A DNA stretch of 42,454 bases, from positions 1 through 42,454 of the IMG/VR virus record IMGVR_UViG_3300029267_003371; one strand, given 5' to 3'. The position numbers were made by a program, and so were the translations under genes. This DNA comes from a virus. Of this stretch, positions 1-42,454 are shown piece by piece (position 1 is the stretch's first letter; the number at the start of each line of letters is the position of its first letter). Below the pieces are notes generated by a model. That model saw only the letters and a list, made by a program, of their open reading frames with translations. It was not told the DNA's origin and did not search any database.

Positions 1-39
1 CTTCAGACCCGCCCTACTGTTGACCCCGGGGGCCTTCAT
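1..39 (-). CDS. Start of a gene running off the left edge
   Basis: An ATG at 39-37 overlaps the stop of the winged-helix gene as ATGA, the same coupling used across this phage. It stays open to base 1, giving 13 codons (Met-Lys-Ala-Pro-Gly-Val-Asn-Ser...). Nothing can be said of its function. It could also be a chance ATG, because only 39 bases are visible. Confidence 0.35.
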   Translation of the reverse strand, partial: MKAPGVNSRAGLK

Positions 40-533
40 CGCGCGACCCCGGCGAGCTGGTAGAGCCCGGCGTCCACCTTGTTGAGCTCTCCCGCCTGCA
101 CCAGGCGCTTGATGCCCATGCGGACGTTCTCGACGCTCCGCCCGCGCGCCTGGCCGAGCGCCTTGAAGACCTGCACGGCCGTGTGCGTCGACGAGGGCCT
201 CGCGCGGAAGACGGCGAGGATCGCGTCTCGCGTCGCCCCGCGCTTCGCCTGCCGCGGTGGCGGCGCCTTCGCCTGCGACCGCTTCGTCGTCGGCCGGGCC
301 GAGGGCTCGGCCTTCTTCCTCGGCGCCCGCTTCCGCTTCGGCTCGGGGAGCGCCGGGGCCTTCCCCGCCTTCGGCGCCGGCTCCACCTGCTCGACCTGGG
401 CGGCCTTCGCCTCGCCGAGGGCCGCCCGGGCGAGGTCCAGCGCCTCGATGAGCCCGGCCCGCCGCTCCTCGAGGAGGCGGATGCGGATGCCCACCTCCTC
501 GGCCCTGGCACTGATCGCTTCTGTCACCGTCAT
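36..533 (-). CDS. Coiled-coil / basic linker / winged-helix protein
   Basis: This 165-aa protein has three visible parts. Residues 1-45 are helical and look like a coiled coil. Residues 46-98 are a Lys/Pro/Ala-rich basic linker that should bind nucleic acid without specificity. Residues about 98-160 (starting RDAILAVFRARPSSTHTAVQ) have the spacing of a winged helix, with a recognition-helix-like stretch around RSVENVRMGIKRLVQAGEL and a wing ending in GLYQLAGV. The start overlaps the methyltransferase stop as ATGA. A DNA-binding or transcription-control role in the early operon is inferred from the fold and location. I do not recognise a named family. Confidence 0.75.
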   Translation of the reverse strand: MTVTEAISARAEEVGIRIRLLEERRAGLIEALDLARAALGEAKAAQVEQVEPAPKAGKAPALPEPKRKRAPRKKAEPSARPTTKRSQAKAPPPRQAKRGATRDAILAVFRARPSSTHTAVQVFKALGQARGRSVENVRMGIKRLVQAGELNKVDAGLYQLAGVAR

Positions 534-1144
534 GATGCACCTCCTGAGCTCGCCCGCCGCTCCTCGAGCGGCGTGGTCCGCAGCACCTCGACGCGGCCCT
601 CGCTCTGGCCGCGCCAGATGAACCAGCCGTAATCGGTTTTCGGGTCGGTCCCCTCCGAAGTGAACGAGGGGCGATCCGGCAGCACATAGACGTCCGGCGG
701 ATGCGCCCGGAGGAACGGGGCTCGATCCGCCGACGAGAGAAACCCCAGCCTGAGAAGCATGATCGTCATGCGCGCCCGACAGAGCGCCTCCTCGACAAAG
801 GCGAGCGCCTGCGAGAAAGGCGGGTTCGTGATCGCCACGTCCCAGGGCCGCGGCGCAGGCGTCCGCAGGCGCATCTCGAGGGGCCGCACCGCGTCGAGCA
901 GGGGCCGGCCAAGCCCCGTGAAGTCGCCGACAACATCAGCGCTGGTCTCAGGGCGGATGTCCATGGTGGTCCACTCGACCGCCCGCACGCCGTGGGCCGC
1001 GCGCCACTCGTCGACGGCGCGGATGATCGCCCCATCACCCACGGCGGGCTCGAGCCAGAGCGTCCTCCTGCTCAGCGCCCAGCCGACGCGCTCCAGGAGG
1101 CGGTCGACGCACCACTGCGGGGTCGGGAAGAAGTCGACGCTCAC
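530..1144 (-). CDS. DNA adenine-type (N6) methyltransferase, phage-encoded
   Basis: A 204-aa SAM-dependent DNA methyltransferase. Motif I is visible as LEPAVGDGAI (about residues 31-40) and the catalytic motif IV as NPPF (about residue 110), the N/D-P-P-F/Y signature of amino-methyltransferases. The N-terminal FFPTPQWCVDRLL resembles motif X. There is no obvious long target-recognition domain, which is typical of short orphan phage enzymes that modify phage DNA against host restriction. No restriction endonuclease lies beside it. The start is GTG at 1144, preceded by GGGAGG five bases upstream. The recognition sequence cannot be deduced. Confidence 0.88.
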   Translation of the reverse strand: MSVDFFPTPQWCVDRLLERVGWALSRRTLWLEPAVGDGAIIRAVDEWRAAHGVRAVEWTTMDIRPETSADVVGDFTGLGRPLLDAVRPLEMRLRTPAPRPWDVAITNPPFSQALAFVEEALCRARMTIMLLRLGFLSSADRAPFLRAHPPDVYVLPDRPSFTSEGTDPKTDYGWFIWRGQSEGRVEVLRTTPLEERRASSGGAS

Positions 1145-1157
1145 GGCCGCCTCCCGC

Positions 1158-1345
1158 TGGGGACAACCTTGGGGACAACCGAGCGTTTCTGGGCGGGCCC
1201 CGCCTCACGCGATTCCGCCCGCTTAGGTCCCGCGCCCCCCCTCGCAACACTTCGTAACAGACTCACCACTATCTAGTCCTTTCGCGACCTTCGTCTCGCA
1301 ACCGAACGTTTCTCGCGATCTGGGGACAAGCTGGGGACATCGAGC
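1158..1345. repeat. Mirrored repeat array around the integrase stop; possible attP/arm sites
   Basis: On the plus strand TGGGGACA occurs at 1158-1165 and 1170-1177, directly followed by CAACCGAGCGTTTCT (1176-1190). About 110 bases on, a near-identical 15-mer, CAACCGAACGTTTCT, lies at 1299-1313, followed by TGGGGACA at 1321-1328 and 1332-1339. The order is therefore pair, 15-mer, spacer, 15-mer, pair, all in one orientation, with the integrase stop codon (1273-1275) in the spacer. Paired direct repeats beside a tyrosine integrase are the usual look of arm-type integrase or excisionase sites. That role is inference, and no core site is proven. Confidence 0.5.
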
Positions 1346-2412
1346 GTCCCAACCGCGTCGACGAGCCGGGCCGGCGAGAGGTGCGCGTAGACCTCCGTGT
1401 GACGGATGGCCCGGTGGCCGAGCAGGTCGCGAACCTCGTAGAGGCTCACGCCCCGCTGCACGAGATGCGACGCGAAGGTGTGCCGGAGGACGTGCCACCC
1501 CTTCCCGCCGCCCGAGCAGAGCAGCACCCCCTCCACGGTGCGGACCTGCTCGGCCGCGGCGAGGTCCCGGAGCCGGCGCCACGCGATAGAGTGGCTCACC
1601 CTCGCCCCGTCGTCGTAGCAGATGACCCGGGGCCCCCGCAGGTGCCGCCACGCCTGGAGCTCCTCATGGAGCCGGGAGCACATTGGCACGGTGCGGGGCC
1701 GCCGCGTCTTGACCCCCCGGCAGATGTGGAGCGACCGCGAGCCCCACCGGACGTCTCGCCACTCGAGGGCGAGGATCTCCGAGACGCGCAGCCCGGCGAG
1801 CGCCCCGAGGGCGACGGCCGCGCGGAGCCAGCCCGACGCGGCTCCGAGCAGCGCGTCACGGGCCTCCTCCGTCAGCCAGTCGGGGTCTCGCTCCTCGGTC
1901 GGAAGCATCCGCACGCGTGGCGCTCGACTGAGTTGATGACGCTCCTCGGCGTACCGCAGGCAGGCCCGGAGCACCCCGAGCTGGGCGTTGACCGTCGTCG
2001 CCTGCATCGTGCGGCGCATCCGAGCGCCGAGACGATCGATGTCCTCGCTGGTCAGCTCCTCGAGGGGGATGGCCCCGAGGCCCGGCGCGAGGTGGTTGTC
2101 GATGGCGTAGCGGCGGCCCCGCGCCGTCCGCCAGGCGCACTCCGGCTCTACTCGCTCCGCCATCCACGTCTCGAGGAATGCCGCCACGGTCGGCCCGCGG
2201 CGCTCCCGCGCCTGCGCCTTCGCGATCACGGCCGAGACGAGGACGTCGAGCAGCGCCGGATCATCCATGGCGGCCCTCCCCAGCGGCTCGAGCTCCCGGG
2301 GCACCGCCGGGCGCCACCGCGTCCCCGTCGGCGAGCTCTCCGCCGGCACATCCAGCCTGTACCCCCCGCGCGTCCGTGGTCTGATCGTCGTCGTCCCCAT
2401 GGCGCGCAGCAT
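1273..2412 (-). CDS. int: Tyrosine recombinase / phage integrase
   Basis: A 379-aa site-specific recombinase with the usual two-part layout. The SAM-like core-binding domain covers about residues 75-165 and the catalytic domain about 180-350. All catalytic residues are present: Arg209 (GLRVSE), Lys235 (GVKTRRPRTVP), His307 and Arg310 (WHVLRHTFASHL), His333 (LLGHRAI) and the nucleophile Tyr342 (HTEVYAHLS). The enzyme would integrate and excise the phage genome, which implies a temperate lifestyle. The ATG at 2412 is preceded by only a weak ribosome site; a second ATG at 2400 (MGTTTIRP) is an alternative. The first 150 bases overlap the 3' end of the RuvC-like reading frame. The C-terminal codons encode the repeat at 1299-1339. 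Confidence 0.96.
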   Translation of the reverse strand: MLRAMGTTTIRPRTRGGYRLDVPAESSPTGTRWRPAVPRELEPLGRAAMDDPALLDVLVSAVIAKAQARERRGPTVAAFLETWMAERVEPECAWRTARGRRYAIDNHLAPGLGAIPLEELTSEDIDRLGARMRRTMQATTVNAQLGVLRACLRYAEERHQLSRAPRVRMLPTEERDPDWLTEEARDALLGAASGWLRAAVALGALAGLRVSEILALEWRDVRWGSRSLHICRGVKTRRPRTVPMCSRLHEELQAWRHLRGPRVICYDDGARVSHSIAWRRLRDLAAAEQVRTVEGVLLCSGGGKGWHVLRHTFASHLVQRGVSLYEVRDLLGHRAIRHTEVYAHLSPARLVDAVGTLDVPSLSPDREKRSVARRRSRKD

Positions 2413-2996
2413 AGCGCGGTTCCGGCAGCCCCCGGAGCCCCCGCCGGGGCCCGGTGCTCCGGTCGACGCGCCCGCGCTGCTCCTCGATCCAGTACTCGCC
2501 GAGGAGGATGGCGGCGGCCTCGTCGTAGCCCAGCCGCGAGAACCGCTCGCCCCAACGGCCCATTACGACGCCGCGGACCCGCTTGTGCGTCTCCCGTTCG
2601 GGGTGCCCCTTCGTCATCGCCGGGATCCACCGGCCCGGCGCCACGGGCTCCCCGAGGTCCATCCCGGCCAGGTCGCACGCCGACTCCCACCGGACCCTCG
2701 AGGCGACCACCTTCGCCACCGCATCCCACGGCGCGCCCCCCCGCTTCGCCTCGAGCTCGACCTCGAAGACGCGGCCCGACGGCGAGCGCCAGAGCCGCGC
2801 ACTCTTCCCCCGCCCCTTGGCCCGCCGGATGGCGCGCACGCGGGGCTCCGGGTCCCGGTACCACTGCGCCTCGACGACGAGCCGACAGCCCCGGCAGTCG
2901 ACGAGCAGCGCCCCGAGCAGCGCCGTCACCGTCGGGGCGTCGGGATCGTCGAGCTCGCCGAGACGGGTCGCCGGGGTCGACGGCGAGGATTCTCAT
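2261..2996 (-). CDS. RuvC-like Holliday junction resolvase, split by an apparent single-base frameshift
   Basis: The ATG at 2996 (ATGA overlap with the upstream gene) opens MRILAVDPG, the first RuvC/RNase H-fold strand with its catalytic Asp7. The frame then degenerates. One base fewer near 2969 (GGC-GAC-CCG read as GGC-ACC-CGT) gives VDPGTRLGELDDPD and joins the long downstream frame, which runs to 2261. That frame holds the second acidic site (VVEAQW, Glu42 in the joined protein), an ASRVRWE helix and the terminal DEAAAILLGEYW with the last catalytic Asp. The joined product would be 244 aa. Phage RuvC-like enzymes resolve branched DNA before packaging. The break may be a real mutation, an assembly error or, less likely, a recoding event. 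The downstream frame alone could start at GTG 2929 but would lack the first Asp. The last 150 bases overlap the integrase. Confidence 0.7.
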
Positions 2997-3637
2997 GACA
3001 CCCTCCGAAACTCGACGACCCAGACCCACGGGTTGACTTCCCAGCCGGCGCCGCGGCGCTCGTTGATCGAGTCCCAGAGGTCCCCGAATCGCACGACATC
3101 ATTCGCGGCCCCATATGGCCCGGGCTCGAGCCCCTCGGCGTAGATGTCCTCGAGGCTGATCTCCTGCACCCGCTCGACCCGCACGCCGGTGACCTCGAGA
3201 GTCAGCCGCGACGCCCAGCGGGGCATGTGGATCGAGGGGCGCCAGCGGAGTCCGGGGGCATCCTTGGCGATGCGCAAAGGCATCACCTGCCCGAGGCGCG
3301 GTGGGCCGCCCATCGGTACCCCAGAGCATCCCGGCGGGTCGTAGAGACGCACCTGCCCGTCGGCGCGGTAGATGATCACCTCGTGCGACGGCTCGCACTG
3401 CTCATCGTCCAGCGCGAACCCCTCGCGACACCAGAGCCGATCGCCGGGGGTGCCGTAGGGGCAGCCCGGTATCAGCTCGGGAGGCGCCCCGTAGAGATCG
3501 CGCCACCAGAGGCCCTCGGGCCCTCCCTCGCCGTAGTCCTGCACCGGCTGCGGCCGCAAAACCCGCCGCGTCTGACTCTTCCTCCCGTCGAGGATCGCCC
3601 GGACCATCGGGCCGCTGAAGATGATCGGTCGCTCCAT
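2993..3637 (-). CDS. ASCH-like domain phage protein
   Basis: A 214-aa soluble protein that begins ERPIIFSGPMVRAILDGRKS followed by QTRRV. This signature is seen in many small phage proteins related to the ASCH/PUA-like beta-barrel fold, which is thought to bind RNA or modified bases. The N-terminal strand, the GTPGDRLWCREGF segment (about residues 62-75) and the C-terminal WVWVVEFRRV strand fit that fold. The start at 3637 overlaps the transglycosylase stop as TGATG, and the stop overlaps the RuvC-like start as ATGA. Its cellular role is unknown. Confidence 0.72.
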   Translation of the reverse strand: MERPIIFSGPMVRAILDGRKSQTRRVLRPQPVQDYGEGGPEGLWWRDLYGAPPELIPGCPYGTPGDRLWCREGFALDDEQCEPSHEVIIYRADGQVRLYDPPGCSGVPMGGPPRLGQVMPLRIAKDAPGLRWRPSIHMPRWASRLTLEVTGVRVERVQEISLEDIYAEGLEPGPYGAANDVVRFGDLWDSINERRGAGWEVNPWVWVVEFRRVS

Positions 3638-4068
3638 CACCACGCCCTCCCTCCCGCCCGGCGGTACAACTCCCGGGCCCGGCGCGCCCCCCGGTCCCGC
3701 CTCGCCTCCGCCTCGGAGAGGCATCGGCTGTAGCGGTACGAGGCGATCCATCTCCACCACGACCCCGGGCAGATTTCGTCGCGGAGCGCGGCGAGGTAGC
3801 CTGCCCCCGTGGCGATCGAGCACCGCGGCCGGTACTGGTCTCGGCACCCTCGAGGGGCCCATCGGAGAGCCGCCCCCCCGGGTTTGGTTTGCATGATCCC
3901 GATCGCTCCGGTCGGCCCAATCGCCTTCGCGCGGAAGCCCGACTCTCGATAGGCGAGCGCGACGAGGAGGCGCACGTCGAGGAGGTACCGGTCCGCCGAC
4001 TCATCGAACCAGACGGCGAGACGGTCGGCCCGCTCGTCGCTCACCCGCGGCGAGAGAGTCTGGATCAC
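3637..4068 (-). CDS. Soluble lytic transglycosylase (SLT-like) domain protein
   Basis: This 143-aa protein is almost entirely one SLT/goose-lysozyme-like domain. YRESGF carries the likely catalytic Glu42, GAIGIMQTKP is the classic second motif about ten residues later, and SYRYSRC near the C-terminus matches the YN/YG-type third motif region. It would cleave the glycan backbone of peptidoglycan. It has no signal peptide or membrane segment, so it needs a holin or another release route, or acts at injection. It lies in the early block, far from the amidase and tail genes. The start is GTG at 4068 without a clear Shine-Dalgarno. Confidence 0.82.
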   Translation of the reverse strand: MIQTLSPRVSDERADRLAVWFDESADRYLLDVRLLVALAYRESGFRAKAIGPTGAIGIMQTKPGGAALRWAPRGCRDQYRPRCSIATGAGYLAALRDEICPGSWWRWIASYRYSRCLSEAEARRDRGARRARELYRRAGGRAW

Positions 4069-4111
4069 GGCAGCCGTAGGGGCGTCCGCCTCCTCGCCCC
4101 ACGCCTCGCGG

Positions 4112-4672
4112 TCACTCGTCCTCCTCGGCGAGGGCGGAAAGCGTTTCGGTGTGCAGCTTTACGTGTGCGCTTCCGCCGTCTAGGCGTGTCAGCGTCCACC
4201 GATTCAGCAGTTCGCCGCGCCGCTCGACCTCGGCGCGTGCGCGGCATTGCATCCCGTCGGGCTGGCACCACGGGTCGTCGCGGGTCAACCGCTCGACCTC
4301 GGCCTCGGCGCGAATCTCCGACGGTGTATTGGCGAGGGTGCGCAGCTCGCCGGCTCGACGCTTCCACGTCTCGACCTCGGCGCGGAGGGCCCACAGTTCC
4401 TGGTTCTTGCCGTCAGCGTACTGTTCCGCGTCGAATGCGTTCTGGATCTCTTCGGCCTCGTGCTTCCGCGCCTCGTCCCGCTCACGGGTCAGGCGGGTGA
4501 TCTCGGCCGCGTCGTGATGTCCCTGCGTCGCCATGTCGGCGCACGCTGATTGCGCCTCGTCCCGCTCCCGGGTCAGCCGCTCGAGGGCGTCGGCGGCCTC
4601 GTCGCAGGCGTCCACGTATCGCTCCTCGTCCCGCAACCTAGCGACGAGGGCAGCAACCTCTTCAGCGCGCAC
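4112..4672 (-). CDS. Coiled-coil protein, paralogue of its upstream neighbour
   Basis: An unrecognised 186-aa protein rich in Glu, Arg and Ala with long heptad-like helices (LTRERDEAQSACADMA, LTRERDEARKHEAEEIQ). The chosen start is GTG at 4672 (VRAEEVAAL), preceded by GGAGGACGACC. It overlaps the upstream stop by 11 bases; an in-frame ATG at 4741 would overlap much more. The C-terminus (VERRGELL...SALAEEDE) matches the end of the upstream protein (VARRGELL...AALAEEDD), so the two look like diverged duplicates. Function unknown. The length and repeated RERDEA units suggest a rod-like structural or nucleic-acid-associated role. Confidence 0.65.
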   Translation of the reverse strand: MRAEEVAALVARLRDEERYVDACDEAADALERLTRERDEAQSACADMATQGHHDAAEITRLTRERDEARKHEAEEIQNAFDAEQYADGKNQELWALRAEVETWKRRAGELRTLANTPSEIRAEAEVERLTRDDPWCQPDGMQCRARAEVERRGELLNRWTLTRLDGGSAHVKLHTETLSALAEEDE

Positions 4673-5378
4673 GGTCGTCCTCCTCGGCGAGGGCGGCGCG
4701 GGCTCTCCGGAACCAGTCGCGTGACAGAGATACGAGGCCACCGTTTGCTATTTGCAGCGGCGAGGCGTTGCTGACGATGTGATGCAACAGCTCGCCCCGC
4801 CGCGCGACCTCGGCGCGGAGGGCGGCCATGTCGCGCTCCGCTACCGCCGCCCGCGCCATCGCTTTCGACTCGGCCGCCGATGGCCATTGCTCCGCCCGCG
4901 CCTCGTCGCGCTCCCGGCGCAAACGCTGACAGGTCTCCAGGGTGACGGATGCGAAGTGCGTCTCCTGACCCAGCAGCTTCCAGCGGAGGCGGCCCGCGCC
5001 GATCCGCTCCTCTCGCAGGAGCCGCAGCGCGAGGTCGTACCGCTCCCGCAGCTCCTCGAGCTGGGCCCAGGCGTCGCGCGCTTCCTTCCTCGCCTCGTCG
5101 ACGAGCCGCGAGAGGTCCTGGCACTGCAGCCGCAGCTCGACCCGCTCCCGAACCGCGCCGGCCGCGCCGTGGCTCACCACCCGGCTGAACGACTCCTCGT
5201 GCTGGAGCTGGAGCCGAAGCGCCCGGTCGAGCGCGAGCGCCTCGATGAGCGCCTCGCGAAGGCCCATCGTCGTGGAGCGACACTTCGGGCACTCGAGTTG
5301 TCCGGGCAGCCCCTCGTCGTTCACCCGCACGATCGCCTTGCAGAGCGGGCAGAAGCCCTCATGGCTCGGGTCGCCCAT
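4662..5378 (-). CDS. Zinc-ribbon plus coiled-coil protein
   Basis: This 238-aa protein has an N-terminal zinc-ribbon-like knuckle pair, CPLC (about residues 10-13) and CPKC (about 30-33). A long charged coiled coil follows over about residues 40-200, and a C-terminal segment is shared with the downstream gene (ARRGELL...ALAEEDD). The start is ATG at 5378, overlapping the preceding gene by 20 bases. Zinc-ribbon/coiled-coil proteins in phage early regions often bind DNA or RNA polymerase, but nothing here fixes the role. It lies directly downstream of the DnaB helicase and one small gene, so a replication accessory role is possible. Confidence 0.65.
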   Translation of the reverse strand: MGDPSHEGFCPLCKAIVRVNDEGLPGQLECPKCRSTTMGLREALIEALALDRALRLQLQHEESFSRVVSHGAAGAVRERVELRLQCQDLSRLVDEARKEARDAWAQLEELRERYDLALRLLREERIGAGRLRWKLLGQETHFASVTLETCQRLRRERDEARAEQWPSAAESKAMARAAVAERDMAALRAEVARRGELLHHIVSNASPLQIANGGLVSLSRDWFRRARAALAEEDDRAR

Positions 5379-5595
5379 CGACCGCCTCCTTGTCCTCCTG
5401 CTTCCGGAACCGCACGACCGCCCTCCAGACCCAGAGGCGGGCCTGGGAGAAGGCGAGGGCCACGTCGTCGTCCGGGCCCGCGTAGCGCCCCGTCTCGGTG
5501 AGCCGGCGCAGGTCGTCCAGGACGTCCATGGTCGCCTCGGCCCGCTCCTGCACATCATCCGAGGGGGAGGTCCTTCTGCTCTCGCTCTCGCACAT
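5359..5595 (-). CDS. Small unknown protein downstream of the DnaB helicase
   Basis: A 78-aa acidic helical protein of unrecognised family. The ATG at 5595 has GAGG seven bases upstream and lies 41 bases inside the helicase gene. A second Met at 5529 (MDVLDDLRRL) would give a 56-aa product that begins just after the helicase stop. The C-terminal half (ALAFSQARLWVWRAVVRFRK) is amphipathic. Its place between the helicase and the zinc-ribbon protein suggests it belongs to the replication operon. Confidence 0.55.
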   Translation of the reverse strand: MCESESRRTSPSDDVQERAEATMDVLDDLRRLTETGRYAGPDDDVALAFSQARLWVWRAVVRFRKQEDKEAVDGRPEP

Positions 5596-6895
5596 CCTCG
5601 AACCTCGTGTACTCCGCCACCCAGGCCAGGCGAGCCTGCCCGGTGGGCCCGTTCCTCTGCTTCGCGACGTGGACCTCGGCGACGCCGCGGTCCCGCGTGT
5701 CGGGGTGGTAGACCTCCTCCCGGTGGAGGAAGATCACCGTGTCGGCGTCCTGCTCGATGGCCCCGCTGTCGCGGAGGTCGGAGAGCATCGGCCGCTTGTC
5801 CTGGCGGGCCTCGAGCCCGCGGTTGAGCTGGGAGAGCGCGATGACGGGGACGCCCAGCTCCTTGGCGAGCGCCTTCAGCCCCGCACTGATGTCCGCCACC
5901 TCCCGCTCCCTCGTCGCGTGCTTCCGCGCCGTCCGGAGGAGCTGGAGGTAGTCGACGAGCACCAGGCCGAGGCCCTTCCGGGCCCGGTGGAGCCGGCACA
6001 GCGACGCGAGCTGCTCGAGCGTCATCCGGGGCTCCTCGCAGAGCCACACCCTGGCCTCGGAGAGCCGCGTGGCCGCGGCGTAGAGCCGCTCCATCTCCTG
6101 GAGGTCGATCGTCGCCGTCTGGATGGCGCGGGTATCAACCTTCGCCTTCGCCGCGAGCATCCGGCGGACCAGCTCGGCCCGGCTCATCTCCAGGGACGCG
6201 AAGAGGACCTCGTAGCCGGCCCTGCCCGCCCTCCACGCGAACGCCCCCGCGAGGGCGCTCTTGCCCATCCGGGGCCTGGCGGCGAGGATCGTCAGCGACG
6301 CCGGCTGCCAGCCGCCGGTGAGCCGATCGAGGGCCTCGAAGTCGGTGGGGACCCCCGTGAGCCCCTCGCCGCGCTCGATGGCCGCCTCGAGCTCAGAGAG
6401 CGCCGACCGCAGCTCGATGTGCAGGGGCGTCAGGGCCGGCGTGGACTCCGCGTCGTGAAGGGCCTCGTACAGGAGCCCCTCGGCCCAGGCCAGGAACTCC
6501 TCGGTGTCGGCGGCCCGCCGGGGGGCGTCGCCCTCTATCTCCCGCGCCGCCGCGATGACCCGCCGCACGCGCCGCAGCGCCTTGACCCGCTCGACGGCTC
6601 GCTGGGCGTCGGCCTCGCAAGCCGGCATGTCGTCGGCCAGCTTGGCCAGCCCGGGCGCCCCGCCCAGCTCGTCGTGGGTCCCGTCAGCCTTCAGCCGCTC
6701 GACGACGGCCACGACGTCGCAGCCCTGGGCCCCCTCGAGGCCCCGGAGAGCCCTGAACAGCTTCCGGTTCTCCTCGAGGTAGAAGTCGGCCTCCTGGAGG
6801 TGCAGCACCAGGTAGGAGACCCAGGACAGCTCCCCGAGCGCGTATCCGAGGACCTGGCGCTCCGAGAGCCTGGAGTGCGGCAGGGGGCCGTTCAC
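5555..6895 (-). CDS. dnaB: DnaB-type replicative DNA helicase
   Basis: A 446-aa hexameric helicase. The N-terminal DnaB domain (about residues 8-110) begins in the usual way with SERQVLGYAL. After a helical linker, the RecA-like ATPase domain (about 178-440) shows GVPTDFEALDRLTGGW, Walker A ARPRMGKSA (about 206-213), Walker B LVLVDYLQLL (about 306-315), ALSQLNRGLE, and DLRDSGAIEQDADTVIFLHR with the arginine-finger region. It unwinds the phage replication fork and implies theta-type replication with host polymerase. The start is GTG at 6895, overlapping the upstream stop as GTGA. The upstream winged-helix-like gene may be its partner at the origin. Confidence 0.95.
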   Translation of the reverse strand: MNGPLPHSRLSERQVLGYALGELSWVSYLVLHLQEADFYLEENRKLFRALRGLEGAQGCDVVAVVERLKADGTHDELGGAPGLAKLADDMPACEADAQRAVERVKALRRVRRVIAAAREIEGDAPRRAADTEEFLAWAEGLLYEALHDAESTPALTPLHIELRSALSELEAAIERGEGLTGVPTDFEALDRLTGGWQPASLTILAARPRMGKSALAGAFAWRAGRAGYEVLFASLEMSRAELVRRMLAAKAKVDTRAIQTATIDLQEMERLYAAATRLSEARVWLCEEPRMTLEQLASLCRLHRARKGLGLVLVDYLQLLRTARKHATREREVADISAGLKALAKELGVPVIALSQLNRGLEARQDKRPMLSDLRDSGAIEQDADTVIFLHREEVYHPDTRDRGVAEVHVAKQRNGPTGQARLAWVAEYTRFEDVREREQKDLPLG

Positions 6896-7557
6896 TCGGC
6901 CTCCTTCGCGGCCTTCGCCGCCGCCCTCTCGGCTCGCACGCGTTCGAGCTTCTCGTTGCTCTCGCGGACCATCTCCTCGGTCCGCCGCAGCTCCTCCTCG
7001 CGCCAGCGGGCCCGCCTCTCGGCATCCGTCTCTCGGTGGCCGCTCTGTGCGTCCACTTCGGCCGGATTAGTGGACGTCTCAGACGTCCGGTGGTCGTCAG
7101 GAGCGTCCGCAGGTGGACGTCCTGAGCGTCCGCAAGTGGACGTCGCCAGCGGCCACTCTCCAGAGGATCCAGAGTATCCAGAGCTAGCTGCAGCTGACGC
7201 GCGCAACGTTTTTTTAACGTCTTCGGGAGCTGGACCTGCTGGACGGCCTCTCTCTCGATCGCCGTTCTCGGGCTCGAGGAGCCAGATGGTCAGCCCATTC
7301 CTGCGCTTCTCGTACCGGATGACGCCGGCTCCGCGGAGGTTCTGCAGCTCCCGCGCGAGCTGGTCTCGCCGCGGGCTCGTGTCGGTCACGGCGACGTAGG
7401 CGTCCCAGAGCTGCCGCAGGCTCCCCTGCCACCCCTCGGGCGTCCAGACCCACTCCAGCGTTCGGATGAGGTGGTCCAGCCGAAGAGCCACCACCCCACA
7501 CTCCATCAGCCTCATCGACTGCCGCCGTGACACCCTCGTGTAGGGCTCCGCTTCCAC
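6892..7557 (-). CDS. Winged-helix-like replication protein, candidate initiator or helicase loader
   Basis: This 221-aa protein starts at GTG 7557, chosen because GGGGAGG sits six bases upstream. The N-terminal half (about residues 20-105: LDHLIRTLEWVW, RRDQLARELQNLRGAGVIRY, NGLTIWLLEPE) has the pattern of a winged-helix domain as in phage replication initiators. The centre is a low-complexity Ser/Thr/Pro-rich linker. The last 45 residues form a strongly charged helix (RARWREEELRRTEEMVRESN...). It overlaps the DnaB gene by GTGA. Pairing a DNA-binding protein with DnaB is common in phage replication modules, so an origin-binding or loader role is inferred. The linker codes with more variable codons than its neighbours. 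Confidence 0.65.
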   Translation of the reverse strand: MEAEPYTRVSRRQSMRLMECGVVALRLDHLIRTLEWVWTPEGWQGSLRQLWDAYVAVTDTSPRRDQLARELQNLRGAGVIRYEKRRNGLTIWLLEPENGDRERGRPAGPAPEDVKKTLRASAAASSGYSGSSGEWPLATSTCGRSGRPPADAPDDHRTSETSTNPAEVDAQSGHRETDAERRARWREEELRRTEEMVRESNEKLERVRAERAAAKAAKEAE

Positions 7558-7669
7558 CGTCCACCTCCCCTGGCGCCGGCCGCCTCCCCCCGGGAGCGGG
7601 AGGACCTCCCCCGAGGGGGGCGACCGACTGACGAACCGGCGAGGGAGGGGGCGCCCCGCCGGGAACGCC

Positions 7670-7960
7670 TCACTCGACCGGGACCCCTCCGTCGCCGTCG
7701 CCACCCTTCCCGAGGTCCATCTCGTCCTGGCGCGGGTCCTGCTCGGTGCCGAGCTTCCGGCTGTCCGCAAGGAGCTTGTCCTCGAGCTTCTTCACCTCCT
7801 GGCGGTACTCGGCGGCCCGCGTGAGCTTCGTATCGGCCTCCACCGCCAGCTCCCGGACCTCCGGGAACTCGCTGGCCTTCGCCAGCCGGAGGTAGGCCCG
7901 CCACGAGTTCATGCCGTCGTCGATCCTGTCGGCGATGGTCGCCTCGATGCTCTTCCCCAC
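7670..7960 (-). CDS. Small charged helical protein
   Basis: A 96-aa protein beginning GKSIEATIADRIDDGMNSWR and then almost all helix and highly charged, ending in a Gly/Asp-rich tail. The start is GTG at 7960, with AAGGA nine bases upstream. No family is recognised. It sits between the recombination genes and the replication genes. A GC-rich 112-base gap with possible hairpins separates it from the next gene. Confidence 0.6.
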   Translation of the reverse strand: MGKSIEATIADRIDDGMNSWRAYLRLAKASEFPEVRELAVEADTKLTRAAEYRQEVKKLEDKLLADSRKLGTEQDPRQDEMDLGKGGDGDGGVPVE

Positions 7961-7963
7961 TGT

Positions 7964-8149
7964 TCACCGTCCTTCCCTGCGGAGCCTCTCGGCCTCCGCG
8001 TCCACAGCCACCGAGGCGACCGACTGCTCGAGCAGCATCGCCGTCCACGCAGTCCAGCGGTCGCCGTGCTCCTCGGCGGCGGCCCTTGCGGCCGCCACCT
8101 CGGTCTGGAACCTCGCGACCGCCGCGAGCAGCCGGGCCCGGGGCGTCAA
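7964..8149 (-). CDS. Very small helical protein
   Basis: A 61-aa Ala/Arg/Glu-rich protein, predicted all-helical by eye (RLLAAVARFQTEVAAARAAA). The apparent start is TTG at 8149, four bases after the upstream stop. It ends three bases before the next start. Coding is supported mainly by tight packing in the operon. Function unknown. Confidence 0.45.
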   Translation of the reverse strand: MTPRARLLAAVARFQTEVAAARAAAEEHGDRWTAWTAMLLEQSVASVAVDAEAERLRREGR

Positions 8150-8153
8150 CCAC

Positions 8154-8396
8154 TCACCACGAGGAGCCCGGGGGCTCAGCTCCTACCCAGGCGCCGTCGT
8201 CCTCCTTCACGAGCTGGCGCTCCCAGGTGTAGTAGAGGACGTCGCAGTGGTCTGCGTCGCCTGCAGCCACGACGACGCTGTGGAGTCGCCAGCCGTCGCC
8301 CTCCGGGGTCGGAACCTCAACCGGCTCCATTCCCACCCGGCCCCAGCGGGCTATGCTGGGAAGCGTCACCCATTCGCGCTTGAAGTGTGTGATCAT
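8154..8396 (-). CDS. Small unknown beta-rich protein
   Basis: An 80-aa protein starting MITHFKREWVTLPSIARWGR that looks like a compact beta-rich domain (DGWRLHSVVVAAGDADHCDV, YYTWERQLV). It begins three bases after the RecT-like gene stop and is therefore probably co-translated with the recombination module. No family recognised. A small accessory or counter-defence protein is possible but unsupported. Confidence 0.55.
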   Translation of the reverse strand: MITHFKREWVTLPSIARWGRVGMEPVEVPTPEGDGWRLHSVVVAAGDADHCDVLYYTWERQLVKEDDGAWVGAEPPGSSW

Positions 8397-8399
8397 CGC

Positions 8400-9401
8400 T
8401 CACCCCAGCAGGTCGTCCTCGAACTCGTCGTCGCCGGGCTCGCGCATCGGCGCCTTGTCCTCGAGGACCTCGCCCGTCTCCGGGTCGAAGGGGTCGCCGT
8501 CGGCGGTGCGGGCCGCCGCCTTCGCCTTCTCGTAGTCGCCGGCCAGAACCGCGTCGGTGACGGGGGTCGCGGGCTTCTCGTCCTTGATGAGCCCCTGCTG
8601 CCGGCCCCACGCGACGCGCTCCTTCTCGACCACCTCGGGCGGGTCGGCAGCCTCCGCGGCTCGGTCCATGGCCGCCTTCCATCCCTTTTGGTCCTCGAGC
8701 TTCGCGGCGAGGTCGTCCAGGCCCTTCGGCACCATCTCGTGCTCGGCGTCGGCCACGACGTCGGGCGGCGCGCCGATGTACTCCTCGGCGATGGCCATGC
8801 CGCCCAGCGCGTCGCCGAACTGATCGCGGAGCAGGAACGAGCGGGCCCGGAACATCAGCATCCGGTCGGGGTACTCCTGCCACGGGCCCTTCTTCGTCCA
8901 GAGGTTGGCAGCCTTCGCCTGGAGCACGTCGAACCGGAACGACTTCTTCTCGCCGCCCTTCCGGTGCACGGTGCAGACCGCGGCGTAGTCGTCGGGGAGA
9001 CGCCCGTCGGGGCCCTTCTCGCCCTCGAAGTGCTCGTCGAACGCCGCCTCGTCCCAGAGCGGGCTCCGCCGCGCCAGGGCGAGCGGGAGGTCCCCCCACC
9101 AGCACGGACGGTTGTTGACGACCATGGACCACCGCAGCGCGAGCATCGGCGAGATGCCGACCTCGAGCCCGGCCTGGACCACGAGGGCCACCTGCTCGGG
9201 GCGGGTGATCCCCCTCGGCGCCATGTCGGCCGCGATGACCATCCGGCTGAAGCGGAAGAGGTCGTCGAGGCTCCGCAGCTCGACGCCCGAGCCGTTCAGC
9301 TCGGTCTCCTCCATCCAGGCGAGGGTCCCCTTCGCCTTCGCCGGCTCTATCGCTTGAGAAACGTCAGGGTTCGCTTGCTGCTGTTCTTCGCTGCTCGCCA
9401 T
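8400..9401 (-). CDS. RecT-like single-strand annealing protein
   Basis: A 333-aa protein resembling RecT-family annealing proteins that occur beside YqaJ exonucleases. The central part shows VVQAGLEVGISPMLALRWSM (about residues 74-93), VVNNRPCWWGDLPLALARRS, and PDRMLMFRARSFLLRDQFGD followed by ALGGM (about 178-202), the order of conserved blocks in this group. The C-terminus is acidic and low in complexity. It anneals ssDNA exposed by the partner nuclease for phage recombination. The start at 9401 lies 55 bases inside the upstream YqaJ gene. The N-terminal 25 residues are Gln/Glu-rich and probably disordered. Confidence 0.83.
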   Translation of the reverse strand: MASSEEQQQANPDVSQAIEPAKAKGTLAWMEETELNGSGVELRSLDDLFRFSRMVIAADMAPRGITRPEQVALVVQAGLEVGISPMLALRWSMVVNNRPCWWGDLPLALARRSPLWDEAAFDEHFEGEKGPDGRLPDDYAAVCTVHRKGGEKKSFRFDVLQAKAANLWTKKGPWQEYPDRMLMFRARSFLLRDQFGDALGGMAIAEEYIGAPPDVVADAEHEMVPKGLDDLAAKLEDQKGWKAAMDRAAEAADPPEVVEKERVAWGRQQGLIKDEKPATPVTDAVLAGDYEKAKAAARTADGDPFDPETGEVLEDKAPMREPGDDEFEDDLLG

Positions 9402-10216
9402 CGGTACCTCCCCGCCACCCCGGGCATCACCCCGTAGGTCGCGTCGCCCATGTAGGACGTGATCAGGTTCTCGAGTTCCTTCCTCTCGTCTCGGTCGGCC
9501 TTCTGGTCGGCCTTCACTTCCTCAAGCCGCAGGTGCCACTCCTCGACTCGCGCCGGCAGCTCTACCGTCGTTCCGTCGTCCTTGCGGTGCATGCGCTGGA
9601 GCGCGTCGGCGGTCGCCTGCGCTCCGTCGGCGGGCGGACGGGTCCTGGTCTCGATGCAGCGCCAGAGCTGCTCCTCAGCCCGCACCATCGCCGCGATGAG
9701 CGGCTCGTGGCGCCCGAAGTCCCACCACCGGGGCCGCTCGCCGGGGAGTAGGCAGACGATCGTCCCCCAGGCGTAGCCCGTGACCTCGAGCTGGTGCTGG
9801 AGCTGGACCTGGTAGGCGAGGGGCGGGCCGTCCTCCCACTCCTCGGCGGTCCAGGAGAGCGGCGCCTTGAGCTCAACGAGCCCCTCGCCGCGCTCGTCGT
9901 CCTGCTGCGTCGCGTCCGGCGTGCAGCGCATCCAGCGCCGCTCGGGGTGGATGACCAGCGTGTAGGGCTCCCAGAGATCGACGATGCGGCCCGAGAGGTC
10001 CGCGTACCAGTCGGCGATGACGGGCTCGAGCCGGTGCCCCCACTCCAGCCACGACTCGTCGCGCTCGGGGAGCGCGCCCGTGTCGGTCTTCTCGGCGTAG
10101 ATGGACAGGGGCGAGGCCCACTTGCTCACGCCACAGACGCCCGCGGCATCGGAGGAGCCGAGGCCCTTTCTTCTGTCGAGCAGCCACCGCTCGACGAGGT
10201 CCTCTGCGGCGGCCAT
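9347..10216 (-). CDS. YqaJ-type viral recombinase (lambda-exonuclease-like nuclease)
   Basis: A 289-aa PD-(D/E)xK exonuclease. The N-terminus has the hallmark RRKGLGSSDAAGVCGVSKWA (about residues 15-34), followed by SIYAEKTD. The WLEWGHRLEPVIADWYADLS helix (about 56-75) and CTPDATQQDD plus GLVELKAPLS (about 98-121) supply the active-site Asp and E-x-K. YQVQLQHQLEVTG (about 135-147) is the conserved helix that follows. It digests one strand of duplex ends so that the RecT-like protein can act. The start is at 10216, overlapping the zinc-ribbon gene as TGATG. Confidence 0.92.
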   Translation of the reverse strand: MAAAEDLVERWLLDRRKGLGSSDAAGVCGVSKWASPLSIYAEKTDTGALPERDESWLEWGHRLEPVIADWYADLSGRIVDLWEPYTLVIHPERRWMRCTPDATQQDDERGEGLVELKAPLSWTAEEWEDGPPLAYQVQLQHQLEVTGYAWGTIVCLLPGERPRWWDFGRHEPLIAAMVRAEEQLWRCIETRTRPPADGAQATADALQRMHRKDDGTTVELPARVEEWHLRLEEVKADQKADRDERKELENLITSYMGDATYGVMPGVAGRYRWRAAKNSSKRTLTFLKR

Positions 10217-10599
10217 CACTCCACCCTCACGCCTTCGTCGGCGAGGCACGCGGAGACCGTCTCGAGGTGGCCCTGGACCTTGCTCAGCATCCGGCCGAGG
10301 TGGGTGGCGGCCCCCTCGACCTGGGCGATTGGCACATCGGTGCCCTCGCCGATCGCCCCGAAGATGATCGACAGGTACTCCTCGGCGTCCTCGAGCGCTC
10401 TCTCGGCCGAGGCCATGGCGCCCATCCGCTCGATCGTGCTCGGGTGCAACGTCACGCCGCACTCCGGGCAGCGCCAGAGTCCGCGACCGACGGAGTCGCG
10501 CCGCATCGGCCGGTCACATCCGTCGGGGCAGCGTGGCGGCGACGGCTCGTCGGGGACCTGGATGTCGCGCCGGGACCTGCCGATGATGTGCTGGACCAT
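10216..10599 (-). CDS. Zinc-ribbon protein between ATPase and exonuclease
   Basis: A 127-aa protein with a four-Cys zinc-ribbon, CPDGC (about residues 24-28) and CPECG (about 44-48). An all-helical C-terminal half follows (ASAERALEDAEEYLSIIFGA; HLGRMLSKVQGHLETVSACL). It starts at 10599 (TGATG with the ATPase) and ends in TGATG with the exonuclease, so it is locked into the recombination module. A role in loading or DNA binding for the ATPase/exonuclease pair is a guess. Confidence 0.68.
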   Translation of the reverse strand: MVQHIIGRSRRDIQVPDEPSPPRCPDGCDRPMRRDSVGRGLWRCPECGVTLHPSTIERMGAMASAERALEDAEEYLSIIFGAIGEGTDVPIAQVEGAATHLGRMLSKVQGHLETVSACLADEGVRVE

Positions 10600-11882
10600 C
10601 ACGCCACCTCGGTCTTCTTCGTGCGGTCCTCGGCGACCACGCCGTGCGAGATGACGATGGCCACCTCCTCGCCCGCCCCCACGCGCTCGACCCAGACCTG
10701 GGCCCTCGCCCGCTCGGCCAGCTTCGCGATCGTCGCCATGCTCTGCTCGTCGAGGAGGCTCCCGTCGCGGATCAGCAGGATCCGAATCTCTGGGTTGAGC
10801 GCGAGCCCCAGGGCCACGCTGACCTTGAGCTGCTCGGCCGAGGAACACTGCTCGAAGGGCACGCCGCGGAAGGTCACCCCCTCGGCGCCGAAGGACAGCC
10901 CCTTGACCGGGAGCTTGGCCGCCGCGATGGCCGCGGCCTTCGCCCGGTCGCAGTCGTCGATCGCCTGCGTCATGGCGAGGGCCTCCCGCTCGGCCGTCTC
11001 GGCCTCCTCGAGTGCCCGGCTTGCCTGCCGGTTCTGCTCGACGGCCCGGTTGAGCTCGCTCGCCCGCGCCACCTGCTCCTCGAGCTCCTCCAGCTCCGGG
11101 TCGACGAGCTCGACTTTCTTGAGCGCCATCAGCTCCTCGGCCTTCGCCGCGCCGAGCTTCCGCACCTCCTCGAGCGCCCGGGCCGCCCCCTCGATCCGCT
11201 GCTCGAAAGCCTCAAGCTCGGCCTCCACCCGGAGGAGGGATTGCCGGTGGGCCTGGTTCTGGCCGAGCATCTCCCGCCGGCGGGCGAGCTCCTCGAGCAC
11301 CGCCCGGACGTCGACGGGCTCGGCGGGGGCGTCCCTCGAGACCGTCATCTCCCCGGCCCGCGCCCGGAGCCGCTTCGCCTCCCGATTGACGGCCGTGCGC
11401 TCCTCGTAGAGCTCGGCGCGCTTCCGGTCGAAAATCCCGACATCAACCCCGGTGAGCCGCTGAAGCGTCTCGACCTGCTCGGCGGGCCGGGCCCGGGCGA
11501 AGGCGAGGGGGTCGAAGGTCAGCTCGCCGGTGAGGCGATCGAGGAGGGCCTGGGGGGTGCGGAGCTTGCTGCCGTCCTTGGCGACGACTTGGAGCGTCCC
11601 GCCGCCCGAGGCCGTGAAGGTGCGCCGCACCTCGAGGTCACCCAGGTCCAGAACCACCTCGGCCCGGCTCGCGCCGTCCCGGATCGGCCGCGGGGGCTGA
11701 AGCCGACGGCCCCCGAGCGCCATGGCGATCGCGTCGAGGAGGGAGCTTTTCCCCTGCCCGTTCTGCCCGCCGATCGTGATGACCGGCGAGCCGTCCGGCC
11801 GGAGCTCCACGGCCTTGATCGCCTTGACGTTGGACACGGTCAGACCGATGACGGTCATCGGCTTGGACTTCGCTTCGGTCAT
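10599..11882 (-). CDS. RecF/SbcC-like AAA ATPase of the recombination module
   Basis: A 427-aa SMC/Rad50-like ATPase. Walker A is GGQNGQGKSS (about residues 39-48), directly after an N-terminal beta sheet (MTVIGLTVSNVKAIKAVELR). A central coiled coil (about 150-310) with repeated charged heptads separates the ATPase halves. The distal half shows CSSAEQLKVSVALGLAL (signature-like motif) and IRILLIRDGSLLDEQSM (Walker B/D-loop). It lies upstream of a zinc-ribbon protein, a YqaJ nuclease and a RecT-like protein, so a DNA-end processing role is expected. The start at 11882 has GGAGG eight bases upstream; Met9 is an alternative. Confidence 0.88.
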   Translation of the reverse strand: MTEAKSKPMTVIGLTVSNVKAIKAVELRPDGSPVITIGGQNGQGKSSLLDAIAMALGGRRLQPPRPIRDGASRAEVVLDLGDLEVRRTFTASGGGTLQVVAKDGSKLRTPQALLDRLTGELTFDPLAFARARPAEQVETLQRLTGVDVGIFDRKRAELYEERTAVNREAKRLRARAGEMTVSRDAPAEPVDVRAVLEELARRREMLGQNQAHRQSLLRVEAELEAFEQRIEGAARALEEVRKLGAAKAEELMALKKVELVDPELEELEEQVARASELNRAVEQNRQASRALEEAETAEREALAMTQAIDDCDRAKAAAIAAAKLPVKGLSFGAEGVTFRGVPFEQCSSAEQLKVSVALGLALNPEIRILLIRDGSLLDEQSMATIAKLAERARAQVWVERVGAGEEVAIVISHGVVAEDRTKKTEVA

Positions 11883-11923
11883 CCTCTCCCCCTCCGGGGC
11901 CGCGAGGGCCCCTGCCTCGGTTG

Positions 11924-12175
11924 CTACGAAAGCCCCTCGACAATCAGCGCCGCGCGTTCGAGGAGGAGCGCTCGCAGAGCTTCGCGAAAGCGCTCGTACC
12001 GTCCCTCGTGGCCCACGACGCGCCACGCGACGCCGTCGACCGCCTCGACCTCGCCGAGCACCAGGACCTCGACGCCCTCGGCGCCTACGCGTTCGAGGCT
12101 CACCCGGGCTCGACCGGGGAGCAGCCAACGCGCCGAGAGCGTCACCCCAAGGTGGGGAGCGAGGGCCCCGTCCAT
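11924..12175 (-). CDS. Small unknown protein
   Basis: An 83-aa protein starting MDGALAPHLGVTLSARWLLP. The start at 12175 is preferred because GGGAGG lies nine bases upstream; the frame is open further upstream to a GTG at 12229 without a ribosome site. Strands (ARVSLERVGAEGVEVLVLGE; VAWRVVGHEGRY) precede a C-terminal helix (RFREALRALLLERAALIVEG). No family recognised. Its place between the HTH regulator and the ATPase suggests an early function. Confidence 0.55.
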   Translation of the reverse strand: MDGALAPHLGVTLSARWLLPGRARVSLERVGAEGVEVLVLGEVEAVDGVAWRVVGHEGRYERFREALRALLLERAALIVEGLS

Positions 12176-12233
12176 CCTGTGCCGCCTCCCTGTGCCCCCG
12201 CTCCCCGCAAGAGGAGCGAGACGCCCCACGCGA

Positions 12234-12713
12234 TCACTTGTCGCCGGCGCGGAGCTCGGCCAGGTAGGCGAGGAACGACTCGCGCGGGATGCGACGGCCT
12301 CGCCCGTGGCCCACTACCTCGAGGCGCCCTTCGCGCACGAGGCGGGCAACGGAGCGGGGCGACGCGTACCCCAGTTCCTCGGCAGCTCTGGCGTAGGTGA
12401 GCAGGGCCGGCAACATGGGGAGGCCCCCCAAGCGAGCATCATGCCAGGGGGGCTCTGTGTCGCTCTGGCCGTCAGTGTCCTGCAACGCGGGCTGCGCGGT
12501 GCGCATCGCTTTTCCTATGGCGGATTCCAGGTCTGTCCCGCTCTTGAGCGCTTTTTCGGCTATCGCTCGCACTCCGCGGGGTGCGAAAAGCGGTACACGG
12601 TCAGCCCCGGGGGGCACGTCGGATGGTGGACATTGCCGCCTGGGTGGCGGTTCAGGCTCCAGCGGCGGGTCTGAGACGTCGAGGACGATGAGGTCCCATG
12701 GGTAACGGGGCAC
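12234..12713 (-). CDS. HTH / excisionase-like regulator, GTG start
   Basis: This 159-aa protein is the first gene of the early block. The C-terminal 55 residues (TYARAAEELGYASPRSVARL, VREGRLEVVGHGRGRRIPRE, SFLAYLAEL) form a MerR/AlpA-type winged helix as found in excisionases and Cox-like regulators. The N-terminal part is Pro-rich followed by a helix (GVRAIAEKALKSGTDLESAI). GTG 12713 is chosen because a strong AAGGAGG sits ten bases upstream; a start at Met 12416 would leave only the HTH. Codon use in the N-terminal part is less GC-biased than in neighbouring genes. A role in excision or early promoter control is inferred. Confidence 0.68.
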   Translation of the reverse strand: MPRYPWDLIVLDVSDPPLEPEPPPRRQCPPSDVPPGADRVPLFAPRGVRAIAEKALKSGTDLESAIGKAMRTAQPALQDTDGQSDTEPPWHDARLGGLPMLPALLTYARAAEELGYASPRSVARLVREGRLEVVGHGRGRRIPRESFLAYLAELRAGDK

Positions 12714-12723
12714 GATCCCCCCC

Positions 12724-12745
12724 CTCCTTCCGGGCGTGAGCCCGG
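12724..12745 (-). promoter_or_regulatory. Strong Shine-Dalgarno behind a perfect hairpin
   Basis: On the minus strand AAGGAGG (12730-12724) precedes the GTG at 12713 and supports that start. Immediately 5' of it is a perfect six-base-pair hairpin with a four-base loop (plus strand CCGGGC-GTGA-GCCCGG, 12730-12745). The hairpin abuts the ribosome site, so it could modulate translation or be a small operator. This is inference from position. Confidence 0.45.
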
Positions 12746-12895
12746 CCACTGTGCGGCGGGTGGGGGCCGCGCACCCTGGCGAGCGCATGGGTAGCGCCTG
12801 GGGTCGTGCGTCGCGCTCGTCTGTGTGCGGGCGGCTCTCAGCCGGCCGCGGGTCCGTGCTCTTCTTCTAAGCCATCGGCAGTGGGGGGGTCAAGC

Positions 12896-12970
12896 AAAAA
12901 TGCCCGCCGTCGGGGGCCGGACCCGCGGCCGATGGCCGGAGCCACCGATGCGGAACCCCCGAGGCGGGCG
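12896..12970 (-). terminator. Intrinsic terminator-like stem-loop closing the late operon
   Basis: Read on the minus strand, a GCCCGCC-plus-TCGGGGG arm (12969-12955) pairs with CCCCCGA and GGCGGGC (about 12917-12902), leaving one bulged base, and the last arm base is followed by ATTTTT (12901-12896). The loop contains a further GC-rich dyad around CCGCGG. It lies about 95 bases beyond the stop of the last lipoprotein gene. The long loop is unusual for a Rho-independent terminator. Confidence 0.5.
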
Positions 12971-13063
12971 TTCGACTGTGTATCATACTCGGAGCCGGTA
13001 TGGAATGGAAGAGAAAAAATTCCTCAAAAGCCTGGAATCGCAGGGAAAGGCGCCCGGGGCGCG

Positions 13064-13540
13064 TCAACGGACGAGAACGACGCGGTAGGCGGGCCCCGGA
13101 GCGGATGCTGTTGCGTAGATGGTCCCATCGGCTCGAATCACCAGCTCTGCCTCTTGCCAGTGTCCGAGCTCGCCCCCGGCCCCTTGGATGAACACCTGCA
13201 CGGCCGGCATGTCGTCGGCGTCGAAACCCGGGATCGGCAACTCCAGCCCACCCGCACCTGGCAGCTCCCCGACAATCACCGTCCGCTGCACCCCCGGCCG
13301 CGCCGCCAGGGCCTCGAGCTCGCCCTCCGCCTCCGCGAGTCGCTCCTCGAGGCCCCCCAGGCGGCTCCCCAGGGCGGCGAGCTCGGCGCCGCAGTCGCAG
13401 ACTCCGCCGCCGTCCACCTCAGCGAACGCGTCCGGGCTCCCGTCGAGCACCTGGTCGACGGCCTCGGGCCCGCACTGGAGCACGAGCCCGGTCACGATGG
13501 CGATGGTTGTGAAGCTCCCCCAACGGCCGAATCGTTGCAT
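13064..13540 (-). CDS. Phage lipoprotein with coiled coil
   Basis: A 158-aa secreted lipoprotein. The signal is MQRFGRWGSFTTIAIVTGLV followed by the lipobox LVLQC with Cys23. A CDCGAELAAL segment and a coiled coil (LEERLAEAEGELEALAA, about residues 62-82) lead into a C-terminal beta-rich domain that ends ATASAPGPAYRVVLVR. The start at 13540 has GAGGGG upstream; the frame upstream of it is not protein-like. It is the last gene of the late block, next to the amidase. An outer-spanin-like or envelope-decorating (lysogenic conversion) role is possible, but the C-terminal domain is unfamiliar. Confidence 0.7.
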   Translation of the reverse strand: MQRFGRWGSFTTIAIVTGLVLQCGPEAVDQVLDGSPDAFAEVDGGGVCDCGAELAALGSRLGGLEERLAEAEGELEALAARPGVQRTVIVGELPGAGGLELPIPGFDADDMPAVQVFIQGAGGELGHWQEAELVIRADGTIYATASAPGPAYRVVLVR

Positions 13541-13657
13541 CGCGAGGCCCCCTCGGCGGAGCCCCCGCGTCGCCCGTCGCTGACCCCCTCGGCGCCGCCC
13601 CCCGGCGATCCTCGTCCCCCCGTCCTGGCGCGTCAAGCCGAGCGTGGGAACCGCGGC

Positions 13658-14359
13658 CTAGTCGCCGAGGTAGGCGGCGACCTCCTCGAGGAGGGGGACG
13701 CCGGGGTCGGGCTTGCCCCGGGTCGTGATGTTCAGGTGCCCGAGCACCCCGCCCTTCCAGGCCCGCTCCTCGGCACGGGTCATCGGGCGGTCCAGCACGA
13801 GCCCCTGGTCGTCGAGGGGGACGACCGCCGGAATGCCCGGCAGCGCATCCAGGAGCGCGTCGACGAGAGCCTTGACGGCGATGATCTGCTCCTCGTGGAA
13901 GGCCGCGACGAAGGCCCGCCGGCCCCGCCAGCGCGTCTCGAGGAGGCGCCGGCTGCGCCCGGCAGCGGGCACGGGCCGGAGCGACCAGCGGGCCCACGGC
14001 GGCCACTGGAAGCCGTAGGAGACGATCTCGACGCCGATGCTCCGCCGGTCCCATTTCCGCCCGCAGTCGTGGGCGTCGACGAAGACCGGGTCGCAGCATT
14101 GATACACCGTGCCCTCGGCCGAGATGATCACCTCGACGCCGCACTTGCGCTGGAGAAGGGTCTGATAGACCCGCTCGGGCGGGTTCTCGGCGCCGGTCCA
14201 GTGCAAGACGATCGTGTCGATGAGCCGCTCGCGGCGCGTTGCCCCGGGGTCCCGGCCCACCTTGAACTCGAGCCCGGTCTCCTCCCACCGCAGCACGGGG
14301 GCCGCGCACGGCTGCTCCACGCCGCCGATGAGGATGCCTGGACAGTCTGCGTGCTTCAT
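13658..14359 (-). CDS. N-acetylmuramoyl-L-alanine amidase (amidase_2), endolysin candidate
   Basis: A 233-aa zinc amidase that cuts the bond between muramic acid and the peptide stem. DTIVLHWTGAENP gives His53, SAEGTVYQ and RRSIGVEIVSYG (Glu111) follow, and GVLGHLNITTRGKPDPG gives His208 and Asp218, completing the zinc and catalytic set of the PGRP/amidase_2 fold. A 20-30 residue Arg-rich insert lies around residue 130-150. There is no signal peptide, so release would need a holin. It overlaps the upstream small beta protein by ATGA and lies next to a lipoprotein gene. Four extra Cys in the first 100 residues are unusual. Confidence 0.9.
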   Translation of the reverse strand: MKHADCPGILIGGVEQPCAAPVLRWEETGLEFKVGRDPGATRRERLIDTIVLHWTGAENPPERVYQTLLQRKCGVEVIISAEGTVYQCCDPVFVDAHDCGRKWDRRSIGVEIVSYGFQWPPWARWSLRPVPAAGRSRRLLETRWRGRRAFVAAFHEEQIIAVKALVDALLDALPGIPAVVPLDDQGLVLDRPMTRAEERAWKGGVLGHLNITTRGKPDPGVPLLEEVAAYLGD

Positions 14360-14637
14360 AGTGCCCTCTCGACCACGATCAGGAAGACCGACGACCGCCG
14401 GTCCTTTTCCGGCTGCACGACGTGGACCTGGCCGACCCAGGACCCCTCCTCGTCGAACACCCCGGCCTCGGTGATGTAGACCGCCGAGCTCGAGCTGGCC
14501 TCCGCCTCGACGACCTTCCTGGCCCCGGAGGGGCCCACGAGCACGATCTCCACCTCGCTCGCGTCGCTGATGTCCTCGCCAAGGGTGACGCTCACGACGA
14601 CCCCGACATCGCCTTTTCTGAGAATTGAGCTTCCCAT
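14356..14637 (-). CDS. Small beta-sandwich virion protein
   Basis: A 93-aa protein of the small phage type that opens with a basic KGDVGVVVSVTLGEDISDAS strand pair and continues EVEIVLVGPSGARKVVEAEA, ending VGQVHVVQPEKDRRSSVFLI. This resembles the N-terminal Ig-like domain of baseplate upper proteins that receive fibres. The start overlaps the repeat fibre stop as TGATG, and the stop overlaps the amidase start as ATGA. A tail or baseplate accessory role is inferred. Confidence 0.62.
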   Translation of the reverse strand: MGSSILRKGDVGVVVSVTLGEDISDASEVEIVLVGPSGARKVVEAEASSSSAVYITEAGVFDEEGSWVGQVHVVQPEKDRRSSVFLIVVERAL

Positions 14638-16298
14638 CAGATCCTCGCCGTCGCCTGAAATGACGATGCCAGGTCAGCGGCGACGCTGACGTGGCTGCTG
14701 ATGCTCGCCGACCCGTTGATGGCGCTGGCCATCCTCGCGGCGGTCGAGACGTCCGGGATGAGCGCTATTGCGCCGACCGTCGCCGCTCCCGCTGCTACAC
14801 CCACCGCCTCGGCCCTCGAGGCGCCCACGGCCTCGGCCGTCGAGGTCCCCACGCTGAGACCAGCCGGCCCGATCGCCGTGGATTGCGCCGCCGCGGTCGA
14901 CGTGCCCCCCGAGGCGCCCACGGCTGCCGCTGTCGAGGCGCCCACGGCTGCCGCTGTCGAGGTTCCGGCGCTCAGGCCATCCGATCCGCCGGCCTCAGAC
15001 TGCGCGGATGCCGTCGCAACTCCGGCCGAGCTCCCCGCCGCGGCCGCCGTCGAGGCACCCGTGGCCTCGGCCGTCGACGCCCCGTCAGAGCTGGCCGAGC
15101 TCGCCGCGGTGGACGTGCCAACCGCCCCAGCGCCGGCGGTGCCAGCCGAGGCACCATAGGCCGTGCTCTTGCCGACACCGACCGCCGCGGCGCCCGATGT
15201 GCCGTCGCTAGCGCCGTCGGCCTCGGCGGTAGACTCGCCCTCCGCCCCGGCCGTCGAGGTCCCCGCGCTGGCCCCGTCGCCCTCGCCGGTGGCGGCCCCG
15301 ACGGCCGCCGCACCGCTCCCCCCGTCGGAGGCGCCGGCAGCCTCGCCGGTGGCTGCACCCGTAGCAGCCGCGGTGCTCCCCCCGTCGCTCGTCCCGACTG
15401 CCTGAGATACGGGGGTCGTAGCGACGGCCTCGGCCGTCGACGTGCCGTCAGAGCTGCCCGCCGCCTCGGCCGTGGAGGCGCCCACGGCGGTGGCGTCGGA
15501 CGTTCCGTCGGAGGCCCCGTCGCCCTCCCCGGTCGACTCCCCGGTCGCCGCGGCGCCCGAGGTACCGTCGGCGCTACCGTCGGCCTCGGCCATCGAAGCG
15601 CCCGTCGCCGCCGCGCTGCTCGTGCCGTCGGAGGCTCCGGCTCCCTCGATAACCCACGACCCGACAGCCGCAGCCGTGCTCGTGCCGTCGCTAGCGCCGT
15701 CGGCCTCGGCGGTCGACTCGCCCTCCGCTCCGGCGGTCGACGTGCCGTCAGAGCTGCCGTCAGCCTCGGCGGTCGACTCGCCGTCGGCCGAGGCCGTCGA
15801 GGTCCCGTCAGAGGAGCCGGCCGCCTGGGTAGCTCCCCCATACTCGACGTTCCACTCGACGGCGCCGATCTCGCCCGAGTTCTTCTTGACCACCGTGAAG
15901 TAGACGTACGCCTCGACGGTCGAGCCGTCGGCGTTGTCGAGGCTCGAGGCGTCCCAGGTCGCAGAGATGATCTCCCCGGTCGTCGACGAGATCGTGCCGC
16001 TAGCGATTTCGCCCTTGTCGCTGCCGTCGTCGTACAGGTGCACCGAATACGACGGATCGCTACCGCCCGGATTGTCGTCTCGCCGCACCCACCATCGGAA
16101 CTCCTGTAGCCCCGCCCCGGTGGAAGGGTCCCCCGTCGGCGAGGGAAACGACACCCGCACCATGGTGTCATTCTGCGCCGACGTGGCCGTCAGCCAGTTC
16201 GCATCCGGGCTGTCCGGGTCGTCGTCGATGTCGCCGACGGTGCCCGATAGGTTCGTGCTCGCGAGGATCGCGTCGGGCGACTGGCGCTCCGTCGCCAC
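14637..16298 (-). CDS. Fibre-like protein with ~17 copies of a 20-residue Ala/Ser/Gly/Asp repeat
   Basis: A 553-aa protein. Residues 1-160 form a beta-rich head (FRWWVRRDDNPGGSDPSYSV, YVYFTVVKKNSGEIGAVEWN) like a phage appendage or lectin-type domain. Residues about 162-510 are a near-perfect 20-residue repeat with consensus ASDGTSTAAAVGASTAEADG. Residues 511-553 form a short helical cap. The composition (Ala, Ser, Gly, Thr, Asp; almost no aromatics) suggests an extended beta-solenoid or rod, so the protein is probably a tail fibre or adhesin shaft. The start is GTG at 16298. The repeat could expand or contract by recombination. No close family recognised. Confidence 0.72.
   Translation of the reverse strand: MATERQSPDAILASTNLSGTVGDIDDDPDSPDANWLTATSAQNDTMVRVSFPSPTGDPSTGAGLQEFRWWVRRDDNPGGSDPSYSVHLYDDGSDKGEIASGTISSTTGEIISATWDASSLDNADGSTVEAYVYFTVVKKNSGEIGAVEWNVEYGGATQAAGSSDGTSTASADGESTAEADGSSDGTSTAGAEGESTAEADGASDGTSTAAAVGSWVIEGAGASDGTSSAAATGASMAEADGSADGTSGAAATGESTGEGDGASDGTSDATAVGASTAEAAGSSDGTSTAEAVATTPVSQAVGTSDGGSTAAATGAATGEAAGASDGGSGAAAVGAATGEGDGASAGTSTAGAEGESTAEADGASDGTSGAAAVGVGKSTAYGASAGTAGAGAVGTSTAASSASSDGASTAEATGASTAAAAGSSAGVATASAQSEAGGSDGLSAGTSTAAAVGASTAAAVGASGGTSTAAAQSTAIGPAGLSVGTSTAEAVGASRAEAVGVAAGAATVGAIALIPDVSTAARMASAINGSASISSHVSVAADLASSFQATARI
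14769..15815 (-). repeat. Tandem ~60-bp repeat inside the fibre gene
   Basis: About 17 in-frame units of 60 bases encode the 20-residue consensus ASDGTSTAAAVGASTAEADG. Units diverge mainly at positions 9-13 and 16-20, while the DGTS core is nearly invariant. Two or three units are interrupted (for example around ATTPVSQAVG and GVGKSTAYG), which shows past slippage or substitution. Confidence 0.8.
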
Positions 16299-16302
16299 GA
16301 CA

Positions 16303-16740
16303 TCAGTCCTCGGTGATGGCCGTCGCCGTCGTCAGCTCGGGGGTGACCCCATCCCCACACACGATGTTCGGCGTGATGGCCCCGGCATAGAGCAGCTTCC
16401 CCGCGCCGCTCGCCGCCGTTCCCACGCCGAAGTGCGTCGCCGTCCCGCTGCCGCCGGTGCCCGTGGGGAAGGTCACCGCGGCGGCGGGGCTGACGGAGCT
16501 CCCGGTCCGCGTGAAGCCCGCGCCGCGAGCCACCGCGACGCGCGCATAGGACGTGTAGCCGATCTCGCTTGAGGTCTGGTCGCCCGCGTCCGTCGGATCG
16601 GCCGTGTGGAGCGAAAAGTACAGGTTCCCGGCGGAGGCGCTCCCGAGCAGCCCGCCGCTGTCCCCCACCTCGGTGAAATCGACGTTTTTGAAGAGCAGAT
16701 CGATCAGCCCCTGCTCCCATGTGTCACTTTTCCCAGCCAT
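16303..16740 (-). CDS. Phage tail-fibre-like structural protein
   Basis: A 145-aa protein matching a widespread phage virion family by its signature blocks: LIDLLFKNVDFTEVGDSGGL near the start, NLYFSLHTADPTDAGDQTSS followed by YARVAVARGAGF in the middle, and VTFPTGTGG...ATHFGVGTAASGAGKLLYAG toward the end. Members sit in fibre clusters of phages and are annotated as tail fibre proteins without a proven mechanism. It starts at ATG 16740 and ends four bases before the repeat fibre gene. The role in host recognition is inferred from neighbours. Confidence 0.8.
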   Translation of the reverse strand: MAGKSDTWEQGLIDLLFKNVDFTEVGDSGGLLGSASAGNLYFSLHTADPTDAGDQTSSEIGYTSYARVAVARGAGFTRTGSSVSPAAAVTFPTGTGGSGTATHFGVGTAASGAGKLLYAGAITPNIVCGDGVTPELTTATAITED

Positions 16741-16771
16741 CTCTCTACCCTCCGGCGCTCAGATGCGCCTG

Positions 16772-17638
16772 CTACAGCGTCCAGTCCCAGGCCCGCTGGG
16801 CCTCGGCCCAGTCGTGATCCGTGACCTCCCCGTCCGGCGGGGTGTTCGGGCTCGACATGATGGAGCCCAGGTCCACGCTCTCCGGGTCATCGTCGAGGCC
16901 CAGCACGCCGTGGCCGAGCTCGTGCCGCAGGTGGTGCGGCTCGGAGTAACCGACCTGAACCACGACATCAGCGGCGAGGATGGCGCCGCTCTCGGCGATC
17001 TCCACGGTGGTGTAGCCCCCGGAGTCGGGGGCCGTCGTGCCGTCCATGACGTGGACCACCCCCAGGCCCTCGTCGACGAGCTCCGCCCAGATGATCGTCG
17101 CGACGCAGATGCCCGCGCCGAACTCGCAGGGCCGCGGGGCGGACGCCTGCCCGTTCAGCCAGTCGACCGCATCGAGGGTCTCCTCGAGCACCTCGGGCTC
17201 GGCCGAGACGGGGACAGGGTACGCGGCGGCGTGGGTCTCGACGCCCCGGATGATCATGAGGCCGCGATCCTCGGGATCGCATCCTCCGAGCGCCAGAATC
17301 GCCCCGAGAGCCGCGAGGAGCCCGAGCAGGCCCCCGAGACCCGAGGGCAGAAGCCGCTTGAAGAGGAGCGCGTAGAACCCCGCCGAGAGCAGAAAACCGC
17401 CGAAGCAGGCGATCACCCCGTGCCACCAGATGGTGCCGAGGGCCCAGGCCGTCCCCATGACGGCCAGCCCCCCGGAGAGCATGCTGGTCAGCTCGCGCGT
17501 CTTGGTCCCCAGTCTCGGCTCGACGCCGGACCGGAAGACCGCGAGCGCGAAGAGGAGGACGACCCCGGCGATCGGCCAGGACTCCCCCGACTCGATCGCC
17601 GCGATCATGGACTGGTACTCGAAAGCGGACGGATCCAT
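16772..17638 (-). CDS. Membrane-embedded putative metzincin metalloprotease, lysis region
   Basis: A 288-aa protein with two parts. Residues 22-118 are strongly hydrophobic: about three TM segments (WPIAGVVLLFALAVF; MLSGGLAVMGTAWALG; WHGVIACFGGFLLSAGFYAL), then KRLLPSG and a lipoprotein-like stretch ending LALGGC with Cys120. The C-terminal domain carries HELGHGVLGLDDD (His239, Glu240, His243) followed by GSIMSSP, a Met-turn-like motif, as in matrixin-type zinc proteases. One extra residue lies before the usual Gly-x-x-His/Asp position. The start at 17638 has AGGAG upstream. I see no internal start with a ribosome site that would split it. It could be a holin-protease fusion that attacks envelope proteins at lysis; this is inferred. 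Confidence 0.7.
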   Translation of the reverse strand: MDPSAFEYQSMIAAIESGESWPIAGVVLLFALAVFRSGVEPRLGTKTRELTSMLSGGLAVMGTAWALGTIWWHGVIACFGGFLLSAGFYALLFKRLLPSGLGGLLGLLAALGAILALGGCDPEDRGLMIIRGVETHAAAYPVPVSAEPEVLEETLDAVDWLNGQASAPRPCEFGAGICVATIIWAELVDEGLGVVHVMDGTTAPDSGGYTTVEIAESGAILAADVVVQVGYSEPHHLRHELGHGVLGLDDDPESVDLGSIMSSPNTPPDGEVTDHDWAEAQRAWDWTL

Positions 17639-17642
17639 GGTC

Positions 17643-18104
17643 TCAGTCTCCTTCCACCGCCCCGGCGATGGCCGGGACGAGCAGGTGTGCGGCGTCGGCC
17701 GCGAGGGTGACGGCGCCCGGGACAGCGACGCCGAGATCGTCCTTGAGCCAGCGGACAAGGCGCCCGATGGCGTCGATGACCAGCTCGGCCCAGGCCCAGC
17801 CCCCGCGTTCGGTCGCGTGCTGGGCATCGCGGACCAGGGCGCGGCCGAGCTCGACCACGCCTTGCATCGCGTCGAGGCCCGCGTCGATGTCCTCCCGGTC
17901 CTTGTCGGTCAGCTCCAGGTCCTCCCGCGTGAGGATCGGCCGGAGCGCCTCGAGGGCGTCCTCGGCGGCGTCCAGGGCCCCGGGGAGGGCCTCGAGGGCC
18001 TCGACCACCTGCGGGCTCGGCTGTGTGCCGGAGCAGCTCGGCGCCAGCATGGCGCCCACGACGAGCGCGACGATCATCGCCGCGGCGGTTCCTGCGGTTC
18101 TCAT
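17643..18104 (-). CDS. Lipoprotein, possible outer spanin-like partner
   Basis: A 153-aa lipoprotein. MRTAGTAAAMIVALVVGAML is followed by APSC, giving Cys24 as the lipid-modified residue. After a Ser/Pro-rich linker the protein is mostly helical (VVEALEALPGALDAAEDALE) and ends in an amphipathic or weakly hydrophobic helix pair (WAELVIDAIGRLVRWLKDDL; GAVTLAADAAHLLVPAIAGA). It starts by ATGA overlap with a TM/coiled-coil gene. That arrangement resembles Rz/Rz1-type pairs, but this lipoprotein is longer and lacks the short Pro-rich form, so the assignment is tentative. Confidence 0.65.
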   Translation of the reverse strand: MRTAGTAAAMIVALVVGAMLAPSCSGTQPSPQVVEALEALPGALDAAEDALEALRPILTREDLELTDKDREDIDAGLDAMQGVVELGRALVRDAQHATERGGWAWAELVIDAIGRLVRWLKDDLGVAVPGAVTLAADAAHLLVPAIAGAVEGD

Positions 18105-18454
18105 CGGTCCCTCCTGTCCTCGAGTCGCCCGAGGCGCCGGTCTATCGACTGGAGCGTCCCCTCGACCCTCCCCCACCGCTCCGCCGCCAGCTTCGTCGCC
18201 TCAGCCTGTTGCGCGGCGAGCCGCTGGCGCTCGTCGCTGGCGGCCTGTGCCGCCTCGCCCTGCGTCCTCACGCGCTCCTCCGCCACGGCCGACCTCGCAC
18301 AGGCGGTCGCCGCCGTCGCCCCGATGGGCACGAGCGCGGCGAGCGCAGCGCCGATGAGCACCGGCGCCCAGCGCCGCCACCACCTCGCCCCCCGCCACGC
18401 CTCGCAGGTGAGGCAGGCGGCCGAGGGCGGGTCGCTGGCGCTCTTACGGCCCAC
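18101..18454 (-). CDS. Single-TM coiled-coil protein, possible inner spanin-like partner
   Basis: A 117-aa membrane protein. A basic N-terminus (RGARWWRRW) is followed by one TM helix (PVLIGAALAALVPIGATAAT, residues 31-50) and a continuous C-terminal coiled coil (residues 58-117, AAQAASDERQRLAAQQAEAT and LAAERWGRVEGTLQSIDRRL). This N-in, one-TM, periplasmic-coil layout is that of inner spanins. It is coupled by ATGA to the lipoprotein downstream. CLTC near the N-terminus adds two Cys. The start is GTG at 18454, overlapping the upstream stop by 11 bases. A holin or tail chaperone cannot be excluded. Confidence 0.6.
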   Translation of the reverse strand: MGRKSASDPPSAACLTCEAWRGARWWRRWAPVLIGAALAALVPIGATAATACARSAVAEERVRTQGEAAQAASDERQRLAAQQAEATKLAAERWGRVEGTLQSIDRRLGRLEDRRDR

Positions 18455-18872
18455 CGCGTTCCACCTCGCCGAGCTCGCCGGGCTCGGCCGAGCCCACGGG
18501 GAGCCCGGTCTTCAGGTCGAGGGGAGCGAGGCGCCCCCCGTCGGCGACGGTGCAATCGGGCATGCCGGCGGGGACCACCCGGAGGGCGCGCTTCCCTCGG
18601 AGCGGGTGCGTCGCCGGGAGGTCGTCGCGGATGGGCACGTCGTCGGGCCCGAGCAGGCGTGGGTCATCCTCGGGCACGGCGTCGGGGGGGCAGAACACAA
18701 CCTGTTCGGCGCCCTTGACGGGCTCCTCGGTCGGCACCCAGTCGAAGCGCTCCTCGAGACCCTCGGGGGTGAGGCGCGGGAAAAGCTGGACAGGGCCGAG
18801 TCCGCCGGTCTCCGGGTCAATGGCCTGGCCGAGGGATTCTGTCTCCACGATGCGGGCGCGGATCGCGATCAT
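18444..18872 (-). CDS. Small unknown virion-region protein
   Basis: A 142-aa acidic protein beginning MIAIRARIVETESLGQAIDP. The start at 18872 is chosen because it forms an ATGA overlap with the stop of the LamG-like gene; an in-frame ATG at 18893 would overlap more. Pro- and Asp-rich loops (VFCPPDAVPEDDPRLLGPDD) and short strands suggest a small appendage or chaperone protein for the adhesin encoded just upstream. No family recognised. Confidence 0.55.
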   Translation of the reverse strand: MIAIRARIVETESLGQAIDPETGGLGPVQLFPRLTPEGLEERFDWVPTEEPVKGAEQVVFCPPDAVPEDDPRLLGPDDVPIRDDLPATHPLRGKRALRVVPAGMPDCTVADGGRLAPLDLKTGLPVGSAEPGELGEVERGGP

Positions 18873-20704
18873 GGTCCGTACCTCCGGAAGCATCGAAGGT
18901 TGTCGATACTCACCTCTGCGAGGCTGGCTTGGGCGAGGAGGGCACCCGAGCCAATATACTGACCGTCATAGGGCTGGGTGACAGTCTCGGGGGCGTGTCC
19001 TTCCCACCACACGATCTGCTGGGGCCCCCAACCTACGCGGACGTGCATCCTCGACCCGTCGACGGGGTTGGCGCCGGCGGTGAAGCGACATGCGGTTGTG
19101 CCGTCGGAGCTGGCCGGCTGTCCGTCGCCGGTGTCCATCATCAAGGGGCCGTACCCTCCGCCGCTCGCGTGGATGAGGACATGGTTGTAGGAGCCGGCCT
19201 CGCCGCCGCTCCATCCCATCGGCGTGACCCCGGCCTCGATGCCTCCCTGAGCGTCCCAGCCGGTCCAGGGGGTGGTGAGACTCTCCCCAGGGCGAGCCGC
19301 GCCGGCGCCGGTCGCCCAACTCGGGATCGTCGATGTACAACGGACGCCCTCTTCGAGCTGCTCGGCAATGGCCAGGATTGTGTCCCCCGCGTCGCAGTCG
19401 AGGGCGAAGACCTCGTCCGTGTCGCCGGGCGTCTTGTCTGGCACCTCGAAGCGCTGCCACGAGGTCGTAAGCGTCGCGGTGTACCAGTTGGTGAATCCCC
19501 CGCCGGAGGCGTCCCGGACGCCGATGTCCACGCTCTCGCCACCGACGGTGCCACGAAGGAGGACGCTCGCCGCGTGCTTGTTCGTGTTGCCGGTCGCCGC
19601 CCCCCCGTACATTACTTGGTCGCCGCCACCGGGGGCGAAACGGTGGACGTTTGGACCCCAGCAGTCGAAGCCGTCGGTCTTAAGCTGGGTGGAGTCGTCG
19701 ACCACATCGAGGGTCCCGCCAGTCGCGGACCAGCCCGTCGCATCGGCCGGGTTGACGTTGCGGTAGCACTTGTTCGTGCGGCCCGGCGCGAGGCGGATGC
19801 CAGACTCCCCGCCACTCTTGCGGTCTCCCGCGCGGGGAAGCCCCGAGCTTGCGAGGTGCTCCCGCCCGTTTCGATCCGCCCAGCTTGCCGCGCTCGGCCG
19901 CGCAAAGGTCGGCAGCCCGAGCACGCGCCCGCCGCTCTTCGGGTAGATGCCGAGGCCGCGGGCGGTCAGGTCGAAGACCCGGCGGGCGGAGTCGGCGAGC
20001 CATGCGTCGGCAAGGCCGGCGCCGGTCTGCCACGTCGCCCAGGCCATCCCCCCGTGCATCTTGGTGCCAGCGTCGGTGGCAGCCATGAGACCGAGTCCGC
20101 TGTCCGCTCCTAGATCGCCGGAGGGGGTGGCGACTGACGTGGACGCGATGCCATTTTGGTAGAGCGTCGTGTTGCCGTCGCGGTCAACGACGAGGACGAA
20201 TAGCGACCACCCGCCCAAGGCTGGGGCCAGACCGCCGGTGTTGACCTGGCTGTCACCGGAAACGTACCCGTAGATGTTCCCGCCGACGTAGGCTAGCCAG
20301 ATGCCTTTCCCCGCCGTGGGGCGGGTGCTGATGGGGCGCTCGTAGTTCGTTATCCCGGCGCCCACCTTGCAGAGCGCAGCGACGATGACATCCTCTCCGG
20401 CTGCGGGGTCCATGGATGTGCCGGTCTCAGTGCGACAGGTCGCCCCGTCGTGCTCCTCGCAGGTCACGGCAGTCGCGTCCTCGAGCTGCCACGGCGTCGG
20501 CTCGCCGCTCGCGGGGGAGCCGGTCGCGGTGAGTGTCGGGCCGATCGTCGGGGTGTTGCCGTCGCCGTCCACCCAGAGGAAGTCCGGCACGCCGAAGAAC
20601 TTGGGGATGTCGACGCGAGCGTCGAAGACCGAGTCGAGCGGGAGGTCGTAGAGGGGCCGCTCGCCCCCCGCAGCGCGACCATGCCGGTACAGCCCGCGGC
20701 GCAT
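18869..20704 (-). CDS. Large tail adhesin with LamG/concanavalin-like domain
   Basis: A 611-aa protein. Residues about 60-235 read as a concanavalin A/LamG-type sandwich (TARGLGI boundary at the end; key strands ISTRPTAGKGIWLAYVGGNI, WSLFVLVVDRDGNTTLYQNG, GLGLMAATDAGTKMHGGMAW). The middle contains KSGGESGIRLAPGRTNKCYR and a carbohydrate-binding-like block (DIGVRDASGGGFTNWYTATL). The C-terminal third repeats beta-rich segments ending VSIDNLRCFRRYGP. It is the largest of the fibre-region genes and probably binds cell-surface glycan. The start overlaps closely with the small protein before it. The domain assignment is by pattern only. Confidence 0.65.
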   Translation of the reverse strand: MRRGLYRHGRAAGGERPLYDLPLDSVFDARVDIPKFFGVPDFLWVDGDGNTPTIGPTLTATGSPASGEPTPWQLEDATAVTCEEHDGATCRTETGTSMDPAAGEDVIVAALCKVGAGITNYERPISTRPTAGKGIWLAYVGGNIYGYVSGDSQVNTGGLAPALGGWSLFVLVVDRDGNTTLYQNGIASTSVATPSGDLGADSGLGLMAATDAGTKMHGGMAWATWQTGAGLADAWLADSARRVFDLTARGLGIYPKSGGRVLGLPTFARPSAASWADRNGREHLASSGLPRAGDRKSGGESGIRLAPGRTNKCYRNVNPADATGWSATGGTLDVVDDSTQLKTDGFDCWGPNVHRFAPGGGDQVMYGGAATGNTNKHAASVLLRGTVGGESVDIGVRDASGGGFTNWYTATLTTSWQRFEVPDKTPGDTDEVFALDCDAGDTILAIAEQLEEGVRCTSTIPSWATGAGAARPGESLTTPWTGWDAQGGIEAGVTPMGWSGGEAGSYNHVLIHASGGGYGPLMMDTGDGQPASSDGTTACRFTAGANPVDGSRMHVRVGWGPQQIVWWEGHAPETVTQPYDGQYIGSGALLAQASLAEVSIDNLRCFRRYGP

Positions 20705-20705
20705 C

Positions 20706-21020
20706 TCAGCTCTTCCAGACCGCGCCGGCAGCGGCGTACTCGCTGCTCACCAGCGCGACGTGTGTCACGCCCTGCGGGATCGCGAAATCGTAGACCCCGG
20801 CCGGGAGCCGCACGCCGGCCGTGGTCGCCACCACCGACTCGTCGCCCGTCGCCAGGTAGCTCAGCTCCGTGATGGCCACCGTGACGTAATCGCCCTCCTC
20901 GAAGGGGCCGAAGGCCGCCGACGCCGCGATCAGGTGCGACCTGTCACCCGGGCCGGGCAGCAGTCGGACCGGGTACGCGTCCAGCGCCGTCTTGCGTCCC
21001 TCGTCTGAGATTCCGCTCAT
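20706..21020 (-). CDS. Small structural protein between two adhesins
   Basis: A 104-aa protein starting MSGISDEGRKTALDAYPVRL, with beta-rich content (YVTVAITELSYLATGDESVV; VYDFAIPQGVTHVALVSSEY). It lies between the propeller and the LamG-like genes and ends one base before the latter. It may be an adaptor that joins a receptor-binding protein to the baseplate. No family recognised. Confidence 0.55.
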   Translation of the reverse strand: MSGISDEGRKTALDAYPVRLLPGPGDRSHLIAASAAFGPFEEGDYVTVAITELSYLATGDESVVATTAGVRLPAGVYDFAIPQGVTHVALVSSEYAAAGAVWKS

Positions 21021-21029
21021 CTGATCCTC

Positions 21030-22238
21030 CTACTCCACCACCTGGTGACCGAAGAGCCCGCAGGCGCCCGGCGCCGGCTCGTCGCCGATGGTCACGAAGC
21101 GCCCGTCGCCGTAGGCGATGCCCGCCGACCAGGGGCCTCGGCCGGTCCCGGCGCCGGCGGCCACCCGTCGTTCGGGGTGGTCGACCCGCCGCCAGGTGAC
21201 CCCGCCGTCGCGCGTCACGAACATCTGCCGGATGCCCGCTCCGGCCCCGGGGGCCATGTCGATCGTCGCGACGAACGTCCCCTGGCCGTCGGCCGCGATC
21301 CGCACGTTCTGAGCTCCGACCGGGGTTGCGGCCCCGGGGAGCGCCCCGCCCGCCGTCCAGCTCTGCCCCTGGTTGTCGGAGTAGACGGTCCCGCCCGAGG
21401 CCCACATGATGCCGACCCAGCGACCGAGGAAGGCGTCGTAGGCGAGGGCCTGGATGGCGCCGCCGAGGCCGTGGGCCGCGGCGCTCCACGACGTCCCGTT
21501 CTGGCTCCGCGAGAGGTTCGTCGTCGTGCAGGCGAGAATCCACGGGTCGGACGTGTCCCGGTTCGCCTTCATGCTGACGATCTGCGCCGAGAGCCCCGAG
21601 GTCCTCGCCGTCCACGCCGAGCGGTCGGGGCTCGATTCGATCTCCCCCCCGTTGCCGCCGATGAGCCAGAGGCCCGAGGCCGGGTCGTATTCGACATGGC
21701 CCCAGAGCACGGCGCCCGTCGCGGGGCTTCGCGCCGTCCACCCGCCGTCCACGGCCGCGGCCTCGGCGAGCTGGCTCGCGGCGGAGTCGCTGACGGCGAC
21801 TCGAGCCCCGGCCCCGTCGGCCTCGACGTCGACGTAGCTTCCGCCGCCGCCCCAGGGGAAGCCCGAGGGCAGCGATCCGGCCTCGTCGCGCCAGTCGGTG
21901 CCCGCCCCGCCGGCGGCGAGCGGAGACCCGCCGACGCCCGCGTCGCAGGTGATGATGATGTCGCCAGCGCTGTTGATGGCGCTGAAGACGTGATCCGAGC
22001 CGTCGTGGCAGACGGCCCGCGGGATCGAGGTCCCGCCCCAGGTCGAGCCGGTCACGCCGGCGACGTCGGCGTCGTCCCAGCACCCGGCCCGGTCGACGAG
22101 GAGTCGGTCGAGAAGGTATCGCGTCCTGTCGGCGAGGTCCTGGCACGGGTCCTCGACGCTCGCGGCCGTGGCCGGGTCGCTCCCGACGGGGACCGTCACC
22201 GTCCGGAACTCGCTCGAATCGGTCAGATCCTTCGGCAT
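21030..22238 (-). CDS. Asp-box beta-propeller tail protein, receptor-binding candidate
   Basis: A 402-aa protein with BNR/Asp-box repeats S/T-x-D-x-G-x-T/S-W: S203PDRSAW, S245QNGTSW, S287DNQGQSW and T342RDGGVTW, spaced roughly 40-55 residues. Between them lie blade-like strands (LWLIGGNGGEIES, ILACTTTNLSRSQ, WVGIMWASGGTVYS). Residues 1-50 form a short helical region that may attach to the baseplate (CQDLADRTRYLLDRLLVDRA). It therefore looks like a sialidase-fold beta-propeller, without obvious catalytic residues, acting as a receptor-binding or virion-tip protein. The start is ATG at 22238. Confidence 0.72.
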   Translation of the reverse strand: MPKDLTDSSEFRTVTVPVGSDPATAASVEDPCQDLADRTRYLLDRLLVDRAGCWDDADVAGVTGSTWGGTSIPRAVCHDGSDHVFSAINSAGDIIITCDAGVGGSPLAAGGAGTDWRDEAGSLPSGFPWGGGGSYVDVEADGAGARVAVSDSAASQLAEAAAVDGGWTARSPATGAVLWGHVEYDPASGLWLIGGNGGEIESSPDRSAWTARTSGLSAQIVSMKANRDTSDPWILACTTTNLSRSQNGTSWSAAAHGLGGAIQALAYDAFLGRWVGIMWASGGTVYSDNQGQSWTAGGALPGAATPVGAQNVRIAADGQGTFVATIDMAPGAGAGIRQMFVTRDGGVTWRRVDHPERRVAAGAGTGRGPWSAGIAYGDGRFVTIGDEPAPGACGLFGHQVVE

Positions 22239-22242
22239 CTCC

Positions 22243-22917
22243 CTACACCTCCACCGCGTCGACGATCGTGGGCCCGTCCTCCCAGTCCCAGCCGTCATCC
22301 CAGTCGGGCACCGGCTGCGGATAGTCCCAGAGCCTCGTGTCAGGATGCAGGACGACCACGTAGCAATGGCTGACGTGGGCCGGAATCCAGTCGCGCACGA
22401 TGGCCGCGTACAGCTCCATCGTCGCCGCGCTGGCCGGGCCGGGATCCGGGTCGTAGAGGAAGACCCAGAGCCGCGCCCACATGCCGGTCTCGTCGGTCCC
22501 CCAGGTGACCGAATCCCTGGTGATCGCCCCGTTGGCGTCGATCTCATGGCGCACGCCCCGGTAGGAAATGACCTCGTAGGGCGGGTCGATCGTGTCGACG
22601 AGGTACGCCAGCATCTGCTCGAGTAGCGCGTAGCCGTTGCCGCGCGTCCGGTGGTCCTCCCACCAGCGCAGCAGCCGAGCCGCAAACAGCTCCGCATCCT
22701 CGTTCGGGCCGCGCCGCAGCCGTCGCTCCCGGCCGATCATGTCGACGCCCTCGAGCGTGTAGAGCCCGGGGAGGCGCAGCTTGACGCCGGCGACGGCCCG
22801 GTCGCGGTGGTCGTCGATCACGTCGGCGATGCCCCCGATGAGCTTGAGGCCCTCCGTCCGCATCAGCCACGGCGGCATCACCGCCTCAAACATCAGGAGG
22901 AAGCTCGGCAGACTCAC
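22243..22917 (-). CDS. Baseplate wedge protein, tail protein I / Mu gp48-like
   Basis: A 224-aa baseplate component. It follows the J-like protein, as in Mu and P2, where gpI/gp48 sits at the outer wedge. Features are an N-terminal hydrophobic helix (LPSFLLMFEAVMPPWL), a RTRGNGYALLEQMLAYLVDT central helix and a C-terminal beta region (WARLWVFLYDPDPGP; PAHVSHCYVVVLHPDTRLWD) ending in a Trp/Asp-rich tail. It starts at GTG 22917 by GTGA overlap. The assignment rests on order and length more than motif. Confidence 0.72.
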   Translation of the reverse strand: MSLPSFLLMFEAVMPPWLMRTEGLKLIGGIADVIDDHRDRAVAGVKLRLPGLYTLEGVDMIGRERRLRRGPNEDAELFAARLLRWWEDHRTRGNGYALLEQMLAYLVDTIDPPYEVISYRGVRHEIDANGAITRDSVTWGTDETGMWARLWVFLYDPDPGPASAATMELYAAIVRDWIPAHVSHCYVVVLHPDTRLWDYPQPVPDWDDGWDWEDGPTIVDAVEV

Positions 22918-24083
22918 AGGTCCCCCCCGGCGACGAGGTGGACCGTCGCATTCACGGTGCCCAACACGGGAACCTCGTCGATGTCCACGACGACGTCAGC
23001 CGCCGGCGCCATCACGTCGACGTGGAAGATGCGAGCGTCCACCGCGTCGATAGCGGCCGAGATGTCGTCCACGTACACCCTGCGAGCTCCGCTCACGAGG
23101 TGGCCGCCGATCGGTGTAGCCGCGAGCAGGGCCGTCAGGGCCGTCGAGACGAGCGCCTCGACCTCAGCCGCCGTCAGGCCGGCGCTCGTGTAGATCCAGA
23201 CCTCGTATGTGACGGGAATCGTGAGAGCCGTCGCACTGTCCACCACGGCCTCCACGGAGAGCGGCTCGGATTGCTCGTAGATGGCCGCCGCCACCGCGCC
23301 GAGATCGGTGTCAGGGTCGGCCGGATCGCCGGTCACGGCCCCGGAGGCCGTCGCCACCCACACGTTGATGGACCCGTCGCCGACTGCTTCGGTCGCGACG
23401 CGGGTCACGCCGATGGCGTCACCGTCCGAGTTCACCGCGTTGCGCGCCGCGTAGCCGTAGGCGTCTTTCGGCCCGTTCGGCGAAAGCGCCCCGGTCCGCT
23501 CCAGGCAGCGAGTCCGAAGCGCCGGGTCCTCCTCCTCATCGGTGCCCACGAGTGCGGCCGCGTTGCTCACCGTGACACCGCTCAGGGTGGTTACCAGCGT
23601 ATCGATGTCCCCAGCCGGCGACGTGCTGTCCGAGCCCGCCTCGACCGCGCTTACCTCGACGTCGGCCACGCCGAAGGCCGGAACGGACCAAGCCCCCGTC
23701 GAGCGGTACACCGCGTCCGTCGTCGAATTCGCGACGATGAGGTCGTCGGCGCCTCCCGAGTAGGGCGTCGCGCTCGCGTTCGTCAGCGTCACGTCGCCCG
23801 TCGCGAAGGTCCCGTCGAGGCGCTCGACGCCGAAGACGTACCGGGCGACCAGCGTCAACCACGACCCGGTCGCCAGCTCCAGAAACCCGCCCGACGCGAT
23901 CGAGGCCACCAGCGACGACAGCGCCGCCAGCACGATGGAGACGCCGGCGATGATGGTCCTCACGACCGCGCCCGGCTTCCACGCCGTGGTCTTCGCCCCG
24001 CGGCTCTCCACCGCGGTGTAGATCGCCGCCTCGACCTCGTCGGCCGTCTGTGCGGTAGTCAGCTCGGCCAGGGTGTAGCTCAT
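22914..24083 (-). CDS. Baseplate J-like protein (Mu gp47-like)
   Basis: A 389-aa protein of the baseplate J family. A short helix (TAQTADEVEAAIYTAVESRG) is followed by the characteristic AWKPGAVVRTIIAGVSIVLA and LATGSWLTLVARYVFGVER region, then beta domains that include the conserved DPALRTRCLERTGALSPNGP followed by KDAYGYAAR. The C-terminal part has VWIYTSAGLTAAEVEALVST and VYVDDISAAIDAVDARIFHV. It forms the baseplate wedge that contacts the tail-tip hub. It is coupled by ATGA to the upstream gp25-like gene and by GTGA to the downstream gp48-like gene. Confidence 0.9.
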   Translation of the reverse strand: MSYTLAELTTAQTADEVEAAIYTAVESRGAKTTAWKPGAVVRTIIAGVSIVLAALSSLVASIASGGFLELATGSWLTLVARYVFGVERLDGTFATGDVTLTNASATPYSGGADDLIVANSTTDAVYRSTGAWSVPAFGVADVEVSAVEAGSDSTSPAGDIDTLVTTLSGVTVSNAAALVGTDEEEDPALRTRCLERTGALSPNGPKDAYGYAARNAVNSDGDAIGVTRVATEAVGDGSINVWVATASGAVTGDPADPDTDLGAVAAAIYEQSEPLSVEAVVDSATALTIPVTYEVWIYTSAGLTAAEVEALVSTALTALLAATPIGGHLVSGARRVYVDDISAAIDAVDARIFHVDVMAPAADVVVDIDEVPVLGTVNATVHLVAGGDL

Positions 24084-24553
24084 GCCCTCATCTCCTCGAG
24101 CAGCACGCCGGTGTCCGAGACCGAGAGCGTCAACGAGAATTCGCTCAGCGGATCCATCGGCACGATCCGCAGGGTGACCGTCAGCGTCCGACAGTCGGAG
24201 CTCGCCTCGACCGCGGCGTGCACCTCGTCGATCCGGTCGTCGTCCACGAGCTCCGCCGCGATGGCACCCTCGAGCTCGTAAAGCTCCTGCCGCGTCGTGG
24301 GCCGGTTGCAGTAGTCGGCGAGGCTCATACCCCATTCGTCGTCGTCGGGTAGCCCGTTCGGCGTATCCAGCCGGCGCACGCAGTGTTGAGCGAGCACCAG
24401 GGCCGAGTCGGACACCTCGGCCATCCGAGGGTCGAGGTCGGACTCACACCAGAGATCGCAGCCGTAGCCGAAGGGCGGTTCCGGGATCGAGGAGGTAGCG
24501 ACGGCGCTGCTTCCGCTCCCGGGGGTCACGAGGGTGAAGGGGTACGTCGGCAT
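24080..24553 (-). CDS. Baseplate wedge protein, gp25/W-like (Mu gp46-like)
   Basis: A 157-aa protein immediately before the J-like gene, where gp46/W-type wedge proteins sit. The RRLDTPNGLPDDDEWGMSLA segment (about residues 60-80) is the hallmark 'RL.TP.G...D...G' block of this group. EGAIAAELVDDDRIDEVHAA and the strand SSDCRTLTVTLRIVPMDP follow the gp25-like helix-sheet order. It starts at ATG 24553 and overlaps the J gene by ATGA. Confidence 0.8.
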   Translation of the reverse strand: MPTYPFTLVTPGSGSSAVATSSIPEPPFGYGCDLWCESDLDPRMAEVSDSALVLAQHCVRRLDTPNGLPDDDEWGMSLADYCNRPTTRQELYELEGAIAAELVDDDRIDEVHAAVEASSDCRTLTVTLRIVPMDPLSEFSLTLSVSDTGVLLEEMRA

Positions 24554-24556
24554 CGG

Positions 24557-25918
24557 TCACGCCCCCAGATTGCCCCCGAGGTCGATCGCCTCGACGTGGA
24601 AGGTGGGCGAGGAAGGCCAGCCGCCGGCCCGGTTCACTGCGAAGCGATAGCCGCCAGCGATCGGCGTGCAGGTCGAAAGCGCCGAGTAGCCCGCGGCGAA
24701 GGCGTCGCGCAGCCAGACCACCTCGTGAGCCGAGCCGAGCTCCACCGTGAGCACCACGAGCCCGAGACCCGCGTCGTCGGTCACGTCGATCACGAAGGGC
24801 TGGCGCGGTCCGATGTCCGAGCCGGCCGGGCTCACCACCGTCAAAGTCGGCGCCGTCGCGTCGCCGCCGAGCTCCTCGATCAGCACCACATCCTCGACGC
24901 TGACACCGCCCCCGAGGTCGGGGAGCGGGCAGGTCGAAACGTCGGGCCAGCCGGGAATCAGGAGGCCCCGGGAACCCGACGTGCCAGCCATGGCGACGTA
25001 GATCTCGCCGTTCTGGTCCCGGGCCAGCTTGTTATAGTCGGCCCCGGCGCCGATGTCCCAGGGCGAGAGGATCGCGTCCGACCGACCCCGCCAATAGGCA
25101 TTCGTCAGCCCCCCGTCGACGTGCCACCAGTCGGCGCGGCGCGTGCGGCGGAGGGAGTCGGTCGGATTCGCCAGGGACTTCTCCGGCAGGTACGATGAGA
25201 CGCCCCGCAGGATGATGCCGCCCGCATAGAGGGTCTTGTACGCCTCCCCGCCGCCCCCGAGGTCGAACCACGCCCCGTCACGGAGCAGCGAGTCAAAGGG
25301 CGCCCACTGCCCGTCGAGGTAATCGTACTGCATCGACGGGTCCTGCTCGCCCGTAGCGACGTCGCGGAGCAGGACGTGGCCACAACAGCCGGCCGCGAAG
25401 CCCGGCGCGCCCCCGCTCGCCGCCGCCTGCCAGAAGAACCACGGGATGAGCCCGTCCTCCTCGTCGCCGTAGATGAAATTCAGGTACGTATCAATATTTA
25501 GGGCGAACTTCGCCTCGCTGGCCGGGGCGTGAGGGTGACCCCAACAAACTTCGTCCGTGGCCGTGGGCCGAGCCGAGATCCCGCCCCCAGTGAATCCCGC
25601 GGCGACGGAGTACGCGTGCAGGAAGACATTGACCGAGCCATTCTTGTTCTGGAGCACGAGCTGCGAGCCGTCCGGCTGCTCGAGGCCGATCCAGGCGTCC
25701 GGATTGGCGAAGGACCCCGCGGCCGGCGTCGGGAGCGCGTTGCTGAGCACGTCGACGCCAGCCCCACCATGGAGCGAGTCACCATCGCCCGAACCGATCA
25801 CGGAGAGCCCCGCAGCCTTGAGGCAGTTCTTCCGCCAGAGTGCGGCGACGTGGGCGCCGCACTCCCCGCCCCCGCCGGCCCACGGGCACGCGACGTTGAT
25901 GATCGGGTGCCAGGCCAT
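24557..25918 (-). CDS. Uncharacterised baseplate/tail protein with C-terminal Ig-like domain
   Basis: A 453-aa protein placed between hub/spike and wedge genes, so almost certainly a virion component. It is Gly-, Trp- and Cys-rich (NVACPWAGGGGECGAHVAAL; ASGGAPGFAAGCCGHVLLRD), which is unusual for a tail protein and suggests disulphides or a metal site. Residues about 355-453 look like a bacterial Ig-like sandwich (TAPTLTVVSPAGSDIGPRQP ... EAIDLGGNLGA). The start is fixed by a TGATG overlap at 25918. No named family is recognised; the order suggests a tip or adhesion component. Confidence 0.62.
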   Translation of the reverse strand: MAWHPIINVACPWAGGGGECGAHVAALWRKNCLKAAGLSVIGSGDGDSLHGGAGVDVLSNALPTPAAGSFANPDAWIGLEQPDGSQLVLQNKNGSVNVFLHAYSVAAGFTGGGISARPTATDEVCWGHPHAPASEAKFALNIDTYLNFIYGDEEDGLIPWFFWQAAASGGAPGFAAGCCGHVLLRDVATGEQDPSMQYDYLDGQWAPFDSLLRDGAWFDLGGGGEAYKTLYAGGIILRGVSSYLPEKSLANPTDSLRRTRRADWWHVDGGLTNAYWRGRSDAILSPWDIGAGADYNKLARDQNGEIYVAMAGTSGSRGLLIPGWPDVSTCPLPDLGGGVSVEDVVLIEELGGDATAPTLTVVSPAGSDIGPRQPFVIDVTDDAGLGLVVLTVELGSAHEVVWLRDAFAAGYSALSTCTPIAGGYRFAVNRAGGWPSSPTFHVEAIDLGGNLGA

Positions 25919-27117
25919 CACTCGGCCCGCACTTTCGAGGCCCCCGTCGAGCCGGGCCACGACGCCAGGGCCGACAGGATATTCGCCTTGAACGCGGCGC
26001 CACCGTCGCCAGCCGTGACGCCGGCGCCGCTCACGGCCGACTTGAGCGCGTCGAGCTCGTCCTCGACCAGGTTGTGGAGCGCCACCTCGTGCGCCGCCCC
26101 GTCGCCGAGCTCGACCACGTCGGCGTCGAGCGTCAGCCGCAGCGGCGTCCACGCCGCCTGGTCGTGCCCCGCGAACGCCACGACCCGGGGCAGCGCGCGG
26201 TCCCCCTCGATGAACTCGACCAGGACCTCGAGGCCCGCCTGGAGGTTGAGATCGCAGCCCGGGACCCCCGGCGACAACTCGACGCCGACAAGCTCGGGCA
26301 GCCCGTGCGCGCTGAGCACCGGGCGAGCGTCGATCCCGTCCGCGGTCGTCCTCGTCACGCGGTAGCGCCAGGAGCCCCACAGGTGCCGCTCGGAGTACCG
26401 GCGATGCACCGCGTACGCCTGACTGTCCGCGAGCCCGTAGCGGCCCGCCCCCGTCCACACCTGCATTCGCAGGCCAGCCGGCGACGCACGCAGGTCCAGC
26501 TCCCGAACCACCTGGGCCTCGTCGAGCCCCTCCTCGAGCCGCGAGCCCACGACCACGCCGCGCGGGTCCTGGATTTCCAGCGTTGCCACGCGCTCCAGCG
26601 GGTCGTAGTCCAGGACGCGATGGGTGTCGGTGGTCGCCTCGACCTCGGGCCGCTCCGCCGCGACGTGCGTCACGCCCTCGTAGTCCACCCACCAGAGCAC
26701 GTCCCCGATCGCGTCCTCGAGCACCCGCCGGGCCAGCCCGCCCTGCCGGACGTAGTGGGGCCCGAGGCGCTCCTCGGCGGCCTCGAAGGTCCCCAGGGTC
26801 TCCCCGCCCGCCCGCGCCGCGTCCTCCGCCACCAGGACCGCTCGCACGCCCGTGTCGCTGCGGTAGTGCAGCGGCTCCACCTCGCTCCCCCAGCCCGCCG
26901 CGCCGGCGAAGACGAGCGCCCGGCGATGCCCGCCGTGCGTCCCGTCTCGCTCCGGCACCACTGTCCCCCTCAGTCGCAGCTCGTCGACCGCGATCTCGAC
27001 GCTCCCCTCGAGCTCGGGCGCGTCCACGAGATCGAGCCGAGCCCACCAGGCCCCGCGGTGGGGGACGTGGAGCTCCACCGAGACGAGCGGGTAGCCGTCG
27101 ACGGAAACGACGCTCAT
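25918..27117 (-). CDS. Baseplate hub/spike protein (gp44/gp45-like, possible fusion)
   Basis: A 399-aa protein. The N-terminal two-thirds has the strand-rich pattern of phage hub proteins (gpD/gp27-like: RLRGTVVPERDGTHGGHRRA, LHYRSDTGVRAVLVAEDAAR, VLWWVDYEGVTHVAAERP, RVLDYDPLERVATLEIQDPR). The last third (about residues 285-370) reads like an OB-fold/gpV spike region: GVPGCDLNLQAGLEVLVEFI, ALPRVVAFAGHDQAAWTPLR, VELGDGAAHEVALHNLVEDE. In Mu these roles are split between gp44 and gp45, so a fused hub-spike is likely. It starts at ATG 27117 by ATGA overlap. Confidence 0.75.
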   Translation of the reverse strand: MSVVSVDGYPLVSVELHVPHRGAWWARLDLVDAPELEGSVEIAVDELRLRGTVVPERDGTHGGHRRALVFAGAAGWGSEVEPLHYRSDTGVRAVLVAEDAARAGGETLGTFEAAEERLGPHYVRQGGLARRVLEDAIGDVLWWVDYEGVTHVAAERPEVEATTDTHRVLDYDPLERVATLEIQDPRGVVVGSRLEEGLDEAQVVRELDLRASPAGLRMQVWTGAGRYGLADSQAYAVHRRYSERHLWGSWRYRVTRTTADGIDARPVLSAHGLPELVGVELSPGVPGCDLNLQAGLEVLVEFIEGDRALPRVVAFAGHDQAAWTPLRLTLDADVVELGDGAAHEVALHNLVEDELDALKSAVSGAGVTAGDGGAAFKANILSALASWPGSTGASKVRAE

Positions 27118-27695
27118 CGGTTCCCCTCGGCGGCGAGCTGGTTGAGCTCCGCGGTCAGCCTCGCGATCTCCCGGTCCTGCTCGCTCGTGCCCGACTCCCG
27201 GTCCCGCCCTCCCGAGGTCGACAGCACGCGCTGGGGCCGCTGGTACTGGATCAGCTTGATCTCGACCTTCCAGACTCCGTGCTCGTCCTGGACGGGCGCC
27301 ACGACGTCCTCGACCACGACCTGGCGGATTCGATACTCCTCGAGGAGCGGGTGCCGGATGGACAGCGGCGGAGCCTGGCTCCGCATGACCCGGTAGAGAC
27401 TGGGGATCGAGGTGATGGCCCCCAGCTGGCTGCGATCGGGCGGCGGCGGCCTCCGGATGAGCGGCCCGAACTCGAGCCAGGCGTCCCAGTCCTCCTCGGT
27501 GTAGAGGCTGACCTCGAGCGAGAAGTGCGAGAGCCGCTGCCCCTTGTAGCGGAGGCGGCTCCCCATCATCCCGAAGGCTCGCCGCTCCTCCCACTCCCGC
27601 TCAGCCTTGAGCCCCTTGATGACGACGATCCCGGGCACCAGCCGATCGCTGATGTAGACCGCGTCCTCCGGCCGCCGCATCGGGTCGAAGGGCAT
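27114..27695 (-). CDS. Tail protein between tape measure and hub
   Basis: A 193-aa protein. Its core pattern (DRLVPGIVVIKGLKAEREWE; GMMGSRLRYKGQRLSHFSLE; HPLLEEYRIRQVVVEDVVAP; WKVEIKLIQYQRPQR) is that of phage proteins found right after the tape measure in contractile-tail phages, thought to join hub and tube. The C-terminal 35 residues form a charged helix. It is coupled by TGATG to the tape measure and by ATGA to the hub. No enzymatic motif is visible. Confidence 0.68.
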   Translation of the reverse strand: MPFDPMRRPEDAVYISDRLVPGIVVIKGLKAEREWEERRAFGMMGSRLRYKGQRLSHFSLEVSLYTEEDWDAWLEFGPLIRRPPPPDRSQLGAITSIPSLYRVMRSQAPPLSIRHPLLEEYRIRQVVVEDVVAPVQDEHGVWKVEIKLIQYQRPQRVLSTSGGRDRESGTSEQDREIARLTAELNQLAAEGNR

Positions 27696-29617
27696 CAGGC
27701 CGGCTCCGTCGCTAGCCCGGTGTCGAAGAACTCGCGGAGGGCGTCGGTCACGCGCCGGGCCGTGTCCTCCCCACCCTCGCCTTCGGCCCCGACGTGGACG
27801 TGGAGCTCGCCGACGCTCACCGCCCTCGAGGGCCCGCCCTGGATCGACGTGACCCGGCTCGTCGTCGTCGAGAGCATGCTGCCGACGGCGCGCGTCGACT
27901 CGGCCGAGCCCCGCTCCACGCCCTCGGCCACGCCCTGGGGGATTGCCAGGCCGAACCCGGCGAAGACGGCCGACGGCGAGTGAATCCCGAGCGCCGCCCG
28001 GAACGCGTTCATGGCGTCGGTCGCGACGTTGGTCACGGCCTGGCGCAGGCGAGCAACGCCCGTGTCAAGCCCCTGGATGATCCCCTCGATCATCGCCCGG
28101 CCCGCGTCGCTCCAGTCCACAGACGTGTAGAACTCATAGAGCTCGGCGAGAAACGCGACCAGCCGCTGGCCCCGCTGGTAGAGCAGGTAGAGCTCCCAGG
28201 CCAGCACCAGGACCGGCATCAGCAGCCCGACCACCACCATGGTCAGCACGAAGACGGCCGCGGCCAGCCCCACGACAACGAGGCCGACGGCGATGAGGCC
28301 GATCCTCAGATAGTCCATCGCCTGCCGGTTCTCGAGCATCCGGCCGAGCAGCCGAGGTCCAAAGGTCCGCTGAATCTCGTTCCGCACCCGGACGAACACG
28401 ATCGCCAGTCGCAGGGCGAGGATCACGAGCTCCTTGAAGAAGTACTCGATCGCCGGCGCGGTGCCCCCGAGCTCGTCGACGAGGGGGCCGAGGATGGCCG
28501 ACATGATGGCCCGGAGCGCCCGGCCCGACTCGGTGTTCTGGCTCAGGAGCTGCGTCAGCCGGTGGAGACCGGAGAGGAGCGGCTCGAGGTTGATCCCGGT
28601 GAAGAGCGCATGGAGGGACTCGCGGAGCTTCGTCGACAGCATCGACAGCGACCGCATCTGCGCGGCCGCGACGCCCCCGAGCTCCCGGCGGACGCGCTCC
28701 GCCAGGTCGTGCATCGCGCCCTCACTGTGCCCCGCCTCCCGCACGAGCATCATGAGGCGCCGCCGGCCCAGGTCCCCCTGCACGGCCTGCGCGATGGAGA
28801 GCGCCTCGAGGGCGTCCTCGGCGGCCCGCCCCCGGATGCCCAGCCGGTGGAGCTCCTGGCCGTAGCCCGCGATCTGGCTGCGCGCCAGGGGGACGCGCTC
28901 GGAGACCCGGTTGATGCTCTCAGACATCTGGGCCGCGTCCTCGGACGACAGTCGCATCCATCGGTGCAGCGTGCCGAGCCCCTCGAGGCGCAAGCGCTCC
29001 GAGCGCATCGCGTCACCCTGCGCCGCGGCGTAGCGGAGGAGCTGGGCCGTCGCCTTGCCGGTGGCGACAGCGAGCGCGCCGAGGGCCGCGACCAGCGCCA
29101 CCAGTACCGCGACAGCCGCGGCAACGACGGCGACGGCGATCGCGGCCGCGAGCACCCCCGCCGCCGTGGTCCCTACCGCGACAAGAGCCTTCCCCACCCT
29201 GGCCAGTGGAGATGGCAGGGCCTTCGCCCTCGAGGCCATCTCCTGCATACCCCGCGACTCCATCCGGATCGCGAGGTTTTGGGTCCGACGCTGACGGATG
29301 TTCGCGAAGAACTGCTTGATCTGGACGAAGCTCGAGCCGAATTTCTTGTTCGCCCGCCCGGCCTGGTCGATCCCGCCCGTCAGTCGCCTGTATGCCGCTG
29401 TGATGTTGAAGATGAGCAGGAGCAGCCGGAGAGCCGAATCGACTCGCATCATCCTGGACGACCCCATGAGACGCATCGTCTTCTGCATCTCGACGAGCGC
29501 CCTCGTGTTGCGGTCCAGCTGCGCCTGGAGAGATTTCAGGGCTTCCTGCGCGGAGTCGCTCGAGCCGCTGATCCCGTCCTCGAGCTCGAGCGCAAACCTG
29601 GCAGTCTCCGTCGCCAT
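27695..29617 (-). CDS. Tail tape measure protein
   Basis: A 640-aa protein that sets tail length and is probably ejected with the DNA. It is mostly helical. An N-terminal coiled coil (ALKSLQAQLDRNTRALVEMQ, about residues 25-45) is followed by a first hydrophobic cluster (about 165-215, VAAAVAVLVALVAALGALAV) and a second cluster (about 435-475, IAVGLVVVGLAAAVFVLTMV). The C-terminal HSPSAVFAGFGLAIPQGVAE is the classic end motif of tape measures. Compared with Mu (about 700 aa) it is slightly short, implying a tail of about Mu length or less. It lies directly downstream of the chaperone frameshift site. Confidence 0.92.
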   Translation of the reverse strand: MATETARFALELEDGISGSSDSAQEALKSLQAQLDRNTRALVEMQKTMRLMGSSRMMRVDSALRLLLLIFNITAAYRRLTGGIDQAGRANKKFGSSFVQIKQFFANIRQRRTQNLAIRMESRGMQEMASRAKALPSPLARVGKALVAVGTTAAGVLAAAIAVAVVAAAVAVLVALVAALGALAVATGKATAQLLRYAAAQGDAMRSERLRLEGLGTLHRWMRLSSEDAAQMSESINRVSERVPLARSQIAGYGQELHRLGIRGRAAEDALEALSIAQAVQGDLGRRRLMMLVREAGHSEGAMHDLAERVRRELGGVAAAQMRSLSMLSTKLRESLHALFTGINLEPLLSGLHRLTQLLSQNTESGRALRAIMSAILGPLVDELGGTAPAIEYFFKELVILALRLAIVFVRVRNEIQRTFGPRLLGRMLENRQAMDYLRIGLIAVGLVVVGLAAAVFVLTMVVVGLLMPVLVLAWELYLLYQRGQRLVAFLAELYEFYTSVDWSDAGRAMIEGIIQGLDTGVARLRQAVTNVATDAMNAFRAALGIHSPSAVFAGFGLAIPQGVAEGVERGSAESTRAVGSMLSTTTSRVTSIQGGPSRAVSVGELHVHVGAEGEGGEDTARRVTDALREFFDTGLATEPA

Positions 29618-29620
29618 CGG

Positions 29621-30282
29621 TCACTTCGAGAGAGCCTTTTGGACGAGCTTGCGAAGGCGCTTCAGCTCGAGCAGTCCTTCGGCCAGCTCCATCGCTCCCG
29701 CCACCGCTCTCACGTGCTGCTCCTCGTCCTCGCTCTCGGCCGTCCCTAGCGCGGCCAGGAGGAGCTCGGCCGCGAGGCGCACGTTGTAACTGTCACCGTC
29801 CGGCCGCGCCTCCTCCCGGACGCTCGCTATTTTCCCTCGACCTCCTCGACCTCGCCGTTGCCCATCTCGACCACCGCGTTGCCGAGGCGGGCGGGGACGC
29901 CGGGGTACTCCTCGGTGATCTCCTCGACCTTCGCCACGTCGGGGTAAACGATGCAGGGCTTGACGAGGCGCCAGATGTCCATGTCGTCGAAGCCCTTGGC
30001 CGAGGCGGCTTTCCTCGTGAATTTCTGGAACGCCAGGTGATGGGGCTTCTTGACGACGATCGCGCCGAGCGGGGTGTTCACGACGCGGATCACACCGTGC
30101 TCCTCCTCGGCCGCCTGGACGTGCGGAAGGTCCCGCGCCTTGTTCTCCTCGAACCGCGCCTTCCGCTCGAGCTCTCGGAGCTCCTCGCGCTCCCGAGACT
30201 GCTCCTCGAATGCGGCGCTCTTCTCCCGCGCCTCACGGATGCGCCGCAGCGCCGCCTCCCTCGGGTCCTCGACGTCGCTCAT
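29621..30282 (-). CDS. Tail assembly chaperone, frameshifted long form (G-T-like)
   Basis: The long product is predicted from a -1 frameshift at GGGAAAA (29836-29830). The 151-aa short form is extended by 69 residues of the overlapping frame (IASVREEARPDGDSYNVRLA ... KLVQKALSK) to a stop at 29621-29623, giving 220 aa. The extension frame has no ATG or GTG with a ribosome site near its beginning, has coding-like composition, and ends four bases before the tape measure start. This matches the conserved lambda G/GT arrangement: a short form and a rarer long form that chaperone the tape measure. The frameshift is inferred from sequence; its efficiency is unknown. Confidence 0.8.
29827..30282 (-). 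CDS. Tail assembly chaperone, short form (G-like)
   Basis: A 151-aa acidic protein located between tail tube and tape measure. A strongly charged N-terminal helix (RRIREAREKSAAFEEQSRER) is followed by a compact C-terminal domain (LAFQKFTRKAASAKGFDDMD; KPCIVYPDVAKVEEITEEYP; VPARLGNAVVEM). This pattern is usual for contractile-phage tail chaperones (Mu gp41-like). It ends GVEGK-type, with the codons GAG-GGA-AAA-TAG at the stop. A small share of ribosomes should shift -1 just before that stop. It starts at ATG 30282. Confidence 0.85.
   Translation of the reverse strand: MSDVEDPREAALRRIREAREKSAAFEEQSREREELRELERKARFEENKARDLPHVQAAEEEHGVIRVVNTPLGAIVVKKPHHLAFQKFTRKAASAKGFDDMDIWRLVKPCIVYPDVAKVEEITEEYPGVPARLGNAVVEMGNGEVEEVEGK
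29830..29836 (-). promoter_or_regulatory. -1 frameshift slippery heptamer GGGAAAA at the tail chaperone stop
   Basis: Minus-strand codons GAG-GGA-AAA-TAG contain the canonical X-XXY-YYZ heptamer G-GGA-AAA, one codon before the TAG. A -1 slip continues into ATA-GCG-AGC, which is open for 69 codons. Just upstream, AGGAGG (in GAG-GAG-GTC) could act as an internal Shine-Dalgarno stimulator at about ten bases, as in bacterial frameshift cassettes. Confidence 0.78.
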
Positions 30283-30283
30283 C

Positions 30284-30748
30284 TCACCACTCCTGGTAGA
30301 GACTCAGGCCGTTGCGCAGGATCCCGAAGGTCGACCACTTGAGCTCCTCGCTGAGCACGTCGGCGCCTTCCTCGTCGCTGCTCCCGACCTCGACCAGGCG
30401 GCAGTCCTCGAACTCCACCGTGATCGGCGTGTCGTCCGGCTCGAGGTACTGGAGGACGATCGGCACGGTGACCGTCCCGTAGGAGGTGCCGTCGCCGCGG
30501 GCCGCCAGCATGTCGCGGATCGCCTGCGCGGTGCTCGTCTGGACCTTCATGACCACCTGCTCGGCGCTGTACTTCCCTCGGGACTGGGCCCTCGGCTTGT
30601 GAGCCTTGCCCATGCCGTACCCGAAGGCCGTCTCGAGCTTGTCCGAGTAGGAGATCGACGAGATGCCCGAGTAGCGCTCGCCGGCGATCTTGAGCTTCAC
30701 CGAGCCCCACGAGTGGGAGATGCCGTTGATTCGGATTTCGTCAGCCAT
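30284..30748 (-). CDS. Tail tube protein (Mu gpM-like)
   Basis: A 154-aa protein between the sheath and the chaperone, with the strand-rich pattern of contractile-phage tubes (RINGISHSWGSVKLKIAGER; VTVPIVLQYLEPDDTPITVE; DCRLVEVGSSDEEGADVLSE). GYGMGKAHKPRAQSRGKYSA is the loop that often contacts sheath or neighbouring rings. It starts 16 bases after the sheath stop, at ATG 30748. Hexameric rings of this protein would form the inner tail channel. Confidence 0.85.
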   Translation of the reverse strand: MADEIRINGISHSWGSVKLKIAGERYSGISSISYSDKLETAFGYGMGKAHKPRAQSRGKYSAEQVVMKVQTSTAQAIRDMLAARGDGTSYGTVTVPIVLQYLEPDDTPITVEFEDCRLVEVGSSDEEGADVLSEELKWSTFGILRNGLSLYQEW

Positions 30749-30764
30749 GGTCCTCTCCTACCCC

Positions 30765-32237
30765 TCAGACCCCGCGGGCCTGGATCGCCGGGTTCTCGAA
30801 TCCGATCTCGACGTCGATGAACTCCGGATAGGCCATCGGCACGATCCGGCACGTGCCGTTCATCAGCTTCGTCGACAACAGGTTGTCGGTGCGCGAGAGC
30901 ACGAACCGCGCCCCGCTCGCCTTCGGCTTCGCCAGCAGCGCCCCCCGCAGCGCCGCGTTCGCCCCCGCCTCGATCTCGAGGGCCTCTTCCTCGAGGATGT
31001 AGCCCGTGGTCGCGTTGACGAGGATCTCCTCGTTGACGCGCTCCTCGAGGTAGGCGCGGACCACCGTCTTTGCCAGGTTGATCACCCGCCGGTGCGGGAT
31101 GAGCTGGTAATCGCTCGTCGGCGTCGAGAGCATCCGCGGCCGGTTGATGTACACGCCGGGCCGCCCCTCCCAGGTACGGAGCACGAGGAACCGCGCGTCG
31201 TCGAGCCCGGGGTTGGTGCTCTCGTCGTGGTCGTCGGGGTTGCCGTTCTCGTCGGTGATGATCACGCCGTCCATCCGGCCCACCTTGACGTTCGCCAGGT
31301 TGACCTCCTCGGACTTCACGGCGTGCGCCGGGGCCACCCAGAAGCTCGGGGGCCGGCGGTACTGGCGCCCGCTGACGCCGCTGATCATCTTCGCGCTCCC
31401 GGCGCAGACCGCGCCGTAGACGGTGCTCAGGCTGGAGTAGATGGTGTCGAGCGCCGTGAGGTACGTCGCCTCGCTCTCGCCGATGTCCGGCATTCTGGCG
31501 TGCCCGATGTACATCCGATCCTTGCCGTAGGCCGGCATTCCCGAGACCGCCGTCTCGACCGCGGCGAAGAGCGTCGCGTCGAGCGCGCCGCACACCTCGA
31601 CGATTGACCAGAGCTGCGCGCACTTCCGCAGCGCCAGCATCGCCGACGCGATGTCGGTCGCGTCCCACATCGGCGCGGTTGAGCGGAACGTCACGAGGTC
31701 CCCCGCGACCAGGGTCTCGGTGGCCACGCCGAAGGTCAGCTCCACGTCCGTCCCCACGATGGCGCCGGAGTCCGGGAACTCGAAGGTCAGCGCGGTTCCG
31801 AGGGCGATCTCGGCGCTCTGCGTCCGCCCGCCGTCCATCGACCACTTGAACGTGATCCCGGCGGTCCCGAGCGCACCCCCGGTGATGACCTCGATGTGAA
31901 ACTCGCAGTCGTCGGCCGGGTCGGGACTCGCGGCCACGCTCACAGTCGCCGTGCCCGAGCCGGTCAGCACGGCCGACGTCAGCTCCCCGTCCGTCGTGGC
32001 CCCGGCGCGCACGAGCAGCACCGGCCGGCCGAACTTCGTGATCGCGTAGGCCGCGGCCTCGACGAGCGGGCCGAAGCCGAAGTCGGCCACCACGTCCGAG
32101 ACCCTGGCGTAGGCCGCCGGGGTGTCCTCCGGGCCGTCCGTCGACGTCCCGACGATCGCCGGAAGGGCCCCCTCCGTCGGCGGCAGAATGCCCAGCGCGC
32201 CGTCGAGCTCGGTCATATCCACTCTCGGCTGTGTCAT
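30765..32237 (-). CDS. Contractile tail sheath protein (Mu gpL-like)
   Basis: A 490-aa sheath monomer, which makes the virion a myovirus. The N-terminal half contains the variable barrel (ILPPTEGALPAIVGTSTDGP; GRPVLLVRAGATTDGELTSA). The C-terminal half shows conserved sheath blocks: RRPPSFWVAPAHAVKSEEVN, ARFLVLRTWEGRPGVYINRP, QLIPHRRVINLAKTVVRAYL and NEEILVNATTGYILEEEALE. The last 30 residues (RIVPMAYPEFIDVEIGFENP) supply the strand that interlocks sheath rings. It starts at ATG 32237, three bases after the upstream stop. Length is similar to Mu gpL. Confidence 0.92.
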   Translation of the reverse strand: MTQPRVDMTELDGALGILPPTEGALPAIVGTSTDGPEDTPAAYARVSDVVADFGFGPLVEAAAYAITKFGRPVLLVRAGATTDGELTSAVLTGSGTATVSVAASPDPADDCEFHIEVITGGALGTAGITFKWSMDGGRTQSAEIALGTALTFEFPDSGAIVGTDVELTFGVATETLVAGDLVTFRSTAPMWDATDIASAMLALRKCAQLWSIVEVCGALDATLFAAVETAVSGMPAYGKDRMYIGHARMPDIGESEATYLTALDTIYSSLSTVYGAVCAGSAKMISGVSGRQYRRPPSFWVAPAHAVKSEEVNLANVKVGRMDGVIITDENGNPDDHDESTNPGLDDARFLVLRTWEGRPGVYINRPRMLSTPTSDYQLIPHRRVINLAKTVVRAYLEERVNEEILVNATTGYILEEEALEIEAGANAALRGALLAKPKASGARFVLSRTDNLLSTKLMNGTCRIVPMAYPEFIDVEIGFENPAIQARGV

Positions 32238-32240
32238 CTC

Positions 32241-32831
32241 TCAGGACTCCTCGAGCGGCGGAACGTCCATGTCCTCGCTCGTGTTCGGGGTGCTCTCGTT
32301 GTCGTCGCTGTCGAGCTGCACGTCGACGGTGGCCTCGACATCCTCCGCCACGGTGTACGGGAGATCGGGGATCATCGCGTCCACGGAGCAGACGACGCGG
32401 AGCGTGGCGCCATGGCGCCGCGTCGCGCGGTCGACCATCCACGCCGCGGACTTCACAACGACGAGCTGCCGCGCCTCGCCGTCAAGCGGTTTCAGGTAGA
32501 CGGCCCGCCACCACGCATCGAAGAGCAGGCGGGCCGTCTTGTACTGGGCGAGCTCGTCTTCCGGCGCCGAGGAGTCGCGCCCCTCGACGTAGACCGTGAA
32601 GAGCTCCGCGAGGTTCGCGATGGGGCGCGGGTTCCGCCCCGGATTCTTGGCAGCGGTCAGGGCCCCGGCCGCGCCCGACGGATCGCCAGGGACCCAGACG
32701 ATCCGGTTTTGCTGCCCGCCCCGGTGCGCCGGCTCGCGCCAGCCGAAGACGTTGGGCACCTCGGTCCCCTCGTCGGCAAAGCGGGCCACGACGTCGTTGA
32801 AGAGCTTCTCCAGTGCGAGGGTGTCGGCCAT
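32241..32831 (-). CDS. Head-tail joining / tail terminator-like protein
   Basis: A 196-aa protein between the gpG-like gene and the sheath, a position held by Mu gp37-like tail terminators. It begins MADTLALEKLFNDVVARFAD and has beta content (NRIVWVPGDPSGAA; FTVYVEGRDSSAPEDELAQY; TARLLFDAWWRAVYLKPLDG). The C-terminus is acidic. The start is fixed by a TGATG overlap at 32831. The tail-terminator assignment is by order. Confidence 0.68.
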   Translation of the reverse strand: MADTLALEKLFNDVVARFADEGTEVPNVFGWREPAHRGGQQNRIVWVPGDPSGAAGALTAAKNPGRNPRPIANLAELFTVYVEGRDSSAPEDELAQYKTARLLFDAWWRAVYLKPLDGEARQLVVVKSAAWMVDRATRRHGATLRVVCSVDAMIPDLPYTVAEDVEATVDVQLDSDDNESTPNTSEDMDVPPLEES

Positions 32832-33226
32832 CAGGCGCCACCCATGATCAGGCGGAATCGCTTCGTGGCGACCCCGGTCACCAGGTCCACGATCTGCGGC
32901 GGGAGCTTGCTCCCGGGCAGGATCGGCCTCGCCACGCCGCCGCGTACCCTGCCGTAGTGGTGACCGGCCTCGACGCCGCTCAGAGTCGCCGTCACCGTCT
33001 CCCCTTTGGCCGCCACGTCGAGCCCCTTCGCGGCGCCTGCGAGCGGAGGATTGCCCGCCTGGGTGGGCTTCCACGCCGTGCCGTCCGGCCCGCGGGATGC
33101 CGCGATGTTGCCCTCGAGCTCCTCCCGCAGCGCGGGCGCAATGTCTGCGGCGATCTCCTCGGGGGACTCGCCGAGCGTCCGGAGCCTAGCGATCAGGCTC
33201 TGGATGGCCGTGTACCCGTCAGCCAT
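32831..33226 (-). CDS. Virion morphogenesis protein (gpG / HK97 gp10-like)
   Basis: A 131-aa protein with the small head-tail joining layout: LIARLRTLGESPEEIAADIA, then the REELEGNIAASRGPDGTAWK block (PDGTAW is the hallmark), and YGRVRGGVARPILPGSKLPP. It probably completes the tail end or joins tail and head. In Mu the corresponding gene lies beside the portal; here it follows the DUF1320-like gene. It starts at ATG 33226. Confidence 0.82.
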   Translation of the reverse strand: MADGYTAIQSLIARLRTLGESPEEIAADIAPALREELEGNIAASRGPDGTAWKPTQAGNPPLAGAAKGLDVAAKGETVTATLSGVEAGHHYGRVRGGVARPILPGSKLPPQIVDLVTGVATKRFRLIMGGA

Positions 33227-33707
33227 CGCCGGACCCCCAGCCGTCGAGGTCCTCGTCGCGGCCGAGCTCCTCCTGGACGTCCCCGCCCACGTAGGGCGAG
33301 GCCTCGGAGTAGCCCAGCGGCTCCCCCTTCGAGATGGCCGAGGCGTCGGCCGTGTCGAGGGCCGGCAGGTCGAACAGCCCTTGCTCTGCGTCCGCCGCCT
33401 CCTTGATCTCCTCCCGGGCCCGCTTCGAGTCCTCGAGGATCGAGACGAACTGCTCGTCGGTGGCGTCCACGCCGCGCTTCAGGAGGAGAGCGACATCCAT
33501 GAGCCGTGCCACCCAGTCGCAGACCGCATCCGGGTAGGGCGCCGAGAAGGGGACCGCGTAGCGCTTGCGGAGGCGAGCATCGACGCCGTAGGAGATCGCC
33601 CGCAGCTTCCGGTCAATCCAGCCGACCTGGATCGTCTCCACGTCGTCGATGTCCACGGACGGGAGAACCGAATAGGACTTGTACTCCGCGAGGGTGAGGT
33701 AGCTCAC
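33219..33707 (-). CDS. Head completion / DUF1320-like protein (Mu gp36-like)
   Basis: A 162-aa protein with the typical beginning of the DUF1320/gp36 group: MSYLTLAEYKSYSVLPSVDI, then DVETIQVGWIDRKLRAISYG followed by VDARLRKRYAVPF, and a helix CDWVARLMDVALLLKRGVDA. It docks under the portal. A disordered acidic tail (SEASPYVGGDVQEELGRDED) follows. It starts at GTG 33707 by GTGA overlap and overlaps the next gene by eight bases. Confidence 0.85.
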   Translation of the reverse strand: MSYLTLAEYKSYSVLPSVDIDDVETIQVGWIDRKLRAISYGVDARLRKRYAVPFSAPYPDAVCDWVARLMDVALLLKRGVDATDEQFVSILEDSKRAREEIKEAADAEQGLFDLPALDTADASAISKGEPLGYSEASPYVGGDVQEELGRDEDLDGWGSGDG

Positions 33708-34153
33708 GACGGCCCCCGCTTCCGCAGGCGGGCCGCCGCGCGCTCGAGCGCCTCGGGCGAGATGCCCGATGCGAGGATCACGGCGCCGAGCTCGCTCAGG
33801 ATGTCATCGCCGATCGTGGTGGGTCGGAGCCAGGGGTTCGACCGAGGCCCGACGTCCAGAGGGACGCCGAGCAGGTCGCACAGGGCCCCGCCCACGCCGG
33901 CCCGGGCGAGCCGGCGTTGTCGGGCGAGCTCCACCCCGTCGACCGCGGCCTTCCTCTGGGCGGGGGATCGCTCCTCCTTGGCGAAGTCGGCCTTCTCCAC
34001 GGCCTTCTCCTTCGCACCAGATTGGACCGCGGCCTCCGGGGTTGCCTTCGCCGCCGAGTCAGGCGGAGCGGCCTTCGACTCGGCCGCCGCCGCCTTCTTC
34101 GTCGAGGCCGCCTTCGACTTCGGGGCGGCCTCCTTCGGCTTCGACCCGCTCAT
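33704..34153 (-). CDS. Unknown protein after major capsid, Ala/Lys-rich N-terminus
   Basis: A 149-aa protein in the place of Mu gp35. Residues 1-75 are low-complexity Lys/Ala/Ser (KPKEAAPKSKAASTKKAAAA). Residues about 76-149 look folded and helical (GVELARQRRLARAGVGGALC; DILSELGAVILASGISPEAL). The start at 34153 is fixed by TGATG with the capsid stop. The basic tail may bind packaged DNA; that is a guess. Confidence 0.62.
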   Translation of the reverse strand: MSGSKPKEAAPKSKAASTKKAAAAESKAAPPDSAAKATPEAAVQSGAKEKAVEKADFAKEERSPAQRKAAVDGVELARQRRLARAGVGGALCDLLGVPLDVGPRSNPWLRPTTIGDDILSELGAVILASGISPEALERAAARLRKRGPS

Positions 34154-35226
34154 CAGTCGGCCGCGTCCACGCGGAAGAGCTGGTAGGGGTGGCCGTAGCC
34201 GACCGTGTTCCGCCCGTCGCACTTGTACTGGAGCTCCCGCTTCCGGGCGAGCTCCGGCGCAGCCTCGGGTCCGTGGTACAGGATGTTGAAGGGCTCGCGG
34301 TTCTGGTAGACGAGCGCCCCGAGCTCGCCCTCACCGGCGCTCTCGTTGGCCACGACGTAGTAGGTGGTGTCCGACCCGGCGTTGCCCTCCGTGGACGTGT
34401 AGGACGCCCCGAGCTCGGGCGCCTCCAGCGGGCGCTCCAGGTTCCAGCTCTTGACGATGGGGCTGACGTCCGCCCCGCCGGCTCCGCCGCTCGCCGCGTC
34501 CTGCGCGACCAGGGTGCCGAAGCAGAGCTGCATCACGCGCGCCTGCATCGCCGGCGGATGGATGATGGCCTTGATTCGCAGGTTCCGCGGGTTGACGCCG
34601 TTCGGCATCTTGATCCCGGCGATGTAGGCCCGGACCGCAGCCAGGTTGTCGATGGCGGCGTCGAGGGTGACGCCCGCGTCGATCCGCGTCGCGTGCCCCA
34701 TCCCCGTCGGCTTGAGCAGGTTCCGGAAGGTCCCGTCCCCGCTGTCCACCCCGTTCACGTAGTGCGCCGTGTTGAAGTAGGTGAGGCCGTCGTAGCTCGT
34801 GTGTCCGGCCGAGGCGCCGTCGAGGATCGCGTCCGCCACCTTGAACTGGGGCCAGTACGCGATCTGTTCCGCGATGTCCCGGGCCCAGCGCGCCGCGAGC
34901 TGGAGACCCTCGCCGCCGGGCGTCCCGTTGAACAGGTCCTCGAGCTGCTCCTTCTTGAGGATCAGCCCGGCCGACGCGAACTCGTTCTCCACCTCCGTGT
35001 ACTGGGCGAGCATGTCCTCGAAGTGCGCCTGGCCCGACTCCATGTTGCGGATCATCGCCGTCGAGATCAGCCAGGTGAAGACCTCCTTCTTCGACATGGA
35101 GTTCTTCTCGGTCGCGACGCGCCGCCACCACGTCTGGGCGTTCAGGGTCCTGTAGGCATCCTCGACGATGGAGCGCATGTTGCTCTCCATCTCGTGGAGC
35201 CAGGTCGGCATGTCTTGGTAGCTCAT
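34153..35226 (-). CDS. Major capsid protein (Mu gpT-like)
   Basis: A 357-aa HK97-fold shell protein of the Mu-like major head subunit family. The signatures are the opening MSYQDMPTWLHEMESNMRSI, the TYFNTAHYVNGVDSGDGTFR block (about residues 150-168), the AIIHPPAMQARVMQLCFGT strand and the closing CDGRNTVGYGHPYQLFRVDA. Hundreds of copies build the procapsid around the scaffold encoded upstream. It starts at ATG 35226 and ends by TGATG overlap. Length is somewhat longer than Mu gpT. Confidence 0.9.
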   Translation of the reverse strand: MSYQDMPTWLHEMESNMRSIVEDAYRTLNAQTWWRRVATEKNSMSKKEVFTWLISTAMIRNMESGQAHFEDMLAQYTEVENEFASAGLILKKEQLEDLFNGTPGGEGLQLAARWARDIAEQIAYWPQFKVADAILDGASAGHTSYDGLTYFNTAHYVNGVDSGDGTFRNLLKPTGMGHATRIDAGVTLDAAIDNLAAVRAYIAGIKMPNGVNPRNLRIKAIIHPPAMQARVMQLCFGTLVAQDAASGGAGGADVSPIVKSWNLERPLEAPELGASYTSTEGNAGSDTTYYVVANESAGEGELGALVYQNREPFNILYHGPEAAPELARKRELQYKCDGRNTVGYGHPYQLFRVDAAD

Positions 35227-35241
35227 CTCCTACATCTCCTC

Positions 35242-36273
35242 TCAGGCCGCCGGGTGCATGATGGCGAACGGAACGCAGACGAACCCCTCGCCTGCCGTGA
35301 ATGCCGAGGTGATGGCGTCGAACTGGAGCTCGTCGCCCTCCACGAAGAGCATCGCCTTGAAGCCCGTCTCGTCGCCGAGCTCGTCGCCGATCGTGCCGTT
35401 GGCGATTCCGGCGACGAGGGTCGCCGCCACGTCGCCCGAGGCGCCGCCGAGGACGTCGCCTCCCGCCTCGTAGCCCGTCAGCGACGTCGAGACGCCGATG
35501 GCCGAGCTCGAGCCGCCGGTAAAGCCCGTCGTCACCTCCCAGAAGGGCTGGCCGACGAGCCGCAGCACGAACCCCGCCGGGACGGTGAGGATCGCGTCGC
35601 CGTCCGACATCGAGTAGTCGATCGGGAGCTTCACCACCTTGTACTTGTCGGCCGCGACCCACTGGCCGTCCCCGGCGTCGGGCTCCACGATGAGCTCCTG
35701 CCCCTCGTCCTCGGTGGCCGTGCCGTCGGAGTCGAAGCGCCAGATCGAGCCGTCGGACTGGAGGGTGACGATCATGCCCTCGTAGCGGTTCACCGCTGCG
35801 ATGGCCGAGAGTGCCGCCTTGTCGGCGACGCCGGCCGAGAAGTCGGAGCCGAGGCCCGACGGGCCCGTCACCGCGACGCCCGCCTGGACGTAGACGTAGT
35901 CTCCCTCGATCGCGATGACGCGGCCCGCCTTCGAGCGGGTCGAGCTGCCCGACGAGGTCGAGACCGTCATCGCGTCCTTGATGTAGACCTCCGACCAGAG
36001 GTCCCCGGAGTCGATGTCGTTCGGGCTGTCGTCGTTCAGGAACCCGTGCGCCCACACCTCCTCGAAGAGGTCGATCAGCACGGTCGCCGAGCTGTCTCCC
36101 AGGGCGAGATCCTCGGCGAACCTCCCGATCGGGAGCAGCGTCGTCGAGGCCGAGTCGCCGTCGCGTGCGAGCCCATCGGCCGTGTCGATCGCGGCGAGGT
36201 TTCCCTTGATCGCGGTCTCTCCCGTGTAGAGAACCACGCGGATCGTCTTGAAGCTCTTCCTTCGGACACGCAT
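35242..36273 (-). CDS. Capsid-associated decoration-like protein
   Basis: A 343-aa protein between scaffold and major capsid. The middle block (ADKAALSAIAAVNRYEGMIV, TLQSDGSIWRFDSDGTATED, PDAGDGQWVAADKYKVVKLP) is common in phage capsid-decoration and fibre proteins. The C-terminal part (GASGDVAATLVAGIANGTIG ... AFTAGEGFVCVPFAIMHPAA) is typical for small head-decoration modules. The opening is basic (MRVRRKSFKTIRVVLYTGET). It starts by TGATG with the protease gene. It may cover the capsid surface or assist the procapsid; Mu has no direct counterpart here. Confidence 0.68.
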   Translation of the reverse strand: MRVRRKSFKTIRVVLYTGETAIKGNLAAIDTADGLARDGDSASTTLLPIGRFAEDLALGDSSATVLIDLFEEVWAHGFLNDDSPNDIDSGDLWSEVYIKDAMTVSTSSGSSTRSKAGRVIAIEGDYVYVQAGVAVTGPSGLGSDFSAGVADKAALSAIAAVNRYEGMIVTLQSDGSIWRFDSDGTATEDEGQELIVEPDAGDGQWVAADKYKVVKLPIDYSMSDGDAILTVPAGFVLRLVGQPFWEVTTGFTGGSSSAIGVSTSLTGYEAGGDVLGGASGDVAATLVAGIANGTIGDELGDETGFKAMLFVEGDELQFDAITSAFTAGEGFVCVPFAIMHPAA

Positions 36274-36923
36274 CAGCGCACCTCCTCATCCATCGAACAG
36301 CCGATGATCTGGACGTTGCCGCGGGTCACGACGCCGGTGGCCGGCTTCTCGAGGCCCATCGCGCGCTTCATCGCCCGAGCCTCGTCGGGCGGGAGCCGCG
36401 AGGGCCGGTCCTCCCCGGCACCGCGGGTCCCGCCCACCGTGGCCGTCGCCGCCGCATCGCCGAGCTTCGGGCGCTTCGGCTTGGGCAGCTCGGCGAGGAT
36501 CGCCTTGACCTCGGAGAGGGGCTTGCTCGCGAGCAGCTTCGCCATGCCCTTCGGCACCCCGCCGTGGGCCGCGATCAGCCTGTCGCGCTCCTCGGCCTCG
36601 TGCCGCCGCTCGAGCGCCATCAGGCGCTTCTCGACGCTCGCCCCGTGGGCCGCGAGGGCGCCGGCGGTCGAGGCGCTGACGGTCCCGGGCGTCGCGGCGG
36701 CCTTGGCCTCCTCGTCGTCCTCCTCGCCCTCGGCCTCCTCCTCGGCGGGCTCGTCCTCGGCGGACTCCTCGTCGGCCGGCTTCTCCTCGTCCTCGGCCGA
36801 CTCCTCCTCGTCGCCGTCCAGCGCGGCGAGAGCCCTGCGAGCGCTCTCGCGCTCCTCCTCGCTGCACTCCTCGTCCTCGGCGAGGGCCTGGAGTGCCTTC
36901 CGAGCTTCTTCTTTCTTATCCAT
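36273..36923 (-). CDS. Nested scaffold protein from an internal start in the protease gene (Nu3-like)
   Basis: An in-frame ATG (Met254 of the protease ORF) at 36923 is preceded by GAGGAAACG, a well-spaced Shine-Dalgarno. The 216-aa product would contain an acidic Glu/Asp/Ala-rich coil (about 100 residues), a helical core (VEKRLMALERRHEAEERDRL) and a C-terminal domain. The layout matches lambda C/Nu3 and Mu I/Z, where the scaffold is made from an internal start of the protease gene. Expression is predicted from sequence only. Confidence 0.65.
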   Translation of the reverse strand: MDKKEEARKALQALAEDEECSEEERESARRALAALDGDEEESAEDEEKPADEESAEDEPAEEEAEGEEDDEEAKAAATPGTVSASTAGALAAHGASVEKRLMALERRHEAEERDRLIAAHGGVPKGMAKLLASKPLSEVKAILAELPKPKRPKLGDAAATATVGGTRGAGEDRPSRLPPDEARAMKRAMGLEKPATGVVTRGNVQIIGCSMDEEVR

Positions 36924-37682
36924 CGTTTCCTCGTGTGGCCCCGCGCCGAGTGACGCGAGCAGGTGATCGAAGCTGCCGACCCCGTCGACGAGCCTGGCCT
37001 TGACTGCGGCTGAGCCGCGGAACGAAGCGGCCTGCATGGCCGCGATTTCCTCTGTCGAGATGCCGCGCCGGACCGAGACGAACTCGAAGAATTCGGCGGC
37101 CAGGCCGTCAATGTCAGCCTGAAACGCCGCGAGCTCGTCCCTGGTCATCGGCTGAACCGGCCAGCCGTCGCCCTTGCGTGCGCCGCTCGTGATGAGCGAC
37201 ACCTTGATCCCGGCCTCCTCAAGAGCGCGGCTCTCGTCAACCCTCGCGGCGATGACCCCGATCGAGCCGACCTTCGCGGTCCGAGACGCGGAGATGTGCT
37301 CCGCCGCGGCCGCCAGGGCGTAGCCCGCAGAGCATCCGTCCCCCTCGATGTGCGCCATCAGCCGCTTGCCCGCGCGATCGCAAGCCGCGCGGATGGCGCG
37401 TGCCGTGTCGAAGAGGCCCGCCACGTCGCCGCCGGGCGAATCGATCGAGAGGACTACCACCGGCGCTGTCTGCTGGCAGGCATCCTCGACGCGCCGGCGG
37501 ATCGCCTCGTAGGAGTCCTCCCACCAGTCGTCGTGCTGAGACAGCGGGCCACGGATCGTAACGACCGTGGCCACCTCGTCGGCGACGTTCTCCGGGGCCT
37601 CGGTCGCGGCGAAAAGCATGAGAAACGCTTGCGGGTCGACCGCCTGGAGAGGATTGCGTGGCTCGTAGCGACGCATCGTCAC
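36273..37682 (-). CDS. S49 (SppA/ClpP-like) prohead protease with C-terminal scaffold
   Basis: A 469-aa protein. Residues about 35-230 form an S49 protease fold: VVVLSIDSPGGDVAGLFDTA, then EGDGCSAGYALAAAA with nucleophile Ser118. SGARKGDG carries Lys170, 52 residues later, the spacing of SppA-type Ser-Lys dyads. The C-terminal half (254-469) is an acidic scaffold (see the nested product). As in Mu and lambda, the protease probably matures the head and removes the scaffold. It starts at GTG 37682 by GTGA with the portal; ATG 37676 is an alternative. Confidence 0.9.
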   Translation of the reverse strand: MTMRRYEPRNPLQAVDPQAFLMLFAATEAPENVADEVATVVTIRGPLSQHDDWWEDSYEAIRRRVEDACQQTAPVVVLSIDSPGGDVAGLFDTARAIRAACDRAGKRLMAHIEGDGCSAGYALAAAAEHISASRTAKVGSIGVIAARVDESRALEEAGIKVSLITSGARKGDGWPVQPMTRDELAAFQADIDGLAAEFFEFVSVRRGISTEEIAAMQAASFRGSAAVKARLVDGVGSFDHLLASLGAGPHEETMDKKEEARKALQALAEDEECSEEERESARRALAALDGDEEESAEDEEKPADEESAEDEPAEEEAEGEEDDEEAKAAATPGTVSASTAGALAAHGASVEKRLMALERRHEAEERDRLIAAHGGVPKGMAKLLASKPLSEVKAILAELPKPKRPKLGDAAATATVGGTRGAGEDRPSRLPPDEARAMKRAMGLEKPATGVVTRGNVQIIGCSMDEEVR

Positions 37683-39034
37683 GACGCTTCCCCCACGAGC
37701 CGGATGCTCGGCTTGTCCTCGTCCGCCCGCTCCCCCTCGTCGCCCGCGGGCTCACGGATCGGGATCCCGTACTGAGAGCACATCGCCCGCGTATCCAACT
37801 CGAAGCCGTCGGCCGCCAGCGCCTCGCGGACCGAGACGATCGCCTGGCCCGCCATCGACAGGGCCGTCGCCGTCGCGGTCAGGTCCTTGGGGGGTGTCGT
37901 GTCCCAGGCGACGACCGGGCACTCGCCGAGCCGGTCCTCACCGAAGACCGCGGCGACGTAGGCCGGGATACCCTGCGTGTTGACCGTGTAGGCGAGACCC
38001 TGCGCGGTGGCCTGGATGAGGTCGGCGCGGATCGACTTGTGAACGTCCGCGTTCGCGAAGCCGATCCCGCCCTCGGTCGTCACCGTCTGGCCGGCGACGG
38101 CGATGATCATCTCCTCGTTCTGGGCCTTGATCGTCTCCGTGAAGGAATCGGCGCCGCGGCCGTTGCTCTCGAGGAGCTTGACGTCGTAGCCGGGGGTCAG
38201 GCCGAAAACGGTGTTCATGCCCCAGGCCATCACCTTGCGGAACCACGACTGCCGGTGCGGCTCGGCGGCGCCCTGGGGTGCGATGGCGACGCGGGCCGGG
38301 TTCGCCAGTTTCCTCTCCCAGTTGTCGCGACCCAGCGCCGCGTGGTCCTTCCGGATCGCGGCCCGGGCCAGGCACCGCCACAGGCCCGCCTGCCACGGCG
38401 TCTGTCGCCCGCCGGGGGTGTGGAGCACCCAGCGCCCGTCTCCGGGGGTGATCGGGAGCAAGCCGATCACGCTCTGATACCACCAGCGGTCCTCCTGCCA
38501 GCGGTAGATGAGGTACTGAGGATCGAGCCGCACGAAGACGGGGTAGCTCCGCGCCTCGACCCAGCGGAGCTCCCCGACGCCAACCCCGAGGCCGATGCCG
38601 TCGCGAGCGAGCAGGGCGAGCTCCCCGGGCGGGAACATCTCGTCGAAGACCGGCCGGCTCGAGAGGTCGGAGGAGCGGAGGTCCTCGAGGATGTCCGAGG
38701 GGCCGCGGAACGTCTTGGGGAGCCGCACCAGCCCATCGGTGCGCGTCGACATCACGCCGGAGAGCACGCCGTCCCGCCACGCGTAGGCCATGAGCTGCGC
38801 GGCCAGCATCATGGACCCGCTGTTCGCCGCATACTCGGCGGTCTCGACGTCCTTCTGGTACCAGCGGGTCCGGGTGACGGGCGGGAGCTGTATCTGCCCG
38901 CCGAAGCGCGAGCGGGCCTCCTCGGCCTCCTCGGAGTCGAGGTCGAGGTAGGCGCCAGCGTAGGGGGAAGGGTCGTAGCCGAACCAGCCGGCGAGGTGGA
39001 GGAGCGTCTCTCGGACGGAGTCTCCGAAGCTCAC
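37679..39034 (-). CDS. Portal protein (Mu gp29/DUF935-like)
   Basis: A 451-aa dodecameric portal of the Mu gp29-like group. Characteristic regions are FFGY-like opening segments (AGWFGYDPSPYAGAYLDLDS), ELALLARDGIGLGVGVGELR, YPVFVRLDPQYLIYRWQEDR, TPWQAGLWRCLARAAIRKDH, WERKLANPARVAIAPQGAAE, IKAQNEEMIIAVAGQTVTTE and GFANADVHKSIRADLIQATA. It forms the vertex through which DNA is pumped and to which the tail attaches. It starts at GTG 39034; the ribosome site is weak. The usual MuF (gp30-like) gene that follows the portal in Mu is absent. Confidence 0.92.
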   Translation of the reverse strand: MSFGDSVRETLLHLAGWFGYDPSPYAGAYLDLDSEEAEEARSRFGGQIQLPPVTRTRWYQKDVETAEYAANSGSMMLAAQLMAYAWRDGVLSGVMSTRTDGLVRLPKTFRGPSDILEDLRSSDLSSRPVFDEMFPPGELALLARDGIGLGVGVGELRWVEARSYPVFVRLDPQYLIYRWQEDRWWYQSVIGLLPITPGDGRWVLHTPGGRQTPWQAGLWRCLARAAIRKDHAALGRDNWERKLANPARVAIAPQGAAEPHRQSWFRKVMAWGMNTVFGLTPGYDVKLLESNGRGADSFTETIKAQNEEMIIAVAGQTVTTEGGIGFANADVHKSIRADLIQATAQGLAYTVNTQGIPAYVAAVFGEDRLGECPVVAWDTTPPKDLTATATALSMAGQAIVSVREALAADGFELDTRAMCSQYGIPIREPAGDEGERADEDKPSIRLVGEAS

Positions 39035-39092
39035 GCCTCTATCGTCGGCGATTCGGTTCGGAAAATCCTATGATTCGGCGCCTACATGAGGC

Positions 39093-39290
39093 TTAGCCTT
39101 GTAGCAAATCCCAGCTATCCGGCGGTATTGCGTAGCAAAGACGAAGGGTTTCGCGGGCCCGGGGGCCAGGTCGATTCCGTCCGGAACACCAGTGATAGAC
39201 GGCGCTCGGAGTCACCCGGCAGCGACGGGCCATGTGACGTATCGTCGTGCGCGCACGCGCGAGGAGCAGCAGCCGGCGGCCCTCGGTCAT
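39093..39290 (-). CDS. Short HTH protein after the terminase
   Basis: A 65-aa protein that is practically only an HTH: TTIRHMARRCRVTPSAVYHW, then CSGRNRPGPRARETLRLCYA and IPPDSWD. The helix spacing and the C-terminal IPPDSWD closely resemble the HTH segment of the 182-aa protein encoded on the other side of the large terminase (AEIAAKLGCGAAVVGHWRRG ... IPRRAWD). It may be a diverged or truncated duplicate that binds a packaging site. It starts four bases after the terminase stop, at ATG 39290, with no clear ribosome site. Confidence 0.65.
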   Translation of the reverse strand: MTEGRRLLLLARARTTIRHMARRCRVTPSAVYHWCSGRNRPGPRARETLRLCYAIPPDSWDLLQG

Positions 39291-39293
39291 CGG

Positions 39294-40949
39294 CTACCCG
39301 TAGGGATCGATCCCGTCGTCGGCGTAGGGGTCCAGATCCAGGCCGAACCCTTCGTCGTCCTCGTCCTCCTCCTCGGCCTCCGTGGTCGCCGCCTCGCTGA
39401 GCACCGGCCACACCGCCAGCGCCAGGGCGTCGTAGCTGTCCGGCGAGCGCCCGAGCAGCTTCCGGAGCTGCTTCTTCGGCGTCACCTTCGAGCGGCCCGC
39501 CGTGCCCCGCTCCCACTCCAAGGCGTGGAGCTCCGTCTCGAGCTGCTCGTCCTCGAGGAGCGCCCCGCCCTCCTTGAGCCACGACCAGAGGTTGTGGGCG
39601 AGCTCGTCGCGCACCCGGTCGAAGGTCATCGGCTCGCGGATCGCCTTGTCGCTCGCCCGCACCCGGTGGAGCTCGAACGTCGCCCCGGCCCGCGATGACA
39701 GGCCGCGGAGGTAGGTGTACGTGTCCCAGCCGATCTTGCCCTCGGAGTCGATCACCACGAGGGCCCGCTCCCGAGGGTGCTCGCGCAGCTCCTCGATCAG
39801 CCCGAGTAGCTGGACGCCGTGCCCCTCCTCGGTCAGCCCCCGGTGCCGACGCAACGCCACGATCTTGTCGCCGCGGCGCGCCACCATGGCCGTGTCGTCG
39901 CCGGTCCCGCTCTCGCCCGCGGGGTCGAGGCCGATCTGGAGGATGCCGACCGCCTCGCTCTCGGGCCACCGCTCCTCGGCCTCGGTGATGAGCGCGATCG
40001 AGAACGCCTTGCCGTCCTCGCCGATCGGGAACTCGCCGTCGACGCGTACCTTCACGAAGGCCGAATCCTCGCCGTACTTCGCGACCATCTGCTCCACCCA
40101 GTAGTGCGTCGCGAGTCCGGGGATCACGTTGCGGCGCTCGACCGCGTTCGGCGTCTCTCGGCTCGAGATCGTGATCCGGTGATAGACCTCCTTCTTCCGG
40201 GGGTGCTCGTGCGAGTCGTAGAACTCCCCCACGGTCCGCGTCGGGTTGCCGATCAGCAACATGCGGACCATCACACCGGCCTCCTCGGTCCAGCCCGCCC
40301 GGTTGCCCTCGAGGCCCTCATAGATCGCATCGGCGACGCCGCTCGCCTCGTCCATGATGAAGAACAAGGCGGCTCCGGCGGTCCCGGTGATTGCCTCGAC
40401 GTCGCGGACCGTGTACCCCTTCACCTCGCGGAAGTCGCCCGAGAGCAGCCCGGTCCCCGCGCGCTCCGCCGGGCGCCCGTCGATCACGGTCCCGTGCGGG
40501 CACGGGCGCGGTCCGGAGGGGTCCTCGAGAGTGCAGGCAAGGCATCGCCCCGACCGTGCGTGGAGTTGCCGCACCGCGCGCCACACCACGCCCTGCACGT
40601 TCGCCGCCGTCGGAGCGGTGCAGATGACCCGGGCGTCAGGGAAGGAGCAGTAGAACCACAGCGCCAGCGAGCCGGCCAGCCAGCTCTTGCCGACGCGGTG
40701 GCCACTCTTGACACTCACGAGGGCATGCTCGACCACGGCGCGCATGACCTCGGCCTGGCGCTCCCATGGGTCGTACCCGAGGATCTCCCGGCAGAAGCCC
40801 ACAGGGTCGGTGGCGTACCGCGGCGATGGCCACGACAGCATCGTCGCCGCCCGCACGAGCACCAGGAGTGCCTCCCGCAGGTCCTCCGCGAACGTCTTGC
40901 GGTCCGACGGCACCCGATGCCGCCGGCGCTTCTCCAGGGCAAGGGTCAT
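39294..40949 (-). CDS. terL: Terminase large subunit (packaging ATPase/nuclease)
   Basis: A 551-aa packaging motor. The ATPase domain shows Walker A SGHRVGKSW (Gly83 to Ser89) and Walker B LFFIMDEA (Glu201). IGNPTRTVGEFYDS is the coupling motif. The RNase H-like nuclease domain has GLDPAGESG (Asp342), VVIDSEGKIGWDT (Asp401) and RSPDSYDALALAVW (Asp504/Asp507). Between the Walker motifs lies an unusual CLACTLEDPSGPRPCPHG segment with two Cys pairs (about residues 136-152) that could bind zinc. It starts at ATG 40949 by ATGA overlap. The C-terminal 30 residues are acidic. Confidence 0.95.
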   Translation of the reverse strand: MTLALEKRRRHRVPSDRKTFAEDLREALLVLVRAATMLSWPSPRYATDPVGFCREILGYDPWERQAEVMRAVVEHALVSVKSGHRVGKSWLAGSLALWFYCSFPDARVICTAPTAANVQGVVWRAVRQLHARSGRCLACTLEDPSGPRPCPHGTVIDGRPAERAGTGLLSGDFREVKGYTVRDVEAITGTAGAALFFIMDEASGVADAIYEGLEGNRAGWTEEAGVMVRMLLIGNPTRTVGEFYDSHEHPRKKEVYHRITISSRETPNAVERRNVIPGLATHYWVEQMVAKYGEDSAFVKVRVDGEFPIGEDGKAFSIALITEAEERWPESEAVGILQIGLDPAGESGTGDDTAMVARRGDKIVALRRHRGLTEEGHGVQLLGLIEELREHPRERALVVIDSEGKIGWDTYTYLRGLSSRAGATFELHRVRASDKAIREPMTFDRVRDELAHNLWSWLKEGGALLEDEQLETELHALEWERGTAGRSKVTPKKQLRKLLGRSPDSYDALALAVWPVLSEAATTEAEEEDEDDEGFGLDLDPYADDGIDPYG

Positions 40950-41494
40950 TCGAGCGCCTCGGCCACGGCCGCCGCCGCCTCGGGGTAGGGCTCGAGCGCC
41001 CGGAGGATCGCGGCCTTGAGGGCGGCCCAGGCCGGATGCTCCCGCACCGCCCGGTCCTCGGCCATCTCCTGGTCGCGCTCGAGGCGAGCCCGAAGGGCGA
41101 GGAGCTTCGCCAGCGTGTCGCGGAGCTTCGCCGCCGCCCCGTCCGTAAGGGCCTCGTCCTTCAGCGCCGCCAGGATGCTGTCGATCTGGCGCTTCGTGAT
41201 CTCGAGCGTGTCGCCGTCCGACCCGGCCGCGCTCTCGGGCGCCACGGACGGCAGCGGCGCGCCCGGCGCGACGTCCCACGCCCGCCGGGGAATGCCGAAG
41301 AGCAGCTCGAGCTTGTGGCGATGGGCCTCGCCGGGGACGCGCCGGCCCCGCCGCCAGTGCCCTACCACGGCAGCCCCACAACCGAGCTTCGCCGCGATCT
41401 CGGCCTCGGTCCCGCCGAGCTCGACGAGCTCCCGCTGGCCCTCCGTCTTCGCCTCCGGCCCCGGCCTCGCCTTCCGCCTCCGCTTCGGCTTCAT
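40946..41494 (-). CDS. HTH protein, candidate terminase small subunit
   Basis: A 182-aa protein. Residues 1-20 are very basic (MKPKRRRKARPGPEAKTEG). Residues about 20-60 form an HTH (VELGGTEAEIAAKLGCGAAV). The C-terminal half (residues about 90-180) is a long helix (QIDSILAALKDEALTDGAAA; LRDTLAKLLALRARLERDQE). The start at 41494 is fixed by ATGA with the upstream stop; the frame further upstream is not protein-like. An HTH protein coupled to terL is the usual small terminase, which recognises the packaging site. Confidence 0.75.
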   Translation of the reverse strand: MKPKRRRKARPGPEAKTEGQRELVELGGTEAEIAAKLGCGAAVVGHWRRGRRVPGEAHRHKLELLFGIPRRAWDVAPGAPLPSVAPESAAGSDGDTLEITKRQIDSILAALKDEALTDGAAAKLRDTLAKLLALRARLERDQEMAEDRAVREHPAWAALKAAILRALEPYPEAAAAVAEALE

Positions 41495-41772
41495 CGCTTC
41501 GCCCGGTGCAGCAGGTCCGTGTAGAGCTTGATCGCTGCCGCCTCGATCGCGATGGCCCGGTGCGCCAGCACCACGCCCCGCATGTCCCGCACGACGATCC
41601 CTTCCTCGTCGATTCGAGCCCTCGCCTCCCGCGCAAGCTGGATCTGGATCACGATCGCCTCGACCATCGCCATGGGCGTCGACGGGTGGCATTGCTCACA
41701 AATCTCGTCCAGGAGCTCTTCGGACAACGTGGGTGCTCCGGCATTCCCCGACGCGCTCTCTTCTGATGACAT
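41491..41772 (-). CDS. Small P27-terminase-like protein
   Basis: A 93-aa helical protein. Its C-terminal half (LAREARARIDEEGIVVRDMR, then AHRAIAIEAAAIKLYTDLLH) matches the pattern of P27-type small terminases ('EEG.VV.D..G....H.A..IE..A'). It lacks the N-terminal half of that family. AAGGAGGTGA lies nine bases before the ATG at 41772, the strongest ribosome site in the window. It overlaps the upstream PLD gene by 77 bases and the next gene by ATGA. It may pair with the HTH protein as a split small terminase. Confidence 0.65.
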   Translation of the reverse strand: MSSEESASGNAGAPTLSEELLDEICEQCHPSTPMAMVEAIVIQIQLAREARARIDEEGIVVRDMRGVVLAHRAIAIEAAAIKLYTDLLHRAKR

Positions 41773-42400
41773 CTGATCTCACCTCCTTGACCTCGATCTG
41801 ATCAGGGAGGCGCCCCATCGGCGGGATCACCGTGGGGCGCTCCTCGGCGCCGACCTCCTCCCAGATGCTGTCGAAGATGTCCTGGAGGAACTGGGCAAGC
41901 TCCCCGTCCTCCGAGATGTCGAGGTTTTCGATGTTCGGATTCGTGTTCAGGTTCATGGAGCCGCGGGCAACCACATCATGCGTCTCGGACCTCACGAGCA
42001 GCATCTTGGAGTGGTTGCGGACTCCCCTGATTCCGTCGGCACCGAAGACGCTCTCGAGATGCCTCCGGTAGAGCTCTTTGCGGCGCGACTCCAGCGAGCG
42101 GTCGAGCAGGAACCGCAGGCTCCGTACGGACCCTTCCTCTATCAGGTACGCGCACCGCTCCAGGTCATAGTCGCCCGCCGTCCAGCTCGCCACCGTCACG
42201 TCGGCCGGCCCGGTCTGCCGCAGAATCGCGACGAGCACATCGATCATCGAAAACTGCCCGTAGGTGATGATCGTCAGATCGTCACCGCGCCGGAGCTCGC
42301 CGATCGCATCGACAGCCGACTCCACGCGCGCGAGATGAAACCGCCTCGAGCTTCGCTCGCCTCGCCGCAGCACCCGCGCCCGTCCCTTCGCGATTTTCAA
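41696..42400 (-). CDS. PLD-like single-HKD-type protein at the head of the late operon
   Basis: A 234-aa protein with one PLD-superfamily half-site: NHSKMLLV (His130, Lys132) followed by GSMNLN (Gly147, Ser148, Asn150) and NIENLDI. The Asp expected six residues after Lys is not in place (MLLVRS). One half-site per chain means a dimeric enzyme, as in bacterial nucleases such as Nuc. The N-terminal half (TIITYGQFSMIDVLVAILRQ; VTVASWTAGDYDLERCAYLI) forms the first beta-alpha unit. It starts at TTG 42400. It may be a phage nuclease or a non-catalytic DNA/lipid-binding protein; the order suggests a packaging-region role. It overlaps the P27-like gene by 77 bases. Confidence 0.7.
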   Translation of the reverse strand: MKIAKGRARVLRRGERSSRRFHLARVESAVDAIGELRRGDDLTIITYGQFSMIDVLVAILRQTGPADVTVASWTAGDYDLERCAYLIEEGSVRSLRFLLDRSLESRRKELYRRHLESVFGADGIRGVRNHSKMLLVRSETHDVVARGSMNLNTNPNIENLDISEDGELAQFLQDIFDSIWEEVGAEERPTVIPPMGRLPDQIEVKEVRSDVIRRERVGECRSTHVVRRAPGRDL

Positions 42401-42454
42401 CGCCTTTTTCCTACCGTGGTTTTTTTGCCACAGTCATTTCCGCAGAATCCCGAC
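42401..42454. other. Right-edge noncoding stretch with T-run palindrome
   Basis: The 54 bases upstream of the TTG start hold an imperfect CCGTGG/CCACAG palindrome separated by a TTTTTTTG loop (plus strand 42415-42434). No further gene is visible up to the edge. It could hold the late promoter, but I cannot identify one with confidence. No matching repeat with the left edge is visible. Confidence 0.4.

Follow-up and report, generated by a model that had tools for sequence, protein, structure and literature searches.

The question raised by this locus is whether a small gene preceding the tape measure gene of an environmental phage is expressed as a single protein or, by programmed -1 frameshifting at its 3' end, as the short and long forms of a tail assembly chaperone of the G/GT type, as a preliminary description had proposed. 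Family searches of the window (the whole stretch of 42,454 bases that was analyzed, with a GC content of 71%) identified a Mu-type portal, an S49-type head protease, a major head protein, a DUF2586 sheath, a tape measure protein and a baseplate J protein, and because of this gene set the phage is assigned, on sequence matches, as a Mu-like, contractile-tailed phage. The part of its tail module that concerns us comprises the following genes.

30765 to 32237, minus strand: tail sheath, DUF2586, of a Mu-like contractile tail (phrog_907, 8.7e-29; PF10758, 1.1e-21)
30284 to 30748, minus strand: tail tube-like gene, 154 aa, named by position, with equal size and place in two relatives, L003 and L007
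29827 to 30282, minus strand: putative G-like tail assembly chaperone, short form, 151 aa (open frame, weak family matches, profile match and predicted fold)
27695 to 29617, minus strand: tape measure protein gene, 640 aa (PHROG tape-measure matches to 2e-15)

The candidate chaperone gene was found between the sheath and tube-like genes on one side and the tape measure gene on the other; no family match, Pfam included, was obtained for the tube-like gene.

The identity of the short form was approached through both profiles and structure prediction. The protein had a weak match to phrog_5128 (7e-4) and scored 16.1 bits against DUF6848 (PF20941), below the Pfam gathering cut-off of 27, so that its tie to DUF6848 comes solely from profile-profile alignment to DUF6848-type proteins from cousin phages (97.7% probability). 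The DUF6848-type group matched PDB entry 3FGX at 3.8e-14 in a profile search, an entry identified as a tail assembly chaperone in PMC9603447, and a PDB sequence search using the close family alone returned chance matches only. An earlier model of the short form, built from three sequences, had a pLDDT of 60 and was of too low a quality to be used. The predicted structure of residues 53–151 had a pLDDT of 84, and its best PDB match was again 3FGX (E 1.3e-3, TM 0.64), followed by the HK97 tail assembly chaperone 2OB9 (E 0.011, TM 0.50); these E-values are moderate, yet the top two matches are both chaperones. Profile and predicted fold together support the short form being a tail assembly chaperone. 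Its first 52 residues (30127 to 30282, minus strand) form an additional N-terminal segment of ~50 residues that is common to the window, L003 and L007 and missing from the cousin chaperones, and which is predicted to be helical in the low-confidence model (pLDDT 60).

The 3' end of the 151-aa gene reads GAG GGA AAA TAG, and the two elements on which the proposed frameshift depends are located here.

29830 to 29836, minus strand: slippery heptamer G-GGA-AAA, UAG immediately after, with the same sequence and phase in L003 and L007
29621 to 29830, minus strand: -1 frame extension of 69 codons followed by a stop, putatively the T-like portion of the long form, with an open frame and third-position-biased divergence

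The first description of this site is correct: the heptamer ends directly before the stop, and its phase is that required for tandem -1 slippage. Across five open frames nearby, namely four genes and an 829-aa ORF (24557 to 27046) that is possibly not a gene, 2238 further in-frame codon positions were scanned, stopping one codon before the heptamer of the cassette itself, and none had a heptamer of the form X-XXY-YYZ (Y being A or T). In the window genome Gly-Lys is expected to be encoded as GGA AAA at a frequency of 0.054 x 0.114 = 0.006 (0.6%), and this rare codon pair was kept in both L003 and L007.

The extension runs from the heptamer to 29621, its TGA stop occupying 29623-29621 and the tape measure ATG following at 29617, three bases further on; its length of 69 codons thus agrees with the preliminary description. 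A stop-free frame of this length is weak evidence on its own at 71% GC, as shown by the ~400 nt upstream of the heptamer over which the -1 frame is likewise open, and it is conservation in relatives that carries the case. Scans of viral contigs yielded two near-identical copies of the locus and the two diverged relatives, so that the close family comprises three independent sequences (window, L003 and L007). An initial genome scan with the short form found nothing, scans of viral contigs with the tape measure and sheath recovered near-identical contigs only, and tblastn searches of the short form and the extension against ~50,000 phage records gave no match.

L003 is 74% identical to the window in the short form and 59% in the extension, the corresponding values for L007 being 48 and 73%. 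In both relatives the short form ends GAG GGA AAA TAR, and alignment showed that heptamer, phase and -1 frame are all retained, with extensions of 69 codons in L003 and 67 in L007 that each reach up to the tape measure gene. Both also have a stop in the -1 frame just upstream of the heptamer, which confines the switch of frame to ~18 nt containing it. The extension has diverged as a coding sequence: differences at codon positions 1/2/3 number 27/14/44 between the window and L003 and 17/8/42 between the window and L007, dN is 0.34 and 0.18, respectively, with dS saturated, and the extension frame alone is stop-free across this interval, the other two containing stops. In the shifted frame, then, a coding extension is conserved in L003 and L007.

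Conservation of this kind bears directly on the alternatives to frameshifting. The foremost of these, which we consider improbable, is that the extension is a distinct small gene whose translation begins by re-initiation or at a start codon of its own. The nearby upstream stop would favor translational coupling, an in-frame GTG is found at codon 17 of the extension, and in Myxococcus phage Mx4 the counterparts are annotated in this manner (p57 and p58). However, codon 17 is GTG in the window and L003 but GTT in L007, and no evident ribosome-binding site precedes it, so that the preliminary description was essentially right in seeing no plausible start. Moreover, residues I1, S3, R5 and A8-D11, which are invariant in the three sequences, all lie before codon 17; conservation that reaches the first codon of the extension, in combination with the lack of a conserved start codon, argues against a separate gene, and a separate gene would also leave the conserved, phased heptamer unexplained. 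Still less probable is production of the long form by slippage of the polymerase rather than the ribosome. The heptamer does hold a run of A, but one of only four residues, and polymerase slippage as a rule needs longer runs; both the phase and the arrangement in tandem codons agree with ribosomal -1 slippage. That the arrangement represents an artefactual indel in one gene or an unused open frame is close to negligible, for although long stop-free frames come with high GC and the window record was assembled from environmental DNA, the same anatomy recurs in five records that include two much diverged ones, with divergence of the coding type. Read-through of the stop was rejected as the route to the extension because the latter occupies a different frame and because the relatives end in either TAG or TAA.

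The reading that we favor, with a probability of roughly 93%, is that this Mu-like, contractile-tailed phage carries at this locus a tail assembly chaperone cassette in which a programmed -1 slip gives rise to short and long forms. The G/GT-type interpretation first put forward is thus supported by the conserved heptamer, phase and frame, by the position between the tube-like and tape measure genes and by the predicted chaperone fold of the short form. Most ribosomes would terminate at the UAG and release the 151-aa G-like short form, whereas a minority, with tRNAs on GGA in the P site and AAA in the A site, would slip back by one base, re-pairing with GGG and AAA, and extend the chain by 69 residues into a GT-like long form of 220 aa. 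The short form would then end in VEGK, and the long form would have the junction VEGK-IASVR. As in lambda, the short form may coat the tape measure protein, and tail tube subunits may be recruited by the extension, with the ratio of the two forms presumably set by the efficiency of the slip. For related phage chaperone genes, slippage of 6–7% has been reported (PMC3711429). The T-like function proposed for the extension is suggested by its position; profile searches found no family match for it, and its comparison with the extensions of cousin phages gave a weak profile match (8% probability).

Two candidate elements that might stimulate the slip were considered.

29841 to 29846, minus strand: AGGAGG, judged unlikely as a stimulator, 4 nt from the heptamer and absent in L003 and L007
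29797 to 29822, minus strand: candidate 3' stem CGUCCGG/CCGGACG of 7 bp, 7 nt after the heptamer and starting at +13 from the P-site codon

AGGAGG had been proposed as a stimulator about ten bases upstream of the heptamer, a distance that is true of its first base only, the last being 4 nt away. SD-like sequences that stimulate -1 frameshifting lie 8–11 nt upstream of the slip site, and one adjoining the E site promotes +1 but reduces -1 frameshifting (PMC6321510). The spacing is therefore too short for a -1 stimulator, and in view also of the motif not being conserved we rejected an SD-stimulated -1 site. A 3' hairpin is the likelier stimulator. L003 has the hairpin AGCCUGC-GCAA-GCGGGCU, starting 11 nt from the P-site codon, and L007 has GCCUGC-GAAA-GCAGGC, starting at 12 nt, a spacing that matches that at which the dnaX hairpin acts (PMC7282821). 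Both exceed what the coding sequence leads one to expect, with 0 to 0.04% of codon-preserving shuffles folding equally well for L003 in windows of 24–36 nt (0/5000 at both 24 and 36 nt) and 0.6–1.1% for L007 over the same sizes. The window can also form a weaker, GNRA-capped stem at the place homologous to the hairpins of its relatives, but its hairpin does not rise above the GC background, 25–33% of codon-preserving shuffles folding equally well, and so was rejected as a proven element. A larger fold of 87 nt had a z of -3.7, calculated without control for coding constraint or conservation, and was not counted as evidence. Slippage probably gains in efficiency from a stem that starts 11–13 nt downstream of the P-site codon.

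The slippery heptamer of the lambda G/GT system is GGGAAAG. The cassette in the window differs from that system in that its phage is contractile-tailed, its chaperone is of another sequence family, its slip sits directly before the stop and its extension has no family match linking it to T. It resembles Mu gp41 and the FluMu gp41 type in having the Mu-like tail module order of sheath, tube, chaperone and tape measure, although Mu is reported to use a -2 shift (PMC5009743) and the window has a -1 arrangement. In the phage KS10 no shift site was found (PMC2628397).

Searches based on the sheath recovered Mx4, Meiothermus and Thermus phages and several prophages, and in the cousins examined the chaperone is followed by an extension in another frame. 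The window resembles Mx4, the Meiothermus phage MMP17, the Thermus phage Riverbug and clostridial prophages in gene order, in having a related DUF6848-type chaperone and in its out-of-frame extension before the tape measure gene. It is unlike them in its slip site, as the DUF6848-type cousins slip at AAAAAAA, at U-runs or, in Thermales phages, by an apparent +1 shift at UUU-C. A Polyangiaceae prophage has GAG GGA AAA G and Mx4 has GAA AAA AAA G, both -1, and the -1 slips of the Clostridia are U-runs, some imperfect. In Mx4 the separately annotated p57 and p58 (L017:7877-8424) together resemble one -1 frameshifted chaperone. The extension is in the +1 (or -2) frame in MMP17 (L018:8143-8304; junction GAT TTT CGG), a Meiothermus prophage (L024:7144-7305; GAA TTT CGC) and Riverbug (L019:8145-8312; CGA TTT CTG); the TTT C junctions suggest +1 frameshifting in these phages. 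For the cousins, frame direction was taken from the positions of stops, and +1 and -2 look the same in sequence. The records of MMP17 and Riverbug have no fused chaperone CDS annotated. For a locus in a Polyangia MAG (L030:2967-3266) too, the frame of the extension is +1 (or -2); the junction there is CGA AAA AGC TAG, with slippage possibly on AAAA.

Tailed phages are known to use -1, -2 or +1 shifts at their tail chaperone genes (PMC5009743), and hence the diversity of slips among the cousins is a variation on a known theme. The mechanism itself is also well known, the window having a textbook arrangement in an unannotated phage group. Its recognition puts right the gene calls in a group of environmental phages for which no cassette match was found among ~50,000 phage records, and it identifies a 69-residue part of a protein that ordinary annotation would miss. 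At somewhat better than even odds, the lineage with a DUF2586 sheath and a DUF6848 chaperone has kept the fusion of short and long forms, with its junction near a constant point in the chaperone, even as the recoding signal was exchanged repeatedly, the signals being GGGAAAA plus a 3' hairpin, AAAAAAA, U-runs and, in Thermus and Meiothermus, +1 at UUU-C. The fusion persists in cousins whose slip signals differ, which suggests that selection keeps the two-form chaperone rather than any particular slip. If this is true, the lineage would represent a natural series in which to study how phages swap the direction of frameshifting without losing the ratio of the products.
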